A stretch of 64,000 nucleotides of DNA from Chloroflexota bacterium (GTDB lineage Bacteria; Chloroflexota; Anaerolineae; Promineifilales; Promineifilaceae), in assembly GCA_022616275.1 (NCBI GenBank), contig JAKEFB010000182.1, positions 1 to 64,000 on the forward strand, given 5' to 3'. How positions within the stretch are numbered: the stretch's first letter is position 1; the number at the start of each line of letters is the position of its first letter. Made by a program: the position numbers and the translations under genes. Positions 1 through 64,000 of this stretch are shown one piece after another. A model generated the notes under the pieces. It was not told where the DNA came from. It did not search any database and saw only the letters and a program-made list of their open reading frames with translations.

Positions 1-26
1 ATCGTCGTTGGTTGTGTTTGTACCAT
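1..26 (-). CDS. 5' end of a minus-strand gene cut by the window edge
   Basis: Only the first eight codons and part of a ninth are visible. Read on the minus strand, an ATG at 26-24 is followed by MVQTQPTT. Directly upstream, at 32-40, lies a near-perfect Shine-Dalgarno sequence (AAGGAGGTG) with a 5-base spacer. The strong ribosome site is the reason for calling a gene. Nothing can be said about its product. Confidence 0.5.
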
Positions 27-171
27 CAAGACACCTCCTTGCTTTATTTCATCCTATTTCCTCCTCCCGTGCAATCCATCCATTCATGCGATTACCCTAG
101 GTGAGATCGTTGCCGGCTATTTGAAGCAGTCAGGTGGACCGGGCCGAGATTGAGGCCAGGTAAAACCTAAC

Positions 172-193
172 CCCCTGGGATGAGGGGATTTTT
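172..193 (+). terminator. possible rho-independent terminator
   Basis: A short stem (CCCCT/AGGGG) is followed on the plus strand by ATTTTT. No gene ending just upstream on this strand is visible, so it may be a relic or chance. Apart from it and the edge gene, nothing is recognised in 27-525. Confidence 0.35.
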
Positions 194-525
194 CTGCTAT
201 CATTCTCGAATCCCGGCACCTACGCGGCGCGGGGGAACGGGTTGGTCGTTTTGACGAATAGCGGCCGGGGTGAAGGTGTATAAGTTGGTGGTACGGGGTT
301 TCTAGGCTATACGCATCCGGGGTTATCATAGATTTAAATACCGGCTAAAGCAAACTGTGCTACTTTGAAGAAACCACTAACAGTAGACAATGGGGTGTAG
401 AAGCCGTAGAATCTCTCATGTGATATACCTCAAGGAAGGAAACCACCCAGAGTTATAAATTGGCCGACTTGGGGTAAACTGCAAAACCTCACACGGCGTA
501 CAAGTTAATTCTTTTTTAGTGAACT

Positions 526-1821
526 ATGAGAATTACTATTCCTAAGAAGAAAGACATCGTCAATCATTGCCTACAGTGGGTTAAGGAAAACTTCAAAGTT
601 TCAGACAATGGTTCCACCATTTCTTTTCCCTTTGACATTGCTTACATCGTTGTCAAAGAAACTATAGATAGCTATGTATGCTTTCAAGACCCATTACCAG
701 AGGCGACTCGCAGAAAGATTATTAGCTTGGGACTTCGCCGCTGGGTTAAATACAAAAAATACCAAAACCAGTCTAATGTTATAATCAGCTTCATACAAGC
801 TTTAGATGTTGAAACCAGACGGCTTCAAAAAGAATTCAATATCTTTCAGGTCTGGATGTTCCTCAATATGGATCGTCGCCAACTCTCCACTCTGGAGCCC
901 ATCAAGATATTAGGCGATAACATAAAAGTTAAGCAATGGAACGAAATACCCAAACCGGATTTGCTAAATAAGATTTGGTCTGAAGATCACTCAAATCCAA
1001 TTCTCCAGGATACTGATCAACCCCTTTGGAATCGGTCAAAATTCATTCCGGTTGTGCTTGACGTTAAGGCGTCTGACCACGAGGCTGCAGCAGATATTGC
1101 AAGCGACAGATTAGATATTTTGAGAGGTGCTCTTAATTTCTCAAAGCTGTGCGGCGTATTCTCTCTTTTTCGTCAAACCCCTAAACCTCTTTCAGTCATA
1201 TTACCATCCCCTGTGTATGCTGTTTTTACTACTAAAAACGAGCTTGTTTCGGTGTATTACACTATTGAGAAATTTGACTATCAACGGGCGGACTTTCAGA
1301 ATGATAAGCTAGTGGATGCAGCTGGTTTGCTTTCTCTATTCGGAAAGGATTTACGTTACCCTGATACTTACTATTTCATTCTCAAACTAGTCCAGCTTTA
1401 TCAAAACACCTTAGATATCTCATCCCCTCAACATGCTTATCTTGCTATGTGGCAAGTCTTTGAGGTAGCTTTATCTCTTGAAGAAGAGCAAGTTAGTCAG
1501 GGCGCACTGATATCTCGTACTAAAATAGCTGTCAAACTAGATAGTCTTTTTCAGGACGCGCTTGAATTATTAGTTAAGCATAGAAATGAGTTGGTACATA
1601 CTGGAATCTTCCCAGAGAGAGGTGACTATATCTTGTTCACTTTAAAGGTAATCGTTGATTCTTGTATGAATAGTTTGATAAAACTCGCAAAACATTTTTC
1701 AACAGTTCATGAACTACGAGAGTACTTCTCGTTTGCAAGCTTAGGGGATATGGACCTGGCCAGGAAAAAGGGAACAATTTCCACAATAGAAGGTTTTCGT
1801 CAAAAGGCAACAAGAAGATAA
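526..1821 (+). CDS. HEPN-like C-terminal domain protein, function unknown
   Basis: The 431-residue protein is not recognised as a whole. Near the C-terminus, residues 353-358 read RNELVH. This fits the R-x4-H signature of HEPN domains, with a polar residue after the Arg, and it lies in a helical stretch (about 300-395). HEPN proteins are commonly RNases in toxin-antitoxin and phage-defence systems (family knowledge). The N-terminal 290 residues match nothing I know. There is no signal peptide or membrane segment. The gene is clearly AT-richer than the genes from 3.8 kb onward, which suggests transfer. The next gene also looks nuclease-like, so a defence role is plausible but inferred. The start has only a weak ribosome site. 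Confidence 0.6.
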   Translation: MRITIPKKKDIVNHCLQWVKENFKVSDNGSTISFPFDIAYIVVKETIDSYVCFQDPLPEATRRKIISLGLRRWVKYKKYQNQSNVIISFIQALDVETRRLQKEFNIFQVWMFLNMDRRQLSTLEPIKILGDNIKVKQWNEIPKPDLLNKIWSEDHSNPILQDTDQPLWNRSKFIPVVLDVKASDHEAAADIASDRLDILRGALNFSKLCGVFSLFRQTPKPLSVILPSPVYAVFTTKNELVSVYYTIEKFDYQRADFQNDKLVDAAGLLSLFGKDLRYPDTYYFILKLVQLYQNTLDISSPQHAYLAMWQVFEVALSLEEEQVSQGALISRTKIAVKLDSLFQDALELLVKHRNELVHTGIFPERGDYILFTLKVIVDSCMNSLIKLAKHFSTVHELREYFSFASLGDMDLARKKGTISTIEGFRQKATRR

Positions 1822-1829
1822 AGCTGTTT

Positions 1830-1950
1830 TCCTTGCCAGGTGGTTCTCTCGCTCAATTTGCTGGTATCCTTCCGGAGGCTCCGTCAGAGAAGGCAGTATC
1901 CTATGAAAGCTTTCGGGAGAGTTGAAGACTTAGCGAGAAGACCACTAAGT
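1830..1950 (+). pseudogene. possible decayed antitoxin fragment
   Basis: In the 388-base gap between two genes one frame reads GGSLAQFAGILPEAP and then SYESFRES before a stop at about 1923. A +1 shift continues as EDLARRPLS. The fragment resembles the C-terminal tail of AbrB/VapB-type antitoxins, but it has no start codon of its own and may be chance. Nothing else is seen in 1951-2209. Confidence 0.25.
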
Positions 1951-2209
1951 TAGAATAATAATAGCCACACATTCATACTCAAATTATGCCAATTACCTGG
2001 CTATAGACCGTAAATCCCCGTGGTCCATCACAGAGGGATATTGGTGTTTATGGTTCCTGGTTCAGCAATTGGTATTAGAAAGATCAACATCATCTCATTT
2101 GTAATTTAGGCATGACTATAATTCGGTCAATGTGGCGAGATCCTTTCACTTATAAGGTATCCTGAGCAATTTTCGTGGTCTTATTTAGTGCATGTAATAG
2201 GTACCGATC

Positions 2210-3565
2210 ATGAGTGTCATAGATGACATAAGATCATTATTGGCAGGGTATAACGAAACCAACTTCGACCCTGCTGCCATCGTGGCAGAGGCAACCAACT
2301 TACTAGACAGAGCCTGCGCCCCTGGTGGTGAATTCGATATCATGGTTACCGACGAAGCCGAACAGGCCTGCCATGCTTTTGGAGGCTTTGCCCAAACGCT
2401 ACTGGGGGGAAGGTACGCTTTTGCTGCTGAATCGCTCCTAATTAAAGCCTGGAATATGTTTGGAGAACGGCAACGTCAGACGAGGCAACGGGTGTACCGG
2501 GCTGGATTGGCAATGCATCTGACGCTGATTTACCAAGAACTTGGTGACATGGGAGCGGCGTTCTGGTGGGCATTGCATACCCAAGCAGATGACGTTTTGG
2601 GAGAACACCCATCAGGCGGAGGGGCTGGAAGACATGTGTTATTGACCAGACTTCGCATGACGTCGGACGCCTTGAGCAGTTTTAATGATGTGGCAAGTGC
2701 CAATTTGGTGACAGTTACTCAGGAGCTTAACGGAGATTGGTCTTGTCCAGCCGCCTTTGCAGAGGATGTAGTCCGCCGATTCGCCGTGGAAAACAGAGAA
2801 TATGCCTCGCTATTTTCCCTGCCAACACCCCTCCAGGAGCTTCCTCTGTCGAAACCGTATTTTGCTGCGCTCCTGAGTGCGGTAACATCGGCGAGTGCTG
2901 ATCAAGTTGGAAGGTCGCTAGAGACATTGACAACATATCTCTTCCTACTCGTGCCGGGCTGGGTTCCCTGGAGAAATGTGCTTCATAACCTATGGGCGTT
3001 CGAGAGTGATGTCGTCGTGCGAAACCTTAATCCGGCCGGTAATATTACTGCCGAACTCTTGGGCCGTCACTTCATTGTCGAATGCAAAAACTTGGAACGT
3101 CGCGTTGCAGTTGTAGATGTCGGCTTTTTTCTGTACCGGATGAAACTTACTCACTCAAGATTTGGAGTCATAATCGCCCTTGAAGGAATTTCGGGAGAGG
3201 GTGTACAAAGGTTAGGCGAGTGGGCAGGCAACCAGTTAATTCGTAATGCCTTTCACGAAGATGGTAGTGTTTGTGTAGTCATCACCCTAGCTGACTTACG
3301 TGCCCTTCTTAGAACACAACGTAGCTTTTGGTCGTTGCTGCTGGAAAAGATCGAGTCGTTTCAGTTCGGTCACCCGAGGTCACAAAGCACCCCGTCTGAC
3401 CTTCGCAAAATAGCTGGAATTGGTACAGAATACGAGCGCCGCCTCATTGAAGAGGCAGGTATACATAGTCAAGCAGAGTTATTAGCCGCGGATCCTGAGG
3501 AGCTTGCCCCCGTAATTGGTGTGAGATCGCTAAAGATTCGCCAGTGGCAATCCAATGCATCATAG
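2210..3565 (+). CDS. PD-(D/E)xK nuclease-like protein with C-terminal helix-hairpin-helix
   Basis: The protein has 451 residues. Residues 1-220 are helical and unrecognised. Residues 232-330 resemble an Mrr/restriction-endonuclease fold: an early Glu (E238), a core Asp (D267 in ESDVVV) and the VECKN motif with E291 and K293 form a plausible E...D...ExK metal site. Residues 395-448 (RKIAGIGTEYERRLIEEAGI, then PVIGVRSLKIRQW) look like a DUF4332-type helix-hairpin-helix DNA-binding module. A role as a DNA nuclease in defence or repair is inferred. The gene follows the HEPN-like gene on the same strand after 388 bases, so co-transcription is uncertain. Base composition is AT-rich like its neighbour. 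Confidence 0.65.
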   Translation: MSVIDDIRSLLAGYNETNFDPAAIVAEATNLLDRACAPGGEFDIMVTDEAEQACHAFGGFAQTLLGGRYAFAAESLLIKAWNMFGERQRQTRQRVYRAGLAMHLTLIYQELGDMGAAFWWALHTQADDVLGEHPSGGGAGRHVLLTRLRMTSDALSSFNDVASANLVTVTQELNGDWSCPAAFAEDVVRRFAVENREYASLFSLPTPLQELPLSKPYFAALLSAVTSASADQVGRSLETLTTYLFLLVPGWVPWRNVLHNLWAFESDVVVRNLNPAGNITAELLGRHFIVECKNLERRVAVVDVGFFLYRMKLTHSRFGVIIALEGISGEGVQRLGEWAGNQLIRNAFHEDGSVCVVITLADLRALLRTQRSFWSLLLEKIESFQFGHPRSQSTPSDLRKIAGIGTEYERRLIEEAGIHSQAELLAADPEELAPVIGVRSLKIRQWQSNAS

Positions 3566-3634
3566 TGTGAACGGAGCTTCTTAAAATAGGAACCCCTTGT
3601 TATTCTAGGATATGTTCATAGCTCTACTTAAAAA

Positions 3635-3800
3635 CCTGTAGGGTGTCCCTGTTTCACAAGACTCAACAATGTGGGACGTTATCATCGTCGCGGCGGCTAC
3701 TACGGCGTCACGGCCGCCACCAGCCTGCGCCAGCCATCCCCCGCCAGTCGCGCCGCTCCCCAAGCCAGAACTACGACACTCGCGACCGGCCGGCCAGCGG
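3635..3800 (+). pseudogene. truncated, frameshifted copy of the 5' end of the FAD oxidoreductase gene at 10.3 kb
   Basis: From 3669 the DNA nearly repeats the start of the intact gene at 10346: both begin ATGTGGGACGT and encode MWDVIIV, then a glycine-rich Rossmann loop. Here one G is missing in the run at about 3690. Restoring it gives GGGYYGVTAATSL, against GGGYCGVTAAIEL in the intact gene. Similarity starts upstream of the ATG (ACCTGTAG and CAAGAC words in both leaders), so the leader was copied too. Recognisable similarity is lost by about 3740-3800. It is a dead gene remnant. Confidence 0.65.
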
Positions 3801-3852
3801 CCACATTGCTCCCCTGCCCCCCAGCGCATGTATGCGCCGCTCCCCTTGCCCT

Positions 3853-6800
3853 CTATCCAGCAAGCACCTCGCTCCCAATTTCCCCTATCGTCCTACCCAC
3901 CCCCATCTCCCGCGCCCGGCTAATAACCTCAACAGGCAATTGGCTCTCCAGCCCGGCCAGCAGTTGCGCCGCCCGGTCTTTCGTTTCCTTCAGGATGCCC
4001 GGGTGATGGATGGCAAACGCCAGGTATTCCGCTGCCTGCGCCTGCCCTGCTTCCCCTTGTTTCATCAAGACCGCCGCCGTCCCCACCAGGCTATCCAGAG
4101 CGCTTACAATGATCTGGTTGTCCAGTGCAGTTTTGAACCCTTGCCGGTAGTAATCAATTGCCGCCTGGTGGTCACCCAATCGCTCGGCCAGCCTCCCCAA
4201 CGAGTCATACACGTCGGCAATCCCTCCCTGGGCGCCTGCTTCACGATACATCTCCAGGCTTTCCTTCAACAGACGTTCGGCCTCGCCATAATCTTCTAGA
4301 TAGATGGCGTTCAGGCCGAGGTTACCCAGCACCAGGGCGATCGCATATTGGTCGCCGGTTTCCTGGCGAATCGCCAGGCTCTTCTCGAAGAGCCGCCTGG
4401 CTTCGACGTAATCGCCGGTCAGGTAAGCATTCCAGCCCCAATTATTGAGCGCCAACGCCACACCATATTCGTGGCCCACTTCTTCGTTCAGGGCGATACT
4501 TTCGCGGAAATATGCTTTTGCCTCCTCGTACTCTCCCAAATTGTTGCCGGTGGCTCCTAAGTTGTTGAGCGATGCGGCAATCCCTCGAATGTCCCCGATC
4601 GCCTGGCGCAACGCCAGGCTTTCCTCGTAGAATACTTTGGCCGCTCGATACTCGCCATTCAACATACCGGCCACGCTACCCAGCGTATTCAGCGCCATCG
4701 CCATCCCATAGTTGTCGTCAATTTCCCGGGCGAGCTTCAGGCTCTCTTGCGCCAGTTGCCAGGCCTCCGCCGACTCTCCCTGGCGGTAAGCCACCTGGCC
4801 CAGTTGGTTCAGGACAAATGCCACCTCCTGCCCGGACGCCGGAGACTGGCTTCTCAAAATCGCCAGGCTTTCTTGCAAGATGGCTTTGGCGGAATCAAAT
4901 TGGCCCAGCAGTTCAGCGAATACCCCTTCCCGAGCCAGAATCCGGCCTAGCAGAAGGACCTGCTCCTCGCCAGACCTTCTAAAAGCCTCGGCCGCCGTAT
5001 GGAATGCGTCCCAGGCCTCCTGAAACAGGTTCCTGGCCCGCAGGAAATGGAACAGGCTGTCCAGGGCTTGCCCGATTTCCCCGCTTTTCCTGCGCTCAAC
5101 TGCCCGGCGCCAGGCCACCCGAACATTATCAATCTCCTCCTCGATTTCCCTGATGGCTTCGCCTTGCCCCCTTCCCTTGAGCCTGCTTTCCCTTTCCTGA
5201 AGGACCGCCGCAAAATACCGGCCGTGGCGGTCATGGGCCTCCTCCAATTCGAGCCGATCAGCCTCCAACTCCTCGGCCCCAAACTGCCGCAACAATTCAT
5301 GCACCTCAAATCGCCCTGCTGAGATTCGATACAGAAAGGAGTGGTCTACCAGCATCGTCAGATGGGCTAATGAAGCGCCCGCTACTTGCCCGGCCGCCTC
5401 TCTGCCGAACCCACCCCGAAAAACGGATAGCATGCGGAATACCCTTTTTTCAGCATCCGGGAGCTGCTTCCAGGAATACGCCATCACCACCCGCAGGCTG
5501 CGCTGCCGCTCGGGTAAGCCCTGCAAAGAAGTCGCCAGAAATCCCAGGTCGTGTTCGATCTCCTGGGCAATCTCAGCGCACGGGATAACACGCACCCAGG
5601 ACGCAGCCAGCTCCAGACCCAACGGCATCCCCTCCACCATCTGGCACAGGCGAAGCACACCCGGCCGCTCCGCCGCCGAGAGCGCAAAATTCCAATTGAC
5701 CCGGCGAGCGCTATAAAGAAAGAGCTGCACAGCGCTGAACCGCTCGATCACCCCAGAAACATCCTCTTCTGTGGGGAAATGCAGGCCGCGCAAATTGAGC
5801 GTTCGTTCCCAGGTAACGTTGAGCCTGGTCCGCGAGGTGACCACCACTTTCACCTGTGGCGCGGCCGCCAGAATATCGCTGAGCAAACTCGTCCCGTCCA
5901 ACAAATGCTCGAAGTTGTCCAGCACAAGCAACAGGTTCCTTCTACGCAGGTAGCTGAGAAGCTGAACCTTGGGGTCGCGCCCGGCCGATAATTGAAACGC
6001 CAGCGCATCGGCGATAGCCGAAATAAGGAACGCCGGGGAGGCAACGGCGGCAAGTGGAACGAAGGTAGCGCCATGTTCATAAGCCACCTGGTGCAGGGTA
6101 GCTGCTTGCAGAGCGAGTCTTGTCTTGCCGATTCCACCAGGGCCGCTGATGGTCAATAACCGGCACTGTGGGTTGGCCAGGCAGCGGCCGATTTCCGCCA
6201 GCTCTTCTTCCCGGCCGACGAACGGGGTGGACGGCAGGTGCGCTCCCAGGTTGCTGTAAAGTAGTTGGTCGCCAACGACGTTGATTGGCGGAGGAAGCTC
6301 GCGCTGATCGCGAATCGTCTCGTACAATTGCCTCGTTTCAGCTTGCGGTGTGATGCCCAATTCCTTGTCTAAGAGTTCCACACACGCTTGATACTGGCGT
6401 AGCGCTGCGGCGCGCTGGCCTGTCCAGGCGTAGAGCTGCATCAGGCTTCGGTGCGCCGGCTCGTGCAGCGGATCGAGCGCCAGCCAGCGCCGGGCATAAG
6501 GGATGGCCACCTCAAATTCCCCCTGAGCCACGTAACCGCTAACCAGCCTGGCCAGGGCGCCGGCCTGCGCCTGGCGCAGTTCTTCGGCCTGGTAATAGCT
6601 CCATTCATCGAAAGCGGGGCTGTCGGGCAGGGTGAAGCCGGCCAGGAAGCCATCGCCATACAGCTCAACAGCCTCGGCCAGTGACGATAAGCACACCGGG
6701 CAGACCACTTCTGGCAAGTGGCCATGTGTTTGGCCCGATGTGATCCGGTCACGGAAAACAGCAACGTCCAGCGTCAGGTCGGCGCCGCTCTGCAAGCCGG

Positions 6801-7059
6801 CCATTTTCCGGTCAACCACCAGCCACTCTTCCCCAAGGGCTTTGTTGAGCGCCCACAAGGTACTCCGCAAGCTGGCGTGCGCCCGAGTCTGGTCTAGCTC
6901 TGGCCAAAAAAGCGTGGCCAGCGCTTCGCGGCTGTGGCTCTGGCGCGTCACTGCCAGGAAAGCCAGGAGGGCAGTGGCCTTACGCGTACTGACTTTAACC
7001 AGTACACCATCCAGCTCGATACGCAGTGGCCCTAAAAGCGATAGTTTCAGGCTGGCCAT
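3853..7059 (-). CDS. SARP/BTAD-type transcriptional regulator with NB-ARC ATPase and TPR repeats
   Basis: This is a large one-component activator (1068 residues from this start). Counting from the longer open frame that begins at 7113, residues 20-100 are an OmpR-like winged helix (LSLLGPLRIELDG, LFWPELDQTRAHASLRSTLW). Residues 110-270 are the BTAD helical domain typical of SARP regulators. GPGGIGKT at 324-331 is a Walker A motif, and LLLVLDNFEHLLDG is Walker B of an NB-ARC/AAA module. The last 430 residues are tetratricopeptide repeats of the kinesin-light-chain type (NNLG, LNTLGSVA). I start at ATG 7059 because GGAG lies 8 bases upstream and the conserved fold begins there. The gene is divergent from the beta-helix gene at 7241, its most likely target. 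Confidence 0.88.
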   Translation of the reverse strand: MASLKLSLLGPLRIELDGVLVKVSTRKATALLAFLAVTRQSHSREALATLFWPELDQTRAHASLRSTLWALNKALGEEWLVVDRKMAGLQSGADLTLDVAVFRDRITSGQTHGHLPEVVCPVCLSSLAEAVELYGDGFLAGFTLPDSPAFDEWSYYQAEELRQAQAGALARLVSGYVAQGEFEVAIPYARRWLALDPLHEPAHRSLMQLYAWTGQRAAALRQYQACVELLDKELGITPQAETRQLYETIRDQRELPPPINVVGDQLLYSNLGAHLPSTPFVGREEELAEIGRCLANPQCRLLTISGPGGIGKTRLALQAATLHQVAYEHGATFVPLAAVASPAFLISAIADALAFQLSAGRDPKVQLLSYLRRRNLLLVLDNFEHLLDGTSLLSDILAAAPQVKVVVTSRTRLNVTWERTLNLRGLHFPTEEDVSGVIERFSAVQLFLYSARRVNWNFALSAAERPGVLRLCQMVEGMPLGLELAASWVRVIPCAEIAQEIEHDLGFLATSLQGLPERQRSLRVVMAYSWKQLPDAEKRVFRMLSVFRGGFGREAAGQVAGASLAHLTMLVDHSFLYRISAGRFEVHELLRQFGAEELEADRLELEEAHDRHGRYFAAVLQERESRLKGRGQGEAIREIEEEIDNVRVAWRRAVERRKSGEIGQALDSLFHFLRARNLFQEAWDAFHTAAEAFRRSGEEQVLLLGRILAREGVFAELLGQFDSAKAILQESLAILRSQSPASGQEVAFVLNQLGQVAYRQGESAEAWQLAQESLKLAREIDDNYGMAMALNTLGSVAGMLNGEYRAAKVFYEESLALRQAIGDIRGIAASLNNLGATGNNLGEYEEAKAYFRESIALNEEVGHEYGVALALNNWGWNAYLTGDYVEARRLFEKSLAIRQETGDQYAIALVLGNLGLNAIYLEDYGEAERLLKESLEMYREAGAQGGIADVYDSLGRLAERLGDHQAAIDYYRQGFKTALDNQIIVSALDSLVGTAAVLMKQGEAGQAQAAEYLAFAIHHPGILKETKDRAAQLLAGLESQLPVEVISRAREMGVGRTIGEIGSEVLAG

Positions 7060-7130
7060 CCAAATAACTCCGCTGTCCCAAATTATACCACCCAGCATAG
7101 CGCCACCGGGCATATTTTCGCGGTGAGCTA

Positions 7131-7170
7131 TGACCGTTGTGACGATTTTTTGACGATCTCTGAATAGAGT
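7131..7170 (+). promoter_or_regulatory. candidate SARP operator and promoter
   Basis: TGACGAT occurs at 7140-7146 and again at 7151-7157, an exact 11-base step, with a related TGACCGT at 7131. SARP activators bind heptamer direct repeats spaced by one helical turn next to the -10 box (family knowledge). TAGAGT at 7165-7170 is a plausible -10, about 7 bases after the second repeat. The site lies between the SARP gene and the divergent secreted-protein gene. Confidence 0.4.
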
Positions 7171-7240
7171 GAAGTGTACGTATTGGTATGTTCAAGACGA
7201 ATGGAGACATTCATCTTGTGTAGCTTTAGACGGAGGCACA

Positions 7241-10201
7241 ATGAAAAGTCGTCTGCTCTTTCTGGCCGTACCGGTTCTCGCCGGCCTGGCCGGTTTATCG
7301 TTCCTATACTTCATGTTATGCGAGATACCGATGGTTCAGGCCGACACACTCTGTGTCCGGCCGGGCGGCGGAGGCGGCTGCTATGAGGCCATCCAGATAG
7401 CGCTCACCAACGCTCAGGGTGGCGACACCATCCGCGTCGCCGAAGGCGACTATATCGAAAACGTGCGCATAACGAAAACCGTCACCTTGGAGGGTGGCTG
7501 GAATACACAGTTCACGGAGCGTGACCCGGCCGTTTACGTCACCACGATCAGCCCGGCTGAGACGAATGATTCGGTCGTCGCCATCATGGGGCAGTACCAG
7601 GACCCGGCACTGGTGGCCCCCACGCTCGACGGGTTCACTATCACCGGTGGGCGCGGCGACCTGGGTTTCTATCATGGCGGCGGGTTACAGATCAGGCACA
7701 GTAATGCCCTGGTGGCCAACAACGTCATCACCGGTAATATTGGCTATCTACTAGGTGGCGGCGTCTGGGTCCAGCAAGGCGCGCCCCACCTGGAAAATAA
7801 CCGCATCGAGAACAACCAGGTTTTTGAAGAAGACGCTGAAGGGGGCGGCGTCGAGCTGGAGGGGACGCAGGCAGTTCTGGTGAATAATATAATTGCCAAC
7901 AACGTTGTCAACGCCGGAGACGGCCAGGGTGGCGGCGTCTCCATCTCCGGCGGTGGCCCACTTTTCTTGACCGGCAACCAGATCCTCAGCAACACCGTCG
8001 GCCCGACAGGTTACGTTATCGGCGGCGGCATCTTTATGGAGTACGTCACCGCGACCCTCGAAGCAAACGTGATCCAGGGTAATGTCGCCAACTCGCCTGA
8101 GGCTGGTTTTGGCGGCGGGGTGGCCATCCTCTATTCTCAGGCGATAACACTCTCAGGGGAGTTAATCAGCGGGAACTCCATCAACAACGCCGTCGTGCTT
8201 GGCGGCTTCGGTGGTGGAATTTATACCCGCCAGAGTTCGGTTTTTATGGACCGCCTGCGCGTGCAGGCGAATTGCGCCGGCTTCGACGGCTGCCACGGCG
8301 GGGGCATATTCCTCGAGGGCCCATTTACACTGGTAAATTCGCTGGTGACGGACAATCTGGCCCCGAACTCTAGCGCCATTTATATGGTTAATGGTAGCGA
8401 CGGGCACATCGCCAACACGACGATTGCGGCGAACGATGGCATGGGGATCATAACCGGTTCGCCACTCACTTTGAGCAACAGCATCATCATGAGCCACACC
8501 GTTGGTGTTCTCCTCATCGGGGCCGTGAGCGTCACCGTGACTTACAATGATTTTTACGCCAACAGCCAGGCCAACGTCCTGGGGTTCAGCCTCGATCCGA
8601 GCAATCTATTGATTGACCCACTCCTCGACGCCGATTATCATCTTAGCGACGCCTCGCCGGTACGAGATGCCGGGCAGCGCTCCGGCGCCGTCCCCGGCAA
8701 AGACCTGGACGGCGAGTCACGTTATATGATCGGCCCCAGCGGGCTCTACCGGGTAGACATTGGAGCCGACGAAGCGACAGGACCGGCGCAGCAATACCTT
8801 GATTTAGAGCAAGAAGCGGCCGACCTCACCATTGTCGGCCCGGGCAACCCGGCGGACAACCCGGACTCTATGGGGCCGAATGACTACATTGGCTCAGCTG
8901 TAATGGGCCAGGATGTCAACGGCGACGGCCGGCCCGATCTGATCGTGTCCGCCCACGATTGGGCCGAAGATTTCGATACCTATAATGCGACGGGCAGGCT
9001 CTTTGGGCTGTCCAACCCCGGCGCTCGCCTGACCGGCACGATTGACTTGTTAACCGACACGGCCGATCTAACCGTGGTCAGTAAATATTTGCTGCAACAC
9101 GTTGGCGCGGAGTTGGTGGGCGGAGACCTGAATGGGGATGGCTATGATGATTTGATCGCCGGCTCAGCCCAGGACGATGGCGCCGGCAACGGCATGGTAA
9201 CGCCGACCGTCTTTGCCTTGTGGGGCGGCCCCTGGCTCACGGGAACACGGATCCTCACCAACAGCACCCCCGCTGATTTCATGCTCCGGGCGCCAGGACA
9301 GGACTTTTTCGCCTTTTCTGTCAAAAATGCTCTGGCAACAGGCGATCTGGACGGAGATGGGGAGGTCGATCTGGCTGTCGGCGACTACCTGGCCGATGAT
9401 GGTGGCACGGCCGGTACCGGGGCAGCTTTCGTTATCTTCGGCCGGCCGGGCCTGAATGGGCTGTACGACCTGGCCGTGACGCCGGCCGACTTCACCCTCT
9501 ATGGTCCTGCGGCTGTTGCCGGCCTGGGTTCACTTGCCCTGGGACGGGTGAACGCCGGCGCAGAATTGGACCTGGTAGCCAGGACAAGCAACACCGCTTA
9601 CGTCATCCTTGGTCCGCTGGGTAATGGGGCGCTGCACCTCAGCACCACGCCGGCCAACATCACCGTTACCAATCTACAGGATGGTATCCTGGGTATCACG
9701 GACCTGACCGGCGATGGGCAGGACGACGTGATTCTGGGTTCCGGTAGCAGCCTCTTCGTGGTCCCCGGCCCGCTATTGGATGGCCAGAGCTATGACGTCA
9801 CCAGCAGCGCCCAGGTGACGCTCACCGGCGCGACAATCCGTATGTTCGCCGTGGGCGACGTGGTTGGCGATTCACACCCCGATTTAATCCTTGGAGATCC
9901 ATCACTTCGTACGGTCTACGTGATCCAGGGCGGTATGGACCTGTCGGGAACAATCCCATTCGCTGATGCCGCGGCCGTCGTCCTCGACTCGGCTATCGGT
10001 GACATCCTATTTTCCGATGTGGCTGCCGGCGACCTGGATAACGATGGTCGGGCCGATCTCCTCCTCAGCGCCAACGTAAGGGTGGAGACACACCCCGATA
10101 ATTTCAAGGATGCAGGCAAGGTATACGTCCTTTACTCCGAAACACCGGCCGTTACCCCAATCACACCCCAAATCTACCTGCCCATAGTAAAAAGTGATTG
10201 A
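7241..10201 (+). CDS. secreted beta-helix / FG-GAP repeat protein
   Basis: The start at 7241 has a GGAGG ribosome site and gives a clean signal peptide (MKSRLLFLAVPVLAGLAGLS). The open frame runs back to 7169 without such a site. After DTLCVRPGGGGGCYEAIQIA, the first half (about 60-500) is a right-handed parallel beta-helix with repeating NNVI/GGGV turns, as in pectate-lyase-like and polymorphic outer proteins. The second half carries FG-GAP/integrin-alpha calcium loops: NGDGRPDLIV, NGDGYDDLIAG, DGDGEVDLAVG, TGDGQDDVILG, DNDGRADLLLS. The C-terminus ends in QIYLPIVKSD, a tail type I associate with Chloroflexota exported proteins. It is probably a cell-surface or adhesion protein; no catalytic site is evident. 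A strong terminator follows. Confidence 0.85.
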   Translation: MKSRLLFLAVPVLAGLAGLSFLYFMLCEIPMVQADTLCVRPGGGGGCYEAIQIALTNAQGGDTIRVAEGDYIENVRITKTVTLEGGWNTQFTERDPAVYVTTISPAETNDSVVAIMGQYQDPALVAPTLDGFTITGGRGDLGFYHGGGLQIRHSNALVANNVITGNIGYLLGGGVWVQQGAPHLENNRIENNQVFEEDAEGGGVELEGTQAVLVNNIIANNVVNAGDGQGGGVSISGGGPLFLTGNQILSNTVGPTGYVIGGGIFMEYVTATLEANVIQGNVANSPEAGFGGGVAILYSQAITLSGELISGNSINNAVVLGGFGGGIYTRQSSVFMDRLRVQANCAGFDGCHGGGIFLEGPFTLVNSLVTDNLAPNSSAIYMVNGSDGHIANTTIAANDGMGIITGSPLTLSNSIIMSHTVGVLLIGAVSVTVTYNDFYANSQANVLGFSLDPSNLLIDPLLDADYHLSDASPVRDAGQRSGAVPGKDLDGESRYMIGPSGLYRVDIGADEATGPAQQYLDLEQEAADLTIVGPGNPADNPDSMGPNDYIGSAVMGQDVNGDGRPDLIVSAHDWAEDFDTYNATGRLFGLSNPGARLTGTIDLLTDTADLTVVSKYLLQHVGAELVGGDLNGDGYDDLIAGSAQDDGAGNGMVTPTVFALWGGPWLTGTRILTNSTPADFMLRAPGQDFFAFSVKNALATGDLDGDGEVDLAVGDYLADDGGTAGTGAAFVIFGRPGLNGLYDLAVTPADFTLYGPAAVAGLGSLALGRVNAGAELDLVARTSNTAYVILGPLGNGALHLSTTPANITVTNLQDGILGITDLTGDGQDDVILGSGSSLFVVPGPLLDGQSYDVTSSAQVTLTGATIRMFAVGDVVGDSHPDLILGDPSLRTVYVIQGGMDLSGTIPFADAAAVVLDSAIGDILFSDVAAGDLDNDGRADLLLSANVRVETHPDNFKDAGKVYVLYSETPAVTPITPQIYLPIVKSD

Positions 10202-10205
10202 GCCC

Positions 10206-10241
10206 AAGGGGGGCGAATGTTGCCATTCGCCCCCCTTCTTT
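10206..10241 (+). terminator. rho-independent terminator
   Basis: A perfect 14-base stem (arms 10206-10219 and 10224-10237) with a TTGC loop is followed by CTTTATC, directly after the stop codon of the beta-helix gene. Confidence 0.75.
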
Positions 10242-10289
10242 ATCTCTCCCTCTCCCTACCTCTAGCTCTTGCTCTAGCTCTCGCTCCCA
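10242..10289. repeat. short-period tandem repeat, CTCTAG family
   Basis: Period-6 words (CTCTAG, CTCTTG, CTCTCG) repeat in tandem in the gap before the oxidoreductase gene. The same word family recurs at 39664, 58289 and 63647. Confidence 0.7.
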
Positions 10290-10345
10290 CCTGGACAAAA
10301 AGGGACACGAGCCTGTAGAATTCCCCTACTTTGCAAGACCCAGCC

Positions 10346-11932
10346 ATGTGGGACGTCATCATCGTCGGCGGCGGCTACTGCGGCGTCACGGCCGCCATCG
10401 AACTTGAACGCCGCAGCCCCGGCATTCGCCTGCTGCTCCTGGAGGCGGCCGACCAACTGGGCGGCCGGGCCCGCTCGGTGACCCTGGCTGGCGACGGCCG
10501 CGGCCCGGCCCTCGACCTGGGCGCCCACTACTTTGGCGTCCGCCAGCGCCGGCTGCACGCCCTGGCCCACCGCCTCCTCGCCCCCGGCCAGATTTTCAGC
10601 CGCGTCCCCCTCTACGGCGACAACCCTGCCTTCCGCTCCTTCCTCGAAGGCGCCTGGCGGACGACGACCAAAAAAGAGAGCTTCTTTGAAATCCAGGGCC
10701 TGGACAAGCACGCCCCCCTCTACGACCGGATCAGCATCTTCAAATCGCTGGCCACTTACCTCATCCTGGAAAACCTGGTCAACACCCGCGCCCCCTGGCG
10801 CACCCCCCTGGCCCGCCGGCTGGACCAGACCACCGTCGCCGCCTGGATCGCCGGCCAGAAAGTGCCACAATGGATCCGGGAGATGTGGGGCCTGGCCTGC
10901 CTGGACATCCTCTCCGTTTACCCCCAACAGATCTCCCTCCTCTACTGGCTGTGGTACCACGCCACCAACCGCGGCTTCCTGGAAATAGCCAACGACATGG
11001 CCAACGGGCCGCAGGAGTTTGCCGTGGACATTGGCCTGGGCGGCCTGCTGCAGCGCTACGCCGGCGAAATCCGGGGCACGGTCCAGTTGAAAAGCCTGGT
11101 AGTTGGCATAGATCACAGCCGGCCGGACCGGGTCGTCGTCACCACCGCCGGCGGCCAGATGGAGGAAGCGCGGCGAGTCGTCGTCGCCGTCACTCCCCAT
11201 GCCGCCGGCCACCTCATTCACTTCGATCCGCCCCTCCAGCCGGCCCGCGAGCTGCTCCACCGGCAGCCCATCGGCCACGCCGCCAAGGCCATCTTCGTCT
11301 ACCGCGAGCCGTGGTGGTGGGACTGCCACGATTACCACTACTACGGCCTGAGCGCCGGCCCTCTAGCTACCGGCATCGAGTGGCTGCTGGACACCTCCCA
11401 TCCCGGCGGCGGCCACTACTCGCTGATGACCTTCGTCAACGACCGCTTCTTTGAGCGCTTTGACCCGACGGCCGGCCGGGAAGCAATGAAGCAGGCCCTG
11501 GCCCGCGAGCTGGCCGAAGCCCTGGCCGACGAGCGCGCCCTCGACTTCGTGTACGTCGAGATTCACCGCTGGCAGGACGTTCCTACCATTGGCGGTGGCC
11601 CCAACACCAGCTTTGGCCCCGGCGTCCTCAGCCAACTGGAGCTGGCCTTCAACCGGCCGGAGGGGGTCTATTTCCGGCTCTACTTCGCCAGCGCCGAGTA
11701 CAGCACCACCTTCACCGGCTACGTCGAGGGGGCTATGGCCGCCGGTGAATTCGTCGCCGCCCAGGTGGCCTACGATGCCCAGCGCGCCCGCGAACTCTCG
11801 CTCCCCAGGCCGGCCGCCCCGCCCAAACTGCCCGGCCGCCGGCCGCGCTACCTCCACGCCCTCCTCTTCTTCCTCCTCTGGCTCCTCCTCCGCCCCGTCG
11901 CTGCCCTCGCCCGCCTACTATCATCGAGGTAG
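10346..11932 (+). CDS. FAD-dependent oxidoreductase (amine oxidase / phytoene-desaturase superfamily)
   Basis: The protein has 528 residues. The N-terminus MWDVIIVGGGYCGVTAA is a GxGxxG dinucleotide-binding loop, followed by an acidic strand end (LLLLEAADQLGGRARSV), the typical GG-R-A-R motif of flavin monoamine-oxidase relatives. The C-terminal FAD region ends in GYVEGAMAAGEFVAAQV, which matches the GAxxSG-type loop of the family. The last 30 residues are a hydrophobic helix (LLFFLLWLLLRPVAAL), so membrane attachment is likely. The substrate cannot be deduced. ATG 10346 is preferred to the in-frame ATG at 10331, because the decayed copy at 3669 starts at the equivalent codon. The next gene encodes a small secreted protein. 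Confidence 0.8.
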   Translation: MWDVIIVGGGYCGVTAAIELERRSPGIRLLLLEAADQLGGRARSVTLAGDGRGPALDLGAHYFGVRQRRLHALAHRLLAPGQIFSRVPLYGDNPAFRSFLEGAWRTTTKKESFFEIQGLDKHAPLYDRISIFKSLATYLILENLVNTRAPWRTPLARRLDQTTVAAWIAGQKVPQWIREMWGLACLDILSVYPQQISLLYWLWYHATNRGFLEIANDMANGPQEFAVDIGLGGLLQRYAGEIRGTVQLKSLVVGIDHSRPDRVVVTTAGGQMEEARRVVVAVTPHAAGHLIHFDPPLQPARELLHRQPIGHAAKAIFVYREPWWWDCHDYHYYGLSAGPLATGIEWLLDTSHPGGGHYSLMTFVNDRFFERFDPTAGREAMKQALARELAEALADERALDFVYVEIHRWQDVPTIGGGPNTSFGPGVLSQLELAFNRPEGVYFRLYFASAEYSTTFTGYVEGAMAAGEFVAAQVAYDAQRARELSLPRPAAPPKLPGRRPRYLHALLFFLLWLLLRPVAALARLLSSR

Positions 11933-11953
11933 AACGATTTTATAAAATCGTTC
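11932..11953. repeat. 22-base perfect palindrome
   Basis: GAACGATTTTA and its exact reverse complement abut with no loop, overlapping the stop of the oxidoreductase gene by one base. It could act as a terminator hairpin or as a protein-binding site. Confidence 0.6.
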
Positions 11954-11964
11954 GACAACGCTCT

Positions 11965-12519
11965 ATGAAACCCAGGCAACAAAATCTCCAATCCCCAATC
12001 TCCAATCTCCTCTTACCCACCCTCCTCCTGGGAACCACCCTCCTCTGCCACCTCGTCGCCCCGGCCGCCCGGCCGCCCAACCTGTCTCCCCTCCAGCAAC
12101 GAGACTTGTCTTCGCTCGCCTGCCAGGTCGAGGACATGTCCGGCCCGACCTGGAGCCTCATCCGGGCCGAAGCCGCCGCGCCGTCGCTGGCCGCCTACGG
12201 CGAGCCGGTGGCCAACGCCTACAGCGTCTTATTGGGTGACCATTCCCTGGCCTATTTCGCCATTCAGTGTGAGATAGCCGTCTACCAGGACGAAGCGGCC
12301 GCCCGCCGGGTCCTGGAAAAAGCGTGCCTGTCGGGCCAGCCGGCCGGCCCCCCACCCGCCGTCGGCCAGGCTGCCTGCGCCTTGCACGGCGACAGCGGCG
12401 AAGCCCCCCGGCAGTTGTTCTTCCGCCGCGGCCCGGCCGTCATCTTCCTCCACGGCGACACCTCCCTCAATGGCCCGGCCGCCAGCGTGGACCGCCGCCT
12501 GGTTGGTTTCAATCCTTAG
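11965..12519 (+). CDS. small exported protein of unknown function
   Basis: The protein has 184 residues. The signal peptide reads LLLPTLLLGTTLLCHLVAPAA at about residues 15-35; the mature part is not recognised. A few Cys residues (CQVED, CEIAVY, KACLSG, ACALHG) could form disulfides outside the cell. Oddly, residues 6-14 (QNLQSPISN) are encoded by a junction repeat of the CTCCAAT family, so the repeat lies inside the signal-peptide coding region. No alternative start downstream would retain the hydrophobic core. The gene follows the flavin oxidoreductase by 32 bases across a palindrome and is probably not strictly co-transcribed with it. Confidence 0.6.
   Translation: MKPRQQNLQSPISNLLLPTLLLGTTLLCHLVAPAARPPNLSPLQQRDLSSLACQVEDMSGPTWSLIRAEAAAPSLAAYGEPVANAYSVLLGDHSLAYFAIQCEIAVYQDEAAARRVLEKACLSGQPAGPPPAVGQAACALHGDSGEAPRQLFFRRGPAVIFLHGDTSLNGPAASVDRRLVGFNP
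11983..12010. repeat. short-period tandem repeat, CTCCAAT family, inside a gene start
   Basis: Four near-copies of the 7-base word CTCCAAT/CCCCAAT overlap codons 6-15 of the small exported protein. Related loci are at 20271, 42781, 52334 and 63191. Confidence 0.7.
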
Positions 12520-12531
12520 CGCCAATTAAAA

Positions 12532-12652
12532 ACGCGAATGACGCGAATAGACAAATGCCGCAAATGAATTAATAAAAATATTCGCGCCATTCGTTCATTC
12601 GCGCCATTCGCGATGAACAATATCAGCGTTAATCAGCGAAAATCTGCGTCCT
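12532..12652. repeat. hairpin-forming repeat, CGCGAAT/ATTCGCG family
   Basis: CGCGAAT words at 12532-12550 are mirrored by ATTCGCG words at 12589-12612, giving an imperfect long hairpin. This is followed by tandem ATCAGCG words up to 12652. It fills the gap between two convergent genes and may serve as a bidirectional terminator. Confidence 0.6.
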
Positions 12653-12654
12653 AC

Positions 12655-13836
12655 TCAGATCAGGTTCTCGAAAATCCCGGCCGCGCCCATGCCGCCGCCG
12701 ATGCACATGGTGACCATGCCCAGGTGGGCGTTGCGGCGTTTCATCTCGTGCAGGATCTGGACCGACAGCTTGGCCCCGCTGCAGCCCAGCGGGTGGCCCA
12801 GGGCAATTGCCCCGCCGTTGACGTTTAGCTTCTCCTCGTCCATCCCCAGCTCGCGGACCACGGCCACGGCCTGGGCAGCAAAAGCCTCGTTCAGCTCAAT
12901 CAGCTCCATGTCGTCCAGGCTCAGGCCGGTCCGCTTCAGCAGCCGGGGGATGGCCGCCACCGGCCCCACGCCCATAATCTCCGGCCGGACCCCGGCCACG
13001 GCAAAACCAACGAATTTCAGCAGCGGCTTCAGCCCCAGCGCCTGGGCTTTTTTGCGTTCCATGACAATCACCGCCGCCGCCCCGTCGCTCAGCGGCGAGG
13101 AGTTGCCGGCCGTCACCGTGCCGCCCCGCTTGAAGACCGGCTTGAGCTTGGCCAGCCCTTCCAGCGTCGTGTCCGGCCGCAGGTGTTCGTCCCGGTCAAA
13201 GACAAAGCTCCGCCGTTCCGGGCCGTGCGCGCCGGGTGTCACTTCTTCCACCTCAATCGGCACAATCTCGTCCTTAAAGCGCTGTTCGGCGTAAGCGGCG
13301 GCCGCCTTCTGGTGGCTGCGCACGGAAAACTCGTCCTGGGCCTGCCGGCTGACCTCGAATTCTTCGGAGACGCGCTCGGCCGTCAGTCCCATGCTCATGT
13401 ACGCTTCCGGCATCTCCTCCACCAACCCCGGGTTGGGACTGGTGCGGAAGCCAATCATTGGCACCAGGCTCATTGTCTCCGCCCCCCCGGCGATAATACA
13501 GTCGGCCCCATTGGCGATAATCCGCTCGGCGGCAATGGCAATCGTCTGCAGGCCGCTGGAGCAGAAACGGTTGACGGTCATGCCGGCCGTGTCCACCGGC
13601 AGGCCGGCCCGCAGGGCAATCAGCCGGGCAAAGTTCAGCCCCTGCGCCCCTTCCGGCATGGCGCAGCCAATAATCACGTCGTCAATCTCGGCCGGATCCA
13701 ACCCCTCAGCCTTCCTCAGCAAGTCCCGGATAACGGCCGCCGCCATCTCATCCGACCGCCAGTTGCGCGTGCTCCCCTTCTTCGCCCTGCCCACGGCCGT
13801 CCGGCTTCCGGCCACAATCACTGCTTCGCGTTCCAT
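12655..13836 (-). CDS. fadA: acetyl-CoA C-acyltransferase (thiolase)
   Basis: Last step of fatty-acid beta-oxidation: thiolytic cleavage of 3-ketoacyl-CoA. The 393 residues have normal family length. The nucleophile Cys lies in [10 protein letters not shown] (about residue 90), GGAETMS follows, the His is in [16 protein letters not shown] (about residue 350) and the second Cys in [13 protein letters not shown] at the C-terminus. It is the last gene of the minus-strand beta-oxidation cluster. Its start lies 2 bases after the stop of the PIN toxin gene, and its ribosome site (GGAGAG) is made of that gene's last codons, so translation of the two is probably coupled. Confidence 0.93.
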
Positions 13837-13838
13837 AG

Positions 13839-14261
13839 TTACTCTCCGTTCACATCTATTCGCGCTAATAACTCTTCTGGCGTCAGGACAGGAATAGAAG
13901 AGTCCACAAATCCTAACTTATCTCTTGTCACTATAACGTCCAGACCAGAAGCAAGGGCACAAGCTACTTGTAAGTTATCTTCAAAATCTTCCCCTGGTAA
14001 AGCGTCTGCCTCTTCCAGTACATCACGGTTTACATCGCAAATATGAAATGTCTCTAAACAGGTCCGAATCGCTTCACGAGCACTCTTTCTGTCCTTCTGG
14101 CGGCGACCAATGTAAAAAATATCTGTGATAGTTGATGCAGTAATAAACCCTGTGATCTGTCCATCCTCGTGGGCTCGCCAGACACTAGACGAGGCAGACA
14201 CCCAGGGCTCACGCTTGAACAACACATCAAGCAAAACGTTGGTATCGAGTAAAACGCGCAT
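13839..14261 (-). CDS. PIN-domain ribonuclease toxin (VapC-like)
   Basis: The protein has 140 residues. The N-terminal MRVLLDTNVLLDVLF has the PIN core Asp (D6) and Asn (N8). The middle Glu/Asp cluster (GEDFEDNLQVACAL) and VTRDKLGF supply the other metal-binding acids. Family members cleave RNA when released from the partner antitoxin. Its start overlaps the stop of the upstream small gene (TAATG), the usual antitoxin-toxin layout. The DNA is AT-richer than the flanking beta-oxidation genes, so the pair was probably inserted into the operon. Confidence 0.85.
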   Translation of the reverse strand: MRVLLDTNVLLDVLFKREPWVSASSSVWRAHEDGQITGFITASTITDIFYIGRRQKDRKSAREAIRTCLETFHICDVNRDVLEEADALPGEDFEDNLQVACALASGLDVIVTRDKLGFVDSSIPVLTPEELLARIDVNGE

Positions 14262-14506
14262 TAACCGTATTTTCTAATACGTTCTTCTTCTAGTAAGCGC
14301 TCGACTTCTTCGTCGGTTGGTGGAGGGGCATCTGTGGCCAGTAAACCTAATGCCTTCTCCAGAGTTCCTGTTGTTGTACGCGGGACGTTTACATCACTCT
14401 CAACCGTCTTGAGCACATCTTGTACCAGGTTAAGCCGTGTAACCGTCGGCCAGGTACGTATCGTTTCAAGAACTTCCTGATAATCCTCACGAGTCGCGCT
14501 TGCCAT
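14261..14506 (-). CDS. antitoxin partner of the PIN toxin
   Basis: This is an 81-residue protein from ATG 14506, chosen because GAGGAG lies 6 bases upstream; the frame is open further up to 14548. The body is helical. The C-terminal DEEVERLLEEERIRKYG is the kind of charged tail that wraps PIN toxins in small antitoxins. The N-terminal part would provide dimerisation or DNA binding, but no clear ribbon-helix-helix or AbrB motif is visible. The stop codon overlaps the toxin start by one base. Autoregulation is expected from the family but no operator is seen. Confidence 0.7.
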   Translation of the reverse strand: MASATREDYQEVLETIRTWPTVTRLNLVQDVLKTVESDVNVPRTTTGTLEKALGLLATDAPPPTDEEVERLLEEERIRKYG

Positions 14507-14537
14507 TGGCATCTCCTCAAGGGTCAACTGGGCTGAA

Positions 14538-14574
14538 CCAATTACCAAATTAATTACTTCAATTACCCAATTAC
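14538..14574. repeat. short-period tandem repeat, CAATTAC family
   Basis: Period-8 words (CAATTACC, TAATTACT, CAATTACC) lie between the fadB-like gene's stop and the antitoxin gene. The same family is found at 19106 and 26158. Confidence 0.65.
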
Positions 14575-14581
14575 CTTCCTC

Positions 14582-16972
14582 TTAATTCCGCAACGGTTTT
14601 CCCGTTTGTAACATATACATGACCCGCTCCTGGGTCTTGGGTTCGCCGGCCAACGAGAGGACCGCCTCCCGCTCCAGATCCAGGATATACCAGGGGTCCA
14701 CCCAGGCCGGGGCGCTCAGGTCGCCGCCGCACAGGACGTAGGCCAGCTTCTTGCTGATTTTGGCGTCGTGCTCGCTGGCGTAGCCAGCCCAGACAAAGGA
14801 CGTCACGCCCAGCTCCAGCGCCGCCAGGGTATCCCGGCCGGCGGCGTAAACCTTCTCCACTTCCGGTGGCCTGGTTCCGGCCGCCACCAGCTCCAGCGCC
14901 TTGCGCTTGGCCATGGCCAGCCGGTGGTCGCTGTTCATCGCCACCTCGTCCTCCGGCCGCAGGTAGCCCAGGGCCTTGTCCTCCCAGGCGCTGGCGCCCA
15001 CCTTCGCCGTGGCAATTTGCTCAAAGACCTCCTGCATCACCGGCAGGACGTCGGCGTTGGCCGTGCGCATGACCGGGTTTACTTTGCGGCGCAGCAGCTC
15101 CGTGCAGCCACCCCAGGAGGGAATAATGCCCACGCCCACTTCCACCAGCCCCATATACGTCTCGTGGTCGGCCACAGTCGCCCAACTGGCCATCGTCAGC
15201 TCCACCCCCCCGCCCAGCACCCGCTGATGGGGGGCCGTCACCACCGGCTTGGGCGCGTGACGGAGGTTGTAAAAGACCTTCTGGCCGGTGTGGAGCATCA
15301 GGTCTACCTGGTCCCACAGCCCCTGGGCGGCGGCCACGGCCAGCAGGGCAATGTTGGCCCCGATGCAAAAATCCTGGCCTTCGTTGCCAATAACCAGGGC
15401 GTCAAAGTCGCTGTTCAGCCGCTCCAGGGCGGCCGCCGCCATCTGGATAAAGTCGGGGTCTACGGCGTTAATCTTGGGCGCGTGCATCTCCAGCAGGGCC
15501 ACCCCGTCGCCCATGTCCAGCAGGCTGGCGCTCATATTGCGTTTGACCTCTTTGCCGGCCCGGCGCAACTGCTCAATGGAGAGCAGCTTGGCGTCCACCG
15601 GTTTCGGCCGGTACTCCCGGGCCTCAAAGTCGTAATAGCTACCGTTCCGGTAAAAGCTCTCATGTCCCGTGGCCAGCATCTCCCTGACCCAGCCGGCCAC
15701 CTCGTACCCGGCCGCTTCCATCTCCGCCGCCGTCTCGCCCACGCCCAGCATATCCCACAGCTCAAAGGGGCCGGCCTCGTGGGCAAAGCCCCAACGGACG
15801 GCGTCGTCCACGTCCTTCAACCAGTAGGCAATCTCCGGCGCGACGTGAGCAGCGTAGCTCAGCGCGTAATAGAGCGTGTGGCGGACGTACTGGGCCGCCC
15901 GGTCGTGGAACGTTAACAGTTTGCGCAGCCGCTCGCCGAGGTCCTCAATGTTGCGGACCTCACCTACCGACTCGAAGCGGACCTTCTGCGGCGGCTCGTA
16001 GGCCATCGTCTCCAGGTTCAGTTGCCAGAACTGGCGCTCGCCGCCGACGTTTTTAGACAGGTAAAAGCCCTGGCCGCTCTTGTTGCCCAGCCAGCCGTTG
16101 CCAATCATCCGGCCGATCAGCCCCGCGCTTTTCTCCGACACCAGGACGTCGCGGTACGGATCGTGGGCAATGGCCGGGTAGAGGTTGCGATTGACGTGGC
16201 CCATCACGTCCAGGCCAACCAGGTCCATCAGGCGGAAGGTAGCCGTCTTCGGCCGGCCGACCAGCGGGCCGGTCAGGGCGTCTACCTCGGCCACGGTGTA
16301 GCCATGCTCCAGGGCGTACTCGATACCATAGGAAGCGGCGATGGCAAAGTAGCGGTTGCCGATAAAGTTGGGCGTATCCTTGCAAACTACTACCCCCTTG
16401 CCCAGCACGTCCCGGCCGAAGTGGATCATGAAATCCACCACTTCGGGAGCCGTCTCGGCCGTGGGAATAACCTCCAGCAGCTTCAGGTAGCGAGGCGGAT
16501 TAAAGAAATGGGTGCCCAGGAAGTGGGCCTTGAAGTCGGCCGAGCGGCCGGCGGCAATTTCGTTAATCGGAATACCGGAGGTGTTGCTGCTGACAAGGCT
16601 GCCCGGCTTGCGCACCGCCTCAATTCGCTCCATCAGCGCCTGCTTGGGGGCCAGTTGCTCAATAATGACCTCCACAATCCAGTCGCAATCGGCCAGCTTG
16701 TCAAAATCATCTTCCGTATTGCCGACGGCCGTAATCAGGTTGGCCCGATCCGGCCGGGCCAGGTGAGCCGGCTTGGCGCTCGCCATCCGGTCGTAAAGCC
16801 CTCGTACCAACCGGTTGCGCGCCGCCGGGTTATCCCGTTCCGCTTCGCTCAAGTTGGGCGTGGGAATATCCAGCAAGACCACCTCAATGCCAATATTCGC
16901 CAGGTGAGCGGCAATCCCCCCGCCCATCGTCCCCGCCCCAATCACCGCCGCCTTATGAATACGAAAACTCAT
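14582..16972 (-). CDS. fused 3-hydroxyacyl-CoA dehydrogenase / enoyl-CoA hydratase
   Basis: Carries out steps two and three of beta-oxidation on acyl-CoA. The protein has 796 residues with the dehydrogenase first: AAVIGAGTMGGGIAAHLA is the NAD-binding loop, followed by the HAD C-terminal helical domains (HFFNPPRYLKLLEVI near residue 155). The crotonase domain occupies about residues 480-750 with NEGQDFCIGANI and VLGGGVELTMA forming the oxyanion region. This dehydrogenase-first order matches Bacillus FadN rather than E. coli FadB. The start is ATG 16972, with GAGGAG 8 bases upstream; a TTG at 16975 is also open. It lies between the SDR gene and the toxin-antitoxin pair in the cluster. Confidence 0.92.
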   Translation of the reverse strand: MSFRIHKAAVIGAGTMGGGIAAHLANIGIEVVLLDIPTPNLSEAERDNPAARNRLVRGLYDRMASAKPAHLARPDRANLITAVGNTEDDFDKLADCDWIVEVIIEQLAPKQALMERIEAVRKPGSLVSSNTSGIPINEIAAGRSADFKAHFLGTHFFNPPRYLKLLEVIPTAETAPEVVDFMIHFGRDVLGKGVVVCKDTPNFIGNRYFAIAASYGIEYALEHGYTVAEVDALTGPLVGRPKTATFRLMDLVGLDVMGHVNRNLYPAIAHDPYRDVLVSEKSAGLIGRMIGNGWLGNKSGQGFYLSKNVGGERQFWQLNLETMAYEPPQKVRFESVGEVRNIEDLGERLRKLLTFHDRAAQYVRHTLYYALSYAAHVAPEIAYWLKDVDDAVRWGFAHEAGPFELWDMLGVGETAAEMEAAGYEVAGWVREMLATGHESFYRNGSYYDFEAREYRPKPVDAKLLSIEQLRRAGKEVKRNMSASLLDMGDGVALLEMHAPKINAVDPDFIQMAAAALERLNSDFDALVIGNEGQDFCIGANIALLAVAAAQGLWDQVDLMLHTGQKVFYNLRHAPKPVVTAPHQRVLGGGVELTMASWATVADHETYMGLVEVGVGIIPSWGGCTELLRRKVNPVMRTANADVLPVMQEVFEQIATAKVGASAWEDKALGYLRPEDEVAMNSDHRLAMAKRKALELVAAGTRPPEVEKVYAAGRDTLAALELGVTSFVWAGYASEHDAKISKKLAYVLCGGDLSAPAWVDPWYILDLEREAVLSLAGEPKTQERVMYMLQTGKPLRN

Positions 16973-16992
16973 CAATCAATCTCCTCAGAATA

Positions 16993-17058
16993 GTAATGAG
17001 TGACGAGTGATGGATGAGTAATGAGTGACATACTACTCATTACTCATTACTCATTACT
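16993..17058. repeat. hairpin-forming tandem repeat, GAGTAAT family
   Basis: Period-7 words (GAGTAAT, GAGTGAC, GAGTGAT) on the left face ACTCATT words on the right, giving a hairpin that starts next to the stop codon of the SDR gene. A sister locus is at 27440. Confidence 0.7.
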
Positions 17059-17059
17059 T

Positions 17060-17827
17060 TCAACTCAATATATACCCCCCATCCACCGTAAAAACCCCAC
17101 CGGTGGTGAAGTCCGCGGCCGGGGAGGCCAGGTAGAGGGCGATGCCGGCCACTTCTTCCGGCTCGGCCATCCGGCCGGCCGGCGTCCGCTCCACCAGTGA
17201 GGCATAGAGGACAGGATTGTCCCACAGCGCCCGGCTGAATTTAGTCTTAACGAAGCCGGGAGCGATGGCGTTGACCTGGATGTTGTTCGGCCCCAGCTCC
17301 ACGGCCAGCGCTTTGGTCATCATAATGACGGCCGCCTTACTGACGCTGTAGACGCCCATCATCGGCCCGGGCGACAGGCCGGCGATGGAGGCGACGTTAA
17401 TGAGCTTACCGCCCGTTCCCTGAGCCTGCATCTGGCGGGCAGCCGCCTGGCACAGCCAGAAATACCCTTTGACGTTGACCTCAAAGATTTTGTCCCAGTG
17501 GGACTCCTCGGCCGTCAGCAGCGGGCCAAAGTGGGGGTTGGTCCCGGCGTTGTTTACGGCAATATCCACCCGGCCGAAATGGGCCACCGCCTGCTCGATC
17601 AGGGCCTGGGTATCCGCTCGTTGGCCGGCGTGGGCCGCCACAGCCAGCGCCTGGCCGGGGTGCTCGGCGTTAATCGCCTCGGCCACCGGGCCAACGTTCT
17701 CCATCTTGCGGCTGCTAATCACCACGCTCGCCCCCGCCTGCACGTACGCCCTGGCAATTGCCTCGCCAATCCCCCGCGACGCCCCGGTCACAATCGCTAC
17801 TTTCTCGCTTAAATCAAACTTCGTCAC
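17060..17827 (-). CDS. short-chain dehydrogenase/reductase
   Basis: This is a 255-residue classical [22 protein letters not shown] is the TGxxxGIG cofactor loop, [10 protein letters not shown] the NNAG motif, and [11 protein letters not shown] holds the catalytic Tyr-x3-Lys with the preceding Ser in NVASIAG. The C-terminal [11 protein letters not shown] is typical of FabG/3-ketoacyl-type members. In this cluster it probably oxidises or reduces a 3-hydroxyacyl or branched acyl intermediate; the exact substrate is inferred only from context. It starts with GTG 7 bases after the upstream acyl-CoA dehydrogenase. Confidence 0.88.
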
Positions 17828-17834
17828 TTCGTTC

Positions 17835-19085
17835 CTACTTCAGTTCCCGGCGCGAATAGCCCAGGATACTACGGGCCACAATCAGGAGGTTAATCTGCTT
17901 GGTGCCTTCGTAGATGTCGTTAATTTTAGCATCCCGCATCCACTTTTCCACCAGCAACTCCTGGGAGTAGCCCAGCGGGCCAAGCAGCTCGACCGCTTTC
18001 TGGGTAATCCAGGTCACCGCTTCGCCGGCGCGGGCTTTGCACATACTGGCTTCCAGGCGGTTGGCCCGGCCGTGGTCCATCATCGAAGCCGCCCGCAGCG
18101 TCAGCAGCCAGGCCGCCTTGTATTGGGCTTCCATCTCCAGCAGGTCGCGCTCCACGGCCGTCAGGGCGTGGCGAGGCCTGGTGTAGTCTAGAACAACACC
18201 CTCTTCGGCCAGCCGGTCACGGGTGTATTCCAGCGCCGCCCGGGCAATGCCCATCGCGCTGGCCGCCACCACCGGCCGGGTGGCATCAAAAGTCCGCATC
18301 GCCCCCTGGAACCCTTTGGTCGTGCCATCGTCGGTCCGCTGCACCTCTGCGCTGCCCAGGATATTGTCGTAAGGAATGCGGGCGTCGCGGAAAACGATGG
18401 CCGCCGTGTCGCTGGCCCGGATACCCAGCTTGTTCTCTTTCTTGGCAATCGAGACGCCCGGCGTGCCGGCCTCGACCACAAACGGCTTCATCCCCGCCCG
18501 GCCGGCACCCGGGTTGACCGTGGCCCAGACGACGACTAGACCGTTGGACTCCTCCAGGGCCAGGGCGCCGTTGGTGCAAAAGATCTTCTCGCCGTTCAGC
18601 ACCCATTCATTCGTCTCCTGGTCCAGCACGGCCGTCGTCCGAATAGCGCTGGTGTCCGAGCCGGCCCCCGGCTCGGTCATGGCCATCGCCCCCCACTTGG
18701 GATCGCCCTCGGTGAATTTGCGCAGGAAGCGCTCTTTCTGCTCCGGCGTGCCCACCGCCTCGATGGCCGCGCCGCCCAGCGCCGGGGTAGGGGTGGACAG
18801 GTATTGGCCGGCGTCGCCCCAACTAAACATCTCCACCAGCATCACCAGGCGCACCGTGGCAATTCCCGGTCCTTCCCGCCTGGTCTCCTGGCCGTTGGCC
18901 GAACGCTCCAGTTGTTTGCGCTGCTGGTCGCGCAAGACCGGCCACATCATGTTGATGTATTCCCACGGCCGCTCGTGCTCGTGCTCGTCGTAATAACGGG
19001 AGTGCGGCCGCAAGACCTGTTCGGCCACCATCCTGGCCATCTGCAACTCATTGGTGATTCTTTCAGGGAGTTCGAAGTTGATCAT
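17835..19085 (-). CDS. acyl-CoA dehydrogenase
   Basis: First step of beta-oxidation: FAD-dependent alpha,beta-desaturation of acyl-CoA. The protein has 416 residues from ATG 19085. The conserved [19 protein letters not shown] is the substrate/FAD segment. The C-terminal [20 protein letters not shown] keeps the catalytic Glu in IYEGT. The frame is open back to 19142, but those 19 codons are mostly a translated CAATTAC junction repeat (NYPITEFLNYP), so the later start is preferred. It lies 72 bases downstream of the second acyl-CoA dehydrogenase gene. Confidence 0.92.
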
Positions 19086-19105
19086 CGTGCCACTCTCTAA
19101 TGGAG

Positions 19106-19155
19106 GGTAATTGAGAAATTCAGTAATTGGGTAATTACTCAATTACTTAATTACC
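19106..19155. repeat. hairpin-forming tandem repeat, CAATTAC/GTAATTG family
   Basis: GTAATTG words (19113-19135) are followed by CAATTAC/TAATTAC words up to 19155, between two acyl-CoA dehydrogenase genes and abutting a stop codon. Confidence 0.65.
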
Positions 19156-19157
19156 TC

Positions 19158-20249
19158 CTAAACCATCGCCAATCCATCAAACGCGGCAAACCCCCGGGCG
19201 TTGCGCAGCCACAGCTCGGCCGGAAATTCGCGGATATAGCCGTAGCCGCCCAACGTCTGCACTGCCCGGTCGGCCACCCGGACGACCATGTCGTCCACGT
19301 ACTGCTTCATCACCGTCGCCTCGCGGGTAGCGTCCTGCTCCCGGTCCAGTTGCCAGGCCGCCTCCCAGACCATCAGGCGGGCGGCGTCCACGTCAATGGC
19401 CATCTCGGCCAGCATAAAGGCAATGGCCTGCCGCTGGGCAATCGGCTCACCAAACTGGACCCGGTTTTTGGCGTAGTCGCGGGCGTAATCGTAGCCGGCC
19501 CGGGCCACCCCCACGGCCGCTGCTCCCAGGGCCACCCGGCTGTGGTTAAGGATCCGGCCGAAGTCAATGCCTGCCTCGCCGCCCAGCCGGTTGGCCGCCG
19601 GCACCTGGACATTGTCCAGCGCCAGGGAGAAGGTTGGCAGACCACGAATGCCCATCAGCTTCTCGCGCGGGCCAATAGCCAGCCCGGCCGTTTCCCGGGA
19701 GACAAAGAAAGCCTGCGTCTGGCCGCCCTCGTTGGCGTAAACCAGGAACGTGTCGGCCGCGTCGGCCAGGGGCACCATGCGCTTGGTCCCGTTCAGCCGG
19801 TACGTGCCGTTTTCGCGGGTGGCCGTGGTCGCCAGGCGGCGCGGGTCGAACTGGACGAATGGCTCGGTCAGCCCGGCCGTCACCTGCGGTGGCGCTTCGG
19901 CGCAAAACTGGGGTAAATACGTTTCCTTTTGCTCCTCCGTTCCGCCCAATAGCAGCGGCAGGGCCACCAGGCCGGGCACGCCAATGTTGAGGGCCACGGC
20001 CAGGTCGCCGTAGGCAAAGGCCTCTATGGCCAGCACCCCGGTCACGGCCGAATGCTCGCCAAAGCCGCCGTACTGCTCCGGGATGCTGGTCGGCAGCAGG
20101 CCAATCTCCCAACCGGCCTGGACGACCTCGGGCGGAATCTCTCTTTCCTCGTCTGCGTCCCGAAACACCTTGCGCACGCGCTCCTGAGCAAAACGGCCGA
20201 TAGCCTGCACGAGCATCTTCTGTTCCTCGTCAAGCTCAAAGTCTATCAT
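19158..20249 (-). CDS. acyl-CoA dehydrogenase family protein, catalytic Glu not evident
   Basis: The 363 residues have the acyl-CoA dehydrogenase fold: the N-terminal helical domain (FELDEEQKMLVQAIGRFAQE), a middle beta domain (TAGLTEPFVQFDPR, shorter than the usual TEP motif) and a C-terminal helical domain (RVQFGEPIAQRQAIAFMLA, QTLGGYGYIREFPAELWLRN). The protein ends in FAAFDGLAMV, where active members usually carry IYEGT, so the usual Glu is absent. The alternative position, aligned with NHSRVALGAAAVG, has no Glu either. It is the first gene of the beta-oxidation operon and may act as a partner subunit of the next dehydrogenase. Confidence 0.85.
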   Translation of the reverse strand: MIDFELDEEQKMLVQAIGRFAQERVRKVFRDADEEREIPPEVVQAGWEIGLLPTSIPEQYGGFGEHSAVTGVLAIEAFAYGDLAVALNIGVPGLVALPLLLGGTEEQKETYLPQFCAEAPPQVTAGLTEPFVQFDPRRLATTATRENGTYRLNGTKRMVPLADAADTFLVYANEGGQTQAFFVSRETAGLAIGPREKLMGIRGLPTFSLALDNVQVPAANRLGGEAGIDFGRILNHSRVALGAAAVGVARAGYDYARDYAKNRVQFGEPIAQRQAIAFMLAEMAIDVDAARLMVWEAAWQLDREQDATREATVMKQYVDDMVVRVADRAVQTLGGYGYIREFPAELWLRNARGFAAFDGLAMV

Positions 20250-20270
20250 TCCTACCTCCTAAAGCTTGGT

Positions 20271-20347
20271 AGAAATTAGAGGTTGGAGATTAGAAATTGG
20301 CAACCAGCGGTTGCTCACAATCTCCGATCTCCAATCTCCAATCTCCC
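20271..20347. repeat. hairpin-forming tandem repeat, CTCCAAT family
   Basis: GATTAGA/GTTGGAGA words on the left face ATCTCCAATCTCC on the right with an inner CAACC...GGTTG-type stem. The repeat abuts the stop codon of folKP and sits just upstream of the beta-oxidation operon start. Confidence 0.7.
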
Positions 20348-20348
20348 T

Positions 20349-21701
20349 TCATCGCCTGACAATCCGATCCGTCATCCTGGCCACGCGTACCATTGCTTTT
20401 ACGTCGTGGACGCGCACGATGTCGGCCCCCCGGTCAATGGCGATGGCCACCGTCGCCGCCGTGCCTTCCAGCCGCTCCTCTGGCGGCAGGTCGAGGGTAT
20501 AGCCGATAAAAGATTTGCGCGAAGGTCCAACCAGGATGGGATAACCTAACGGCTTGAACTGGTCTAACTGGTCCAACAGCCGGACGCTCTGCTCGACCGT
20601 CTTGCCGAAGCCAATGCCGGGGTCAATGATAATCTGGTTCTCTTTCACCCCCTGGCCAAGCGCCAGGTCTATGCTTGCTTGCAGTTCCCGGCGCACGTCG
20701 GCCATCAGGTCTTCGTACTCCACCCCTACGTACCGGCCGCCCAGCCGCTCGGCCTGCTCCACGTTCTTAGGCTTGCTGCGGTTGTGCATAATCACCACCG
20801 GGCAGCCAACCCGGGCTACCAAACCGGCCATGGCCGGGTCCATACGCAGCCCCCAGACGTCGTTCACCCAGTCCGCCCCGGCCGCCAGCGCCGCTTCGGC
20901 CACGGCCGCCCGGTAACTGTCCACCGAGATGGGCACGTCCACCACCTGGCGCACGGCCGTAATGACCGGAATGACCCGGGCCAGCTCCTCTTCGGCCGTC
21001 ACCGGGACGCTGCCCGGCCGGGTGCTCTCACCGCCCACGTCGAGAATGTCGGCCCCGGCGGCGACAAATTCCTGGGCCTGGCCGACGGCCGCGGCCAGCC
21101 ATTCGTCTCTGGCCAACAGGCCATCGCCAGAGAAGCTGTCCGGGGTGACGTTCAGGATGCCCATGACGTAGGTCCGGGCGCCCCAGGCAAATGCTTCCAA
21201 CCCGGTCCGTTTGGCCGCCCTGGCGCCGGCCCGGCGGACGGCGCTGGTATCCACATCGGCCAGCAACTGGATAATGGTCCGGCCGCTGCGCGGGTCTACC
21301 ATGTCGGGAGCAATGTCGGCCAGCGGAACCAGGACAAAGGCCCGTTCTGCCAGTCCGGGATGGGGAATAGCTACCTGCTCCTCGTCCAGGACCAGGTCGT
21401 CGTAAAACAAAAGGTCAATGTCGATCAGGCGTGACCCCCAGCGCACGCCGGGCGCGCGGCCCAACTCTCGTTCAATCTCTTTACAGGCCGCCAGGAAAGC
21501 GCGCGGCTCCAGGGTTGTCGTGCCGCCAAGACAAAGGTTCAGGAAATCGGGCTGGTTGGCCACCCCCCACGGCGCAGTCTCGTAGACCGGCGAGACGGCT
21601 TGCACGACCATAATCTCACCCAGCGCCGCAATGGCCCGGTCTAAGTTCCGCTGCCGCTGGCCCAGGTTACTCCCCAGGGCCAGAAAAACCTGATTGGTCA
21701 C
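20349..21701 (-). CDS. folKP: bifunctional HPPK-DHPS of folate synthesis
   Basis: A fusion of 6-hydroxymethyl-7,8-dihydropterin pyrophosphokinase (residues 1-165) and dihydropteroate synthase (about 178-450). HPPK marks: ALGSNLGQRQRNL, the ETAPWGVANQPDFLN loop and RLIDIDLLFYDD. DHPS marks: VMGILNVTPDSFSGDG, DVGGESTRPGS, VVIMHNR and GPSRKSFIG, which bind pterin and p-aminobenzoate. Such fusions are known in some bacteria and eukaryotes. The start is GTG with GAGGGAAC upstream. It is divergent from the ATPase gene at 21940, with an inverted repeat between them. Confidence 0.93.
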   Translation of the reverse strand: MTNQVFLALGSNLGQRQRNLDRAIAALGEIMVVQAVSPVYETAPWGVANQPDFLNLCLGGTTTLEPRAFLAACKEIERELGRAPGVRWGSRLIDIDLLFYDDLVLDEEQVAIPHPGLAERAFVLVPLADIAPDMVDPRSGRTIIQLLADVDTSAVRRAGARAAKRTGLEAFAWGARTYVMGILNVTPDSFSGDGLLARDEWLAAAVGQAQEFVAAGADILDVGGESTRPGSVPVTAEEELARVIPVITAVRQVVDVPISVDSYRAAVAEAALAAGADWVNDVWGLRMDPAMAGLVARVGCPVVIMHNRSKPKNVEQAERLGGRYVGVEYEDLMADVRRELQASIDLALGQGVKENQIIIDPGIGFGKTVEQSVRLLDQLDQFKPLGYPILVGPSRKSFIGYTLDLPPEERLEGTAATVAIAIDRGADIVRVHDVKAMVRVARMTDRIVRR

Positions 21702-21736
21702 GTTCCCTCTGGAGGCTGCCGCAGTCCAGTAAAAAA

Positions 21737-21780
21737 ATGACGCACCGCGTTATCGAGAATAATATAACACACTGCGTCAT
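21737..21780. promoter_or_regulatory. inverted repeat in a divergent promoter region
   Basis: ATGACGCA (21737-21744) and TGCGTCAT (21773-21780) are exact inverted arms 28 bases apart, enclosing an AT-rich core. They lie between folKP and the ATPase gene. This could be a paired operator site; the regulator is unknown. Confidence 0.35.
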
Positions 21781-21810
21781 GAACGTCAAGCCACCAAAGT
21801 TCTAAACCGG

Positions 21811-21866
21811 TTGACAAATTTTTCACTCTTTATTATCGGCGGGTCATTCAGACCCTCTGCTATACT
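21811..21866 (+). promoter_or_regulatory. candidate promoter for the ATPase/peptidase genes
   Basis: TTGACA at 21811-21816 is a perfect -35 word, and TATACT at 21861-21866 is a good -10 word. The two are too far apart to pair, so there may be two overlapping promoters. The TTG at 21811 also opens the longest frame of the following gene, but it is more likely a promoter element than a start codon. Confidence 0.3.
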
Positions 21867-21939
21867 CATACCGGTGAAATTTGCCACGCTGCGGGCCTCT
21901 CTGGTTCCTGCACTCTTGAGGTGGTGGCTGGTGCTGCCC

Positions 21940-24339
21940 ATGACGCTGATTAACGCCGATTCTAGTTACCTGCTTAGCGCTGGCCGGCCGGCATGGTTGC
22001 CGGGGCTCTCTCCGGCTGAAATCATCTTCCTGGCGGCCGTGGCCGGCTTTGCCCTGGCCTGCGGCGTGGCCTACGTCTTCTACCGCTTCCGCAACAAACG
22101 TATGGTCTCTCCGGCCGGGGTCAGCCTGGTTACCGGCCTGCCCATCCTGGCCAACGTCCACCTGCTGCCCCCGGCCGGCGACCCATCCCCGCTGGTCGTC
22201 CTGGACGAACCCGATGCTCCAGGCGTCCTGGCTTTCCAGTCGCTCTACACCAGCCTGCAATTTTTATCGCTTTACAAGCCCGGCCAGATGAGCTTGCTGA
22301 TTACCAGCGCCTACCCTGGCGAGGGAAAAAGTTTTATTGCCGCCAACCTGGCCGTGGCGCTGGCCCAGGCCGGCAGCACCGTGCTTTTGATTGACGCCAA
22401 CCTGCGCCGGCCGGCGCTCCACCACTTCTTCCAACAGCCGGCCGGCCCGGGCTTATCGGACCTGTTAGCGGCCGGCCAGCCGGATAACGGCAATGCGGCC
22501 GCCGCATCTACCTTCCTGCGGCTGACTATTGTCCACGAGTTGAAGCTGTTGCCGGCCGGCTCGCCACAACCGGAGGCGGCCGGGCTACTTGGCTCGGAAA
22601 CGATGAAAAGCCTCCTGGCAGACCTGGCCGCTCAGTTCGATTACCTCCTCCTGGATAGCTCCTCTTTTTTAGGCGGACCGGAAACCCTGCTTCTCACTTC
22701 CCTGGTAGACCGGATGCTCCTCGTCATTTCGGCCGGCCGCACCCGGCGAGTCCAACTGCTGAAGGCCATGGACCGCCTGCACGCCGCGCGGGCCAATATC
22801 ATCGGCATCGTCCTGAACCGCTGGAACGGACCGGCCAGGAACGACGAAAGCAGTCCCGCCCTGGATCACACCCCGGCCGTAATCCCTTCACCGTCTTTGA
22901 CAGAAGCCAAAGAAACCCAGGAATGGCCGGTCATCGGCCGGCTGGACCACCGGTTGGCCAGCAAGAAGGTGACCGGGGATGTCTCCCCGGCTGAGACGGT
23001 TCCGGAGGAGAATGGCCTTCCCCCGGTTGTGGCCCAGCCTGAACCGGCACCAGCGGCCGCCGAACCGGCGCCTCAGTTGACTCAGGAATTGGCCCTGGCC
23101 CCAGCCGGCCTTCCGGTTCTGGCCGGCCAGGTCGAGCCGGCCGGAACAGGGGTTAGCCAGGCAACAGACGCCAGCCCACAACTCCTGCCTGGCCAGGCTG
23201 AATCGGCCAGGGCAGACGCCGGGCCGGCGCCGGCCGCCGCTCAGCCGGAAGCCGATACCCGGCTGGCCGGGGAGCTGGCAGAACAACGGCGCCTGGCCAC
23301 CCAGGCAATAGCCGAGGTCCAGGCCCTGGCCGCCGAGCTGAAGCTGACCCGCATACAATTGCAGGAGAGCAACCAGTTGGTTGTCGGGCTGCGCCAGAAA
23401 CAGGACACGGCGAAAGCCCAACTGACGGCTGGACAAGAGCGGGCCGCCCGGCTGGAAGAGCAGCTTGAACAAAGCCGCCAGGCGGCCGAGAGCCACCAGG
23501 GCCAGTTATTGTGGAGCCAGGCCTCGATACAGAGCCTTTCCGCCGAGCTGGCCCAGGCCCGGCGACTGCTGGGCCGGCAGCAGGAGCAATTGGCCTGGCT
23601 GGAAGCTGAACTGGCCGGCGTCCAGACCCAGCGCCAGCGGGAAACCCAGGCCCACCTGGACGTCCTGGCCGGCGTCCAGGCTATGCTGGAGGCCCGTTCG
23701 GCCGAACTGGAGGAAGCCAGGCAGACGCTGGCCAGGCAACAAGAACAGTTAGCCCGGCTGGAAGCTGAGCTGGCCGGTAGCCGGCAAGAAACCCAGGAGT
23801 ACCAGAGCACCCTGGCTGGCGTCCAGGCTACCCTGGACACTCGCTCGGCCGAGTTGGAGGGAGTCCGGCGCCTGGCCACCAGGCAGGTCGTGCAGTTGCA
23901 GCAACTGGAAGCTGAGCTGGACGAAAAGATCGCCTACCAGCGACAGGCCAACCAGCGCCATCAACAAGAAGTGGCCAGGTTCCAGGAGCGGTGGGAAGCC
24001 CTGACTCAGGAACTGGCGGCCGCTCGAGAGGAAACAACCCGCCAGGCGGCGTTGCTGCTCTGGTTCCAAGCCGAGATAGAAACCCAGCGGGCGCTGGCCC
24101 AGAACCGGGAAAAGAAGGCCGACCAGTTGGTCCAATTGCTGGTCCGGGCCGGCCGGCGCGTGGAGCGATCGGAAACGGGCCGGCAACAAGAAGCGCGGCA
24201 AAAAGACCGGCTGTGGCAGTTGGCCAATCAGCGCATCCAGGTGCTGGAGGCCGAGCTGGCCCGGATGCGGCCACCCGTCACCCCGGCGGCCGGGGCCACC
24301 CCGCCCAATAGCCGAAGCAACGAAGAGACGTTATCATAA
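21940..24339 (+). CDS. BY-kinase/CpsD-like ATPase with membrane anchor and long coiled coil
   Basis: Numbering here is from ATG 21940. One membrane helix (EIIFLAAVAGFALACGVAYVF) is followed by a Wzc/CpsD-type P-loop domain: SAYPGEGKSFIAANLAVALA is Walker A, VLLIDANLRRP is Walker A' and YLLLDSSSFLG is Walker B. Bacterial tyrosine kinases of this fold control polysaccharide export. Here the usual Tyr-rich tail is missing. Instead there is a Pro/Ala/Glu-rich linker (about 330-440) and some 350 residues of coiled coil with recurring LARLEAELAG-type units. The start is uncertain: GTG 21873 or TTG 21811 are also open. The LysM/M23 gene follows after 5 bases, so the pair probably acts on the cell envelope. 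Confidence 0.75.
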   Translation: MTLINADSSYLLSAGRPAWLPGLSPAEIIFLAAVAGFALACGVAYVFYRFRNKRMVSPAGVSLVTGLPILANVHLLPPAGDPSPLVVLDEPDAPGVLAFQSLYTSLQFLSLYKPGQMSLLITSAYPGEGKSFIAANLAVALAQAGSTVLLIDANLRRPALHHFFQQPAGPGLSDLLAAGQPDNGNAAAASTFLRLTIVHELKLLPAGSPQPEAAGLLGSETMKSLLADLAAQFDYLLLDSSSFLGGPETLLLTSLVDRMLLVISAGRTRRVQLLKAMDRLHAARANIIGIVLNRWNGPARNDESSPALDHTPAVIPSPSLTEAKETQEWPVIGRLDHRLASKKVTGDVSPAETVPEENGLPPVVAQPEPAPAAAEPAPQLTQELALAPAGLPVLAGQVEPAGTGVSQATDASPQLLPGQAESARADAGPAPAAAQPEADTRLAGELAEQRRLATQAIAEVQALAAELKLTRIQLQESNQLVVGLRQKQDTAKAQLTAGQERAARLEEQLEQSRQAAESHQGQLLWSQASIQSLSAELAQARRLLGRQQEQLAWLEAELAGVQTQRQRETQAHLDVLAGVQAMLEARSAELEEARQTLARQQEQLARLEAELAGSRQETQEYQSTLAGVQATLDTRSAELEGVRRLATRQVVQLQQLEAELDEKIAYQRQANQRHQQEVARFQERWEALTQELAAAREETTRQAALLLWFQAEIETQRALAQNREKKADQLVQLLVRAGRRVERSETGRQQEARQKDRLWQLANQRIQVLEAELARMRPPVTPAAGATPPNSRSNEETLS

Positions 24340-24344
24340 CGCCC

Positions 24345-25601
24345 ATGCGCGGCTTTTTATTGGCCGTGGGCCTGCTCCTGGTGGGGCTGGTCCTGGCCGT
24401 CTTGTCACTCCGGCCAACTGGAGCGCAGGGGTTTCGCCAGCACCTGGTCCAGCCGGGCGATACCTGGATTGCCCTGGCCTGGCGTTTTGGGCTACCCCCG
24501 GCCGAGCTACAAGGCGCCAACCCTTTTCCCAACCGCCAGCGGCAGCCGGCCGTTGGCGCAACCATCCAGGTCCCCGATTCCGGCCGCCCGGAACGGCCGG
24601 GCGTCCTGGTCCGCTCCGGCGATGGCGGGCTGCTGCAAACGGCCGTGGCCTATGGGGCCAACCCCTGGCAACTGGCCCGCGAAAATGGGCTGAGCCAGCC
24701 GTTCCAACCGCTCTTTTACCGGCCACTCTTTATCCCCGGCGGCCAGGCGCCACCCAGAGATTTGCCGGCCGGTTTCAGTAGCCTGGAGCTATCCCGCGTC
24801 CCGGCCCGGCCGGGCCAGGCCCTGGCCCTCCGTGCCGTGGTCGAGCCTGGTCTGGCGGCCACTGCCCAACTCAACCTCTTGCCTTTCAATACCTTCACCA
24901 ACGGCCAATACCTGGTCGGGCTGGGCGGCAGCGGCGCTTTTTACGTCCCGGGCGATCACGAGCTGCTCATGCAGCCGGCCGGCCGGCCGGCGTGGTCCCA
25001 GCCCTGGCGGATGGTCGCCGGCGAGTGGACCTACCAGCAGATCACCCTCACCGGGGAGGCAGCGGCCATTGATGCGGCATCCATCGCTGAGGAGCGGGAA
25101 CGCCTCTTCGCCCTGTGGAGCCCGGCCACCCCAGCCCCCCAGTGGTCGGCCCCCTTTCAATTGCCCATCAACGATTACCTGGAAATCAGTTCGCAGTATG
25201 GTGCCCGCCGCTCCTACAACGGCGGCCCTTACCGCAGTTACCACGAAGGGCTGGACTTCAGCGCCTACGGAGGGACGCCGGTGTACGCCCCGGCCGCCGG
25301 CACGGTCGTCCTGGCCGAGCGTTTGTACGTGCGCGGCGGGGCGGTTATCATTGACCACGGGTTAGGTATTTACAGCGGCTTTTACCACATGTCTGAGGTT
25401 GTGGCCCAGGTTGGCCAGGGTGTGACTCCCGGCCAGCTCATCGGCCACGTCGGGACAACCGGCCTGTCCACCGGCAACCACCTCCACTGGGACCTGCTGG
25501 TCAGCGGCATCTGGATAGACGCTCAGGCCTGGCTGGACCAGGACCTGGCCTGCTGGATTTTAGCTGGCTGGGGTCAGCCCTGTGAGCCGCCCACCAGCTA
25601 A
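24345..25601 (+). CDS. LysM-containing M23 metallopeptidase
   Basis: The protein has 418 residues. An N-terminal hydrophobic segment (FLLAVGLLLVGLVLAVLSL) is a signal or anchor. A LysM domain (HLVQPGDTWIALAWRFGLPP) and a second degenerate LysM (LVRSGDGGLLQTAVAYG) bind glycan. The C-terminal lysostaphin-type domain carries the zinc motifs YHEGLDFSAYGG and GNHLHWDLLVSG (HxH), with a further His in YSGFYHMSEVV. It probably cleaves peptidoglycan or acts as a cell-division activator. The start is 5 bases after the coiled-coil ATPase gene. The next gene follows within a few bases, consistent with one operon. Confidence 0.9.
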   Translation: MRGFLLAVGLLLVGLVLAVLSLRPTGAQGFRQHLVQPGDTWIALAWRFGLPPAELQGANPFPNRQRQPAVGATIQVPDSGRPERPGVLVRSGDGGLLQTAVAYGANPWQLARENGLSQPFQPLFYRPLFIPGGQAPPRDLPAGFSSLELSRVPARPGQALALRAVVEPGLAATAQLNLLPFNTFTNGQYLVGLGGSGAFYVPGDHELLMQPAGRPAWSQPWRMVAGEWTYQQITLTGEAAAIDAASIAEERERLFALWSPATPAPQWSAPFQLPINDYLEISSQYGARRSYNGGPYRSYHEGLDFSAYGGTPVYAPAAGTVVLAERLYVRGGAVIIDHGLGIYSGFYHMSEVVAQVGQGVTPGQLIGHVGTTGLSTGNHLHWDLLVSGIWIDAQAWLDQDLACWILAGWGQPCEPPTS

Positions 25602-25605
25602 TACG

Positions 25606-26160
25606 ATGCCTGAGTTTGAAATTCCAGCCCTGACGGGCCAAGTCATCTCGGCCGCGCTGTTCGTTTTCGTCATGCGCGTCATTGGCGTAGCCCTGGCCAC
25701 AGTCCGCGTCCTGGTCATGACCCGCGGCCGGAAGCTGTTGTCGGCCTCGATGGGCTTCTTCGAGGTCCTGGTCTACGTGCTGGCCATCGGCCAGGTAGTC
25801 AACGACCTGGCCAACGTCTGGAACCTGCTCGGCTACTGCCTGGGTTTTGCCGCCGGAACGCTCATTGGCATGGCGCTGGAAGAACGGATGGCGCTCGGCT
25901 TTGCCACCGTCCGCATTATCTCCCGCTACCAGGGCCAACACCTGGCCGAGGTCATTCGCCAGGCCGGCTATGGGGCAACCATCGAATGGGGCCAGGGACG
26001 CAACGGCGCGGTCAGCCTGGTCAACGCCATCGTGCGGCGCAAAGAAGTCAATGCTGTCGTGGCCCTGGCCGACCAGATTGACCCTGACGCCTTCGTCACC
26101 ATTGAGGAAACCAGGACCATTCGCCGGGGCTACATGCGCATCGCTCGCCACGAAAGGTAA
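25606..26160 (+). CDS. UPF0316/DUF2179-type membrane protein
   Basis: The protein has 184 residues from ATG 25606. Three membrane helices occupy about residues 10-95 (ISAALFVFVMRVIGVALATV, FFEVLVYVLAIGQVV, LLGYCLGFAAGTLIGMAL). A soluble C-terminal domain (VRIISRYQGQHLAEVIRQAG...VNAIVRRKEVNAVV) is of the DUF2179 type, proposed to bind small ligands. A GTG at 25582 in the same frame overlaps the preceding gene and is less likely. The stop codon TAA belongs to a junction repeat of the CAATTAC family. Confidence 0.82.
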   Translation: MPEFEIPALTGQVISAALFVFVMRVIGVALATVRVLVMTRGRKLLSASMGFFEVLVYVLAIGQVVNDLANVWNLLGYCLGFAAGTLIGMALEERMALGFATVRIISRYQGQHLAEVIRQAGYGATIEWGQGRNGAVSLVNAIVRRKEVNAVVALADQIDPDAFVTIEETRTIRRGYMRIARHER

Positions 26161-26188
26161 TTGAGTAATTGAGTAATTTGGTAATTAT
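26158..26188. repeat. short-period tandem repeat, CAATTAC/GTAATTG family, containing a stop codon
   Basis: Words TAATTGAG and TAATTTGG repeat with period 8. The first TAA is the stop codon of the UPF0316 gene. Confidence 0.65.
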
Positions 26189-26196
26189 GGTTGGTT

Positions 26197-26985
26197 ATGA
26201 AGCAATCGGCGATTGAAACCCTCCCCAGTCTACGTCAGGAAGTCATTAAGGCGGAACTGGCCTGGCACGAGCAAGAGTCTTATCGCCGCCATTCGCTGGA
26301 CGCTTTTCTTTATGACCCCCCGGCTTTTGATGTGGTCGTCGAGTCAAGTCTGGCATTTTTAGAGCCGGCGCCAGGTGAGAGGGTGCTGGACCTGGGCTGT
26401 GGCGAAGGCAAAGAGACGTTGACGCTGGCCTCGCGCGGGCTGCTAGTCATTGGCGTGGACCTATCCCAGTTGCAACTCTCCCGCGCCCGGCAATTGATCT
26501 GCGAACAGTTTCCCGGCGCTCGGGTCCATTTCGTCCAGGCCAATGCCGAAGAGCTGCCCTTCAAAGACGGCGCTTTCCGCGTTATCTACGGCAAAGCCAT
26601 CCTCCACCACCTGGATATTGAAGGCTCGGCCCAGGAAATCGGCCGGCTGCTGCCACCCGGCGGCCGGGCCACCTTTGCCGAGCCAATGAAGCGGCATCCT
26701 CTCTTCTGGCTGGCCCGCCGGCTAACCCCCCGCCTGCGGACGAAAGACGAGCACCCCCTGGACCCCGGCGAGTTTAATCGTTTCGGCCGGTACTTCACCA
26801 GCTCCCAAACCCACTCCTTTTTCCTCCTCGCCCCCCTGGCCTATCCCTTCCGCCTGCTACCGGGTGGAGAACCCCTCTTCAGAATTGTCCAGCGCCTCCT
26901 GCACCAGGCCGACACCTGGCTCTTCCGCCTGCTCCCCTCGCTAAAAAAAATAGCCTGGTACGGCGCCGTCCACGTCGAAAAGTGA
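26197..26985 (+). CDS. class I SAM-dependent methyltransferase
   Basis: The protein has 262 residues. RVLDLGCGEGKETLTLA is motif I binding S-adenosylmethionine and LVIGVDLSQLQLSRARQL is the following acidic strand. VHFVQANAEELPFKDGAF and IYGKAILHHLDI complete the Methyltransf_11 pattern. The C-terminal portion (FNRFGRYFTSSQTHSFFLL) would shape the substrate pocket, which I cannot assign. ATG 26197 is chosen; GTG 26191 is also open. The gene follows a junction repeat, so it may be separately transcribed. Confidence 0.85.
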   Translation: MKQSAIETLPSLRQEVIKAELAWHEQESYRRHSLDAFLYDPPAFDVVVESSLAFLEPAPGERVLDLGCGEGKETLTLASRGLLVIGVDLSQLQLSRARQLICEQFPGARVHFVQANAEELPFKDGAFRVIYGKAILHHLDIEGSAQEIGRLLPPGGRATFAEPMKRHPLFWLARRLTPRLRTKDEHPLDPGEFNRFGRYFTSSQTHSFFLLAPLAYPFRLLPGGEPLFRIVQRLLHQADTWLFRLLPSLKKIAWYGAVHVEK

Positions 26986-27062
26986 CAGTCACCGCTGGTC
27001 AAAAAACTTTGTGTTCTCGAAGAGAACCGTTCTCTCCGTGCCCTCTGTGCTCTCTGTGTTCC

Positions 27063-27419
27063 CTAATAAAGCCCCACACCAGGATCTACCTGCCGGGCAT
27101 AGGCGTCAATCCCCCCGGCCATATTCCAGACGTTCGTCCACCCGTGGTGGCGCAGCCAGGCCGCGACCTGGGCGCTGCGCCGGCCGGTGTGGCACATAAC
27201 CACAATCTCCACCCCTTTATCGTCAAACGCCGGCGGCAGCGCCGCCAACTGCTGGCTGGCCAGGGCCGTCATCGGCACCCATTCCACGCCCTCCCCCAGG
27301 TTGGCCAGCTCCAGCTCCATCTCTTCGCGCACGTCCATGAGGATAAAATCCTCCCCCGCCGCCCGCTTCTGGGCCACCTCCTGCACCGTCATCTCCGGCA
27401 CCCCATACTCGTTAGCCAT
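27063..27419 (-). CDS. rhodanese-like sulfurtransferase, single domain
   Basis: The protein has 118 residues from ATG 27419, chosen for its GAAGGAG ribosome site 7 bases upstream; the longer open frame up to 27497 translates a junction repeat. FILMDVREEMELELANLG is the CH2-like segment, and VVMCHTGRRSAQVAAWL gives the active-site loop with catalytic Cys in CHTGRRS. WNMAGGIDAYARQVDP is the usual C-terminal motif. It probably transfers sulfane sulfur. It is convergent with the methyltransferase gene and downstream of the DUF423 gene. Confidence 0.9.
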   Translation of the reverse strand: MANEYGVPEMTVQEVAQKRAAGEDFILMDVREEMELELANLGEGVEWVPMTALASQQLAALPPAFDDKGVEIVVMCHTGRRSAQVAAWLRHHGWTNVWNMAGGIDAYARQVDPGVGLY

Positions 27420-27439
27420 CAAAAACTCCTTCAAAAAAA

Positions 27440-27519
27440 GTGATGAGTCACGAGCAATGAGCAATGAGTGAAGCGCATCAAGTATGCTACTCATCACTCG
27501 TCACTCGTCACTCATTACT
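27440..27519. repeat. hairpin-forming tandem repeat, GAGTAAT family
   Basis: GATGAGT/CAATGAG words face ACTCATC/ACTCGTC words around a central AGCGCATCAAGTATGCT. The right end runs into the stop codon of the DUF423 gene. Confidence 0.7.
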
Positions 27520-27893
27520 TAACTCCGCCAGGCCGCTACCAATAAGAGCAGCCAGCCACCCAAAAAAGCCAGGCCGCCCAGAGGCGTGATCGCCCCCAGC
27601 CAGCACAGGCCGGTGAGGCTGAGGGCATAGAGGCTGCCGGAGAAAACGACAATACCGGCCGCAAACAAATAGCCGGCCCAGTTGACCAGTCCGCCAGGCC
27701 AGCGCCCGGCCGCCCAGGCCACCGCCAGCAACGCCAGCCCGTGAATCAGGTGGTAGCGCACGGCCGTCTCATAGGTCGGGGCCAGCGCCGGGAACTTCTC
27801 AAAGTGCCCGCGCAGCCCATGAGCGCCAAACGCCCCCGCCCCCACGCCGATAAACATGAAAATCGAGGCTAAGACAACAAACGCTCTTTCCAT
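27519..27893 (-). CDS. DUF423 family membrane protein
   Basis: This is a 124-residue protein with four predicted membrane helices. The N-terminal VVLASIFMFIGVGAGAFGAHGLRGHF and the YETAVRYHLIHGLALLAVAW segment match the conserved pattern of DUF423/YgdD proteins. The family function is unknown. The gene starts with ATG and shares an upstream region with the small HNH-like gene on the same strand. Its stop codon lies at the boundary of a hairpin repeat. Confidence 0.88.
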   Translation of the reverse strand: MERAFVVLASIFMFIGVGAGAFGAHGLRGHFEKFPALAPTYETAVRYHLIHGLALLAVAWAAGRWPGGLVNWAGYLFAAGIVVFSGSLYALSLTGLCWLGAITPLGGLAFLGGWLLLLVAAWRS

Positions 27894-27915
27894 ATGGACC
27901 CAACCTTTAGGCCAG

Positions 27916-28050
27916 TTAATCTGTCAACTGTGAGATTATTTCTCTAAGTTCAGCTACCTCCCCAACATGGAACTCTGACACCCCGCAGTAACCACAACGA
28001 TAGCCGTAACTAATCCGCACCGCCTCCCGTTCTTCATCTGAGAGCCTCAT
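27916..28050 (-). CDS. truncated HNH endonuclease-like small protein
   Basis: This is a 44-residue product. It opens MRLSDEEREAVRISYGYRCG and continues YCGVSE, the exact type of N-terminus seen in small HNH endonucleases, with the first zinc/knuckle Cys pair. The catalytic His-Asn-His part that should follow (usually near a DH) is replaced by VGEVAELREIISQLTD and a stop, so nuclease activity is unlikely. Its ATG overlaps the TGA of the coiled-coil gene upstream (ATGA), so translation is coupled. It may be a remnant or a regulatory stub. Confidence 0.6.
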   Translation of the reverse strand: MRLSDEEREAVRISYGYRCGYCGVSEFHVGEVAELREIISQLTD

Positions 28051-28394
28051 GTTGGCGTTAAAACTTCTCCTGTCAAGCGAGTGTATGTTTCCTGAATCTG
28101 TGAATGCCGCTTTTCAAACTCGGCTAACCAACGACGGGCTTCAGTAGCTAATTGCTCTTGCTGATTCAACAACCCAGCCAATTCTTCGTTGTCCTGATGC
28201 AGCTTCTCAATTCGTTCCCGCAGCACTGCCTGTTCAGCTTGCATGCGTTCAAGCGCTGGAGAGAGATACTGTATTTCTACTTGTTCAATTGTAGCCATCA
28301 GGCCAGCCAGCTCACTTTCCTCTGCCTTCGTCAGTTGGCCAGCCAGCTCGCGTAAGCGTAATTCAGTCAGGCGTGTTTGTTCCTTTTGGGTCAT
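28047..28394 (-). CDS. small coiled-coil protein
   Basis: This 115-residue protein consists of long charged helices with heptad spacing (LTELRLRELAGQLTKAEESE, ALERMQAEQAVLRERIEKLH). There is no signal peptide or membrane segment. Small coiled-coil proteins of this size are commonly found just before HNH nuclease genes, and here the next gene is an HNH stub overlapping by four bases. Function unknown. Confidence 0.65.
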   Translation of the reverse strand: MTQKEQTRLTELRLRELAGQLTKAEESELAGLMATIEQVEIQYLSPALERMQAEQAVLRERIEKLHQDNEELAGLLNQQEQLATEARRWLAEFEKRHSQIQETYTRLTGEVLTPT

Positions 28395-28425
28395 GTCTTG
28401 ATCTTACCGTTGCGCGATGGCCGTG

Positions 28426-29670
28426 TCAATTCCGCTGTTGGCTACTCAACGTTTCTAGCGAGTCCGCCACATGTTGGACCAACTGCTCGGCCACGGCCGC
28501 CTTGCTTTGCAGCGGCATCTCCACCCGGCTGCCGTCGGCGCTCAGAAGAATAACCCGGTTTGTCTCTACGGCAAAGCCGGCGTCGGCCGCGCTCACGTCG
28601 TTCACGGCGATAAAATTCAGCCCCTTCCGTTCCAGCTTGTCCCGGCCGTAAGCCAGCGCGTTCTCCGTCTCGGCCGCAAAACCCAACGTCACCAGCGGCC
28701 GGCCGCTTTTCTCCTTCTGTGCCTTCACTTCGGCCAGGATGTCCGGGTTACGGGCAAGAGTAATGGCCAGGTCGTCGGTCTCGGCAACCGTCTTCTTGAT
28801 CTTCTGCTGGGCCACCTGGGCCGGCCGGAAATCAGCTACCGCCGCAGCCATCAACAGCGCGTCGGCCCTGGCTACGGCCGCCAGGACGGCGTCGCGCATC
28901 TCCACCGCCGTCCCCACCGGCACGTGCTCCACGCCCACCGGCAGGGCCTCGCCGATTGGCCCGGCGACGAGCGTCACCTGCGCCCCTGCGTCCAGCGCCG
29001 CCTGGGCCAGGGCCAGCCCCTGCCGGCCGCTGGAGCGATTGCTGAGGAAACGCACCGGGTCCACTGGCTCCTCCGTCGGCCCGGCCGTGACGACCACCCG
29101 CCGGCCGGCCAGCGGCCCATTGCGGCCCAGCGCCAGGCGAATGTGCCCCAGCAGCTCGGCCGGCTCCACCATCCGGCCGGTCCCCACCAACCCGGAAGCC
29201 ATCCGCCCTTCGGCCGGCCCGGCAAACAACACCCCGCGCTCCCGCAGCAACCGGACGTTAGCCTGGGTGGCCGGGTGCTCGTACATCCCACCATCCATAG
29301 CCGGGGCTACCAGCAGCGGGCAGCGGGCGGCCAGCGCCGTCACTGCCAGCAAATTGTCGGCCAGGCCGTGGGCCAGTTTAGCCAGCGTTTGGGCCGTCGC
29401 CGGGGCAATCACCAGCAAATCGGCCGCCTCCCCTAGCCGGACGTGGCGGACGTGGTCGTCCAGGTTCCACAGGTCGTCATGTACCGGCCGGCCGGTCACC
29501 GAACGAAAGCTGAGCGGGGTAACAAAACGCCCGGCCGATTCCGTCAGCACTACGTCCACCAGCGCCCCGGCCTGCGTCAGCTTAGAGGCCAGGTCCACCG
29601 CCTTGTAACAGGCGATGGAGCCGGTGACGCCCAGGACGATACGTTTGTCGAGCAAGATTGAAACGGTCAT
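28426..29670 (-). CDS. coaBC: bifunctional phosphopantothenoylcysteine decarboxylase / phosphopantothenate-cysteine ligase
   Basis: Coenzyme A synthesis, steps two and three after pantothenate kinase. The protein has 414 residues. The CoaC half binds FMN (VLGVTGSIACYKAVDLASKL, VIAPATAQTLAKLAHGLADN, APAMDGGMYEHPATQANV). The CoaB half starts at VVVTAGPTEEPVDPVRFLSN and SSGRQG, and includes NDVSAADAGFAVETNRV, the CTP/dimer region. Length and order are normal. It is the first gene on this strand here and starts with ATG 29670. Confidence 0.93.
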   Translation of the reverse strand: MTVSILLDKRIVLGVTGSIACYKAVDLASKLTQAGALVDVVLTESAGRFVTPLSFRSVTGRPVHDDLWNLDDHVRHVRLGEAADLLVIAPATAQTLAKLAHGLADNLLAVTALAARCPLLVAPAMDGGMYEHPATQANVRLLRERGVLFAGPAEGRMASGLVGTGRMVEPAELLGHIRLALGRNGPLAGRRVVVTAGPTEEPVDPVRFLSNRSSGRQGLALAQAALDAGAQVTLVAGPIGEALPVGVEHVPVGTAVEMRDAVLAAVARADALLMAAAVADFRPAQVAQQKIKKTVAETDDLAITLARNPDILAEVKAQKEKSGRPLVTLGFAAETENALAYGRDKLERKGLNFIAVNDVSAADAGFAVETNRVILLSADGSRVEMPLQSKAAVAEQLVQHVADSLETLSSQQRN

Positions 29671-29839
29671 ATGACAGATACCCTACCCTACCAGCCTACA
29701 CAGAAGGATCTTTTTGCCCTATGCTGCTGGCAGCATAGGCAGCCGGGTGCCGGGCAGCGCCAGGTAATTATATGGCTAATCTATCCTCTGGAACAGAGCA
29801 TAACGAGGGCTTATTCGCCCACACATCCACTGAGCCACT

Positions 29840-29990
29840 ATGAAAGCCATCACAACAACATTTCTAAAATCAGATGGGACACGTAAGGTTGAGATATTCC
29901 AACGCGACAACCTCACCTTTGGGTTTGAAGAACTGGTTTGAGGCCAGGAGGAGGGCGCCTGGTTTCCTTTTTTGATCGCTTTACCCCAGC
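29840..29990 (+). pseudogene. small gene interrupted by a nonsense codon
   Basis: An ATG at 29840 opens MKAITTTFLKSDGTRKVEIF, then QRDNLTFGFEELV, and hits TGA at 29939. The same frame continues GQEEGAWFPF. Small proteins of this type usually read FGFEE.W..EEGAWFP, so the TGA most likely replaces a TGG Trp codon. Either a 33-residue truncated product or no product is made. It lies just upstream of a toxin-like gene in the same frame. The rest of the 29671-30037 gap shows a small hairpin at about 29722-29743 and nothing else. Confidence 0.5.
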
Positions 29991-30037
29991 CACCCCAACT
30001 TTTCTTTCCTCCAATCGGGATTACAATAGGGGCTATG

Positions 30038-30367
30038 ATGGATGCCCCATCACCAAGTGAAATACTGTTTGAAGCTTTGACTCCGCTTGGATTCCGTGTG
30101 CGCGTAACCCGCGCCAATTGGGAGTTGATTATTACGATCAAGCATCCGATAATGGCCGGACGCGAGAATGACGTTCAAAAGACGCTCAGGAATCCCGATG
30201 AAATACGATTGAGTCGTAGTGACCCGCAGGTGTATCTGTTTTACAGATCAGAGCGTATTGGGCGATGGATTTGTGCGGTGGTGAAACGATTAAACGGCGA
30301 TAGTTTTATGATTACAGCCTACCCCACCGATGCGGTAAAGGAAGGAGAGCATATATGGCCCATGTAA
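30038..30367 (+). CDS. PBECR/DUF4258-like small protein, possible toxin
   Basis: This is a 109-residue protein from ATG 30038, chosen because AGGGG lies about 6 bases upstream. The sequence pattern IKHPIMAGRENDVQKTLRNP, then SRSDPQVYLFYR and VVVKRLNGDSFMITAYPTD, matches small RNase-like folds of the barnase/EndoU/RelE (PBECR) or DUF4258 type, with a central His and a C-terminal TAY motif. The gene overlaps the DUF2283 gene by 13 bases, as toxin and antitoxin genes often do. Ribonuclease activity is inferred. The locus is AT-rich. Confidence 0.65.
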   Translation: MDAPSPSEILFEALTPLGFRVRVTRANWELIITIKHPIMAGRENDVQKTLRNPDEIRLSRSDPQVYLFYRSERIGRWICAVVKRLNGDSFMITAYPTDAVKEGEHIWPM

Positions 30368-30567
30368 AAGTATTCTATGACCGAGCTGGGAACAGTTTGA
30401 CGGTTTGGTTTGGCAATCCACAAGATGAATATATATGTGAAGAAACGGGCGACGAAGTGATCTTGATGAAAGACAAAGCAGGAAAGGTAATAGGCTTCGA
30501 AAAATTGAATTTCACTACACCACAACCTACAGATTTACGAGTTGCTTTTGAAACAGTTACCACGTAA
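30355..30567 (+). CDS. DUF2283 domain protein, possible antitoxin
   Basis: The protein has 70 residues. VKVFYDRAGNSLTVWFGNP, GDEVILMKDKAGKVIGFEKL and NFTTP show the DUF2283 pattern (Y-D...D.L.V.F...GD.v...D..G.ivG.E.L). Members are often the second gene of small two-gene modules; an antitoxin role is suspected. The start lies inside the preceding gene. It is followed by AHSA1-like and acetyltransferase genes that are GC-rich, so this module looks inserted. Confidence 0.8.
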   Translation: MAHVKVFYDRAGNSLTVWFGNPQDEYICEETGDEVILMKDKAGKVIGFEKLNFTTPQPTDLRVAFETVTT

Positions 30568-30645
30568 TCCTGCTCCCGTTTACACACTAAGTCAACAACC
30601 CATCATTCCCATACCTTGCGCTTCGACTTGAGCAGGAGGCCAACC

Positions 30646-31104
30646 ATGCCGGAGCAGCCAACCGTCACCCAGATAGCCAGCGACAACACGCTGGTCATGA
30701 TGAACGCCGATTTTCCCCGACTCGCGCCAAAGGTCCTGTTTGATTACCTTACCGTGCCAGAGCTGCTGCAACGTTGGTGGCCGCCCACGGCCGCCGTCGA
30801 GCCCCGGCCGGGCGGCCGCTACCGCTTGTGCTGGCCGGAGATGCAGTGGGAGCTGTTTGGTGAGTTCACCCACTTTGAGCCCGGCCGGCGGCTGGCCTAC
30901 ACCTGGCAATGGCAGCACCGGCCGGACCTCCCCACCCGCCACGTTGACATCCTCATCGAACCCCTCATCCAGGGCAGCCGCCTGACCCTGACCCACAGCG
31001 CCTACTCCGCCGAACCCCAAGACCAGGAAGACCGCCAGAGCCACCTGGACGGCTGGCTCCACTTCCTGGGCCAGCTACAATCATTGACCTCCAACCCTAC
31101 CTGA
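30646..31104 (+). CDS. SRPBCC (AHSA1-like) domain protein
   Basis: This 152-residue protein starts at ATG 30646 with AGGAGG 6 bases upstream. Typical AHSA1/START-like features are FDYLTVPELLQRWWPP, EPRPGGRYRLCWPE, FGEFTHFEPGRRLAYTWQW and a C-terminal helix (HLDGWLHFLGQLQSL). Such proteins form a hydrophobic cavity; the ligand here is unknown. It is upstream of two acetyltransferase genes on the same strand but separated from them by a repeat. Confidence 0.85.
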   Translation: MPEQPTVTQIASDNTLVMMNADFPRLAPKVLFDYLTVPELLQRWWPPTAAVEPRPGGRYRLCWPEMQWELFGEFTHFEPGRRLAYTWQWQHRPDLPTRHVDILIEPLIQGSRLTLTHSAYSAEPQDQEDRQSHLDGWLHFLGQLQSLTSNPT

Positions 31105-31106
31105 AA

Positions 31107-31196
31107 AGTTTGCGAGTAAGTGAGTAAGCCAGTAGGCGAGTTACCAACCCACCCGCAAACTCGCAGACTCGCAGACTTGCAAACTCGCAAACTCGC
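31107..31196. repeat. tandem repeat, ACTCGCAG family
   Basis: Period-8 words ACTCGCAG, ACTTGCAA and ACTCGCAA repeat at 31157-31196. Inverse words (TTTGCGAG, GGCGAGTT) stand at 31108-31142, so a long imperfect hairpin can form between the SRPBCC gene and the GNAT gene. Confidence 0.65.
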
Positions 31197-31212
31197 CCCC
31201 TCAGTCCTCCCC

Positions 31213-32049
31213 ATGCCAACTCCCGACATTCTAACTGACCTCTCCCGGCCTGCCCTGACCGCGGCCGTCAAAGCCAATTTATACGCCTTCTTTCGCTCCC
31301 TCGGCCGCTCGCCGCAGGTTGATTTCTACGAAAGCCCCAACCTGGTCCGCTGGCAGTCGCCCATCCCCCACCCCTGGTTCAACGGCGTCCTCAGCACCCG
31401 GCCGCCGGCCGGCGACCAGGACCAGACGATCCAGGATACCCTGTCCTACTTTCGTTCACGCGGCGTCACCGGCATTACCTGGTGGCTGGAGCCACACGTG
31501 CCAACGGCCGGCTGGGCCAGCCATTTCCTGGCCCACGGCTTTCGCTACGACGCCAACACGCCCGGCATGGCCGTCGAGCTGGCTGCCTTGCCCTCCTCCG
31601 TCCAGCATCCTAACAACCTCGTTCTTCAAGTCGTCGAAGACCTGGAAACATTAAGCCTCTGGACTCACACCTTTTTCACCGGTTACGGCATAGCCGCCGC
31701 CTTTACCGCGCCCTTCTCCGAACTGTTAGCCGGTCTGGGGACTGGCCTGCCTTACCGCTATTACCTGGGCTACCTGGCCGGCCGGCCGGTGGCTGCCTCC
31801 ACCCTCTTTCTGGGCGCGGGCGTGGCCGGCATCTACAACGTCGCCACTGCCATCGAAGCGCGTGGTATGGGCCTGGGCACTGCCTTGACGCTACTCCCAT
31901 TGCAGGAAGCGCGAGAAATGGGTTATCGAGCCGGCATCCTGCAATCGTCCGCAATAGGCTTTAACGTCTACCGGCGGCTGGGGTTCGAGACGATGTGCCA
32001 GATGGAGCACTTTTACTACTCTATAGATAGTGGTGATTCCCATGCCTGA
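31213..32049 (+). CDS. GNAT-family N-acetyltransferase
   Basis: This is a 278-residue protein from ATG 31213; the frame is open back to 31120, but those codons translate a junction repeat. The N-terminal half (about 1-140) is an atypical domain with RSRGVTGITWWLEPH. The C-terminal GNAT domain includes YLAGRPVAASTLFLGAGVAG, AIEARGMGLGTALTLLPLQE (the acetyl-CoA loop RGMGLGTAL) and SSAIGFNVYRRLGFET. The substrate is unknown. Its end overlaps the start of the next acetyltransferase gene by 8 bases. Confidence 0.82.
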   Translation: MPTPDILTDLSRPALTAAVKANLYAFFRSLGRSPQVDFYESPNLVRWQSPIPHPWFNGVLSTRPPAGDQDQTIQDTLSYFRSRGVTGITWWLEPHVPTAGWASHFLAHGFRYDANTPGMAVELAALPSSVQHPNNLVLQVVEDLETLSLWTHTFFTGYGIAAAFTAPFSELLAGLGTGLPYRYYLGYLAGRPVAASTLFLGAGVAGIYNVATAIEARGMGLGTALTLLPLQEAREMGYRAGILQSSAIGFNVYRRLGFETMCQMEHFYYSIDSGDSHA

Positions 32050-32518
32050 TACCTTCTTTGAAGAACGGCGCGGCGACTTCCTGGTTTCCACCGACCCGGC
32101 GCGGCTCCAGGTGGACGTTATCCACCACTTTCTGGCCAACGACGCTTTTTGGGCCACAGGCATCGGCCGGGAAACAGTCGAAACTGCTATCCGCCATTCC
32201 CTTTGCTTCGGCCTGTTCCACGACCAGGCGCAAATTGGCTTCGCCAGGGTCATCACCGACTTTGCCACCTACGCTTACCTCAACGACGTCTTCGTCTTGC
32301 CGGCCTATCGCAACCAGGGGTTAGCCTCCTGGCTGATGGAGTGCGTGGTTGCCCACCCGGCTCTCCAGACCATCCGCCGCTTTGGCCTCACTACCCGGGA
32401 CAAACAAAGCTTTTACCGACGCTTTGGCTTCCACTCCTTGCTCAACCCCGATCGCCACATGGAAAAGTTGTCGCCAGAGTTCTATACGGCCGTGTCTACA
32501 ACATCTGCACCTCATTAG
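32042..32518 (+). CDS. GNAT-family N-acetyltransferase
   Basis: This is a 158-residue compact GNAT: FARVITDFATYAYLNDVFVL, PAYRNQGLASWLMECV (acetyl-CoA pyrophosphate loop RNQGLAS) and KQSFYRRFGFHSLLNP. It resembles the small single-domain GNATs with a conserved N-terminal DPARLQVDVIHHFL. The gene overlaps the preceding acetyltransferase by 8 bases, so both are translated from one message. The ATG at 32042 is chosen over an in-frame GTG at 32030. Confidence 0.88.
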   Translation: MPDTFFEERRGDFLVSTDPARLQVDVIHHFLANDAFWATGIGRETVETAIRHSLCFGLFHDQAQIGFARVITDFATYAYLNDVFVLPAYRNQGLASWLMECVVAHPALQTIRRFGLTTRDKQSFYRRFGFHSLLNPDRHMEKLSPEFYTAVSTTSAPH

Positions 32519-32642
32519 GGTGCGGTGATTTAGGTTATGATGAGGTTGAAGTATTAGACGAGGGGGTGTTTGAACATCGTATCCTTTTTTCGAGTAGTAT
32601 TGAGTTAGCCATCAGGTGCCACGATTTGCAGCTTATGCTGTC

Positions 32643-33524
32643 ATGAGTGTAGATAAACTAGCGTCTTACTCACAGGCCATATCCAAAGCCTACCCAGATT
32701 TGCCAATCCAAAGCACCACCCTGCTTAACAAAGAGGGGCAGTACAATGACGTCCTCGTTGTCAACGACAACGTCATCTTCCGTTTTCCCAGGTACGCGGA
32801 AGGCGTTGAAGCGCTCCGGCGAGAAGTCCACATTCTCAGGCGGATACAGGGCTATATCACCCTGCCCGTTCCTAACCCCACCTTCACGGCCGTAGACGAG
32901 AAGACAATCGGCCAGGTATTCATGGGCTACCGGATGATTCCCGGCGCGCCGCTCTGGCAGGAGACGTTTCGCGCTATCCAGGACGAGCAAACGCTCCAGC
33001 GGTTGGCCGGCCAACTGGCGGGTTTTCTTAAGGAGCTACACAGCATACCGGCCGGAGTAGTGGGAACGGATTTGCCCGTCAATGACACGCCAGCAGAATG
33101 GGCCAAGCTGTACGCCGAGATCCGCAGCCTCCTTTTCCCCTTCATGCGCCCTGATGCCCGCGAGTGGGCGAGCCATCACTTTGAGACGTATTTGAACTCG
33201 CCCCATTGGCACGTTTACCAACCGTCTCTGCGCCACGGCGATTTCGGGACGGGAAACATCCTCTACGACCGGGAGAATCAGGCGATCAGTGGTATTATTG
33301 ACTTTGGCTTTGCCGGCCTGGGCGACCCGGCGCTCGATATTGCCGCAGTCTCAACCTTGGGCGAATCATTTTTCGCCCGCTTTTACGAAACCTATCCGGA
33401 AATAGGCTCCATGCTGGAGCGAGCGCATTTTTACCGGGGTACGTACGCTTTGTACGAAGCCTTGCATGGCGTCAAGTATAGGGATAGTGAGGCTTTTGAA
33501 AGTGGAATAGCCTCGTACATTTAA
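32643..33524 (+). CDS. aminoglycoside phosphotransferase-like kinase
   Basis: The protein has 293 residues. LVVNDNVIFRFPRYAEGVEA holds the ATP-side Arg/Lys strand. LRHGDFGTGNILYD is the catalytic loop (HGD..xxN), and SGIIDFGFAGLGDPALDIA is the metal-binding D-F-G-like segment, both characteristic of APH/choline-kinase-type phosphotransferases. The real substrate may be an aminoglycoside, macrolide or small metabolite. The gene is AT-richer than most of the window. The 124-base gap before it has no clear gene. Confidence 0.88.
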   Translation: MSVDKLASYSQAISKAYPDLPIQSTTLLNKEGQYNDVLVVNDNVIFRFPRYAEGVEALRREVHILRRIQGYITLPVPNPTFTAVDEKTIGQVFMGYRMIPGAPLWQETFRAIQDEQTLQRLAGQLAGFLKELHSIPAGVVGTDLPVNDTPAEWAKLYAEIRSLLFPFMRPDAREWASHHFETYLNSPHWHVYQPSLRHGDFGTGNILYDRENQAISGIIDFGFAGLGDPALDIAAVSTLGESFFARFYETYPEIGSMLERAHFYRGTYALYEALHGVKYRDSEAFESGIASYI

Positions 33525-33544
33525 GTCAAGCTAAGGAGGGATAT

Positions 33545-33883
33545 ATGTGTCTTTTAATTGTCGAAATATTGCTGTTTATTGCCGGAATTTTGGCTCTCAT
33601 AACAGGCAAGCTTCCTGACAAGCTGTTCAAGCTCCTTTTTGGCAAGGGGGAATACCACGTCGAACCGCCCCGCGCCCGGCTATTTGGACTGTTGTTAGCT
33701 TCACCTCTGCCGATAGCATTTACGGCCGGTGTGATTTTAGGGCTCTTGTTCGGCCAAGAGGGGGCCGGGTACGCTTCTTACCTGGAATTCATTATTCTCA
33801 TCGCCGTCTGTATCGCAGCCATTATTATCGCCCGCCGGCTCAGGCAAAAACCGGTCAGTAGTCTGGACAATGTCACCCAATAA
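33545..33883 (+). CDS. small membrane protein, unknown
   Basis: This 112-residue protein starts at ATG 33545 with AAGGAGGG just upstream. Three hydrophobic segments are visible (LIVEILLFIAGILALITG, LLASPLPIAFTAGVILGLLF, LEFIILIAVCIAAIII). Basic residues at the C-terminus suggest a cytoplasmic end. No family is recognised. It overlaps the next small membrane protein by 14 bases, so they probably work or are at least expressed together. Confidence 0.6.
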   Translation: MCLLIVEILLFIAGILALITGKLPDKLFKLLFGKGEYHVEPPRARLFGLLLASPLPIAFTAGVILGLLFGQEGAGYASYLEFIILIAVCIAAIIIARRLRQKPVSSLDNVTQ

Positions 33884-34157
33884 CCATTCGGCAACTCCCT
33901 GGTCTAGAATAAAGACCAGAATTATCCGCCTGGTTATTATCCTGGGCGTGGGTCTCTTACTTGGGGCTATCTTCTTTTATCTGGCCGCCTGGGCCTCTGT
34001 CCACCCAGATAGCCCATTGGCTACTGTGGTCGTCTACGGGGCAATCCTGGCTTTCATCCTGGTTGGAATAGGTCATTACCTCCATCTGTGGCGTGCCATT
34101 GCTCGCGCTTTTAAAAAAGACCCCGACAATACGCCGACGAAGCAAGAGCACGGATGA
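33870..34157 (+). CDS. small membrane protein, unknown
   Basis: The protein has 95 residues and two membrane helices (IIRLVIILGVGLLLGAIFFY, VVVYGAILAFILVGIGHYL). A short charged tail ends at TGA 34155. No family is recognised. It starts inside the preceding membrane-protein gene. After the stop codon the same frame stays open for 45 codons and encodes a Cys-rich stretch (see findings). Confidence 0.55.
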   Translation: MSPNNHSATPWSRIKTRIIRLVIILGVGLLLGAIFFYLAAWASVHPDSPLATVVVYGAILAFILVGIGHYLHLWRAIARAFKKDPDNTPTKQEHG

Positions 34158-34410
34158 CCTGGACACCCGGCCGCCACAAATGATGCGCAGCACCATGCCG
34201 GCCTGGGTCATTGCTGTCCTATTTGTGGCTACTGCCGGAATGACATTACCAGCGGCCCGGAAACAGGCTGCTACACCTTTGGCGACGTGAAGTAATGGTG
34301 CAGGAACAAAAACTCCTCTCCCAGACGCTATTAAAGGACACTTCCGCTAACCAGGTGGGTATGGGCAGCTAAAACTTCAGGCGTTGGCCTCCTAACAGAA
34401 AGGTGAACTC

Positions 34411-36579
34411 ATTCAACGAAGCGTCAAAGTTGCCGTCGTCGCCCTACTGCTCCTTCTGTTGGCCATGTTGCTGCGGCCGGCGCCCGCCCGGCCGATCCGG
34501 GTAGCCGTAGCCAAAGGCGCCCGGGCGGCCGATTCCCCGGAGTTAGCCATAGACCAGGAACGAGCCGAGGCCCTGGCCCTGGCCGATCCGCGAGTGGCCC
34601 GCCTGCTGGCCGGCAACGCCTTCGATTTTCTCTACGCCGTGCCCCTGGGCCAGGCAGAGTCGGCTTCCTGGCGAGCGCCCCGGCCTGGCCCCGGTTGCCA
34701 GGCCAACACCTGCGCCCACGTGACCTTTTACGACTATACCGACGGCGGCACGGTCGAGGCCGTCGTCGAGCTGGCCAGCGGCCGGGTCGTGGATGCCTGG
34801 GCCGACCCCACTGCCCGGCCGGGGGCCAGCCAGACAGTTCTGCCCCACGCCCTGGCCGTGGCCGCCGCCGACCCTCAGGTCACGGCCGTCCTGGGCGAGA
34901 TCAAGCCCGGCGATTTAATGATGGTTCCCATGTCCGCCTGGCTGGCCGGCGAGGCCTGCCACCATGACTGGTGCGTGGACCTGACCTTCCTGGCCCCTGA
35001 CGGCAGCGGCCGGGTTTTCCACGTCCTGGTCAACATGGAAACGGAAAAAGTGGCCCGCGTCTTCTACACCCGCGGCCGGCCGGACCGGGCTTACACCCGC
35101 CCTACCCTCCAGGGGCCGCGCTTTGAGAACGGCTGCCACGAGCAATACGACTGGAACGTCTGTTGGGAAATGACCGCCCACGACGGCCTCAACTTCAGCG
35201 ACGCCACCTACGACGGCCGGCTCATCTTCCGCAGCGCCAAAGTCGGCCAGGTTGAGGCCTGGTACGCCACCTGGCCCGGCGGCTACCGCGACGAAATCGG
35301 CTTCCGTTCTTCGGTGCCGCCCCACCTGGGCACCCTCGTCAACGACCTGGGCGACGGCTTCGAGGTCCGCCAGCTCTACACTGAATTTTTACGCTGGCCC
35401 AACTGTATCTGCTGTTACCGCTACGAACAGGTTATCCGTTTCTTCGCCAACGGGGCCTTTGAGCTTCGTTTCGTCTCCCACGGCCCCGGCTGCGACGACC
35501 TGTCTATCTACCGCCCCTTCTGGCGCATAGACCTGGAGCTGGACAACCGGCCGAATGAAGCCGTGTGGACCTTTACCGGCAACCAATGGCAGGAAATGGC
35601 CGGTGAAGAGATGTTGCCGCTATTCCAGGAATTGTCGCCCGGCGGCGAAAAGCTCTTCACCGCTTCAGGCGACCTGGGCTACTACTGGCGGCCGGTAGCC
35701 ACCGACCCGTTGGGGCTGGACGAGGGCCGGCTCTTTATGCTGCGCTGGAACGAAAACGAGGGAGATGGCCCCATCCACACCGGCCCGGCCGACACCTTCC
35801 AGCCGCCGGCCGGCTACCTGGACGGCCAGCCGCTGGCCAGCGAAAACGTCGTGCTCTGGTACGTGCCCATCCTCAAAACGAAGAAAAGCGTCCCTTATTG
35901 GTGCGTCCCCGACCCCGAACCGGCCTTCTCCCCCTGCGAAGCCATCCTCCGCGTCGAACCCACCAACGACCTCCCCCAACCATCCCTGATCACTCCCATA
36001 CCCTCTCCCCCCCTCTCCCCCTCACCCCCTCCCCTTGTCACCCCCTCATCCCCTCCCCTTGTCACTCCTTCCCCTCGTCCCATTGCCGGCGACGACGCTG
36101 CCACGACCATCCTTAACGGCGGCTGTGGCGCGTGCCACAGCATCGCCAGCCTCAACGAGAGCGGCCAGGTGGGGCCGGACCTGTCCAACATTGGCGCCAC
36201 GGCCGGCCAGCGCGTTCCCGGCCTGCCGGCCGAAGCCTACCTGCGCCAGTCCATCCTCGAACCCAACGCCTTTCTGGTCGCGGACTGCCCCGGTAGCCCC
36301 TGCCCGGCCAACGTCATGCCCCGGGACTACGCTCAGCGCCTGACGCCCCAGCAAGTAGAACTCATCATAGCTTTTCTTTTACAGCAAGGCGTGGAAACAG
36401 ATCCCACCCAGCCAACGCTCCCCCCGGCCGTCGGCGCGGCCGGCGCGACGAGCACTCCGCCCCCGACCAGCCCAGAGCGGCCGGCTCAGACGGCTAACAT
36501 CCTCTATGTCCTGGGCCTTGTCGCCCTGGTTATCCTGTTGCTGGTTGTAGCCCGGCGAGATCCCCGAGGGGTTGCGTAG
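34411..36579 (+). CDS. copper-amine-oxidase-like protein fused to cytochrome c, membrane-anchored
   Basis: This is a large exported protein. Residues up to about 230 look like the two small N-terminal domains of copper amine oxidases (VTFYDYTDGGTVEAVVELAS, WCVDLTFLAPDGSGRVFHVL). The next 250 resemble the catalytic beta-sandwich: AHDGLNFSDATYDGRLIF, GGYRDEIGF and CYRYEQVIRFFANGAFEL. The last aligns with the NYDY stretch holding the quinone-forming Tyr. A Pro/Ser linker follows. A cytochrome c domain then has haem site CGACH (about 36130) and axial Met in ANVMPRDY. A C-terminal helix (ILYVLGLVALVILLLVVA) anchors the protein. The start is unusual: no ATG/GTG/TTG gives a full signal peptide. ATT 34411, with AAAGGTGA upstream, would give QRSVKVAVVALLLLLLAMLL; the next starts are TTG 34459 and ATG 34465. 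Its stop lies in a palindrome. Confidence 0.65.
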   Translation: MQRSVKVAVVALLLLLLAMLLRPAPARPIRVAVAKGARAADSPELAIDQERAEALALADPRVARLLAGNAFDFLYAVPLGQAESASWRAPRPGPGCQANTCAHVTFYDYTDGGTVEAVVELASGRVVDAWADPTARPGASQTVLPHALAVAAADPQVTAVLGEIKPGDLMMVPMSAWLAGEACHHDWCVDLTFLAPDGSGRVFHVLVNMETEKVARVFYTRGRPDRAYTRPTLQGPRFENGCHEQYDWNVCWEMTAHDGLNFSDATYDGRLIFRSAKVGQVEAWYATWPGGYRDEIGFRSSVPPHLGTLVNDLGDGFEVRQLYTEFLRWPNCICCYRYEQVIRFFANGAFELRFVSHGPGCDDLSIYRPFWRIDLELDNRPNEAVWTFTGNQWQEMAGEEMLPLFQELSPGGEKLFTASGDLGYYWRPVATDPLGLDEGRLFMLRWNENEGDGPIHTGPADTFQPPAGYLDGQPLASENVVLWYVPILKTKKSVPYWCVPDPEPAFSPCEAILRVEPTNDLPQPSLITPIPSPPLSPSPPPLVTPSSPPLVTPSPRPIAGDDAATTILNGGCGACHSIASLNESGQVGPDLSNIGATAGQRVPGLPAEAYLRQSILEPNAFLVADCPGSPCPANVMPRDYAQRLTPQQVELIIAFLLQQGVETDPTQPTLPPAVGAAGATSTPPPTSPERPAQTANILYVLGLVALVILLLVVARRDPRGVA

Positions 36580-36603
36580 GGGCTTGATGCATCAAGCCCC
36601 TAC
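36576..36603. terminator. 28-base palindrome with both convergent stop codons
   Basis: A perfect palindrome with outer arms GTAGGGGC and centre TTGATGCATCAA. The TAG of the cytochrome-fusion gene (36577-36579) and that of smpB (36600-36602) are parts of its arms. It probably terminates transcription from both sides; a relative is at 46855. Confidence 0.65.
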
Positions 36604-37064
36604 CGGTACTTTTCCCGTAGCGCCCGTTCCACCTGGCGGTCGGAGTCCCGCCTGGCCATCGCCGCCCGTTTGTCATACTTCTTCTTGCCCCGGGCCAGGG
36701 CTACTTCAATCTTGGCCAACCCATCCTTCAGATAGAGCCGGGTTGGCACCATCGTCAGCCCCTTGGTCGTCAGGGCTTCTATAATCTTGTTGATTTCCCG
36801 CCGGTGGAGCAACAGCTTACGCGGCCGGGTCGGCTCATGCTTCTCATGGCTGGCGTGTTCATAGGGCGAAATGTGCGCCTCCATCAGCCACAGCTCGCCA
36901 TCCCTGTTCTGGACAAAGCTGCGCTGCAGGTTAACCTTGTTGGCCCGCACCGACTTAATTTCCCTCCCGGTGAGGGCCAGGCCGGCCTCGAACCGCTCCA
37001 GTAATTCGTAATCGTGACTGGCCTGCCGGTTGGTGGCCACGTTTTTCACGCCCTTTTGTTTCAC
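36600..37064 (-). CDS. smpB: SsrA-binding protein of trans-translation
   Basis: Binds tmRNA and delivers it to stalled ribosomes. The 154 residues have normal length: NRQASHDYELLERFEAGLAL, TGREIKSVRANKVNL, AHISPYEHASHEKHEPTRPR and the C-terminal basic tail KKKYDKRAAMARRDSDRQV, which mimics mRNA in the ribosome. It starts with GTG overlapping the stop of the S41 protease gene (TAGTG), so the two are translationally coupled. No ssrA gene is visible nearby. Confidence 0.95.
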   Translation of the reverse strand: MKQKGVKNVATNRQASHDYELLERFEAGLALTGREIKSVRANKVNLQRSFVQNRDGELWLMEAHISPYEHASHEKHEPTRPRKLLLHRREINKIIEALTTKGLTMVPTRLYLKDGLAKIEVALARGKKKYDKRAAMARRDSDRQVERALREKYR

Positions 37065-38449
37065 TAATTCCCTGTCAGAATATACTCAATCGCTCGCTGC
37101 AACTGGGTATCGGCCTCGCCGCCAAACTCTTCCGGCGTGGCCACCTCGATGTCGGGGGTAATACCCAACTGGTCAATCAGCCGCTCTTGCGGCGTATACC
37201 AGCGGGCAATGGTTACCCGCAGCTCTGAGCCATCCGGCAGGTCGTGGACTGTCTGGACCGAGCCCTTGCCAAAGGTCAACTCGCCGATCAACACCCCTCG
37301 CCCGTAGTCCTGGATAGCCCCGGCCACAATTTCCGAAGCGCTGGCGCTACCGGCGTTTACCAATACGACCAGGGGAATGGTCTCGGCAATATCTCCGTTG
37401 TCGGCTTCAAAGACCTCTTCTACCCCATTCCGGTCGCGTTGGTAAAGGACCACCCCTTCCGGCAGGAAGACGTCGGCCACCGCCACGGCCTGGTTCAAAA
37501 AGCCGCCAGGGTTATCGCGCAAATCCAGGATCACAGCCCGTGGCTCCTGGGCCATTAACGCCTCAAGCGCCTCCAGCAGGCGTTGTTCGGCGTTGCTGCT
37601 GAAGCTGGTCAGATGCACGTAGGCGATGTTGCCGTCCAACATTTCCGCTTCCACGATAGGGATCTCGATCAGGTCGCGAACAATCGTCACGTCAAATGAC
37701 TCGGTCTGCCCTTCCCGCAGAATGCTCAACGTCACCGAAGTGCCGCGCGGCCCTTTGACCTCGGCAATGATCTCGTCCAGGCTCTTACCCAGCACCGACT
37801 CGCCATTCACGGCCGTCACCAGGTCACCCGCCTCCAACCCGGCCAGGTCGGCCGGCTGGCCCTCAATCGGCCGTTCAATCACCAGATAACCCTCTTCACT
37901 CAGGTTAACAAACGCCCCAATCCCCTCAAAGCTGCCGTCCAGTTGCTCCCGGAAGCGTTGGGCCACCTCTGGCGTCAGGAAGCTGGTATGAGGATCTTCC
38001 AGCAACCCCAACGAGCCAATAATGGCCTCGTAGACCACCTCCTCCTCCGAAGGCAACTCGCCGTCAAACTCGCTGCGAATGATGCTCCAGACCCGGATCA
38101 GCAGTTGTAAATCTTCGGCCGTCAGGTCAATTGGCGTCTGCTGCGACGGCGTGTTGACGGTTGTTTCCGTCGGCTGGCCGGCCGTTTCGGTGGCCGGCAC
38201 ATTGGGTTGTGTTTCGGTCGGTTGGGGCAATCCATTATCGGTGGCCGTGGCCGCGGTTGGTTCCGTCGTCTGGCCGCCGGCCGTCGCCGGGTTGTTCTCC
38301 ACCTGGATCACCGTCGTCCCTGTTGGCGTACTGCCTGCCAGCGAGCGCCGGCCGATGACAAAACCGGCCAGGACCAGGCAGGCGCAAAAGAAGATAAACC
38401 CCAGGCCGGCCGCCAGTTTCAAAATTGTGTTTCTTGATGAAATAGACAT
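37064..38449 (-). CDS. S41 C-terminal processing peptidase (Ctp/Tsp-like)
   Basis: The protein has 461 residues. An N-terminal membrane anchor (LAAGLGFIFFCACLVLAGFV) is followed by a Thr/Pro-rich linker. A PDZ domain (YLVIERPIEGQPADLAGLEA, GDLVTAVNGESVLGKS) precedes the S41 protease domain. Catalytic Ser lies in NAGSASASEIVAGAIQDYG and Lys in GELTFGKGSVQTV. Such proteases degrade proteins by their C-terminal tails outside the cytoplasm. It is the second of two tandem S41 genes and is coupled to smpB. Confidence 0.92.
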   Translation of the reverse strand: MSISSRNTILKLAAGLGFIFFCACLVLAGFVIGRRSLAGSTPTGTTVIQVENNPATAGGQTTEPTAATATDNGLPQPTETQPNVPATETAGQPTETTVNTPSQQTPIDLTAEDLQLLIRVWSIIRSEFDGELPSEEEVVYEAIIGSLGLLEDPHTSFLTPEVAQRFREQLDGSFEGIGAFVNLSEEGYLVIERPIEGQPADLAGLEAGDLVTAVNGESVLGKSLDEIIAEVKGPRGTSVTLSILREGQTESFDVTIVRDLIEIPIVEAEMLDGNIAYVHLTSFSSNAEQRLLEALEALMAQEPRAVILDLRDNPGGFLNQAVAVADVFLPEGVVLYQRDRNGVEEVFEADNGDIAETIPLVVLVNAGSASASEIVAGAIQDYGRGVLIGELTFGKGSVQTVHDLPDGSELRVTIARWYTPQERLIDQLGITPDIEVATPEEFGGEADTQLQRAIEYILTGN

Positions 38450-38451
38450 AA

Positions 38452-39648
38452 CTAATTTCCGTTTTGGAGATAGGCCACCGCCCGCTCCAATATCTCGTCC
38501 CGACCGTCGGCCACGGCCTCGGGTGTTATCTCAACGACAATGTCTGGGGCCAGACCCTGTTGGTCAATCTGGTGGCGGTTGGGGGTGAACCACCGGGCCG
38601 AGGTGACGTGGACCGACGAACCATCGCTCAAATCATAGACCAGTTGGACAGACCCTTTGCCAAAAGTCGTGGCTCCGACCAGGATAGCGCGCTGGTGATC
38701 ACGCAGCGCCCCGGCCACAATCTCGGCCGAGCTGGCTGTGGCCTCGTCCACCAGGACCACCAGGGGCATGACCCCGGCCACATTTTCCTCCGTAGCCGAA
38801 AAGACCCTTTCTTCCTCGGCCCGGCTGACCTGGTAAAGAATTGGCCCGGAACTCAAGAAGAGGTCGCTCACGTCCACGGCCGCGTCCAGCAGGCCACCGC
38901 CGTTATGGCGCAGGTCCAGGATTAACTTTTCGGCGCCTTGTTCCTGGAGGCCAAGGATCGCCTGCTGCACCTCGCCGCTGCTTTCCGCACTGAAGCGAGT
39001 CAACTGAATGTAGCCAATAGTTGAGTCTTCCGGCAACAGACGGAAAGTAACCGATGGGATCAAGATGTCAGCCCGTTGGACCTCAATTTCTACCGGCCCG
39101 GCCGCACCCGGGTGTACCACAGTAAGGGTGACGGCCGTCCCCTTTTCGCCACGAATCATCTGGGCTATTTCCTCCACCGTCATTTCGGCCGTAATCTCCT
39201 GGCCATCCACTGCCAGCAAAATATCCCCTTCCAGAATACCGGCTACTTCGGCCGGGTTGCCGGGAATCGGCGTCAGGAGCACGTCGCCGTTTTCATTGCG
39301 CTCCAGGGTTGCGCCGATGCCACCAAAGTTGCCGCGCAGGGAGTCTCGTTCCTGTTCGCGCACGGCCGGCTCAATGAAAATCGTGTAAGGATCATTGAGT
39401 ACGCCCAACGCGCCACGAATAGCCCCATAGGCCAACTGTTGGGAGGTGGGTATCTCGCCAATGTAGCTTTGCTCAACCCATCCCCAGGCCTCCCAGAAAA
39501 TGGCGAAATCTCCCTGCTCACTGTTGGCCAGGGCTCTGCCTGTCCGCAGCTCAACAAAGTCGTTGACCGCGTAACCGGCCACGAAAGCGGTAATGGCCAA
39601 CAGAAAAACCATCACAACAGTTAAAATATCACGGCTTCTACCCGTCAT
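38452..39648 (-). CDS. S41 C-terminal processing peptidase (Ctp/Tsp-like)
   Basis: The protein has 398 residues. The N-terminal anchor VVMVFLLAITAFVAGYAV is followed by the PDZ domain (VLLTPIPGNPAEVAGILEGD, ILLAVDGQEITAEM). Catalytic Ser is in DEATASSAEIVAGALRDHQ and Lys in GATTFGKGSVQLV. It is a paralogue of the next gene on the strand, which follows within 2 bases, and arose by tandem duplication. It lacks the long Thr/Pro linker of its neighbour. Confidence 0.92.
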   Translation of the reverse strand: MTGRSRDILTVVMVFLLAITAFVAGYAVNDFVELRTGRALANSEQGDFAIFWEAWGWVEQSYIGEIPTSQQLAYGAIRGALGVLNDPYTIFIEPAVREQERDSLRGNFGGIGATLERNENGDVLLTPIPGNPAEVAGILEGDILLAVDGQEITAEMTVEEIAQMIRGEKGTAVTLTVVHPGAAGPVEIEVQRADILIPSVTFRLLPEDSTIGYIQLTRFSAESSGEVQQAILGLQEQGAEKLILDLRHNGGGLLDAAVDVSDLFLSSGPILYQVSRAEEERVFSATEENVAGVMPLVVLVDEATASSAEIVAGALRDHQRAILVGATTFGKGSVQLVYDLSDGSSVHVTSARWFTPNRHQIDQQGLAPDIVVEITPEAVADGRDEILERAVAYLQNGN

Positions 39649-39663
39649 AACCCAACCTTTACA

Positions 39664-39719
39664 ATTAGAGTTAGAGCACCCGCGCTCTAACTCTAACTCT
39701 AGCTCTAGCTCTAACTCTT
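39664..39719. repeat. short-period tandem repeat, CTCTAG/CTCTAA family
   Basis: Period-6 words CTCTAA and CTCTAG repeat at 39685-39719, facing TTAGAG words at 39665-39675. The repeat lies in the divergent gap between the S41 gene and the GH3 gene. Confidence 0.7.
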
Positions 39720-39800
39720 ACCTTGTCCTGCCAAAGGCCAGTCAGTATACTTCACCTGGATGGCCCTTTCAAATATTTGGTCTAGGGTAGTTGTTCAGCC

Positions 39801-42800
39801 ATGAAAAGATTGTGGCGCTTCTGGATCGTCCTGATATTGCTGGCCTCGGCCTGGCAGCCGGCCCCGCCGGCATCAGCCCAGGAAACAGAGTGGGCGGCTG
39901 AAGCCCAGGCCCTGCTGGAAAACATGACCGTCGCCGAGCGGGTTGGCCAGCTCTTTCTGGTCACCTTTACTGGGAACGAGGTCACGGCCGGCAGCGACAT
40001 TGCCGACCTGGTCCTCAATTACCAGGTGGGGGGCGTCATGCTACTGGCCGAAAATGACAACATTACCAGCCAGGAAAATGCGCCCCTACAGGTGGCCGAA
40101 CTGACCAACGCCTTGCAACGGTTGGCTCTGCTGGGGTCAGAGGCCCTGGACGAGCCGGTCGAAGAAGGGGAAGACGGTATCTTGTCGGCCAACTTCCCAA
40201 CGCCTACCCCCATTGGCATCCCTGTCCCCCTGTTCATTGCCACTGTTCATGAAGGCGACGGCGCGCCGTTTACCCAGATTTTGAACGGCCTGACCGAGGT
40301 TCCCAACCAGATGGCTATCGGCGCCACCTGGCAGCCGGACAATAGCCGCGTGGTAGGTGAAATCGTCGGCCGGGAACTGTCGGCCACCGGCATTAACCTG
40401 CTCCTGGGACCATCCCTGGACGTCCTGGAAAACCTGGGGCCCTCCAGCCAGGGAGATCTGGGCACCCGGACTTTTGGCGGCGACCCATTCTGGGTCGGGT
40501 TGATGGGGCAGGCTTACACGGCCGGCGTTCACACCGGCAGCAACAGCCGCATTGCCGTCATTGCCAAGCATTTCCCTGGCTACGGCAGCAGCGACCGGCC
40601 GCTCAACGAAGAAGTCTCCACTGTTCGCAAATCACTGGAGCAGCTCAAGCAAATTGAGCTGGCCCCGTTCTTTGCCGTTACTGGTAATGCCGTTACTGGT
40701 GGCGCCAGTACAACCGAAGCCACCATAGATGGCCTGCTCACCTCGCACGTCCGTTATCAGGGCTTCCAGGGCAATATCCGGGCGACGACACTACCGGTCA
40801 GCTTTGACCCCCAGGCCCTGAGCACGCTGATGCAGCTCTCGGAGATGGCCGGCTGGCGCGCCAGCGGCGGCCTGCTTGTTTCCGATTCCCTGGGAGCGCG
40901 GGCTGTGGAGCGCTTCTACGACGACACCGAGCAGGAATTCCCCCACCGGCGCGTGGCCAAAGATGCCCTCTTTGCCGGCAATGACCTGCTCTATCTATCC
41001 GACTTTGCCCTGGGCCGGGCCCCCTACAGCGTCCAACTGGCTAATATTCGGGACACGATCACCTGGTTCCGGGAGAAGTATGAAACGGATCAAACCTTCC
41101 AGCAGCGAGTAGATGACGCCGTCCGGCGCATTTTGCAGTTGAAGCTGCGTCTGTACGGTGGCAATTTCAACCCCGGCCAGGTGTTGGTAGACGCCGCGGC
41201 CCTACCGGCCGTCTTGAATCAGGGCCAGGCAGCCATGTTCGACCTGGCCCAATCAGCGGTAACGCTCATCTCGCCCAATCCTACGGATCTGATCGAGCAA
41301 TTGCCGCCTGGCCTGAATGACAACATCGTCGTCTTTACCGACGAGCGCCAGACCCAGCAGTGCAGTAGTTGCCCGGCCCACCCTATGCTGGGTCAAAAAG
41401 ACCTGGAAGAACGCATGCTGGCTCTTTACGGACCAGCGGCCACCGGCCAGGTACAGCCAGGGCAAATTCGCAGCTTTACCTTTGCCGAGCTGAAGGAATT
41501 CCTGGCCATCAGCCCCGAGGCCATTCCAGCGCCCACTCCTACGGTGACCCCCACAGCTACCCCGGCCGAAGGAGAGGCGCCAGCCCCGGAAAACCCACCG
41601 GCCGCCCTCACCCCTACCCCTACGCTGCCGGTTCCTCTCCAGGTGCAGGCGGCTTTACAGAACGCCGACTGGGTCATCTTTGCCCTCTTAAGACCAACGC
41701 CTGAGGCGGCCGCCTCAGATGCCCTGCACCTGTTCCTGGCCCAACGGCCGGACATTATTCGTAACACGCGCGTCATTGTCTTTGCTTACAATGCTCCCTA
41801 CTACCTGGACACGACCGAAATTAGCAGATTGACAGCTTATTTCGGCGTCTACAGCAAAATTGATTCTTTCGTAGATGCCTCGGTGCGGGCCTTATTCCAG
41901 GAATCACCGCTGCGCGGCCGGCCGCCGGTAGACGTCGAGGGAATTGGCTACGAGTTGTTCAAAGTTACCCAACCCAATCCTAACCAGGTTATCGAGCTGT
42001 ACATCGTGGACCGCGGCCAGCCCCAGTCGCCACCCAGCGAACAACCCCTGGAGGTGGTGCCTGGAGCTACACTGCGGCTGCAGACGGGAATTATCCGCGA
42101 CCACAACGGCAACCCGGTGCCAGATGGCACGCCGGTCCAATTTGTCCAGGTAGACCGCATCCAGGGTTTTGAAAACGTCATTGCTGAACGGCCCACCGTT
42201 GGTGGTATCGCCAACCTGGATTACCTGCTACAGGCCCGCGCCGGCAATTTCCGCATCACGGCCGTGGCCGGCGAGGCCAGCGCTTCCCAGGAAGTGGACA
42301 TCGTCATCGGTGAAAACGCTATCGTCAGCATCAATACGCCCGTTTCCCCGCCCACCGTCCCTCCTTCGCCGACCATCAGGCCATCTGGCACGCCCACGTC
42401 CACCGGCACGCCAACCCCCACCGCCACCCCACGACCACGACCCACCGCCACCCTTACGCCCTTCCCGCCTGACGAAAAGCCACCCCTGGAAAACTTCCTG
42501 GCCAGCGTCGGCATGCTGTTATCCATTGGCCTGGGCCTGGCGCTCATCGGCAGCACCGGCTATCTCCTCGGCCGCAACGGGCAAAACAACATGAGCCAGA
42601 TCGTCCGCTCTATTCTATGGGGCGTCGTTGGTAGCCTGATTCTTTATAACTATTTTGCCCTGGGTCTGCCCGGCGCGGCCGCCTTGGAACAGTTAGGCGG
42701 CTGGGCTGGGCTGCTCACCACCCTGGCTGGAGGCGTCATCGGGCTGGTCCTCTACCACTGGCGCGTAGCCACCAAAGATCAGAGATTAGAGATTGGAGAT

Positions 42801-42803
42801 TAA
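39801..42803 (+). CDS. GH3-family glycosidase-like protein with C-terminal membrane helices
   Basis: The protein has 1000 residues. A signal peptide (FWIVLILLASAWQPAPPASA) is followed by the GH3 catalytic barrel: NMTVAERVGQLFLVTFTGNE, NYQVGGVMLL, AKHFPGYGSSD and GGLLVSDSLGARAVERFYDD, where the Asp near residue 361 is the nucleophile position. It resembles NagZ-type beta-N-acetylhexosaminidases, so a role in peptidoglycan or glycan turnover is plausible. A second domain, an immunoglobulin-like domain (PGATLRLQTGIIRDHNGNPV), a PTPTAT-rich linker and three membrane helices follow. The last residues (QRLEIGD) and stop are encoded by a CTCCAAT-family repeat. Confidence 0.85.
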   Translation: MKRLWRFWIVLILLASAWQPAPPASAQETEWAAEAQALLENMTVAERVGQLFLVTFTGNEVTAGSDIADLVLNYQVGGVMLLAENDNITSQENAPLQVAELTNALQRLALLGSEALDEPVEEGEDGILSANFPTPTPIGIPVPLFIATVHEGDGAPFTQILNGLTEVPNQMAIGATWQPDNSRVVGEIVGRELSATGINLLLGPSLDVLENLGPSSQGDLGTRTFGGDPFWVGLMGQAYTAGVHTGSNSRIAVIAKHFPGYGSSDRPLNEEVSTVRKSLEQLKQIELAPFFAVTGNAVTGGASTTEATIDGLLTSHVRYQGFQGNIRATTLPVSFDPQALSTLMQLSEMAGWRASGGLLVSDSLGARAVERFYDDTEQEFPHRRVAKDALFAGNDLLYLSDFALGRAPYSVQLANIRDTITWFREKYETDQTFQQRVDDAVRRILQLKLRLYGGNFNPGQVLVDAAALPAVLNQGQAAMFDLAQSAVTLISPNPTDLIEQLPPGLNDNIVVFTDERQTQQCSSCPAHPMLGQKDLEERMLALYGPAATGQVQPGQIRSFTFAELKEFLAISPEAIPAPTPTVTPTATPAEGEAPAPENPPAALTPTPTLPVPLQVQAALQNADWVIFALLRPTPEAAASDALHLFLAQRPDIIRNTRVIVFAYNAPYYLDTTEISRLTAYFGVYSKIDSFVDASVRALFQESPLRGRPPVDVEGIGYELFKVTQPNPNQVIELYIVDRGQPQSPPSEQPLEVVPGATLRLQTGIIRDHNGNPVPDGTPVQFVQVDRIQGFENVIAERPTVGGIANLDYLLQARAGNFRITAVAGEASASQEVDIVIGENAIVSINTPVSPPTVPPSPTIRPSGTPTSTGTPTPTATPRPRPTATLTPFPPDEKPPLENFLASVGMLLSIGLGLALIGSTGYLLGRNGQNNMSQIVRSILWGVVGSLILYNYFALGLPGAAALEQLGGWAGLLTTLAGGVIGLVLYHWRVATKDQRLEIGD

Positions 42804-42826
42804 CAATCTCCAATCTCCAATCTCTA
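42781..42826. repeat. hairpin-forming tandem repeat, CTCCAAT family, containing a stop codon
   Basis: AGATTAGAGATTGGAGATT on the left and AATCTCCAATCTCC, then AATCTCT, on the right form a hairpin between convergent genes. The GH3 stop TAA is in the loop. Confidence 0.75.
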
Positions 42827-43747
42827 CTCCACCTGATCATCCCGCACCAGCGAAATATCCTCCCACGAGCGTGGGTCCTCCAACGGTTCCAGGTGGGTAA
42901 AGACCGACAGGGGGGTGAGCGTCTGGCGCAAATCCCGCTCGATTTCCTCCAGCAAGGTGTGGCCTTTCTGCACCGACCAGTCGCCGGGGACCTGGATGTG
43001 GACCGAGACGAAGCGGCGCGCGCCTGATTGGCGTGTTCGCAAGGCGTGGTACTGGACGCCATTGGTGGCGTGGTCCTCCAGGACCTGGGTGATCTTCTCG
43101 ATCTCCTCCCCCGGCAGAGCTGTATCCATCAGCCCCAATACCGCCCCCCGCACCAACCGTACACCGGAGCGAATAATCTGGGTGACCACCACCAGGGCAA
43201 TTAACGGGTCTAGCGGTTGCCAGCCGGTCAGGGCCACGGCCGCCACACCCAACAGCACGCCGGCCGACGTCCAGACGTCGGTCATCAAATGGTGGGCGTC
43301 TGCCTCCAGGGTGACCGAACGGTATTGGCGGCCGGCCTGGAGCAATACGCGGGCAACGATCAGGTTGAGCAAAGCCGCGACCAGGGAAATGGCCAGGCCA
43401 ATATCCAGTTGTTGCAGGGGCCGGGGAGATAACAGGCGGCCGATCGCCGAAACGGCAATGGTTACGGCCGCGACCAGGATGAGCGTCCCCTCCGCGCCGC
43501 CGGCAAAATATTCCGCCTTGTCGTGGCCGTAGGCGTGCTCTTCGTCTGGGGGTTGGGCGGCCACAGTCAGGACGACCAGCGCCAGGACGGCCGCCACCAG
43601 GTTCACGCTCGATTCCAGCGCGTCGGAAAGCAGGCCAACCGAGCCGGTGACCAGGTAAGCGGTCGCCTTTAACAAGATGGTCAGGATAGCGGTGACGATA
43701 GAAAGCCAGGCGTACCTGGTCAGGCCCTTTCGCGGCATAGTCAACAA
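42824..43747 (-). CDS. cation diffusion facilitator (CDF) metal transporter
   Basis: The protein has 307 residues and about six membrane helices. The zinc-site motifs are [19 protein letters not shown] on helix 2 and [18 protein letters not shown] on helix 5. The [11 protein letters not shown] loop is also typical. The C-terminal cytoplasmic domain ([20 protein letters not shown]) is the usual ferredoxin-like regulatory domain. It exports Zn, Fe, Mn or Co in exchange for protons; the metal cannot be predicted. It is divergent from aspS. Confidence 0.92.
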
Positions 43748-43757
43748 TAATACTACA

Positions 43758-43807
43758 CTTGAGTTAGAGTGAGAGTAAGCATAAACTTACTCTCACTCTA
43801 ACTCAAG
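43758..43807. repeat. perfect 22-base-stem hairpin of tandem words
   Basis: Arms 43758-43779 and 43786-43807 are exact reverse complements with a CATAAA loop. Each arm is a run of GAGTTA/GAGTGA/GAGTAA words. It lies between divergent genes, where a terminator is not needed. Confidence 0.75.
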
Positions 43808-43863
43808 CCCCTAACTTCTGGCCATTGGGCAAAAATGCCAATCTTCAGTATAACACGGCCCCT

Positions 43864-45162
43864 ATGGAACGAACGATAAACAACGACCTGCCCCGGCAGG
43901 TTGGCCAGCGCGTGAAAATCGCCGGCTGGGTCCACAACGTCCGCAAAGTCGGCCAGGTCAACTTCTTGCTGGTGCGGGACCGTAGCGCCATTGCCCAGGT
44001 GGTCCTCAGCCCGGAAGAACTCCAGCCCCTGGCCGAACTGCAACGGGAAACCGTGGTCGAAGTCACCGGCCTGGTCCAGGAAGGGCCGACGGAATTGGGC
44101 GTCGAATTACACCAGGCGGCCGTGACGGTCATCTCCCCGGTCCACGACGTCTTGCCTTTTGAATTGGCCAAAAAAGAAGTCCGGGCTTCGCTGCCTGTCT
44201 TTCTCGACCACGCCGCCGTCGGCCACCGCCATCCGCGCCGGCGGGCCGTGCTCACCCTCTCGGCCGGCCTGATGGCTGCCTTCCGCGCCGGGCTGCAAAA
44301 GCGGGGGTTTACCGAGATTCAAACGCCCAAGTTGGTCGCCTCGGCCACCGAAAGCGGAGCTAACGTTTTTCCGGTCAAGTACTTTGACAAGACTGCCTAC
44401 CTGGCCCAAAGCCCGCAATTCTATAAACAAATCATGGTCGGCGTTTTTGAGCGAGTCTATGAAGTGGCCCCTGTTTTCCGGGCCGAACCCCACAGCACCA
44501 GCCGTCACCTGAACGAGTACGTCAGCCTGGACATGGAAATGGGTTTCATCCGCAACCATTTCGACGTCATGGCCACGTTGAATGCCTTGCTAGCCGACAT
44601 GATGGCTTATTTGCCAACTCATTACGCCGGCGCTCTGGAGTTGCTCCAGGTCGAGCCGCCGCGCGTGCCGGCGCAAATCCCCTGGATCTACTTCCCCGAA
44701 GCGCAAAATTTGCTGATAGAGAGATTTAGCCTCACCGACGTGGCCGGCGAGCCGGACCTGGCCCCCGAGCACGAGCGGGTGCTGGGCCAGTGGGCTAAAA
44801 GCGAGTTTGACAGCGACTTCTTGTTTGTCACCGGCTACCCCATGGTCAAGCGGCCGTTCTACACCCACGCCAACCCGGACGACCCGGCCTATTCCAACAG
44901 CTTCGACCTTCTCTTCCGCGGGCTGGAAGTGGTCACCGGCGGGCAGCGGCTGCACCGTTACGACGATTACCTCAAAGCGGCCGCGGCCTATGGCTACAAC
45001 CCCGAAACCTTCCAGGAGTACTTTGAAGCGTTCAAGTACGGTATGCCGCCCCACGGTGGCTTCGGCATGGGCCTGGAACGGCTCCTGGCCAGCCTGCTGC
45101 AGCAAAAGAACGTCCAGGAAGTCACCTTATTCCCTCGTGATATGAATCGGCTGCGCCCTTAG
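43864..45162 (+). CDS. aspS: aspartyl-tRNA synthetase, archaeal type
   Basis: This is a 432-residue class II enzyme: an N-terminal OB fold (VGQRVKIAGWVHNVRKVGQV), motif 2 region FRAEPHSTSRHLNEYVSLDM and motif 3 GGFGMGLERLLASLL. The short length without the bacterial GAD insert, and SFDLLFRGLEVVTGGQRLHR, mark the archaeal/eukaryal-type AspRS. Such enzymes in bacteria are often non-discriminating and also charge tRNA-Asn, followed by amidation with GatCAB (family knowledge). ATG 43864 is chosen over an in-frame GTG/ATG further up at 43825. Confidence 0.93.
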   Translation: MERTINNDLPRQVGQRVKIAGWVHNVRKVGQVNFLLVRDRSAIAQVVLSPEELQPLAELQRETVVEVTGLVQEGPTELGVELHQAAVTVISPVHDVLPFELAKKEVRASLPVFLDHAAVGHRHPRRRAVLTLSAGLMAAFRAGLQKRGFTEIQTPKLVASATESGANVFPVKYFDKTAYLAQSPQFYKQIMVGVFERVYEVAPVFRAEPHSTSRHLNEYVSLDMEMGFIRNHFDVMATLNALLADMMAYLPTHYAGALELLQVEPPRVPAQIPWIYFPEAQNLLIERFSLTDVAGEPDLAPEHERVLGQWAKSEFDSDFLFVTGYPMVKRPFYTHANPDDPAYSNSFDLLFRGLEVVTGGQRLHRYDDYLKAAAAYGYNPETFQEYFEAFKYGMPPHGGFGMGLERLLASLLQQKNVQEVTLFPRDMNRLRP

Positions 45163-45207
45163 GCCGGCCGGTATCCTTATTCCAATTTGAGCAGGAGTAG
45201 AAGAAAA

Positions 45208-46848
45208 ATGAAGATAAAACCGTTATTCCTTATATTGATGGCCTTGCTGCTGCTGATGCTGCCGGCCCTGGCTTGCGGCCCGCTCGGCGGCGAGCAAGCC
45301 ACCAACACCCCGGCCGCTACCGACACCCCGGCCGCTACCAACACGCCAGCGCCCACCAACACCCCCGAAGCCACCGCCACGCCGGACTTCGCCGCCAACT
45401 TCACCACCTTCACCAGCGATGTCAATGGCATTACTTTCGGTTACCCCCAAGATTGGACTGTTGACGACGCCTTCTTCATCACGGCCGCTTCGGACCCGGC
45501 CTTGCTCGGCGATACCGACATCCGGGAAGGCGGAATTTTTGTAATCATTGCCGGCGACAGCAGCGAATTCACCAGCACCGACCCGGCCGCCGCGCTCACC
45601 GAAGCTATCGCCGATTTTGAGTTGGGCGAAGACCAGAGTGTTGTCAGCGGACCGACAGCCACCCAAATTCAGGGCCAGGACGCGGCCATTGCCACCATTA
45701 ACGGCACTGGCGACGACGGCATCCCCTTTGTGGCCATCGCCGCCGTTATTTTCAACGGCAACCGGGCGGCCGTGGCCATCGGGGCCACCCCCGCGGCTAC
45801 CGAAAAGGAATTCCTGCCGGTTCTGGAGGCAATGATCAATACCATCCAGGTCAGCCAGCCGACCGTCACCGCTACCCCTTTCTTGCCCACTGACATTACC
45901 CCGGTTCCCAGCGGCGAGGTCATCCCGGCCGCGGTTGGCAACACCTACACCGGCGTCGTCCCCCAGGACGGGCAGGTCCGGTACAGCCTCCAACTCGTGG
46001 CTAACACCGCCATTACCCTCATCCTCGACACGTCAGAACTGGATGCCGTCCTGGAAATCCTGGACGGCCAGACCGGCAGCATCGTGGCCGAAGTAGACGA
46101 CACCATTACTGGCTCTGAGGTTCTGGTCTTTACCCCCCAGGCTGACGGCCAGTACCTCGTCAACGTCCGGGGCTTTGCCGGCGCGGGCGGCGATTTCACC
46201 CTGACCATTAACGAAGGCGGCAGTGGGGTAAGCGGCGAGACCATCCCCCTGGCTGTGGGTGAGTTTTACGCCGACACCCTGGCCGGCAACGAACACACCT
46301 TCGTCTTCCCCGGTGTAGCCGGTGTAACTACGACGCTGGTCCTTGTTCCCACCGACGAAAACCTGGATGCCACCCTGGCCATTTACGACAGCAACGGCGG
46401 CGTGATCGTCGAAGTGGATAGTGGCTTCTCCGGCGAAGCAGAAGTCATCCCCTTCCAGCCCAATATAGACGGCGACTACTACGCCCGGGTGGCGGGTTTC
46501 GCCGGGGGCAGCGGCTCCTACTTCATTGCCATCCCCGACCCGGCCGTCGCCCTGGTCAACGAATCGGGCAACGTCCCGAACGACCAGTTCGCCAGCTACA
46601 CCTTCTTCGTCCCGGCCGGCGAAACACTCCTGGTCGTCGTGGACCCGTCGGAAGAGTTTGACGCGGTGCTTGACGTGTACGACGCCGGCGGCACCTCGCT
46701 GTCTAGCCTTGACGACGGCCTCTCCGGCGAACCGGAAGTGCTCGCCTTCACCCCCACCGCCGACGGCGATTACGAAGTTCGCATCAGCGGCTTCGTCGGC
46801 TTCGGCGGCAACTTCACCATCCTGGCCACCAGCCTGGTCATCGAATAG
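45208..46848 (+). CDS. lipoprotein with PPC-type beta repeats
   Basis: The protein has 546 residues. The signal peptide ends in a lipobox (LMLPALACGPLGG), so the mature Cys is lipidated. A Thr/Pro linker follows, then a domain like PsbP/DUF1795 (ITFGYPQDWTVDDAFFI). Three bacterial pre-peptidase C-terminal-like repeats come next (PQDGQVRYSLQLVANTAITL, AGNEHTFVFPGVAGVTTTLV, NDQFASYTFFVPAGETLLV), each ending in a DGDY/GDF-type strand. It is probably a surface-binding protein with no enzymatic site. It follows aspS by 45 bases and is convergent with the threonine-dehydrogenase gene. Confidence 0.82.
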   Translation: MKIKPLFLILMALLLLMLPALACGPLGGEQATNTPAATDTPAATNTPAPTNTPEATATPDFAANFTTFTSDVNGITFGYPQDWTVDDAFFITAASDPALLGDTDIREGGIFVIIAGDSSEFTSTDPAAALTEAIADFELGEDQSVVSGPTATQIQGQDAAIATINGTGDDGIPFVAIAAVIFNGNRAAVAIGATPAATEKEFLPVLEAMINTIQVSQPTVTATPFLPTDITPVPSGEVIPAAVGNTYTGVVPQDGQVRYSLQLVANTAITLILDTSELDAVLEILDGQTGSIVAEVDDTITGSEVLVFTPQADGQYLVNVRGFAGAGGDFTLTINEGGSGVSGETIPLAVGEFYADTLAGNEHTFVFPGVAGVTTTLVLVPTDENLDATLAIYDSNGGVIVEVDSGFSGEAEVIPFQPNIDGDYYARVAGFAGGSGSYFIAIPDPAVALVNESGNVPNDQFASYTFFVPAGETLLVVVDPSEEFDAVLDVYDAGGTSLSSLDDGLSGEPEVLAFTPTADGDYEVRISGFVGFGGNFTILATSLVIE

Positions 46849-46854
46849 GCAATT

Positions 46855-46882
46855 GTAGGGGCACGGCGCGCCGTGCCCCTAC
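46855..46882. terminator. 28-base palindrome with GTAGGGGC arms
   Basis: A perfect palindrome with outer arms GTAGGGGCAC and centre GGCGCGCC. It lies between convergent genes and holds the stop codon of the downstream minus-strand gene (46879-46881). It belongs to the same family as the palindrome at 36576. Confidence 0.65.
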
Positions 46883-47892
46883 ACCTGATACCGGCGCCGA
46901 ATATTCGGAATTAAATAATCGTCGAAGGCCCGCCTGATGTCGTAGGCCGGCCGCCATCCCCAATCCTGCCGGGCGGCGCTATCGTCCAGGTCGGCCGGCC
47001 AGCTATCCACGATCCCCTGGCGTTTGTGGTCCGGCTGGTAATCAATCCGAGCCTCGGGAAACGCCCGTAAGACCAACTCACGCACCTCGCCGGCCGTCGG
47101 GCTAAAGCTGGTGACGTTGTATACCTGCCGGCTCAGCGTCTCGGCCGGGGCCTGGGCCAGGGTGAGCAGGGCTGTAATAGCATCGGGCATAACCATAAAC
47201 GGAATACGTGTATCCGGCCGGACGAAACAGTGATACGGTTCACCTTTAGCCGCAGCGTGCAGTATCTCCGGGGCGTAATCGCTGGTTCCGCCGCTGGGCA
47301 TAGTGAAGGCGCTGATTAGACCGGGAAAACGCAGGCAGCGAAAGTCTATCAACTCCGGCCGCCTGGCCGCCAACTGCTGGTAGTGGCGGCTAAAGTAACT
47401 GCCTAACAACTCGCAGTAGAGCTTGTTGCAACCGTACATCGTGGCCGGATAATTCCATTCCCCCTCCTTCACCCTACCCGCCTGGGCCTTGGTTTGCAGG
47501 TCGGGCATGCCGTAGGCGGCAATCGAGCTGGGAAAGATAAAGCGCACCGGCTGGCCACGCCGTTCCGATTGATCGGCCGCCAGTTGCATCAGACGCAGCG
47601 TGCCATCCACGTTGACCCGGTGGGCCATCTCCGGCGAGAACTCACTGCGCGTGGAAAGCAAGGCTGCCAGGTGATAAATGGCCTCAAGCTCATATTCACT
47701 GACCACCCGGGCCAGGAGAGCTGCATCAAGAATATCCCCCTCCATGTGAGTCACGGTGCCCATTGTTTCTGGCGGCAGCGGTCGCAGGTCCAACGTCAGC
47801 AACCGGGCTTCATCCTGGGCTAACAGTTTTTCAATGAGCGCCAGGCCAATTTCCCCGGCTGCCCCTGTGATTAAAATAGCTTTCTTGCGCAT
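46879..47892 (-). CDS. SDR-type L-threonine 3-dehydrogenase / NAD-dependent epimerase family
   Basis: This is a 337-residue extended SDR: AILITGAAGEIGLALIEKL is the NAD loop, FPSSIAAYG and TMYGCNKLYCELLGSY give Ser and the Tyr-x3-Lys. FRCLRFPGLISAFTMPSGGT, FMVMPDAITALLTL and DSWPADLDDSAARQDWGW match the epimerase-like NAD-dependent threonine dehydrogenases, which make 2-amino-3-ketobutyrate. A sugar epimerase is the alternative. The start has GAGGAG just upstream, itself preceded by a 10-base-stem hairpin. Confidence 0.85.
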   Translation of the reverse strand: MRKKAILITGAAGEIGLALIEKLLAQDEARLLTLDLRPLPPETMGTVTHMEGDILDAALLARVVSEYELEAIYHLAALLSTRSEFSPEMAHRVNVDGTLRLMQLAADQSERRGQPVRFIFPSSIAAYGMPDLQTKAQAGRVKEGEWNYPATMYGCNKLYCELLGSYFSRHYQQLAARRPELIDFRCLRFPGLISAFTMPSGGTSDYAPEILHAAAKGEPYHCFVRPDTRIPFMVMPDAITALLTLAQAPAETLSRQVYNVTSFSPTAGEVRELVLRAFPEARIDYQPDHKRQGIVDSWPADLDDSAARQDWGWRPAYDIRRAFDDYLIPNIRRRYQV

Positions 47893-47914
47893 CTTCTCCT
47901 CATCACGACTAGAT

Positions 47915-47940
47915 TACAAAAGTCTGCCAGGACTTTTGTA
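47915..47940. repeat. 10-base-stem hairpin upstream of the threonine-dehydrogenase-like gene
   Basis: TACAAAAGTC and GACTTTTGTA flank TGCCAG. It would form in the minus-strand leader about 20 bases before the start codon. It may be a relic of a palindromic repeat or a regulatory hairpin. The rest of 47941-48144 shows no gene. Confidence 0.5.
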
Positions 47941-48144
47941 GGCTCCAGTATAACTTCGACTACTGCCAACACGCCAAAAAGAACGGCCGTCCACCCGGTA
48001 GGACTTTACTCCTAGCCAAAGACCTTACCAGGGATAGGAAACTCCTGTAAAATACACAGTAGCGTTTACCTCAAAGGTGAATACAATAACCGTGCTGGTT
48101 GCTGGCTCTCGCTCTAAACGCCAATTACTCTGTGAGGACTTGTT

Positions 48145-49281
48145 ATGCGTTACACCCGGCCGCGTGCCATTCTGGTTTTGCTTATCCTGTTCCTGGCTCT
48201 GGCCATGGGGGTCGAGCAAACAACAGCTACCCCGGCCCGCCAGTTTGACGACCTGGTCAGGCAGGGCGAGTACCTGGCGACCATTGCCGGCTGTGTCGGC
48301 TGCCACACCCCCTTTAAGCCAGAGTATGCCGATTTGCCAAACCTGACCACCGAACAGGCGCGCACGCTGGCCCTCTTTGAACGCGACGCGCTGGACGAAG
48401 ATCGCCTGTTTGCCGGCGGCCGGGTTTTCAGCCTGGGGCCGGCCGGCTTACTGGCTTCTGCTAACCTCACCCCGGACGAAGAGACCGGCCTGGGGGCCTG
48501 GACCGACGAGGAGATCAAGACAGCCATCCAGACCGGCGCCAGCCGCGACGGCCGCCAGTTATTCCCCCTCATGCCCTATCCCCTCTACAACAACATGGCC
48601 GACGCCGACGTGGCAGCCATCATCGCCTATCTCCGTTCCCTGCCCCCGGTTGAGAACAAGGTCCCTGAAGAACTACGTGTCCCCACCGAGGGCATGCCCA
48701 GCCTGCCGCTGCAGGAAGGTATTACGGCCCCGGACCCGGAAGACACGGCCGCCCGCGGCCGCTACCTGGCCACGGCCGTCATGGGTTGTACCGATTGCCA
48801 TACGCCGGCCGACCCCAACACCGGCCAGCCCATCCTGGAACAATACCTGGCCGGCGGCCAGCCCTTTGAAGGGCCGTGGGGCATCGTCTACGGCGGCAAC
48901 ATTACCCCCCACCCGGAAACCGGTATCGGCGATTGGAGCGAAGCCGACCTCCGCCGGGCCTTAATCTCCGGCATTCGTCCCGACGGCCGCCGCCTGGTAG
49001 TCATGCCCTGGCAGTTCTTTGCCGAAATGACGGCCGATGACGCCACGGCCCTCGTCCATTACCTGCAAAACGACCTCCAGCCGGTGGACAGGGAAGTGCC
49101 GGCCGCCGCCCTGGCTCCCGAATTCGTGGAACACGTTGAGCCGCTGCCGGACGTTGAATCGCCAGGCCCTAACTGGTTTATGATTCTTGGTCTCGGCGTC
49201 GCTCTGGTCGCCCTGGCGGCGATTTACCCCCTTTATCGGCGCAGCCGGCCCCGGCCGGCGAAGCCTGGCCCGGTTAAGTGA
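48145..49281 (+). CDS. di-haem cytochrome c, membrane-anchored
   Basis: The protein has 378 residues. A signal/anchor segment (AILVLLILFLALAMGVEQTT) is followed by two cytochrome c domains with haem sites CVGCHTP (about residue 50) and CTDCHTP (about residue 214). Axial Met candidates are in PLMPYPLYNNM and VVMPWQFF. A C-terminal helix (WFMILGLGVALVALAAIYPL) anchors it, so the domains face outside. It resembles the cytochrome subunit of alcohol/aldehyde dehydrogenase complexes. It is first in an operon with a sensor kinase and a cyclase. Confidence 0.88.
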   Translation: MRYTRPRAILVLLILFLALAMGVEQTTATPARQFDDLVRQGEYLATIAGCVGCHTPFKPEYADLPNLTTEQARTLALFERDALDEDRLFAGGRVFSLGPAGLLASANLTPDEETGLGAWTDEEIKTAIQTGASRDGRQLFPLMPYPLYNNMADADVAAIIAYLRSLPPVENKVPEELRVPTEGMPSLPLQEGITAPDPEDTAARGRYLATAVMGCTDCHTPADPNTGQPILEQYLAGGQPFEGPWGIVYGGNITPHPETGIGDWSEADLRRALISGIRPDGRRLVVMPWQFFAEMTADDATALVHYLQNDLQPVDREVPAAALAPEFVEHVEPLPDVESPGPNWFMILGLGVALVALAAIYPLYRRSRPRPAKPGPVK

Positions 49282-49283
49282 TC

Positions 49284-51275
49284 ATGTCTCACTTACTGCG
49301 GCGTATTCACTTTCAGCGACACCTGAGCATCCGGTGGAAGCTGGTCCTGCCGTTTCTCCTCATTACGGCGCTGGTCCTGGTCATCCTCCTGCCCACGGCC
49401 ACCAACCTGGTCTCGCGCCGCATCCAGGACGAAGCCGACCGCCAGCTCAGCCAGGCGGCCGAATCGGTGGCCGCCCTGCTGGAAGATTCGGAAGCCCAGG
49501 CCCTCCTGAGCGCCAACTTCGTCGCCAACCTGCCTGAGGTAGACCAGGCCCACGAGGACCTGGAATTTCTCACCGGGGTCCTGGCCGAACGCAAAGAACA
49601 ACTGGGCCTGCAAGAGCTGAGCTTCTACGGGCCGGATTTCCAGCCTGGAGAGCTGCCGCTCATTTACGGCGGGCCGGTAGTGGCCCGGCGCTTCCAGGCC
49701 AGCGAACAAACGATTCAAATTCGGGATGAGCTGGTCGCTCGCGTTCTGTCCACCGGCCAGGCGGCCAGCGGAATTGTCATTGCCCCGCAGTCCTCGCAAA
49801 TTATTGGCGCAGCACCCGTCCGGGCCATGGGTGCCAACACCGAGGTAGAAGGCGTCATTCTGGCCGTCTTCTTCGTTGACGATCTGTTTGTTACCGAAAT
49901 TAGCGACATATTAGACACCGACGTGGCCATCGTCGCCGACAACGCCGTCATTGTCTCAACCATTGATCAGGAAAGCGGCTACGAGTTGCTCTTGCAGCAA
50001 GGGTTTGTTGATCCGGCCGGCAATGTGACAGCGCGCAATATCTCCTATGGCGACGGCCGGCAGTTTCGTTTGCTGGCCCTCCCGCTGGTCCTGGACGACC
50101 GGCCGGAGGCGACCGTTCTGGTTACACAGCCATTGAGCGATCTTTTCCAGGTCAACCGGGATATCCAGGCCGTGCTTTTTATCTTCGCCGGCGCCGTCAT
50201 TCTGGTCAGCCTGGTGGTCCTGGCCGCCTTCCTGGTCACCTTCGGCCGGCCGCTGGCCCGGCTGGCCGAGGCCACCACCCAAATCAGCCAGGGCAACTTT
50301 AGCCAGCGCGTAGAAGCTTCCTACTTTTTACTCAAGGACGAGATCACCGACCTGAGTGAAAACTTTAACAACATGGCCCAACACCTGCAAAACCTGTACG
50401 CCAGCCTGGAACAGCGGGTGCAGGACCGCACGCGAGAATTGGTAGAAGAACATCAGAAGCTGGAGACGGCCCTGCAAGAGCTGGCCGTGGCCCGCGACGA
50501 GGCTGTGGCCGCCAACCAGGCCAAAAGCGAGTTTGTCTCGGTGGTGACGCACGAGCTAAAGTCCCCTCTGACGGCTATCCAGGGCTATATTGACCTGCTG
50601 AAAATGGGTGCGGCCGGGCCAACCTCCGAAGAGCAGATCAACTTTCTCAATACCATTCGCAGCAACGCCGACCGGATGGCCCGGCTCGTTTCCGACCTGG
50701 CCGACATTTCCCGCATTGAGTCTGGCCACCTGCGCCTGGAATACGAGGCCGTTTCGTTGGTCGAAGTGGTGGCAGACGTGGTAAAATCAATTGGGAGTCA
50801 GCTTGAGGAGAAGCAACAGAAGCTCACCCTGGCCTTGCCGGATAATTTACCGCGCGTCTGGTGCGACTGTTATCGCCTGTTACAGGTCATGTCTAACCTG
50901 ATCAGCAACGCCCATAAATACACGCCGCCTGGCGGGGAAATTACGGTCTACGCCGAACCGGCGACCTTGCGCTGGGCGGAGGATGGCCGGTCGCGTGCCC
51001 TCCTGGTGGCCGTGCGCGACACCGGGATTGGCATCAATTCCGAAGACCAGGAACGTATTTTCCAGAAATTCTTCCGGGCCAGCGACGAACAGGCCCGGCT
51101 CGCCCCTGGCACCGGCCTGGGCCTCAGCATCACCAAGAACCTGGTGGAAATGCAGGGCGGTTATATTTGCTTCGAGAGCGAGTATCGCCGGGGGACCACC
51201 TTTTATTTCACCTTGCCGCTCGCTCCACCTTCGCCGGAGCCGGCCGCCACAATGGTTGAAGCAAACGAAGCATGA
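49284..51275 (+). CDS. sensor histidine kinase with extracellular sensor and HAMP domain
   Basis: The protein has 663 residues. A first membrane helix (LVLPFLLITALVLVILLPT) is followed by an extracellular dCache-like sensor domain of about 240 residues and a second helix (VLFIFAGAVILVSLVVLAAF). HAMP (RPLARLAEATTQISQGNFSQ) and a coiled coil lead to the H box (VSVVTHELKSPLTAIQGYID, His near 424). Then come the N box (VMSNLISNAHKYTPPGG), G1 (VRDTGIGINSEDQERIF) and G2 (GTGLGLSITKNLVEMQGGY). Its last four bases overlap the next gene (ATGA), whose receiver domain is the likely phosphate acceptor. The start is 2 bases after the cytochrome gene. Confidence 0.92.
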   Translation: MSHLLRRIHFQRHLSIRWKLVLPFLLITALVLVILLPTATNLVSRRIQDEADRQLSQAAESVAALLEDSEAQALLSANFVANLPEVDQAHEDLEFLTGVLAERKEQLGLQELSFYGPDFQPGELPLIYGGPVVARRFQASEQTIQIRDELVARVLSTGQAASGIVIAPQSSQIIGAAPVRAMGANTEVEGVILAVFFVDDLFVTEISDILDTDVAIVADNAVIVSTIDQESGYELLLQQGFVDPAGNVTARNISYGDGRQFRLLALPLVLDDRPEATVLVTQPLSDLFQVNRDIQAVLFIFAGAVILVSLVVLAAFLVTFGRPLARLAEATTQISQGNFSQRVEASYFLLKDEITDLSENFNNMAQHLQNLYASLEQRVQDRTRELVEEHQKLETALQELAVARDEAVAANQAKSEFVSVVTHELKSPLTAIQGYIDLLKMGAAGPTSEEQINFLNTIRSNADRMARLVSDLADISRIESGHLRLEYEAVSLVEVVADVVKSIGSQLEEKQQKLTLALPDNLPRVWCDCYRLLQVMSNLISNAHKYTPPGGEITVYAEPATLRWAEDGRSRALLVAVRDTGIGINSEDQERIFQKFFRASDEQARLAPGTGLGLSITKNLVEMQGGYICFESEYRRGTTFYFTLPLAPPSPEPAATMVEANEA

Positions 51276-52342
51276 GCCAACAGCAAGCCACCATTCTGGT
51301 GGTGGACGATCACGAGGACAACCGCAACATCCTGTTTCATTACCTGGCGCTGGAAGGGTACGCCGCGGCCACGGCCGAAAACGGCCGGCACGCCCTGGAG
51401 TTGCTGGCCGATCGCTCCTTTGACCTGATCCTGCTCGACATCATGATGCCCAGAATGAACGGCTACGAAGTCCTGGAGCGGCTCAAAGCCGACCCGGTCC
51501 TGCGCCACATTCCCGTGATTGTTATCTCGGCGCGTGACGAGATGGACAGCGTCGTCCGCTGTATTGAGCTGGGCGCTGAAGATTACCTGCCCAAGCCTTT
51601 CAACATGGTCCTCTTGCGGGCGCGCATTGGCGCCTCGCTGGAAAAGAAACGGCTCCGTGACCAGGAGCAAAAATATTTGAAGCAACTGGAAGTGGAACAG
51701 GCCCGCTCAGAGCGGCTGCTGTTGAACATCCTGCCCGCCGCCATTGCCGAACAACTGAAAGACAACAACCAGGTCGTGGCCGATCTTTTTAGCGACGTCA
51801 CCGTCATGTTCGCCGACATCGTCAACTTTACGCCCCTCTCGACTATCATTTCGGCCCCGCAATTAGTCGCCACCCTCAACGACATCTTTTCTACCTTTGA
51901 CAACCTGGCCGAGCAGTATGGCCTGGAAAAGATAAAGACTATCGGCGACGAGTACATGGTCGTCGGCGGCCTGCCCACACCCCGGCCAGACCACGCCGAG
52001 GCGGTGGCCGACATGGCCCTGGCCATTCAGGAGATCATTTCCAGCTTCAGGCGGGACGGTGATGAGCCGTTTCAAATGCGGATCGGCATTGCCACCGGGC
52101 CGGTGATTGCCGGGGTTATTGGCGTGAAAAAGTTCGCCTACGACCTGTGGGGCGACACCGTCAACACCGCCAGCCGGATGGAAACTCACGGCCTGCCCGG
52201 CACGATCCAGGTCCCCGCCTTGACCTACGAACGCCTGCAAGACCGTTACCTCTTCCAGCCTCGTGGCCCCATCGAGGTCAAAGGCAAAGGCTCCGTCGCC
52301 ACCTATCTTCTCCTGGGCAAAAAGGATCCCCATAGAGATTAG
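51272..52342 (+). CDS. response regulator with class III adenylate cyclase output
   Basis: The protein has 356 residues. The receiver domain (ILVVDDHEDNRNILFHYLAL; phosphorylated Asp in LILLDIMMPRMNGYEVL; Lys in EDYLPKPF) leads through a coiled coil to a class III cyclase domain. VTVMFADIVNFTPLSTI and KIKTIGDEYMVVGGL supply the metal-binding Asp residues. The Lys in KIKTIGD and the Asp in YDLWGDTVNTA are those that select ATP over GTP in this class, so cAMP is the predicted product. It is translated coupled to the kinase. The stop codon TAG lies in a CTCCAAT-family repeat. Confidence 0.92.
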   Translation: MSQQQATILVVDDHEDNRNILFHYLALEGYAAATAENGRHALELLADRSFDLILLDIMMPRMNGYEVLERLKADPVLRHIPVIVISARDEMDSVVRCIELGAEDYLPKPFNMVLLRARIGASLEKKRLRDQEQKYLKQLEVEQARSERLLLNILPAAIAEQLKDNNQVVADLFSDVTVMFADIVNFTPLSTIISAPQLVATLNDIFSTFDNLAEQYGLEKIKTIGDEYMVVGGLPTPRPDHAEAVADMALAIQEIISSFRRDGDEPFQMRIGIATGPVIAGVIGVKKFAYDLWGDTVNTASRMETHGLPGTIQVPALTYERLQDRYLFQPRGPIEVKGKGSVATYLLLGKKDPHRD

Positions 52343-52386
52343 AGATTGGAGATTGGTTAATCTCCAATCTCCAATCTCCAATCTCC
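52334..52386. repeat. hairpin-forming tandem repeat, CTCCAAT family, containing a stop codon
   Basis: AGAGATTAGAGATTGGAGAT faces three CTCCAAT words around a GGTTAA loop. The cyclase gene's TAG is inside the left arm. Confidence 0.75.
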
Positions 52387-52407
52387 CCGAATAAGGTACA
52401 ATCCCCC

Positions 52408-53772
52408 ATGCGTCAACGAGACATCTTCTGGTTCTGGCTGCCCCTCTTTGCCAGTTGGCTCCTCATGACGGCCGAGGGGCCGATCATTAGCGCGGCCGTC
52501 AACCGGCTGCCCAACGAAGTCATCATGCTGGCCGCCCAGGGCATCGTCATCAGTCTATCGGTGACTATTGAAAGCCCGATCATTAACATGCTGGCCACCT
52601 CCACCGCCCTGGTCAAAGACCGCCGGTCGTTTCTCCTGCTGCGCACGTTCACCCTGCATTGGATGATCCTGCTCACGGCCGTCTCCCTCCTGCTGGCCTT
52701 CACTCCCCTGTTTGACCTGGTCGTGCTGGAGTGGATGGCCGTTCCGGCCAACGTGGCCGAATGGGTCCGGCCGGGGATGCGTATTATGACCCTCTGGAGC
52801 GCGGCCATTGCCTGGCGGCGTTTTCTCCAGGGGGTGCTCATTCACTTCAAGCAAACGCGCCAGGTCGCCTGGGGCACGGCCGTGCGCCTGGCTACTTCCG
52901 GCGGCGCGGTCATTGTCCTGGCCACCTGGAGCGGCTGGCCGGGGGTTATTATTGCCGGCACGGCCTGGATGGCCGGCGTCCTGGCCGAGGCCCTCTACGC
53001 CACCCTGGCCGTCCGGCCGCTGCTGAAAACCACCCTTGGCCCGGACAGCCCGCCGGCGGACGGCCCGCCCCTCACCTACCGCGAGCTGTTCTGGTTCCAC
53101 CTGCCCCTGGCCGGCACTTCCCTGCTCATCCTGCTGGCCCAGCCACTGGTCGCCTTCAGTCTGGCCCGGTTGGACCAGCCCACGCTTTCCCTGGCCGCCT
53201 GGCCGCTGGTCTTTCAAATCATGCTCATGACCCGGGCCACCGCCTTTGCCCTGCCGGAAGTGGTCATTGCCCTCACCGATGGCCAAAAGAGCTTCCGGCC
53301 GATCCGGCGCTTTAGCCTGACCCTGGCCACCATCAACACGCTGTTCATGACCCTCTTCGTCCTCACCCCCCTGGCCGGCCTCTACCTCTTTGGCGTCCAG
53401 GACGCCGAGCGGGAAGTGGGCGAGCTGGTTCGGGCCGGGCTGCCGCTCTTTATCCCCCTGCCGGGCGTGACCGTGCTCATCTCCTGGCTGCGCGGCCTGC
53501 TCATCAAGCAGCGCGTCACCAGCATCGTCAACGCCGGCATGGCCGTCAACCTGGCCATCACGGCCGCCATCCTCCTCGCCGGCGTCTGGCAGCGCTGGCC
53601 GGGCATCAACACCGCCGCCCTGGCCCTCACCGCCGCCGCGGCCGTCGAATTCCTCTTCCTCTGGTGGCGCGCCCAAATGACAATTTTAGATTTTAGACTT
53701 CGTCCTGACAGACATCAGTCCGAAGGATTGCCGATTTTAGATTTCCGCTTGAATCCAAAATCTAAAATCTAA
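52408..53772 (+). CDS. MATE/MOP-superfamily-like polytopic membrane protein
   Basis: The protein has 454 residues and about 12 predicted membrane helices in two similar halves (FWFWLPLFASWLLMTAEGPI at the start of the first, LFWFHLPLAGTSLLILLAQP at the start of the second). The halved design with two FWxxLPL starts suggests the MATE/MOP flippase fold, or the related ANKH family. The substrate is unknown. The last 30 residues (ILDFRLRPDRHQSEG, ILDFRLNPKSKI) are not membrane protein-like. They are encoded by a TTTTAGA/AAAATCT repeat, so the original stop has been lost or the repeat replaced the true end. Confidence 0.65.
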   Translation: MRQRDIFWFWLPLFASWLLMTAEGPIISAAVNRLPNEVIMLAAQGIVISLSVTIESPIINMLATSTALVKDRRSFLLLRTFTLHWMILLTAVSLLLAFTPLFDLVVLEWMAVPANVAEWVRPGMRIMTLWSAAIAWRRFLQGVLIHFKQTRQVAWGTAVRLATSGGAVIVLATWSGWPGVIIAGTAWMAGVLAEALYATLAVRPLLKTTLGPDSPPADGPPLTYRELFWFHLPLAGTSLLILLAQPLVAFSLARLDQPTLSLAAWPLVFQIMLMTRATAFALPEVVIALTDGQKSFRPIRRFSLTLATINTLFMTLFVLTPLAGLYLFGVQDAEREVGELVRAGLPLFIPLPGVTVLISWLRGLLIKQRVTSIVNAGMAVNLAITAAILLAGVWQRWPGINTAALALTAAAAVEFLFLWWRAQMTILDFRLRPDRHQSEGLPILDFRLNPKSKI

Positions 53773-53781
53773 AATCCAAAA
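53682..53781. repeat. hairpin-forming tandem repeat, TTTTAGA/AAAATCT family, overlapping a gene end
   Basis: Period-7 words TTTTAGA at 53684-53697 and 53734-53742 face AAAATCT words at 53757-53773. It encodes the final residues and stop of the MATE-like protein and ends at the start codon of the next gene. Confidence 0.75.
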
Positions 53782-54422
53782 TGGTTCAGATTCGACAGCT
53801 CTCCCTCGGCCCTTTGCAGACTAACTGCTACCTGGTCGGCTGCGAGGAAACGATGCAGATGGCCGTCATTGACCCCTCCTGGGACGGCCGGGCCATTGCC
53901 GAGCTGGCCGAACAGGACGGTTGGGAAGTCAGCCACATCCTGCTTACCCACAGCCACTTTGACCACGTCGGCGGCCTGGAACAGCTCAAGACGGCCAGCA
54001 ACGCCCCCATTTACATTCACCCCGAAGCGGTCGAGATGCTGCGTGGCGCGACCATGTCGGCCGCCTTCTTTGGCTTTCGCGTCCCGCCCCCGCCCGCGCC
54101 GGACGTGCTGCTGGCCGACGGCCAGATCATCCAGGTCGGCCGGCTCCAGCTCCACGTCCTCTACACGCCTGGCCACGCCCCCGGCCACGTCTGCTTCCAC
54201 CTGCCGGAGTACCGCGTCCTCTTCGACGGCGACGTCCTTTTCAAGGATGGTATTGGCCGGTTCGACTTCCCCGGTGGGGACGAAAAGATGCTGATGGACT
54301 CCATCTGGAACCGGCTGATGGTCCTGCCCGACGAGACCCGCGTCTTCTCCGGCCACGGCCCGGCCACCACCATCGGCGACGAACGCCGCAACAATCCATT
54401 CTTGCAGCGGCCAGGTTCGTAG
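53781..54422 (+). CDS. MBL-fold metallo-hydrolase (glyoxalase II-like)
   Basis: The protein has 213 residues. ILLTHSHFDHVGGLEQLKTA is the HxHxDH zinc motif. Further metal ligands are His in TPGHAPGHVCFH, Asp in VLFDGDVLFKDGIGRFD and His in RVFSGHGPATTIGDE. The pattern is that of the small hydroxyacylglutathione-hydrolase-like group (YcbL-type), which cleaves thioesters. The start lies at the end of a repeat, with little ribosome-site signal (CAAA ATG). It is convergent with the propeller lipoprotein gene. Confidence 0.9.
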   Translation: MVQIRQLSLGPLQTNCYLVGCEETMQMAVIDPSWDGRAIAELAEQDGWEVSHILLTHSHFDHVGGLEQLKTASNAPIYIHPEAVEMLRGATMSAAFFGFRVPPPPAPDVLLADGQIIQVGRLQLHVLYTPGHAPGHVCFHLPEYRVLFDGDVLFKDGIGRFDFPGGDEKMLMDSIWNRLMVLPDETRVFSGHGPATTIGDERRNNPFLQRPGS

Positions 54423-54434
54423 TGCGCGCTTCAT

Positions 54435-54474
54435 AGACGATAGGCGATGGTCAAAAGGCCAGCGCCTATCGTCT
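54435..54474. terminator. bidirectional terminator hairpin
   Basis: A perfect 12-base stem (AGACGATAGGCG and its complement) with a 16-base loop that can pair further lies between two convergent gene ends. Confidence 0.6.
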
Positions 54475-54482
54475 GTAAGGGT

Positions 54483-55949
54483 TTATGGGATATAACCGAT
54501 GAGGCGCTGGTTGGCCAGGAACTGGGCATAGTCACCCACGACCACCGTGCTCAATTCTTCTAGCGTCACCCCATCTATCACCGCCAATCGCGTGCTGTTG
54601 CCCACATAGGTTGTGGACAGGAGCACCGGCCGCCCATCCAGCGTTTGCGTTGCCGAGGCCAGCCGGTCGGGGAGGCGGGTAATCAACTCCAGGCTGGTCG
54701 CGTCATATACCTCGGTGAAGGGGCGGTTGCTGCTGATCCAGCCGACGACGTACAGTTGCCGGCCGTCGGCTGACAGGCTGACCCCACTGGCCTGCAGGTC
54801 CAGGCTGGCTATCTCCGCACCGCTGGCTGTGTCAATGACCTTCAGGCCGTGAGCGTAGTAATCAAACGACCATTCGTCGTCTTCAGATACAGTTGTATCT
54901 GACGTCCAGCCGACGACGTACAGCCGCGAGCCATCGGGGGAAATAACAGCCTGCTTTTCCGTTCCATCGTAATACTTGGCATAGGCTACGCCGGCCGTCA
55001 GGGCCAGCAGACGGTCGAGCAAGGTCTGCGCCGGCCGGATCTCAACTGTTTGCGTGCCCCGGCCGGCGAAGTCTACCGTCGTCAATTTATCTTCGTCGGC
55101 GTGGACAATATAGAGCGTCATCTTATCCGGCGAAAGGGCGGTTGCCGGGCGCCAGCCAATCATGGCCTGCTCGCCGTTGGCCACTTCCTCGCCCAGGTAA
55201 TTGCCGTCGAGAATGCCGGGCAACAGTTGTTCCCAGGTAACGCTCAAATCAGTCGCGTTCAGCAGGGCGGCGTGGGCCGGCTGGGCGTTTTCGTCTTTTT
55301 CCGGCGCCAGCTCACCGCCGTACACAACCAGCGACCGGTCGTCGGGCGTAAAAGCAACCAGCTTCGGCGCGAACAAGACCGTCGTCTCGGCGACAATCGC
55401 CTGGCGGGCAACATCTACCACGACAATAATATAGTTTTCCGGCTGGCCGTTGAATCCAGCCAAGCGTCCTGGATAGGCAATCACCAGGCGGCCGCCATCG
55501 CTACTAAAGGCCAGCGTGTCGGTCCATTTATCAATTTCGATAGCAGTTTCCACCCCTTGCCAGGCAGCCAGATCGATCAGGTGCAGCTTGCCGTTCCGGC
55601 CGTCTTCGGTAGTGTAAGCAATCACCGCCAGCGTCCGGCCGTCCGGGGAGAGGACGTAATCGTACCCACGGCCGAGCTTAATGGGAGTAACACCCGCTAT
55701 CTCTTCACCACTTTGGGGATCAATCTGGACTAATTCGTGGTTGGGGTAGTTCCAACCAATAACGGGAATACCGGCCGGCGCAGCGCCCGGCCGGGCGTCC
55801 GTTTCCTGTTCCACTTCATCGGCAGCAGCCAGTTCGACGGCGGCCGTATCCGGCTCTGTCAAAGCTGTTTCCGGCCCGGTTGCCGTGGGCGCGGCACAGG
55901 CAGCGATAATCAGAGCCAGGCAAAATAGTAAGCTGGTGCCTTTCTTCAT
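54483..55949 (-). CDS. lipoprotein with beta-propeller (YncE/WD40-like) repeats
   Basis: The protein has 488 residues. The signal peptide LLFCLALIIAACAAP ends in a lipobox (IIAAC), and an Ala/Glu/Asp-rich linker follows. The rest is made of blades with recurring LSPDGRTLAVI, FSSDGGRLVIAYP, FTPDDRSLVVYGG, ISPDGSRLYVVGW and LSADGRQLYVVGW units, as in YncE-type propellers. Such proteins bind ligands or partners at the cell surface; no catalytic residues can be named. It starts with ATG and has GGAGG upstream (minus strand). Confidence 0.85.
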   Translation of the reverse strand: MKKGTSLLFCLALIIAACAAPTATGPETALTEPDTAAVELAAADEVEQETDARPGAAPAGIPVIGWNYPNHELVQIDPQSGEEIAGVTPIKLGRGYDYVLSPDGRTLAVIAYTTEDGRNGKLHLIDLAAWQGVETAIEIDKWTDTLAFSSDGGRLVIAYPGRLAGFNGQPENYIIVVVDVARQAIVAETTVLFAPKLVAFTPDDRSLVVYGGELAPEKDENAQPAHAALLNATDLSVTWEQLLPGILDGNYLGEEVANGEQAMIGWRPATALSPDKMTLYIVHADEDKLTTVDFAGRGTQTVEIRPAQTLLDRLLALTAGVAYAKYYDGTEKQAVISPDGSRLYVVGWTSDTTVSEDDEWSFDYYAHGLKVIDTASGAEIASLDLQASGVSLSADGRQLYVVGWISSNRPFTEVYDATSLELITRLPDRLASATQTLDGRPVLLSTTYVGNSTRLAVIDGVTLEELSTVVVGDYAQFLANQRLIGYIP

Positions 55950-56074
55950 GGGAACCTCCGTTTTCTATCCACTCGGTTTCGTCAAAAGCTAACTCAAATA
56001 CACCGGTGGCCTGGAATTGGTTCCTTTATATGCAGTTACTACCCTTTCTTCTTGGCGTCTTTAGGCTAAATCGA

Positions 56075-57628
56075 TCACGGCTCCGGTGTGGCCGTCGGCG
56101 TTGGCGTGGGGGGTGGGGTCGGCGTAGGAATTGCCCCCAACCAGGTAAAATAGGCCTCCTGGCTCGGGTTGCCGCCGAAGGTGTAGATGAACGAGCCATC
56201 GGCCCGCCGGCCGGTGACCTGGACGATCATCACCCGCCAGCGGAACCGGTGCGATTCTGGCACGGCCGGCCGCCACGAGCCAGGAACCTGGAACGAGGTC
56301 TGTCGAGTAAAGCCGCGCAGGGGGTGGCTGTCCACGTCCGTTAAGTCGGTCACTTCAATCATGTACCATTCCGTCTCGTTCAGGTCCTTGACCGCCGCCC
56401 ATTGCAGCACCAGCGGCCCTTCCGGCGGCTCCACCACCGCCTCCCGCACCGGGTAAAGGAGCTGCGGCCCCGGCGGCGGCGAGGTAGGCGTGGGGGTGGG
56501 CGACGGGCCGGGCGTCGGCGGCAGCACCCCGTCGCGAATAATCTGGGGGATACACAACGCGTCGCCTGGCTGGAGGATCGTCTGGTCGGTCAGGCGGTTG
56601 ACGGCCATCAGCGCCCGCAGGTCCACCCGTTCCCGCGCCGCAATGGCAAATAGCGTATCGCCGCCCAGGATTTCGTAGCGGCGGCAACCGGTCGGGTCGG
56701 CGATAATCGTTTCCCCGCCGATTTCTACTTCCACCGGCACCAGTGGCGGGGTAGCTGTCGGCCAGGGAATGAGCAGTTGCTGGGAGACGACGATGCCGGA
56801 GCCGGCCGGCAGCCCGTTGGCCTCGGCAATGCTGTCGGCCGTCACCTCGTAGCGCAGGCCCAGGCCAAAGAGCGTATCCCCACCGGCAACCGTATGGAAG
56901 CGCGGCGGCCGGGGCGTGTCCGTCGGTAGGGGGGTTGGCGTAATCGTCGGCGTATCGGTCGGCGGGCTGGTCTCCGTGGGCAGCGGCGTCCACGTTGGGG
57001 TATAGGTCAGCGTCGGAGGAACTGGCGTCAACGTGGGGAAGAAGGACACCGTGGCCGAAGCGGGATATTGCAGCACCAGCCCGCCCAGGGCCACGATAAT
57101 CACGGCAAAAACGGCCGTCAGCCAGAACGTCGCCGACGACTGCCGCTCGATCATCACCGCTTCAAAGACCAGCGCGCCGGCTGCCAGGGGTAGTTCGGGT
57201 GCAGCCAGCGCTTCGATCAGCGGCTCTTCAACGGCCGCGACCGCCACCTCTCCGGCCGCCACTCTTTGTTCCACGGCCAGCTCTTCAGCAGCCAGCTCTT
57301 CAGCAGCCAGTTGCAGGACAGTCGCTTCCGCAATCGGCGTTGCTTCTCCGGCCGGCGGCACTTCGGCGGCCGGCTTCTCTATTACCGGTTCAGGAGCGGG
57401 CAACTCCTCAACCGCCTCTTCCGCGATTGTTTCCGCCGCCAGCGTCGTCTCGGCCGGTGCTGAGGCCGGCTCCTCCATCTCCGTGGCTGGCGTGGCGGCC
57501 GGCGGCCGCTCTGGCAGCGGCCGGCCGCACATGAGGCAGACCGTTGCCCCCGGTTGGGCAACGGTATCACAGTGTGGACAACGAAAGAGCGATTCCCCCT
57601 GTGGTTTTTCCGGTAATTTACTCATCAT
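56075..57628 (-). CDS. zinc-ribbon, membrane-spanning, double-LysM protein
   Basis: The protein has 517 residues. At the N-terminus CPHCDTVAQPGATVCLMCG is a four-Cys zinc ribbon, expected in the cytoplasm. A long Ala/Glu/Pro-rich linker (about 40-155) follows, then one membrane helix (FWLTAVFAVIIVALGGLVL). Outside lie a Thr/Pro spacer, a LysM (HTVAGGDTLFGLGLRYEVTA), a second LysM (YEILGGDTLFAIAARERVDL) and a C-terminal beta domain (EGPLVLQWAAVKDLNETEWY). It may link the cytoplasm to peptidoglycan. The start could also be the second ATG at 57625. The 126-base gap before it on this strand is empty. Confidence 0.8.
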   Translation of the reverse strand: MMSKLPEKPQGESLFRCPHCDTVAQPGATVCLMCGRPLPERPPAATPATEMEEPASAPAETTLAAETIAEEAVEELPAPEPVIEKPAAEVPPAGEATPIAEATVLQLAAEELAAEELAVEQRVAAGEVAVAAVEEPLIEALAAPELPLAAGALVFEAVMIERQSSATFWLTAVFAVIIVALGGLVLQYPASATVSFFPTLTPVPPTLTYTPTWTPLPTETSPPTDTPTITPTPLPTDTPRPPRFHTVAGGDTLFGLGLRYEVTADSIAEANGLPAGSGIVVSQQLLIPWPTATPPLVPVEVEIGGETIIADPTGCRRYEILGGDTLFAIAARERVDLRALMAVNRLTDQTILQPGDALCIPQIIRDGVLPPTPGPSPTPTPTSPPPGPQLLYPVREAVVEPPEGPLVLQWAAVKDLNETEWYMIEVTDLTDVDSHPLRGFTRQTSFQVPGSWRPAVPESHRFRWRVMIVQVTGRRADGSFIYTFGGNPSQEAYFTWLGAIPTPTPPPTPTPTATPEP

Positions 57629-57778
57629 GGCCAGTCAAAGGCCGGCATTATACCAAAGTTGGAGTCATGTGCCAGACACTTTCCTCAAGTGCCTGCCCCA
57701 CACCCCCCTTGCCGCCGGCCGTAATCCCTGATACATTTCCCCTGCCAGTCGTTGAAACAAAGGAAACAACACGCGGGG

Positions 57779-58324
57779 ATGTACCGGAAAGATCGCGCCG
57801 CCGGGTTGGCGGCCCTAAACGAGCTATTCCGTTCCGGCCAGGCGCCGGAGCCGCCGCTGCACGGCCGCTACCGTGGTGAGCTGGTCGCCCTCGACATTGC
57901 GCCCGGCCTGACCCAGTTGCTCGAATGGCTCTTGCGTCGCTGGTTGCCCTGGCAGGGAAAGACGTTTGACAATGTGGCCGGCCGGGGCGACAACATCTTT
58001 ACCCGCGACTCCTACCTGCTGGCCCGCCTCTTCTGGCCCCTCTATCGAGGCTACGTGGCCGACGAGCCGGGAACCTACCGCGCCTTTGCCTTTCGGACGT
58101 ACGCCGGCCCCGGCCAGGCCGACCCCGACCGCCAGGTGATGAAAATAGATTATGATCTGCCCGGCAATCCCGTTCTGTCCGTCCGCCATGTCCTGGACGA
58201 ATTGGTGCAAATTGGCGATGGCACCTACCTGGGCAAGGCCCACCTGCGATGGTGGCGGGGTAAATGGCAACTGGTCGCCTACTTCGCCCTCTACTCTAAC
58301 TCTAACTCAAAACTCTCACTCTAG
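57779..58324 (+). CDS. conserved-looking cytoplasmic protein, unknown
   Basis: The protein has 181 residues from ATG 57779; a TTG at 57752 is also in frame. No domain is recognised. It is mixed alpha/beta, with LLEWLLRRWLPWQGKTFDNV, FTRDSYLLARLFWPLYRGY, VMKIDYDLPGNPVLSVRHVL and a Trp-rich end LRWWRGKWQLVAYFALY. The last residues (SNSNSKLSL) and stop are encoded by a CTCTAA-type repeat. There is no signal peptide. The next gene starts 10 bases downstream. Confidence 0.6.
   Translation: MYRKDRAAGLAALNELFRSGQAPEPPLHGRYRGELVALDIAPGLTQLLEWLLRRWLPWQGKTFDNVAGRGDNIFTRDSYLLARLFWPLYRGYVADEPGTYRAFAFRTYAGPGQADPDRQVMKIDYDLPGNPVLSVRHVLDELVQIGDGTYLGKAHLRWWRGKWQLVAYFALYSNSNSKLSL
58289..58324. repeat. short-period tandem repeat, CTCTAA family, forming a gene end
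   Basis: Words CTCTAA repeat with period 6, then ACTCTCACTCTAG. The TAG is the stop codon of the upstream gene. Confidence 0.7.
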
Positions 58325-58334
58325 AGGTAATTCC

Positions 58335-59006
58335 GTGGACATCCGCAACAAAGCCATACACGACCCCGTCTGTGATATGTATGCTGTAGACGCCTATATG
58401 CGTTGGGCCTTGCAGGCGGCCGAGGAAGTGGTCGGCCAAAAAGGCATGGCCATCGTCTTGCGCCAGGCCGGGCTGGAGCGGTTCATTAACAATTACCCGC
58501 TCAACGATCTACACGCCAGTGGCAATATCACCTTCGGCGACTATGCTAACCTGAGCGCCGCTCTGTTGAATTTCTTCGGCCGGGCCGGCAAAAGCATGAC
58601 CATCCGCATCGGCCGGTTGTCGGCCCAATACGCCACCGAACAGCAAAGCGCCACCTTTGGCCTGGGCACCCTGGTCAAAGCCTCTCGCCTGCTGCCCCTG
58701 AACGCCCAACAAAGGGCCGGCCTGATGGTCATGCAAAACGGCCTGCGTAAGCTGGCCCAGGCCGTAGGCCAGGAAAACAAACTCCGCATCGAAGACCGGG
58801 GCCACGCCTTGGCCTACGTAGACGAGACTTGCGCGATGTGTGCCGGTAAAGAAGCCGATATGCCCATCTGCTGGGTTTTCAACGGTACCCTCATGGAAAG
58901 CACCCGCTGGCTGACTGGCAAGGACTTTGAGATAGAGGAGGTGGAGTGCCGGGCGATGGGCGCACTGGCCTGCGTCTGGGAGATCAAGAAAACGCCAAAA
59001 GAGTAA
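58335..59006 (+). CDS. V4R-like ligand-binding domain protein
   Basis: The protein has 223 residues from GTG 58335. The frame is open far upstream, but this start follows GAGGT. The second half (FGLGTLVKASRLLPLNAQQR, LRIEDRGHALAYVDETCAMC, VFNGTLMESTRWLTGKDFEI, EEVECRAMGALACVWEI) follows the V4R pattern, where Cys residues bind zinc and the pocket takes small ligands such as hydrocarbons or tetrapyrroles. The Cys set (CAMC, C in PICW, VEC, LAC) is present. A sensor role is plausible; no output domain is attached. It lies close to the preceding gene. Confidence 0.7.
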   Translation: MDIRNKAIHDPVCDMYAVDAYMRWALQAAEEVVGQKGMAIVLRQAGLERFINNYPLNDLHASGNITFGDYANLSAALLNFFGRAGKSMTIRIGRLSAQYATEQQSATFGLGTLVKASRLLPLNAQQRAGLMVMQNGLRKLAQAVGQENKLRIEDRGHALAYVDETCAMCAGKEADMPICWVFNGTLMESTRWLTGKDFEIEEVECRAMGALACVWEIKKTPKE

Positions 59007-59411
59007 GGGCGGCCGTATTATACGGTATACTCGGCCGGGGCGTGGCCCTCCACTTTCGTCACCCTCAGCATGGCATTAAACGCGGTTATAAGCAAATTGG
59101 GAACAAAGTAAGGTGCAGGGTCGTTGTAGAAATGTGTTACTATTCGACCAGGTGAACGTCTTTTGGAAATACATCCTGGTGACGCCCGTCCCTGCAAAAC
59201 TGGCTGCTGTGCCAGGGGATAGTATAAGAAAAAGGAGTGGGAAGCGAATCTCGCGGGTGGCGTGAGCGAGGCTGGAAGCAGCATTAAAGCCCGTCTGTCC
59301 ATAGGTGGTCAAACGGCCGGCATAGCCTTCTGGGCTGTTGCCAAAACCACTCAACCCAGTATAATTCAATCGTGAGATCATCCTAATTGGGAGAAAAAGA
59401 GGGACGGAATT

Positions 59412-60599
59412 TTGAGTAACGAAGCGATGGGACAGTCGGGTATGGGCGTCGAGCATCCCATGAATTTCCTGTTAACCGAGGATTATAACCTGGGCTTTCC
59501 CCAGGTAGGCGAGGTACGTCATGGCCAGGTTGTTGCCTATCGCAGCAACGAAATTCTGGTAGATATTGGCGCTAAATCCGAAGGGGTCATTGCCACCGAA
59601 GAGGTGGAAGCGATGGATACCGCCACCAAGCAACTGTTCCAGGTCGGTAGCTGGGTTTCCGTCTACATCGTCAACCCTGAAGACGAGGACGGCAATATCG
59701 TCCTGTCTTACAGCAAGGCCCTGGAAGAGGAGGACTGGCTCAAGGCGCAACAACTCCTCGAGAGCCAGGAAGCATACCAGGGCAAGGTAATTGGTTATAA
59801 CAAAGGTGGCGTGCTGATCAAGTTGGGTATGGTCCGTGGTTTTGTGCCCACTTCCCAACTCAGCGCCAACCGCCGCATCAACAGCGCCAAAGCATCTACC
59901 GAGGAGTGCTTGCGGAAAATTGTTGGGGAAGAAATTATCACTCGGGTGATCGAGGTTGATCGCAGCCGCAACCGGTTGATCCTTTCCGAGCGGGCAGCCA
60001 CCAAAGAAATCCGCGAGGCCCAACGGGCCCAACTGCTGGAAAATTTGGAAGAAGGCGAAATTCGGGAAGGCCGAATTATGAACCTGGCCGACTTTGGCGC
60101 TTTTGTGGACATCGGTGGCCTGGAAGGGTTGGTCCACCTTTCTGAATTAAGCTGGAAGCGTGTTAACCACCCCTCGGAAATCTTGACCGTTGGTAGTCGT
60201 GTCAAGGTCTACGTTCTAAGTGTAGATCGGGAGAGGAACCGTGTGGCTTTAAGCCTGAAGCGATTGGAGCCGGATCCCTGGACGCTCGTCGAGGAAACCT
60301 ATCACGAGGGGCAGCTTGTTGAAGCTAGTGTAACCAAACTAACCAAGTATGGTGCTTTCGCTCGCCTCAATGACGATTACGAATTGGAAGGTCTGATTCA
60401 CATTTCTGAGTTGTCGGCCGACCGCGTCAATCACCCCCGCGACATCGTCCAAAAAGGACAGGTGGTGACGGCCCGGATTATTCGCATTGATCCGGAACAG
60501 CGCCAGCTAGGTCTTAGCCTGAAACAGGTTTCTTCTGACCAGTACATGGAAGCCGACCTGGCCATGGTCGAGCAGGGGAGCGAAGGCGAAGAGATTTAG
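59412..60599 (+). CDS. rpsA: four-domain S1 RNA-binding protein (ribosomal protein S1-like)
   Basis: This 395-residue protein has four S1 motifs at about residues 25-105, 115-200, 210-285 and 295-375 (GEVRHGQVVAYRSNEILVDI, YQGKVIGYNKGGVLIKLG, REGRIMNLADFGAFVDIGG, VEASVTKLTKYGAFARL). The third and fourth are the most canonical (GLVHLSELSWKRVNHPSEIL). It binds mRNA on the 30S subunit. The start codon is TTG 59412 with an imperfect GAGGGACGG upstream; ATG 59427 is an alternative. The 405-base region 59007-59411 shows no gene on either strand and probably holds its promoter and leader. Confidence 0.9.
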   Translation: MSNEAMGQSGMGVEHPMNFLLTEDYNLGFPQVGEVRHGQVVAYRSNEILVDIGAKSEGVIATEEVEAMDTATKQLFQVGSWVSVYIVNPEDEDGNIVLSYSKALEEEDWLKAQQLLESQEAYQGKVIGYNKGGVLIKLGMVRGFVPTSQLSANRRINSAKASTEECLRKIVGEEIITRVIEVDRSRNRLILSERAATKEIREAQRAQLLENLEEGEIREGRIMNLADFGAFVDIGGLEGLVHLSELSWKRVNHPSEILTVGSRVKVYVLSVDRERNRVALSLKRLEPDPWTLVEETYHEGQLVEASVTKLTKYGAFARLNDDYELEGLIHISELSADRVNHPRDIVQKGQVVTARIIRIDPEQRQLGLSLKQVSSDQYMEADLAMVEQGSEGEEI

Positions 60600-60667
60600 T
60601 GTTTTTATGACCGGTTTTAGGGTTACGGGGGTAGCCCTTGACCGGCTGGATACTGAGGTGTTTAACC

Positions 60668-63184
60668 GTGAACTCTAAAAATTGGGAGCGTTTTACGCAG
60701 AGAGCACGTCGGGTGTTAAGCCTGGCCCAAGAAGAGGCCGAGCGGCTTAACCATAGCTACATTGGTGGTGAACATGTGCTTATTGGCCTGCTTCGCGAAG
60801 AAGGCGGTGTTGCTGGCCGCGTATTACGCGAATTGGGCCTGGAGGCCACCCGTGTTCAGGCAATGGTGGAGCGTCTGTCTGGCGTGGGTACTCGTACCCC
60901 CTTTACCAAGATTGAATTATCGCCAAGCACCAAGCGCGTCCTGGAGTTGGCAGTTGAAGAAGCCCGTCGCATGGGCCAGCATTACATCAGCACAGAACAC
61001 TTGTTGCTGGGCATGGTCCGCCAGAATGAGGGCGTAGCCATTGACGTGTTAAAGAAGTTCGGCGTCAGCGCCGAGCAGGTGCGCCGCCAGACGCGGCGTA
61101 TGTTGAAAGAAAACCCGGTCCCGGCCGCCGCTGAACGGCCGACGACCCGCCGTCCGAAGCGGGAAAAGAGCAAGACGCCGCTGGTGGACCAACTGGCTAC
61201 CGACCTGACGGCGATGGCCGAGGAAGCCAAGCTCGACCCGGTTATCGGCCGTGACATGGAAATTGAACGAGTTATCCAGATCCTGGCCCGCCGGACCAAG
61301 AACAACCCGGCCCTCATTGGCGAGCCGGGCGTAGGCAAGACGGCCATCGTCGAAGGGCTGGCCCAACGAATTGTGGATGGCTACGTACCGGAAGTGCTCT
61401 ATAACAAGCGCGTGTTGCAACTGGACGTGGGTAGCCTGGTAGCCGGAACCATGTATCGTGGCCAGTTTGAGGAACGCCTGAAGCGAGTCATTGAAGAACT
61501 GAAATCCAGCGACGCCATCCTCTTCATTGACGAAGTCCACATGCTGGTCGGCGCCGGCTCGGCCGGCAGCGCCGTAGACGCCGCCAACATCCTCAAACCA
61601 GCCCTGGCGCGTGGCGAGCTGCAGTGTATTGGGGCCACCACCCTGGATGAGTACCGCAAGCATATCGAAAGCGACGCCGCCCTGGAGCGCCGTTTCCAAC
61701 CTATTCGGGTGGACGAACCAACACCGGACGAATCTATTCGTATCTTACAAGGTATTAAAGCTGCCTACGAAAAGCATCATAACCTGACGATTACCGACGA
61801 GGCCGTTCAGGCGGCCGTGATCCTGTCTACACGCTACGTCATTGACCGCTTCCTGCCTGATAAGGCTATAGACTTGATTGACGAAAGCTCGTCGCGGGTG
61901 CGCATGTACCGGGCCCCCCAACCGGCCGACATTCGCGAGGCCTACGACCGGCTGCGTGAATTGCGCGAAGAGCGCAACATGGCCCTGGAAGAAGGGCGCT
62001 ATGAGTACGCCGCCGAGGTGCGCGAGCAAGAAGAGGAAGTCCAGCGCAAGCTCGACCAGAGCCGGGCCGGTGAAGCGGAAGATGAGGACAGCGCCTTGAG
62101 AGTGACTGCGGCCGACATTGCCGAAGTCCTCTCGATGTGGACAGGTATTCCCGTGTCCCAGTTGACCGAAGCAGAGTCGCTCCGGCTGCTGCACATGGAA
62201 GAAGAGTTGACCAGGCATATCGTCGGCCAGCGCGAGGCCATTGAGGCCATTGCCAAGGCTGTGCGCCGGGCCCGGGCGGGTATGAAAGACCCCCGCCGCC
62301 CCATTGGCTCCTTCATCTTCCTTGGCCCCACGGGCGTTGGCAAGACGGAACTGACCAAGGCGCTGGCCATCTTCCTCTTTGGCAGCGAGGATGCGCTGGT
62401 GCAACTGGACATGTCCGAGTTTATGGAACGGCATAACGTCGCTCGACTCATCGGCTCACCGCCTGGCTACGTCGGTTACGAGGACGCCGGTCAGTTGACC
62501 GAGGCAGTCCGCCGCCGGCCGTACTCCATCGTCGTCTTCGACGAAGTCGAGAAAGCCCATCCCGAGGCCTTTAACATCCTGCTCCAGATCATGGAAGAAG
62601 GCCACCTCTCCGACGCCAAAGGCCACAAGGTTGACTTCCGCAATACCATCATTATCATGACCTCCAACGTCGGGGCCGAGATGATTAAGCGCGGGCCGAA
62701 CCTGGGCTTCTCTTTTATGCGCGACGTGGTCCGGGAAAATGAAGACGCTTATACCGAGATGCGCAAATCCCTCATGGAAGAGTTAAAACGCACCTTCCGG
62801 CCGGAGTTCATCAACCGCGTAGACAATATCATTGTCTTCCGGCAACTGACGCCCGATGACATCCGCCGGATCGTGGACATCATCCTGGAAGAGGTCCAAG
62901 TGCGTCTGGTCGAACATGAGTTGCACCTGGACGCGACGGACGCCGCCAAGGGCTGGCTCGTCGAGCACGGCTATGACCGCGACTACGGCGCCCGGCCGCT
63001 GCGCCGCCTGATCCAGCGTGAAGTGGAAGACCGCCTCTCCGACGCGATGCTCGTCGGCCAGTTCGGACATGGCGACACGATTCTGCTTGACGTGGAAGAG
63101 GATCAGGTAATCCTGCGTGAAGGTGAAAGCGGTGAGCCGGAGCAAACCGGCGAAGACATGGAGCCGGAGCTGGCAACCCCGTAA
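60668..63184 (+). CDS. clpC: ClpC-type AAA+ unfoldase subunit
   Basis: The protein has 838 residues. Two N-terminal Clp repeats ([40 protein letters not shown]) come first. AAA module 1 has Walker [14 protein letters not shown] and Walker [14 protein letters not shown] short UVR-type middle ([20 protein letters not shown]) precedes AAA module 2, with Walker [14 protein letters not shown] and [20 protein letters not shown]. It loads proteins into ClpP and acts in stress and quality control. The start is GTG 60668, fixed by GAGGTG 7 bases upstream. No clpP or mcsAB is adjacent. Confidence 0.95.
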
Positions 63185-63190
63185 GTATAG

Positions 63191-63245
63191 TGGGGATTAG
63201 AGATTGGAGACGGTAATCTCCAATCTCTAATCTCCAATCTCCCCA
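63191..63245. repeat. hairpin-forming tandem repeat, CTCCAAT family
   Basis: GATTAGAGATTGGAGA faces its complement TCTCCAATCTCTAATC after a CGGTAA loop. It lies between the convergent clpC and LysM lipoprotein genes. Confidence 0.75.
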
Positions 63246-63246
63246 C

Positions 63247-63624
63247 CTACCGAGGAATTACCAACACCTGCCCTACCTCAATCCGGTTAATATCGGCAAT
63301 ATTATTGACCTGGGCCAGCGCGTCCAGCGTCACGCCAAAACGCTCGGCAATTTCGGCCAGGGTGTCCCCGGGCTGGATGGTGTACGTTTCCTGGCCGGCC
63401 GCGGCGTCGGTGGCCGCCGGCGCCGTGGTCGGTGTGGCTGGTTCCGGCGTGGGGGCTGGCGTCCAGGTGGGTGGCAACCCGCTGTTCGGCGTAGACCGTG
63501 GCGACTGGTCCAGGCCAGGGCCGGCGTCGGGAGTCAAATCGGCCGTCGGGATTAACGTCGGCACACCCCCACCACAGGCAGCCAACAAAACCAGTAAAAC
63601 GAGCCCCCAAAATACCCGCTTCAT
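63247..63624 (-). CDS. small LysM lipoprotein
   Basis: The protein has 125 residues. The signal peptide ends in a lipobox (LVLLVLLAACGGG). A Pro/Thr-rich linker leads to one C-terminal LysM (YTIQPGDTLAEIAERFGVTL, then RIEVGQVLVIP). It likely tethers to peptidoglycan or polysaccharide at the surface. It is divergent from the protein-kinase gene at the window end. Confidence 0.88.
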   Translation of the reverse strand: MKRVFWGLVLLVLLAACGGGVPTLIPTADLTPDAGPGLDQSPRSTPNSGLPPTWTPAPTPEPATPTTAPAATDAAAGQETYTIQPGDTLAEIAERFGVTLDALAQVNNIADINRIEVGQVLVIPR

Positions 63625-63646
63625 CTCACCGCCTCCCTGTCTAAGG

Positions 63647-63711
63647 ATAGAGCTAGAGCTAGAGGAGTAGCTAAGGGACCAATCCTCTAGCTCTAGCTCT
63701 CGCTCTTGCTA
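63647..63711. repeat. hairpin-forming tandem repeat, CTCTAG family
   Basis: AGAGCTAGAGCTAGAGGA on the left faces TCCTCTAGCTCTAGCTCT on the right, then CGCTCTTGCT. It lies in the divergent gap between the LysM lipoprotein and the kinase gene. Confidence 0.75.
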
Positions 63712-63786
63712 CCAATAATGGTACCAGGATACAAGGGTTGAGCCGGATTCGCAACCACCCTTTCTCCGTGCTACAATCGGCCGCTC

Positions 63787-64000
63787 ATGACACCCCAGAA
63801 GATTGGACGTTACGAAATCAGAGGTGAACTCGGCCGGGGTGGCATGGCTACCGTTTACCGTGCCTTCGACCCCCGCTTCCGGCGGGAGGTGGCGATTAAG
63901 GTCCTGCTTCTGGGTGACTTCCCTGGCTCTCCCATCCAGGTAACGCTGGACAATTCCGGCGACCTGCAACCTTTCCAGACTGACGTCTACGTCTTTCCCG
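63787..64000 (+). CDS. Ser/Thr protein kinase-like N-terminus, cut by the window edge
   Basis: The first 71 codons are visible. [20 protein letters not shown] is the glycine-rich ATP loop, and REVAIKVLL holds the catalytic Lys of Hanks-type kinases. Immediately after it the sequence departs from the kinase pattern: [15 protein letters not shown] and [14 protein letters not shown] are not the expected FxREAxxxAxLxHPxIV region. The product may be an interrupted or fused kinase. The rest lies outside the window. Confidence 0.65.

Follow-up and report, generated by a model that had tools for sequence, protein, structure and literature searches.

Layout of the gene product

The gene considered here lies in a stretch of 64,000 nucleotides from a Chloroflexota bacterium (hereafter the window, meaning this whole stretch), and its product is modelled as three beta-rich domains (residues ~44–520) followed by a linker, a cytochrome c domain and a helix, as judged from structure prediction and hydropathy (Table 1). 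When the frame was re-read, the motifs and coordinates given in an earlier reading of this DNA made without database searches (hereafter the sequence-only reading) proved to be exact. No suitable ATG start is present between 34396 and 34470, and translation may begin at a rare start codon, the ATT at 34411 downstream of AAAGGTGA; TTG at 34459 is an alternative start in the same frame, giving 706 aa. By hydropathy, the N-terminal membrane helix recurs in 37 and the C-terminal one in 36 of the 38 long rows of the haem clade, the group of relatives that shares the haem fusion.

Table 1. Features of the gene at 34411–36579 and of its product.
Feature	Position	Strand	Basis
Whole gene, 722 codons from ATT 34411	34411..36579	+	open frame
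N-terminal membrane helix, residues 2–20	34414..34470	+	model and hydropathy
D2-like small domain, ~residues 44–134, Cys pair C96/C101	34540..34812	+	predicted structure, approximate edges
D3-like small domain, ~residues 139–225, Cys pair C183/C188	34825..35085	+	predicted structure, approximate edges
D4-like catalytic-type beta-sandwich, ~residues 240–520	35128..35970	+	predicted structure and profile alignment
Y285, gate Tyr equivalent (HPAO Tyr305/AGAO Tyr284)	35263..35265	+	alignments
D294, invariant Asp, candidate counterpart of the catalytic base	35290..35292	+	81/81 rows; CAO FDxGE aligned to gap
CICCYRY: C332 (one-residue insertion), C334, C335, Y336 at TPQ position, Y338	35404..35424	+	alignments
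Invariant C361, putatively disulphide-bonded to C334	35491..35493	+	family alignment
SIYRP, where CAOs have the HxH copper ligands; includes Y367, found in 81/81 rows	35503..35517	+	alignments
C-terminal strand ENVVLWYVPILKTK, third copper-ligand position without His	35842..35883	+	alignments
Pro/Ser-rich flexible linker	35977..36090	+	pLDDT <50 at residues 527–553
Class I cytochrome c domain, residues 566–659	36106..36387	+	profile matches
Haem attachment motif CGACH	36124..36138	+	sequence
M636 in CPGSPCPANVMP, predicted axial haem Met	36316..36318	+	Cys-Cys-MP pattern
C-terminal membrane helix, residues 691–715	36481..36555	+	model and hydropathy

The fusion to a cytochrome c that the sequence-only reading had claimed is confirmed by a profile match, as CGACH belongs to a class I cytochrome c domain in the C-terminal part (PF00034, 21.5 bits versus a cut-off of 21.3). 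The domain shares the CxxCH motif and the axial-Met region with class I cytochromes c of the SoxX-like kind (PDB 1w2l); it differs from these in being fused to a domain resembling copper amine oxidases (CAOs) and in scoring 38.3 bits with the SoxX model TIGR04485, below the cut-off of 61, and hence is not assigned to SoxX. The Cys-Cys-MP pattern occurs in 41 of 42 haem-bearing rows, and the haem is predicted to be of the His/Met cytochrome c type. Four COX1-family genes score above their cut-off in the window genome.

Kinship with copper amine oxidases and the altered active site

Searched on its own, the window protein gave a strong signal for the haem domain only (Pfam, NCBIfam and phmmer), and a Pfam search found no match to PF01179 even at an E-value of 1, so that the amine-oxidase kinship could only be approached through relatives. 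The HMM search for the catalytic domain that the sequence-only reading had proposed therefore gave nothing for the single protein, whereas profiles of its relatives align with CAOs. In profile-profile comparisons, 17 haem-less relatives matched 14 bona fide CAOs of the same phylum with a probability of 94% (E 1.4e-7), whereas the family alignment of 81 rows reached 96.5% against 21 CAOs and 98.8% when five D4-only CAOs were added to these. The haem clade and the haem-less clade matched each other at 100% (E 4.6e-50), and on these profiles they are one family. By itself, the haem-clade profile lost its alignment with true CAOs beyond residue 283 (probability 55%), and the equivalence of Y336 with the tyrosine that becomes topaquinone (TPQ) consequently rests on profiles that include the haem-less relatives.

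Structure prediction, which had been named beforehand as the check on the claimed amine-oxidase fold, returned a model with a CAO fold and the D2-D3-D4 order of these enzymes, and in a library of viral structures the sole match with a strong E-value was a viral copper amine oxidase. Like the CAOs (PF01179; AGAO, ECAO, HPAO), the window protein has this fold with the gate Tyr and the TPQ-position Tyr in register; it differs from them in lacking the copper histidines, in reading CICCYR instead of TxxNY(D/E), and in its membrane anchors and fused haem. By membership it is outside the copper amine oxidases, since the defining features tested were not found, and it is clearly a derivative of their fold with a haem partner. 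Five D4-only CAO relatives of 398–404 aa (L111, L112, L113, L114 and L115, each at ~1.4–2.7 kb of its locus) keep HxH; L111 and L112 also keep FHHL, and their TPQ place reads AYNY.

The 81 rows comprise 40 haem rows, the window included, and 41 haem-less rows; L120, L142, L157, L158 and L159 (broken or short) as well as L009–L011, L036 and L037 were left out. Profile alignments place Y336 opposite the TPQ tyrosine, and its invariance in all 81 rows upholds the prediction of a conserved Tyr, for which variation had been set as the refuting observation. Y285 aligns with the gate tyrosine, a role described for HPAO Tyr305 (PMC3382800); in two alignments the invariant column differs, being Y285 in one and W284 in the other, and two further alignments favour Y285. 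Also invariant, among others, are C96, C101, C183, C188, W248, D258, Y285, D294, W329, C334, Y338, C361, Y367, R372, E399, W483, C498 and C509.

The replacement of the TPQ neighbour and the loss of the copper ligands were likewise seen as the sequence-only reading had described them. The Asn position is C335 in the motif NCICCYRY, with Cys in 40/40 haem rows, while the 41 haem-less rows show Asn 38 times and Tyr, Ser and Ala once each, and the C332 insertion is present in 40/40 haem rows and a gap in all 41 haem-less ones. According to the profile alignments, both HxH histidines fall in a gap and the third His is not kept; neither HxH nor a His at the third-ligand place occurs in the 30 rows examined, although in two of them, L010 and L011, a His stands a few residues earlier. 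Compared with CAOs, large deletions lie between the Asp region and the TPQ motif, and since the FDxGE catalytic-base segment aligns to a gap, the invariant D294 is no more than a candidate base. A direct thioether between the adjacent residues 335 and 336 seems geometrically unlikely, and C334, C361 or W329 would be better cross-link partners for Y336 than C335.

That the Asn beside the TPQ tyrosine matters in true CAOs follows from reports that Asn404Ala leaves only 5–10% of TPQ formation in HPAO-1 (PMC3382800) and that Asn381Ala makes AGAO 160-fold slower (PMC9491219). Family members that lack just the TPQ motif are already known, as plant CuAO clade I/Brassicaceae CuAO-zeta has been reported without T/S-X-X-N-Y-D (PMC12058724); this likeness is by description, and the proteins differ in being from plants and in that the accessible part of that report mentions no haem fusion.

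Distribution and genomic context of the two clades

The family was found in 29 of 400 genomes drawn from the phylum, window genome included (E 1e-5), and in 50 of the 53 genomes of the window's taxonomic family (E 1e-20), 44 of which, again with the window, hold a haem-type copy (E <1e-150; 45 places). Relatives in named records carry the labels Promineifilum, Ardenticatenia, Anaerolineae or just Chloroflexi MAGs, and motif conservation among them is partly circular because the search pattern contained C[CN]YRYE, a circularity from which the genome counts above and the 44 loci below are free. Conservation of the CCYRYE stretch, another check suggested at the outset, turned out to be complete for C(I/V)CCYRY in the 44 haem-clade loci besides the window. 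CxxCH follows in the same open frame in 41 of these 44, with an in-frame stop before it in one and a contig edge in two, while none of 16 haem-less paralogues of the same taxonomic family has CxxCH (CNYRY in 15, CYYRY in one). A tree of the 81 rows plus six of the 21 CAOs, built with a quick method that carries a warning that long branches meet, gives a single origin to each of the haem and haem-less groups (SH-aLRT 99 and 96), and the haem fusion and the CxCC change occur in the same clade. The window genome contains a haem-less paralogue (30% identity) and no PF01179 gene above the cut-off. Several haem-less members resemble secreted lipoproteins, and some carry extra C-terminal sequence.

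Around the haem-clade gene (35 loci, many on short contigs), three types of neighbour recur, in 20/35, 16/35 and 17/35 loci, which from their sequences we take to be coaBC, smpB and CTP proteases, respectively. Given this recurrence, the gene has probably been inherited in place, outside any redox operon; none was found by neighbour recurrence at these loci. No MauG-family gene lies within 5 kb or 10 kb of the haem-clade gene (0/45).

Near the haem-less genes, nine neighbours were confirmed by Pfam as MauG-family (PF03150). Leaving aside matches limited to the cytochrome part or to a short fragment, such a gene lies within 5 kb of 15 of 54 haem-less loci versus 0.19 expected under uniform placement, and within 10 kb of 18 of 54 versus 0.35 (39 and 36 loci, respectively, have none), a contrast for which the P value is only indicative, as related genomes are non-independent and contig edges uncorrected. 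The 15 loci span nine genera and three families; their dihaem genes fall into several sequence types, and the arrangement may be tandem, divergent or convergent. The dihaem protein of the L189 type has the di-haem enzyme 6e1c as its best PDB match (E 6.9e-73) and aligns a Tyr opposite a Met of the peroxidase 2c1u, which is presumably a haem ligand there. Tyr-His-ligated haem is a described trait of MauG (PMC6405878). At E 1e-8, PF03150 goes unmatched in eight of the 48 genomes with a haem-less gene (G295, G407 and six of family f35), which weakens the idea of MauG as an obligatory maturase. The f35 genomes are G034, G043, G078, G102, G110 and G281, all with the haem-less gene and none with a PF03150 match at that threshold.

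Members of a large haem-less subclade are accompanied by a conserved, secreted-looking partner of ~340 residues, termed A8 (e.g., L188:4820-5893), for which a scan of five members gave no convincing Pfam match. It is present in 29 of 45 genomes searched, including both f35 genomes among these (G034 and G110), and absent from all seven haem-type-only genomes searched (G372, G144, G436, G415, G442, G443 and G447). In 20 of these 29 genomes, the coordinates put A8 no more than ~410 bp away from the haem-less gene, in addition to one contig-edge fragment. Weak PDB matches (YncE, E 0.1; 6rtd, 0.88; a MITSUBA-1 chain, 0.062) and the look of the sequence lead us to guess that A8 is propeller-like.

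GSDH-type dehydrogenase genes lie near seven loci, and PF07995 was confirmed for five of the proteins from four of these. One is the haem-less paralogue of the window genome, beside which three GSDH-type genes stand in tandem (L214:8093-12070, contig C294). The sole PF03150 match in this genome is a gene of 763 codons on contig C189 (L215:6001-8289), which joins a MauG-family dihaem domain to a long, repeat-rich C-terminal part resembling, by eye, a right-handed beta-helix.

A possible copper-less redox module

From our point of view, the window-type protein is probably an unusual electron-transfer enzyme. In its fuller form, to which we assign a probability of about 0.5, this reading takes it to be an extracytoplasmic, membrane-anchored redox protein with a dehydrogenase or electron-transfer role on a remodelled, copper-less CAO fold. 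The pocket around Y336, Y285, D294 and Y367, together with C332, C334, C335 and C361, would still carry out redox reactions on an organic substrate or partner, and the respiratory chain, rather than O2 at copper, would receive the electrons through the tethered haem. The modified or Cys-linked Tyr and the amine or aldehyde substrate suggested in the sequence-only reading would be candidate details of such a mechanism. TPQ biogenesis is a copper-driven self-processing, and as copper and hence this processing are missing, any redox cofactor must be something other than TPQ; candidates are an amino-acid radical, a disulphide centre built on Cys, a small-molecule ligand or a quinone that a separate enzyme would generate. 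Several points count against a redox enzyme. The invariant residues can be structural and the catalytic Asp may be lost; the haem clade has neither MauG-family neighbours nor a recognised redox operon; the haem-less members have no fused haem, and most lie beyond 5 kb of a MauG-family gene; finally, the haem-clade profile reaches true CAOs only in part.

The fold of quinohaemoprotein amine dehydrogenase is not known to be related to that of CAOs. The idea that enzyme has in common with our reading is a protein-derived quinone, CTQ, together with haem c (PMC7876137). In the literature covered (titles and abstract openings, with most subscription journals outside the scope), no copper-less or haem-fused amine-oxidase fold was found for Chloroflexota. 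A lineage in which fold and tyrosines persist without copper and in company with a c-type haem, either fused or, in part of the sister clade, as a MauG-family neighbour, would reveal either that a cofactor derived from Tyr or Trp can arise in this fold by another route or that an oxidase fold can be converted into a module for dehydrogenation or electron transfer.

It is conceivable, if somewhat unlikely, that the protein is a non-catalytic scaffold or sensor, in which an inert D4 belongs to a ligand-binding or structural fold and the cytochrome c senses redox state or relays electrons between proteins. The missing copper histidines, the large deletion of the CAO active-site sequence from the Asp to the TPQ motif, and the lipoprotein-like haem-less members, some with C-terminal additions, would fit such a role, whereas the invariance of the active-site-equivalent Tyr and other polar residues (81/81) and the MauG-family genes that recur near the loci of the sister clade speak against it. 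The sequence-only reading had offered a non-catalytic scaffold as its alternative, which the haem fusion and those neighbours make less likely.

Methylamine dehydrogenase (MADH) as the target of MauG, with MbnH and its partner as a second system for comparison, suggests a further, more doubtful explanation, namely that copper was abandoned, that a MauG/MbnH-type enzyme of the sister clade makes a quinone-like cofactor, and that the window branch became a single-chain, haem-linked dehydrogenase. In the haem-less branch, the dihaem enzyme would oxidise the TPQ-position Tyr or the invariant Trp329/Cys334 with involvement of the propeller-like partner, as in MauG with the MADH propeller and small subunit; in the window branch, the fused cytochrome c and the added CxCC cluster would replace the external haem enzyme. 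The sister clade likewise adjoins MauG-family dihaem, partner or GSDH genes, but the target here would be a CAO fold and the window gene has no MauG-family neighbour (for MauG and MADH, see PMC6405878). Methanethiol oxidase MtoX, a redox enzyme accompanied by SCO1 and MauG genes, is also linked with a mauG-like gene and a proposed protein-derived quinone, and differs in being copper-dependent and of the SBP56 family (PMC5739008). A cofactor matured by a haem enzyme is opposed by the eight haem-less-gene genomes without a PF03150 match and by the MauG-free surroundings of the haem clade.

A new metal site, in which C332, C334, C335 and C361, perhaps with Y336/Y367, bind copper, zinc or iron where the copper of CAOs sits and the metal works with the haem, appears less probable still. 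C332 and C335 are confined to the haem rows as such a site would have it, but C334 and C361 occur in the haem-less members too and could form an ancient disulphide, the remaining Cys are explained by disulphides of the vicinal or CxxC kind, and extracytoplasmic Cys clusters are usually oxidised. That the protein is a normal copper amine oxidase to which a haem has been fused, and that its motifs were misread, is highly improbable in view of the histidines missing from all 30 rows, the failure of the window protein to match PF01179 and the effect of Asn-to-Ala at the C335 position on TPQ in HPAO-1 (PMC3382800), even though the fold is that of CAOs and PF01179 is passed by the haem-less relative L018, the gene of G166 (29.5 bits versus a cut-off of 27), and, with in-frame pieces summed, by four haem-less genes of one genus (G335, G166, G341 and G323).
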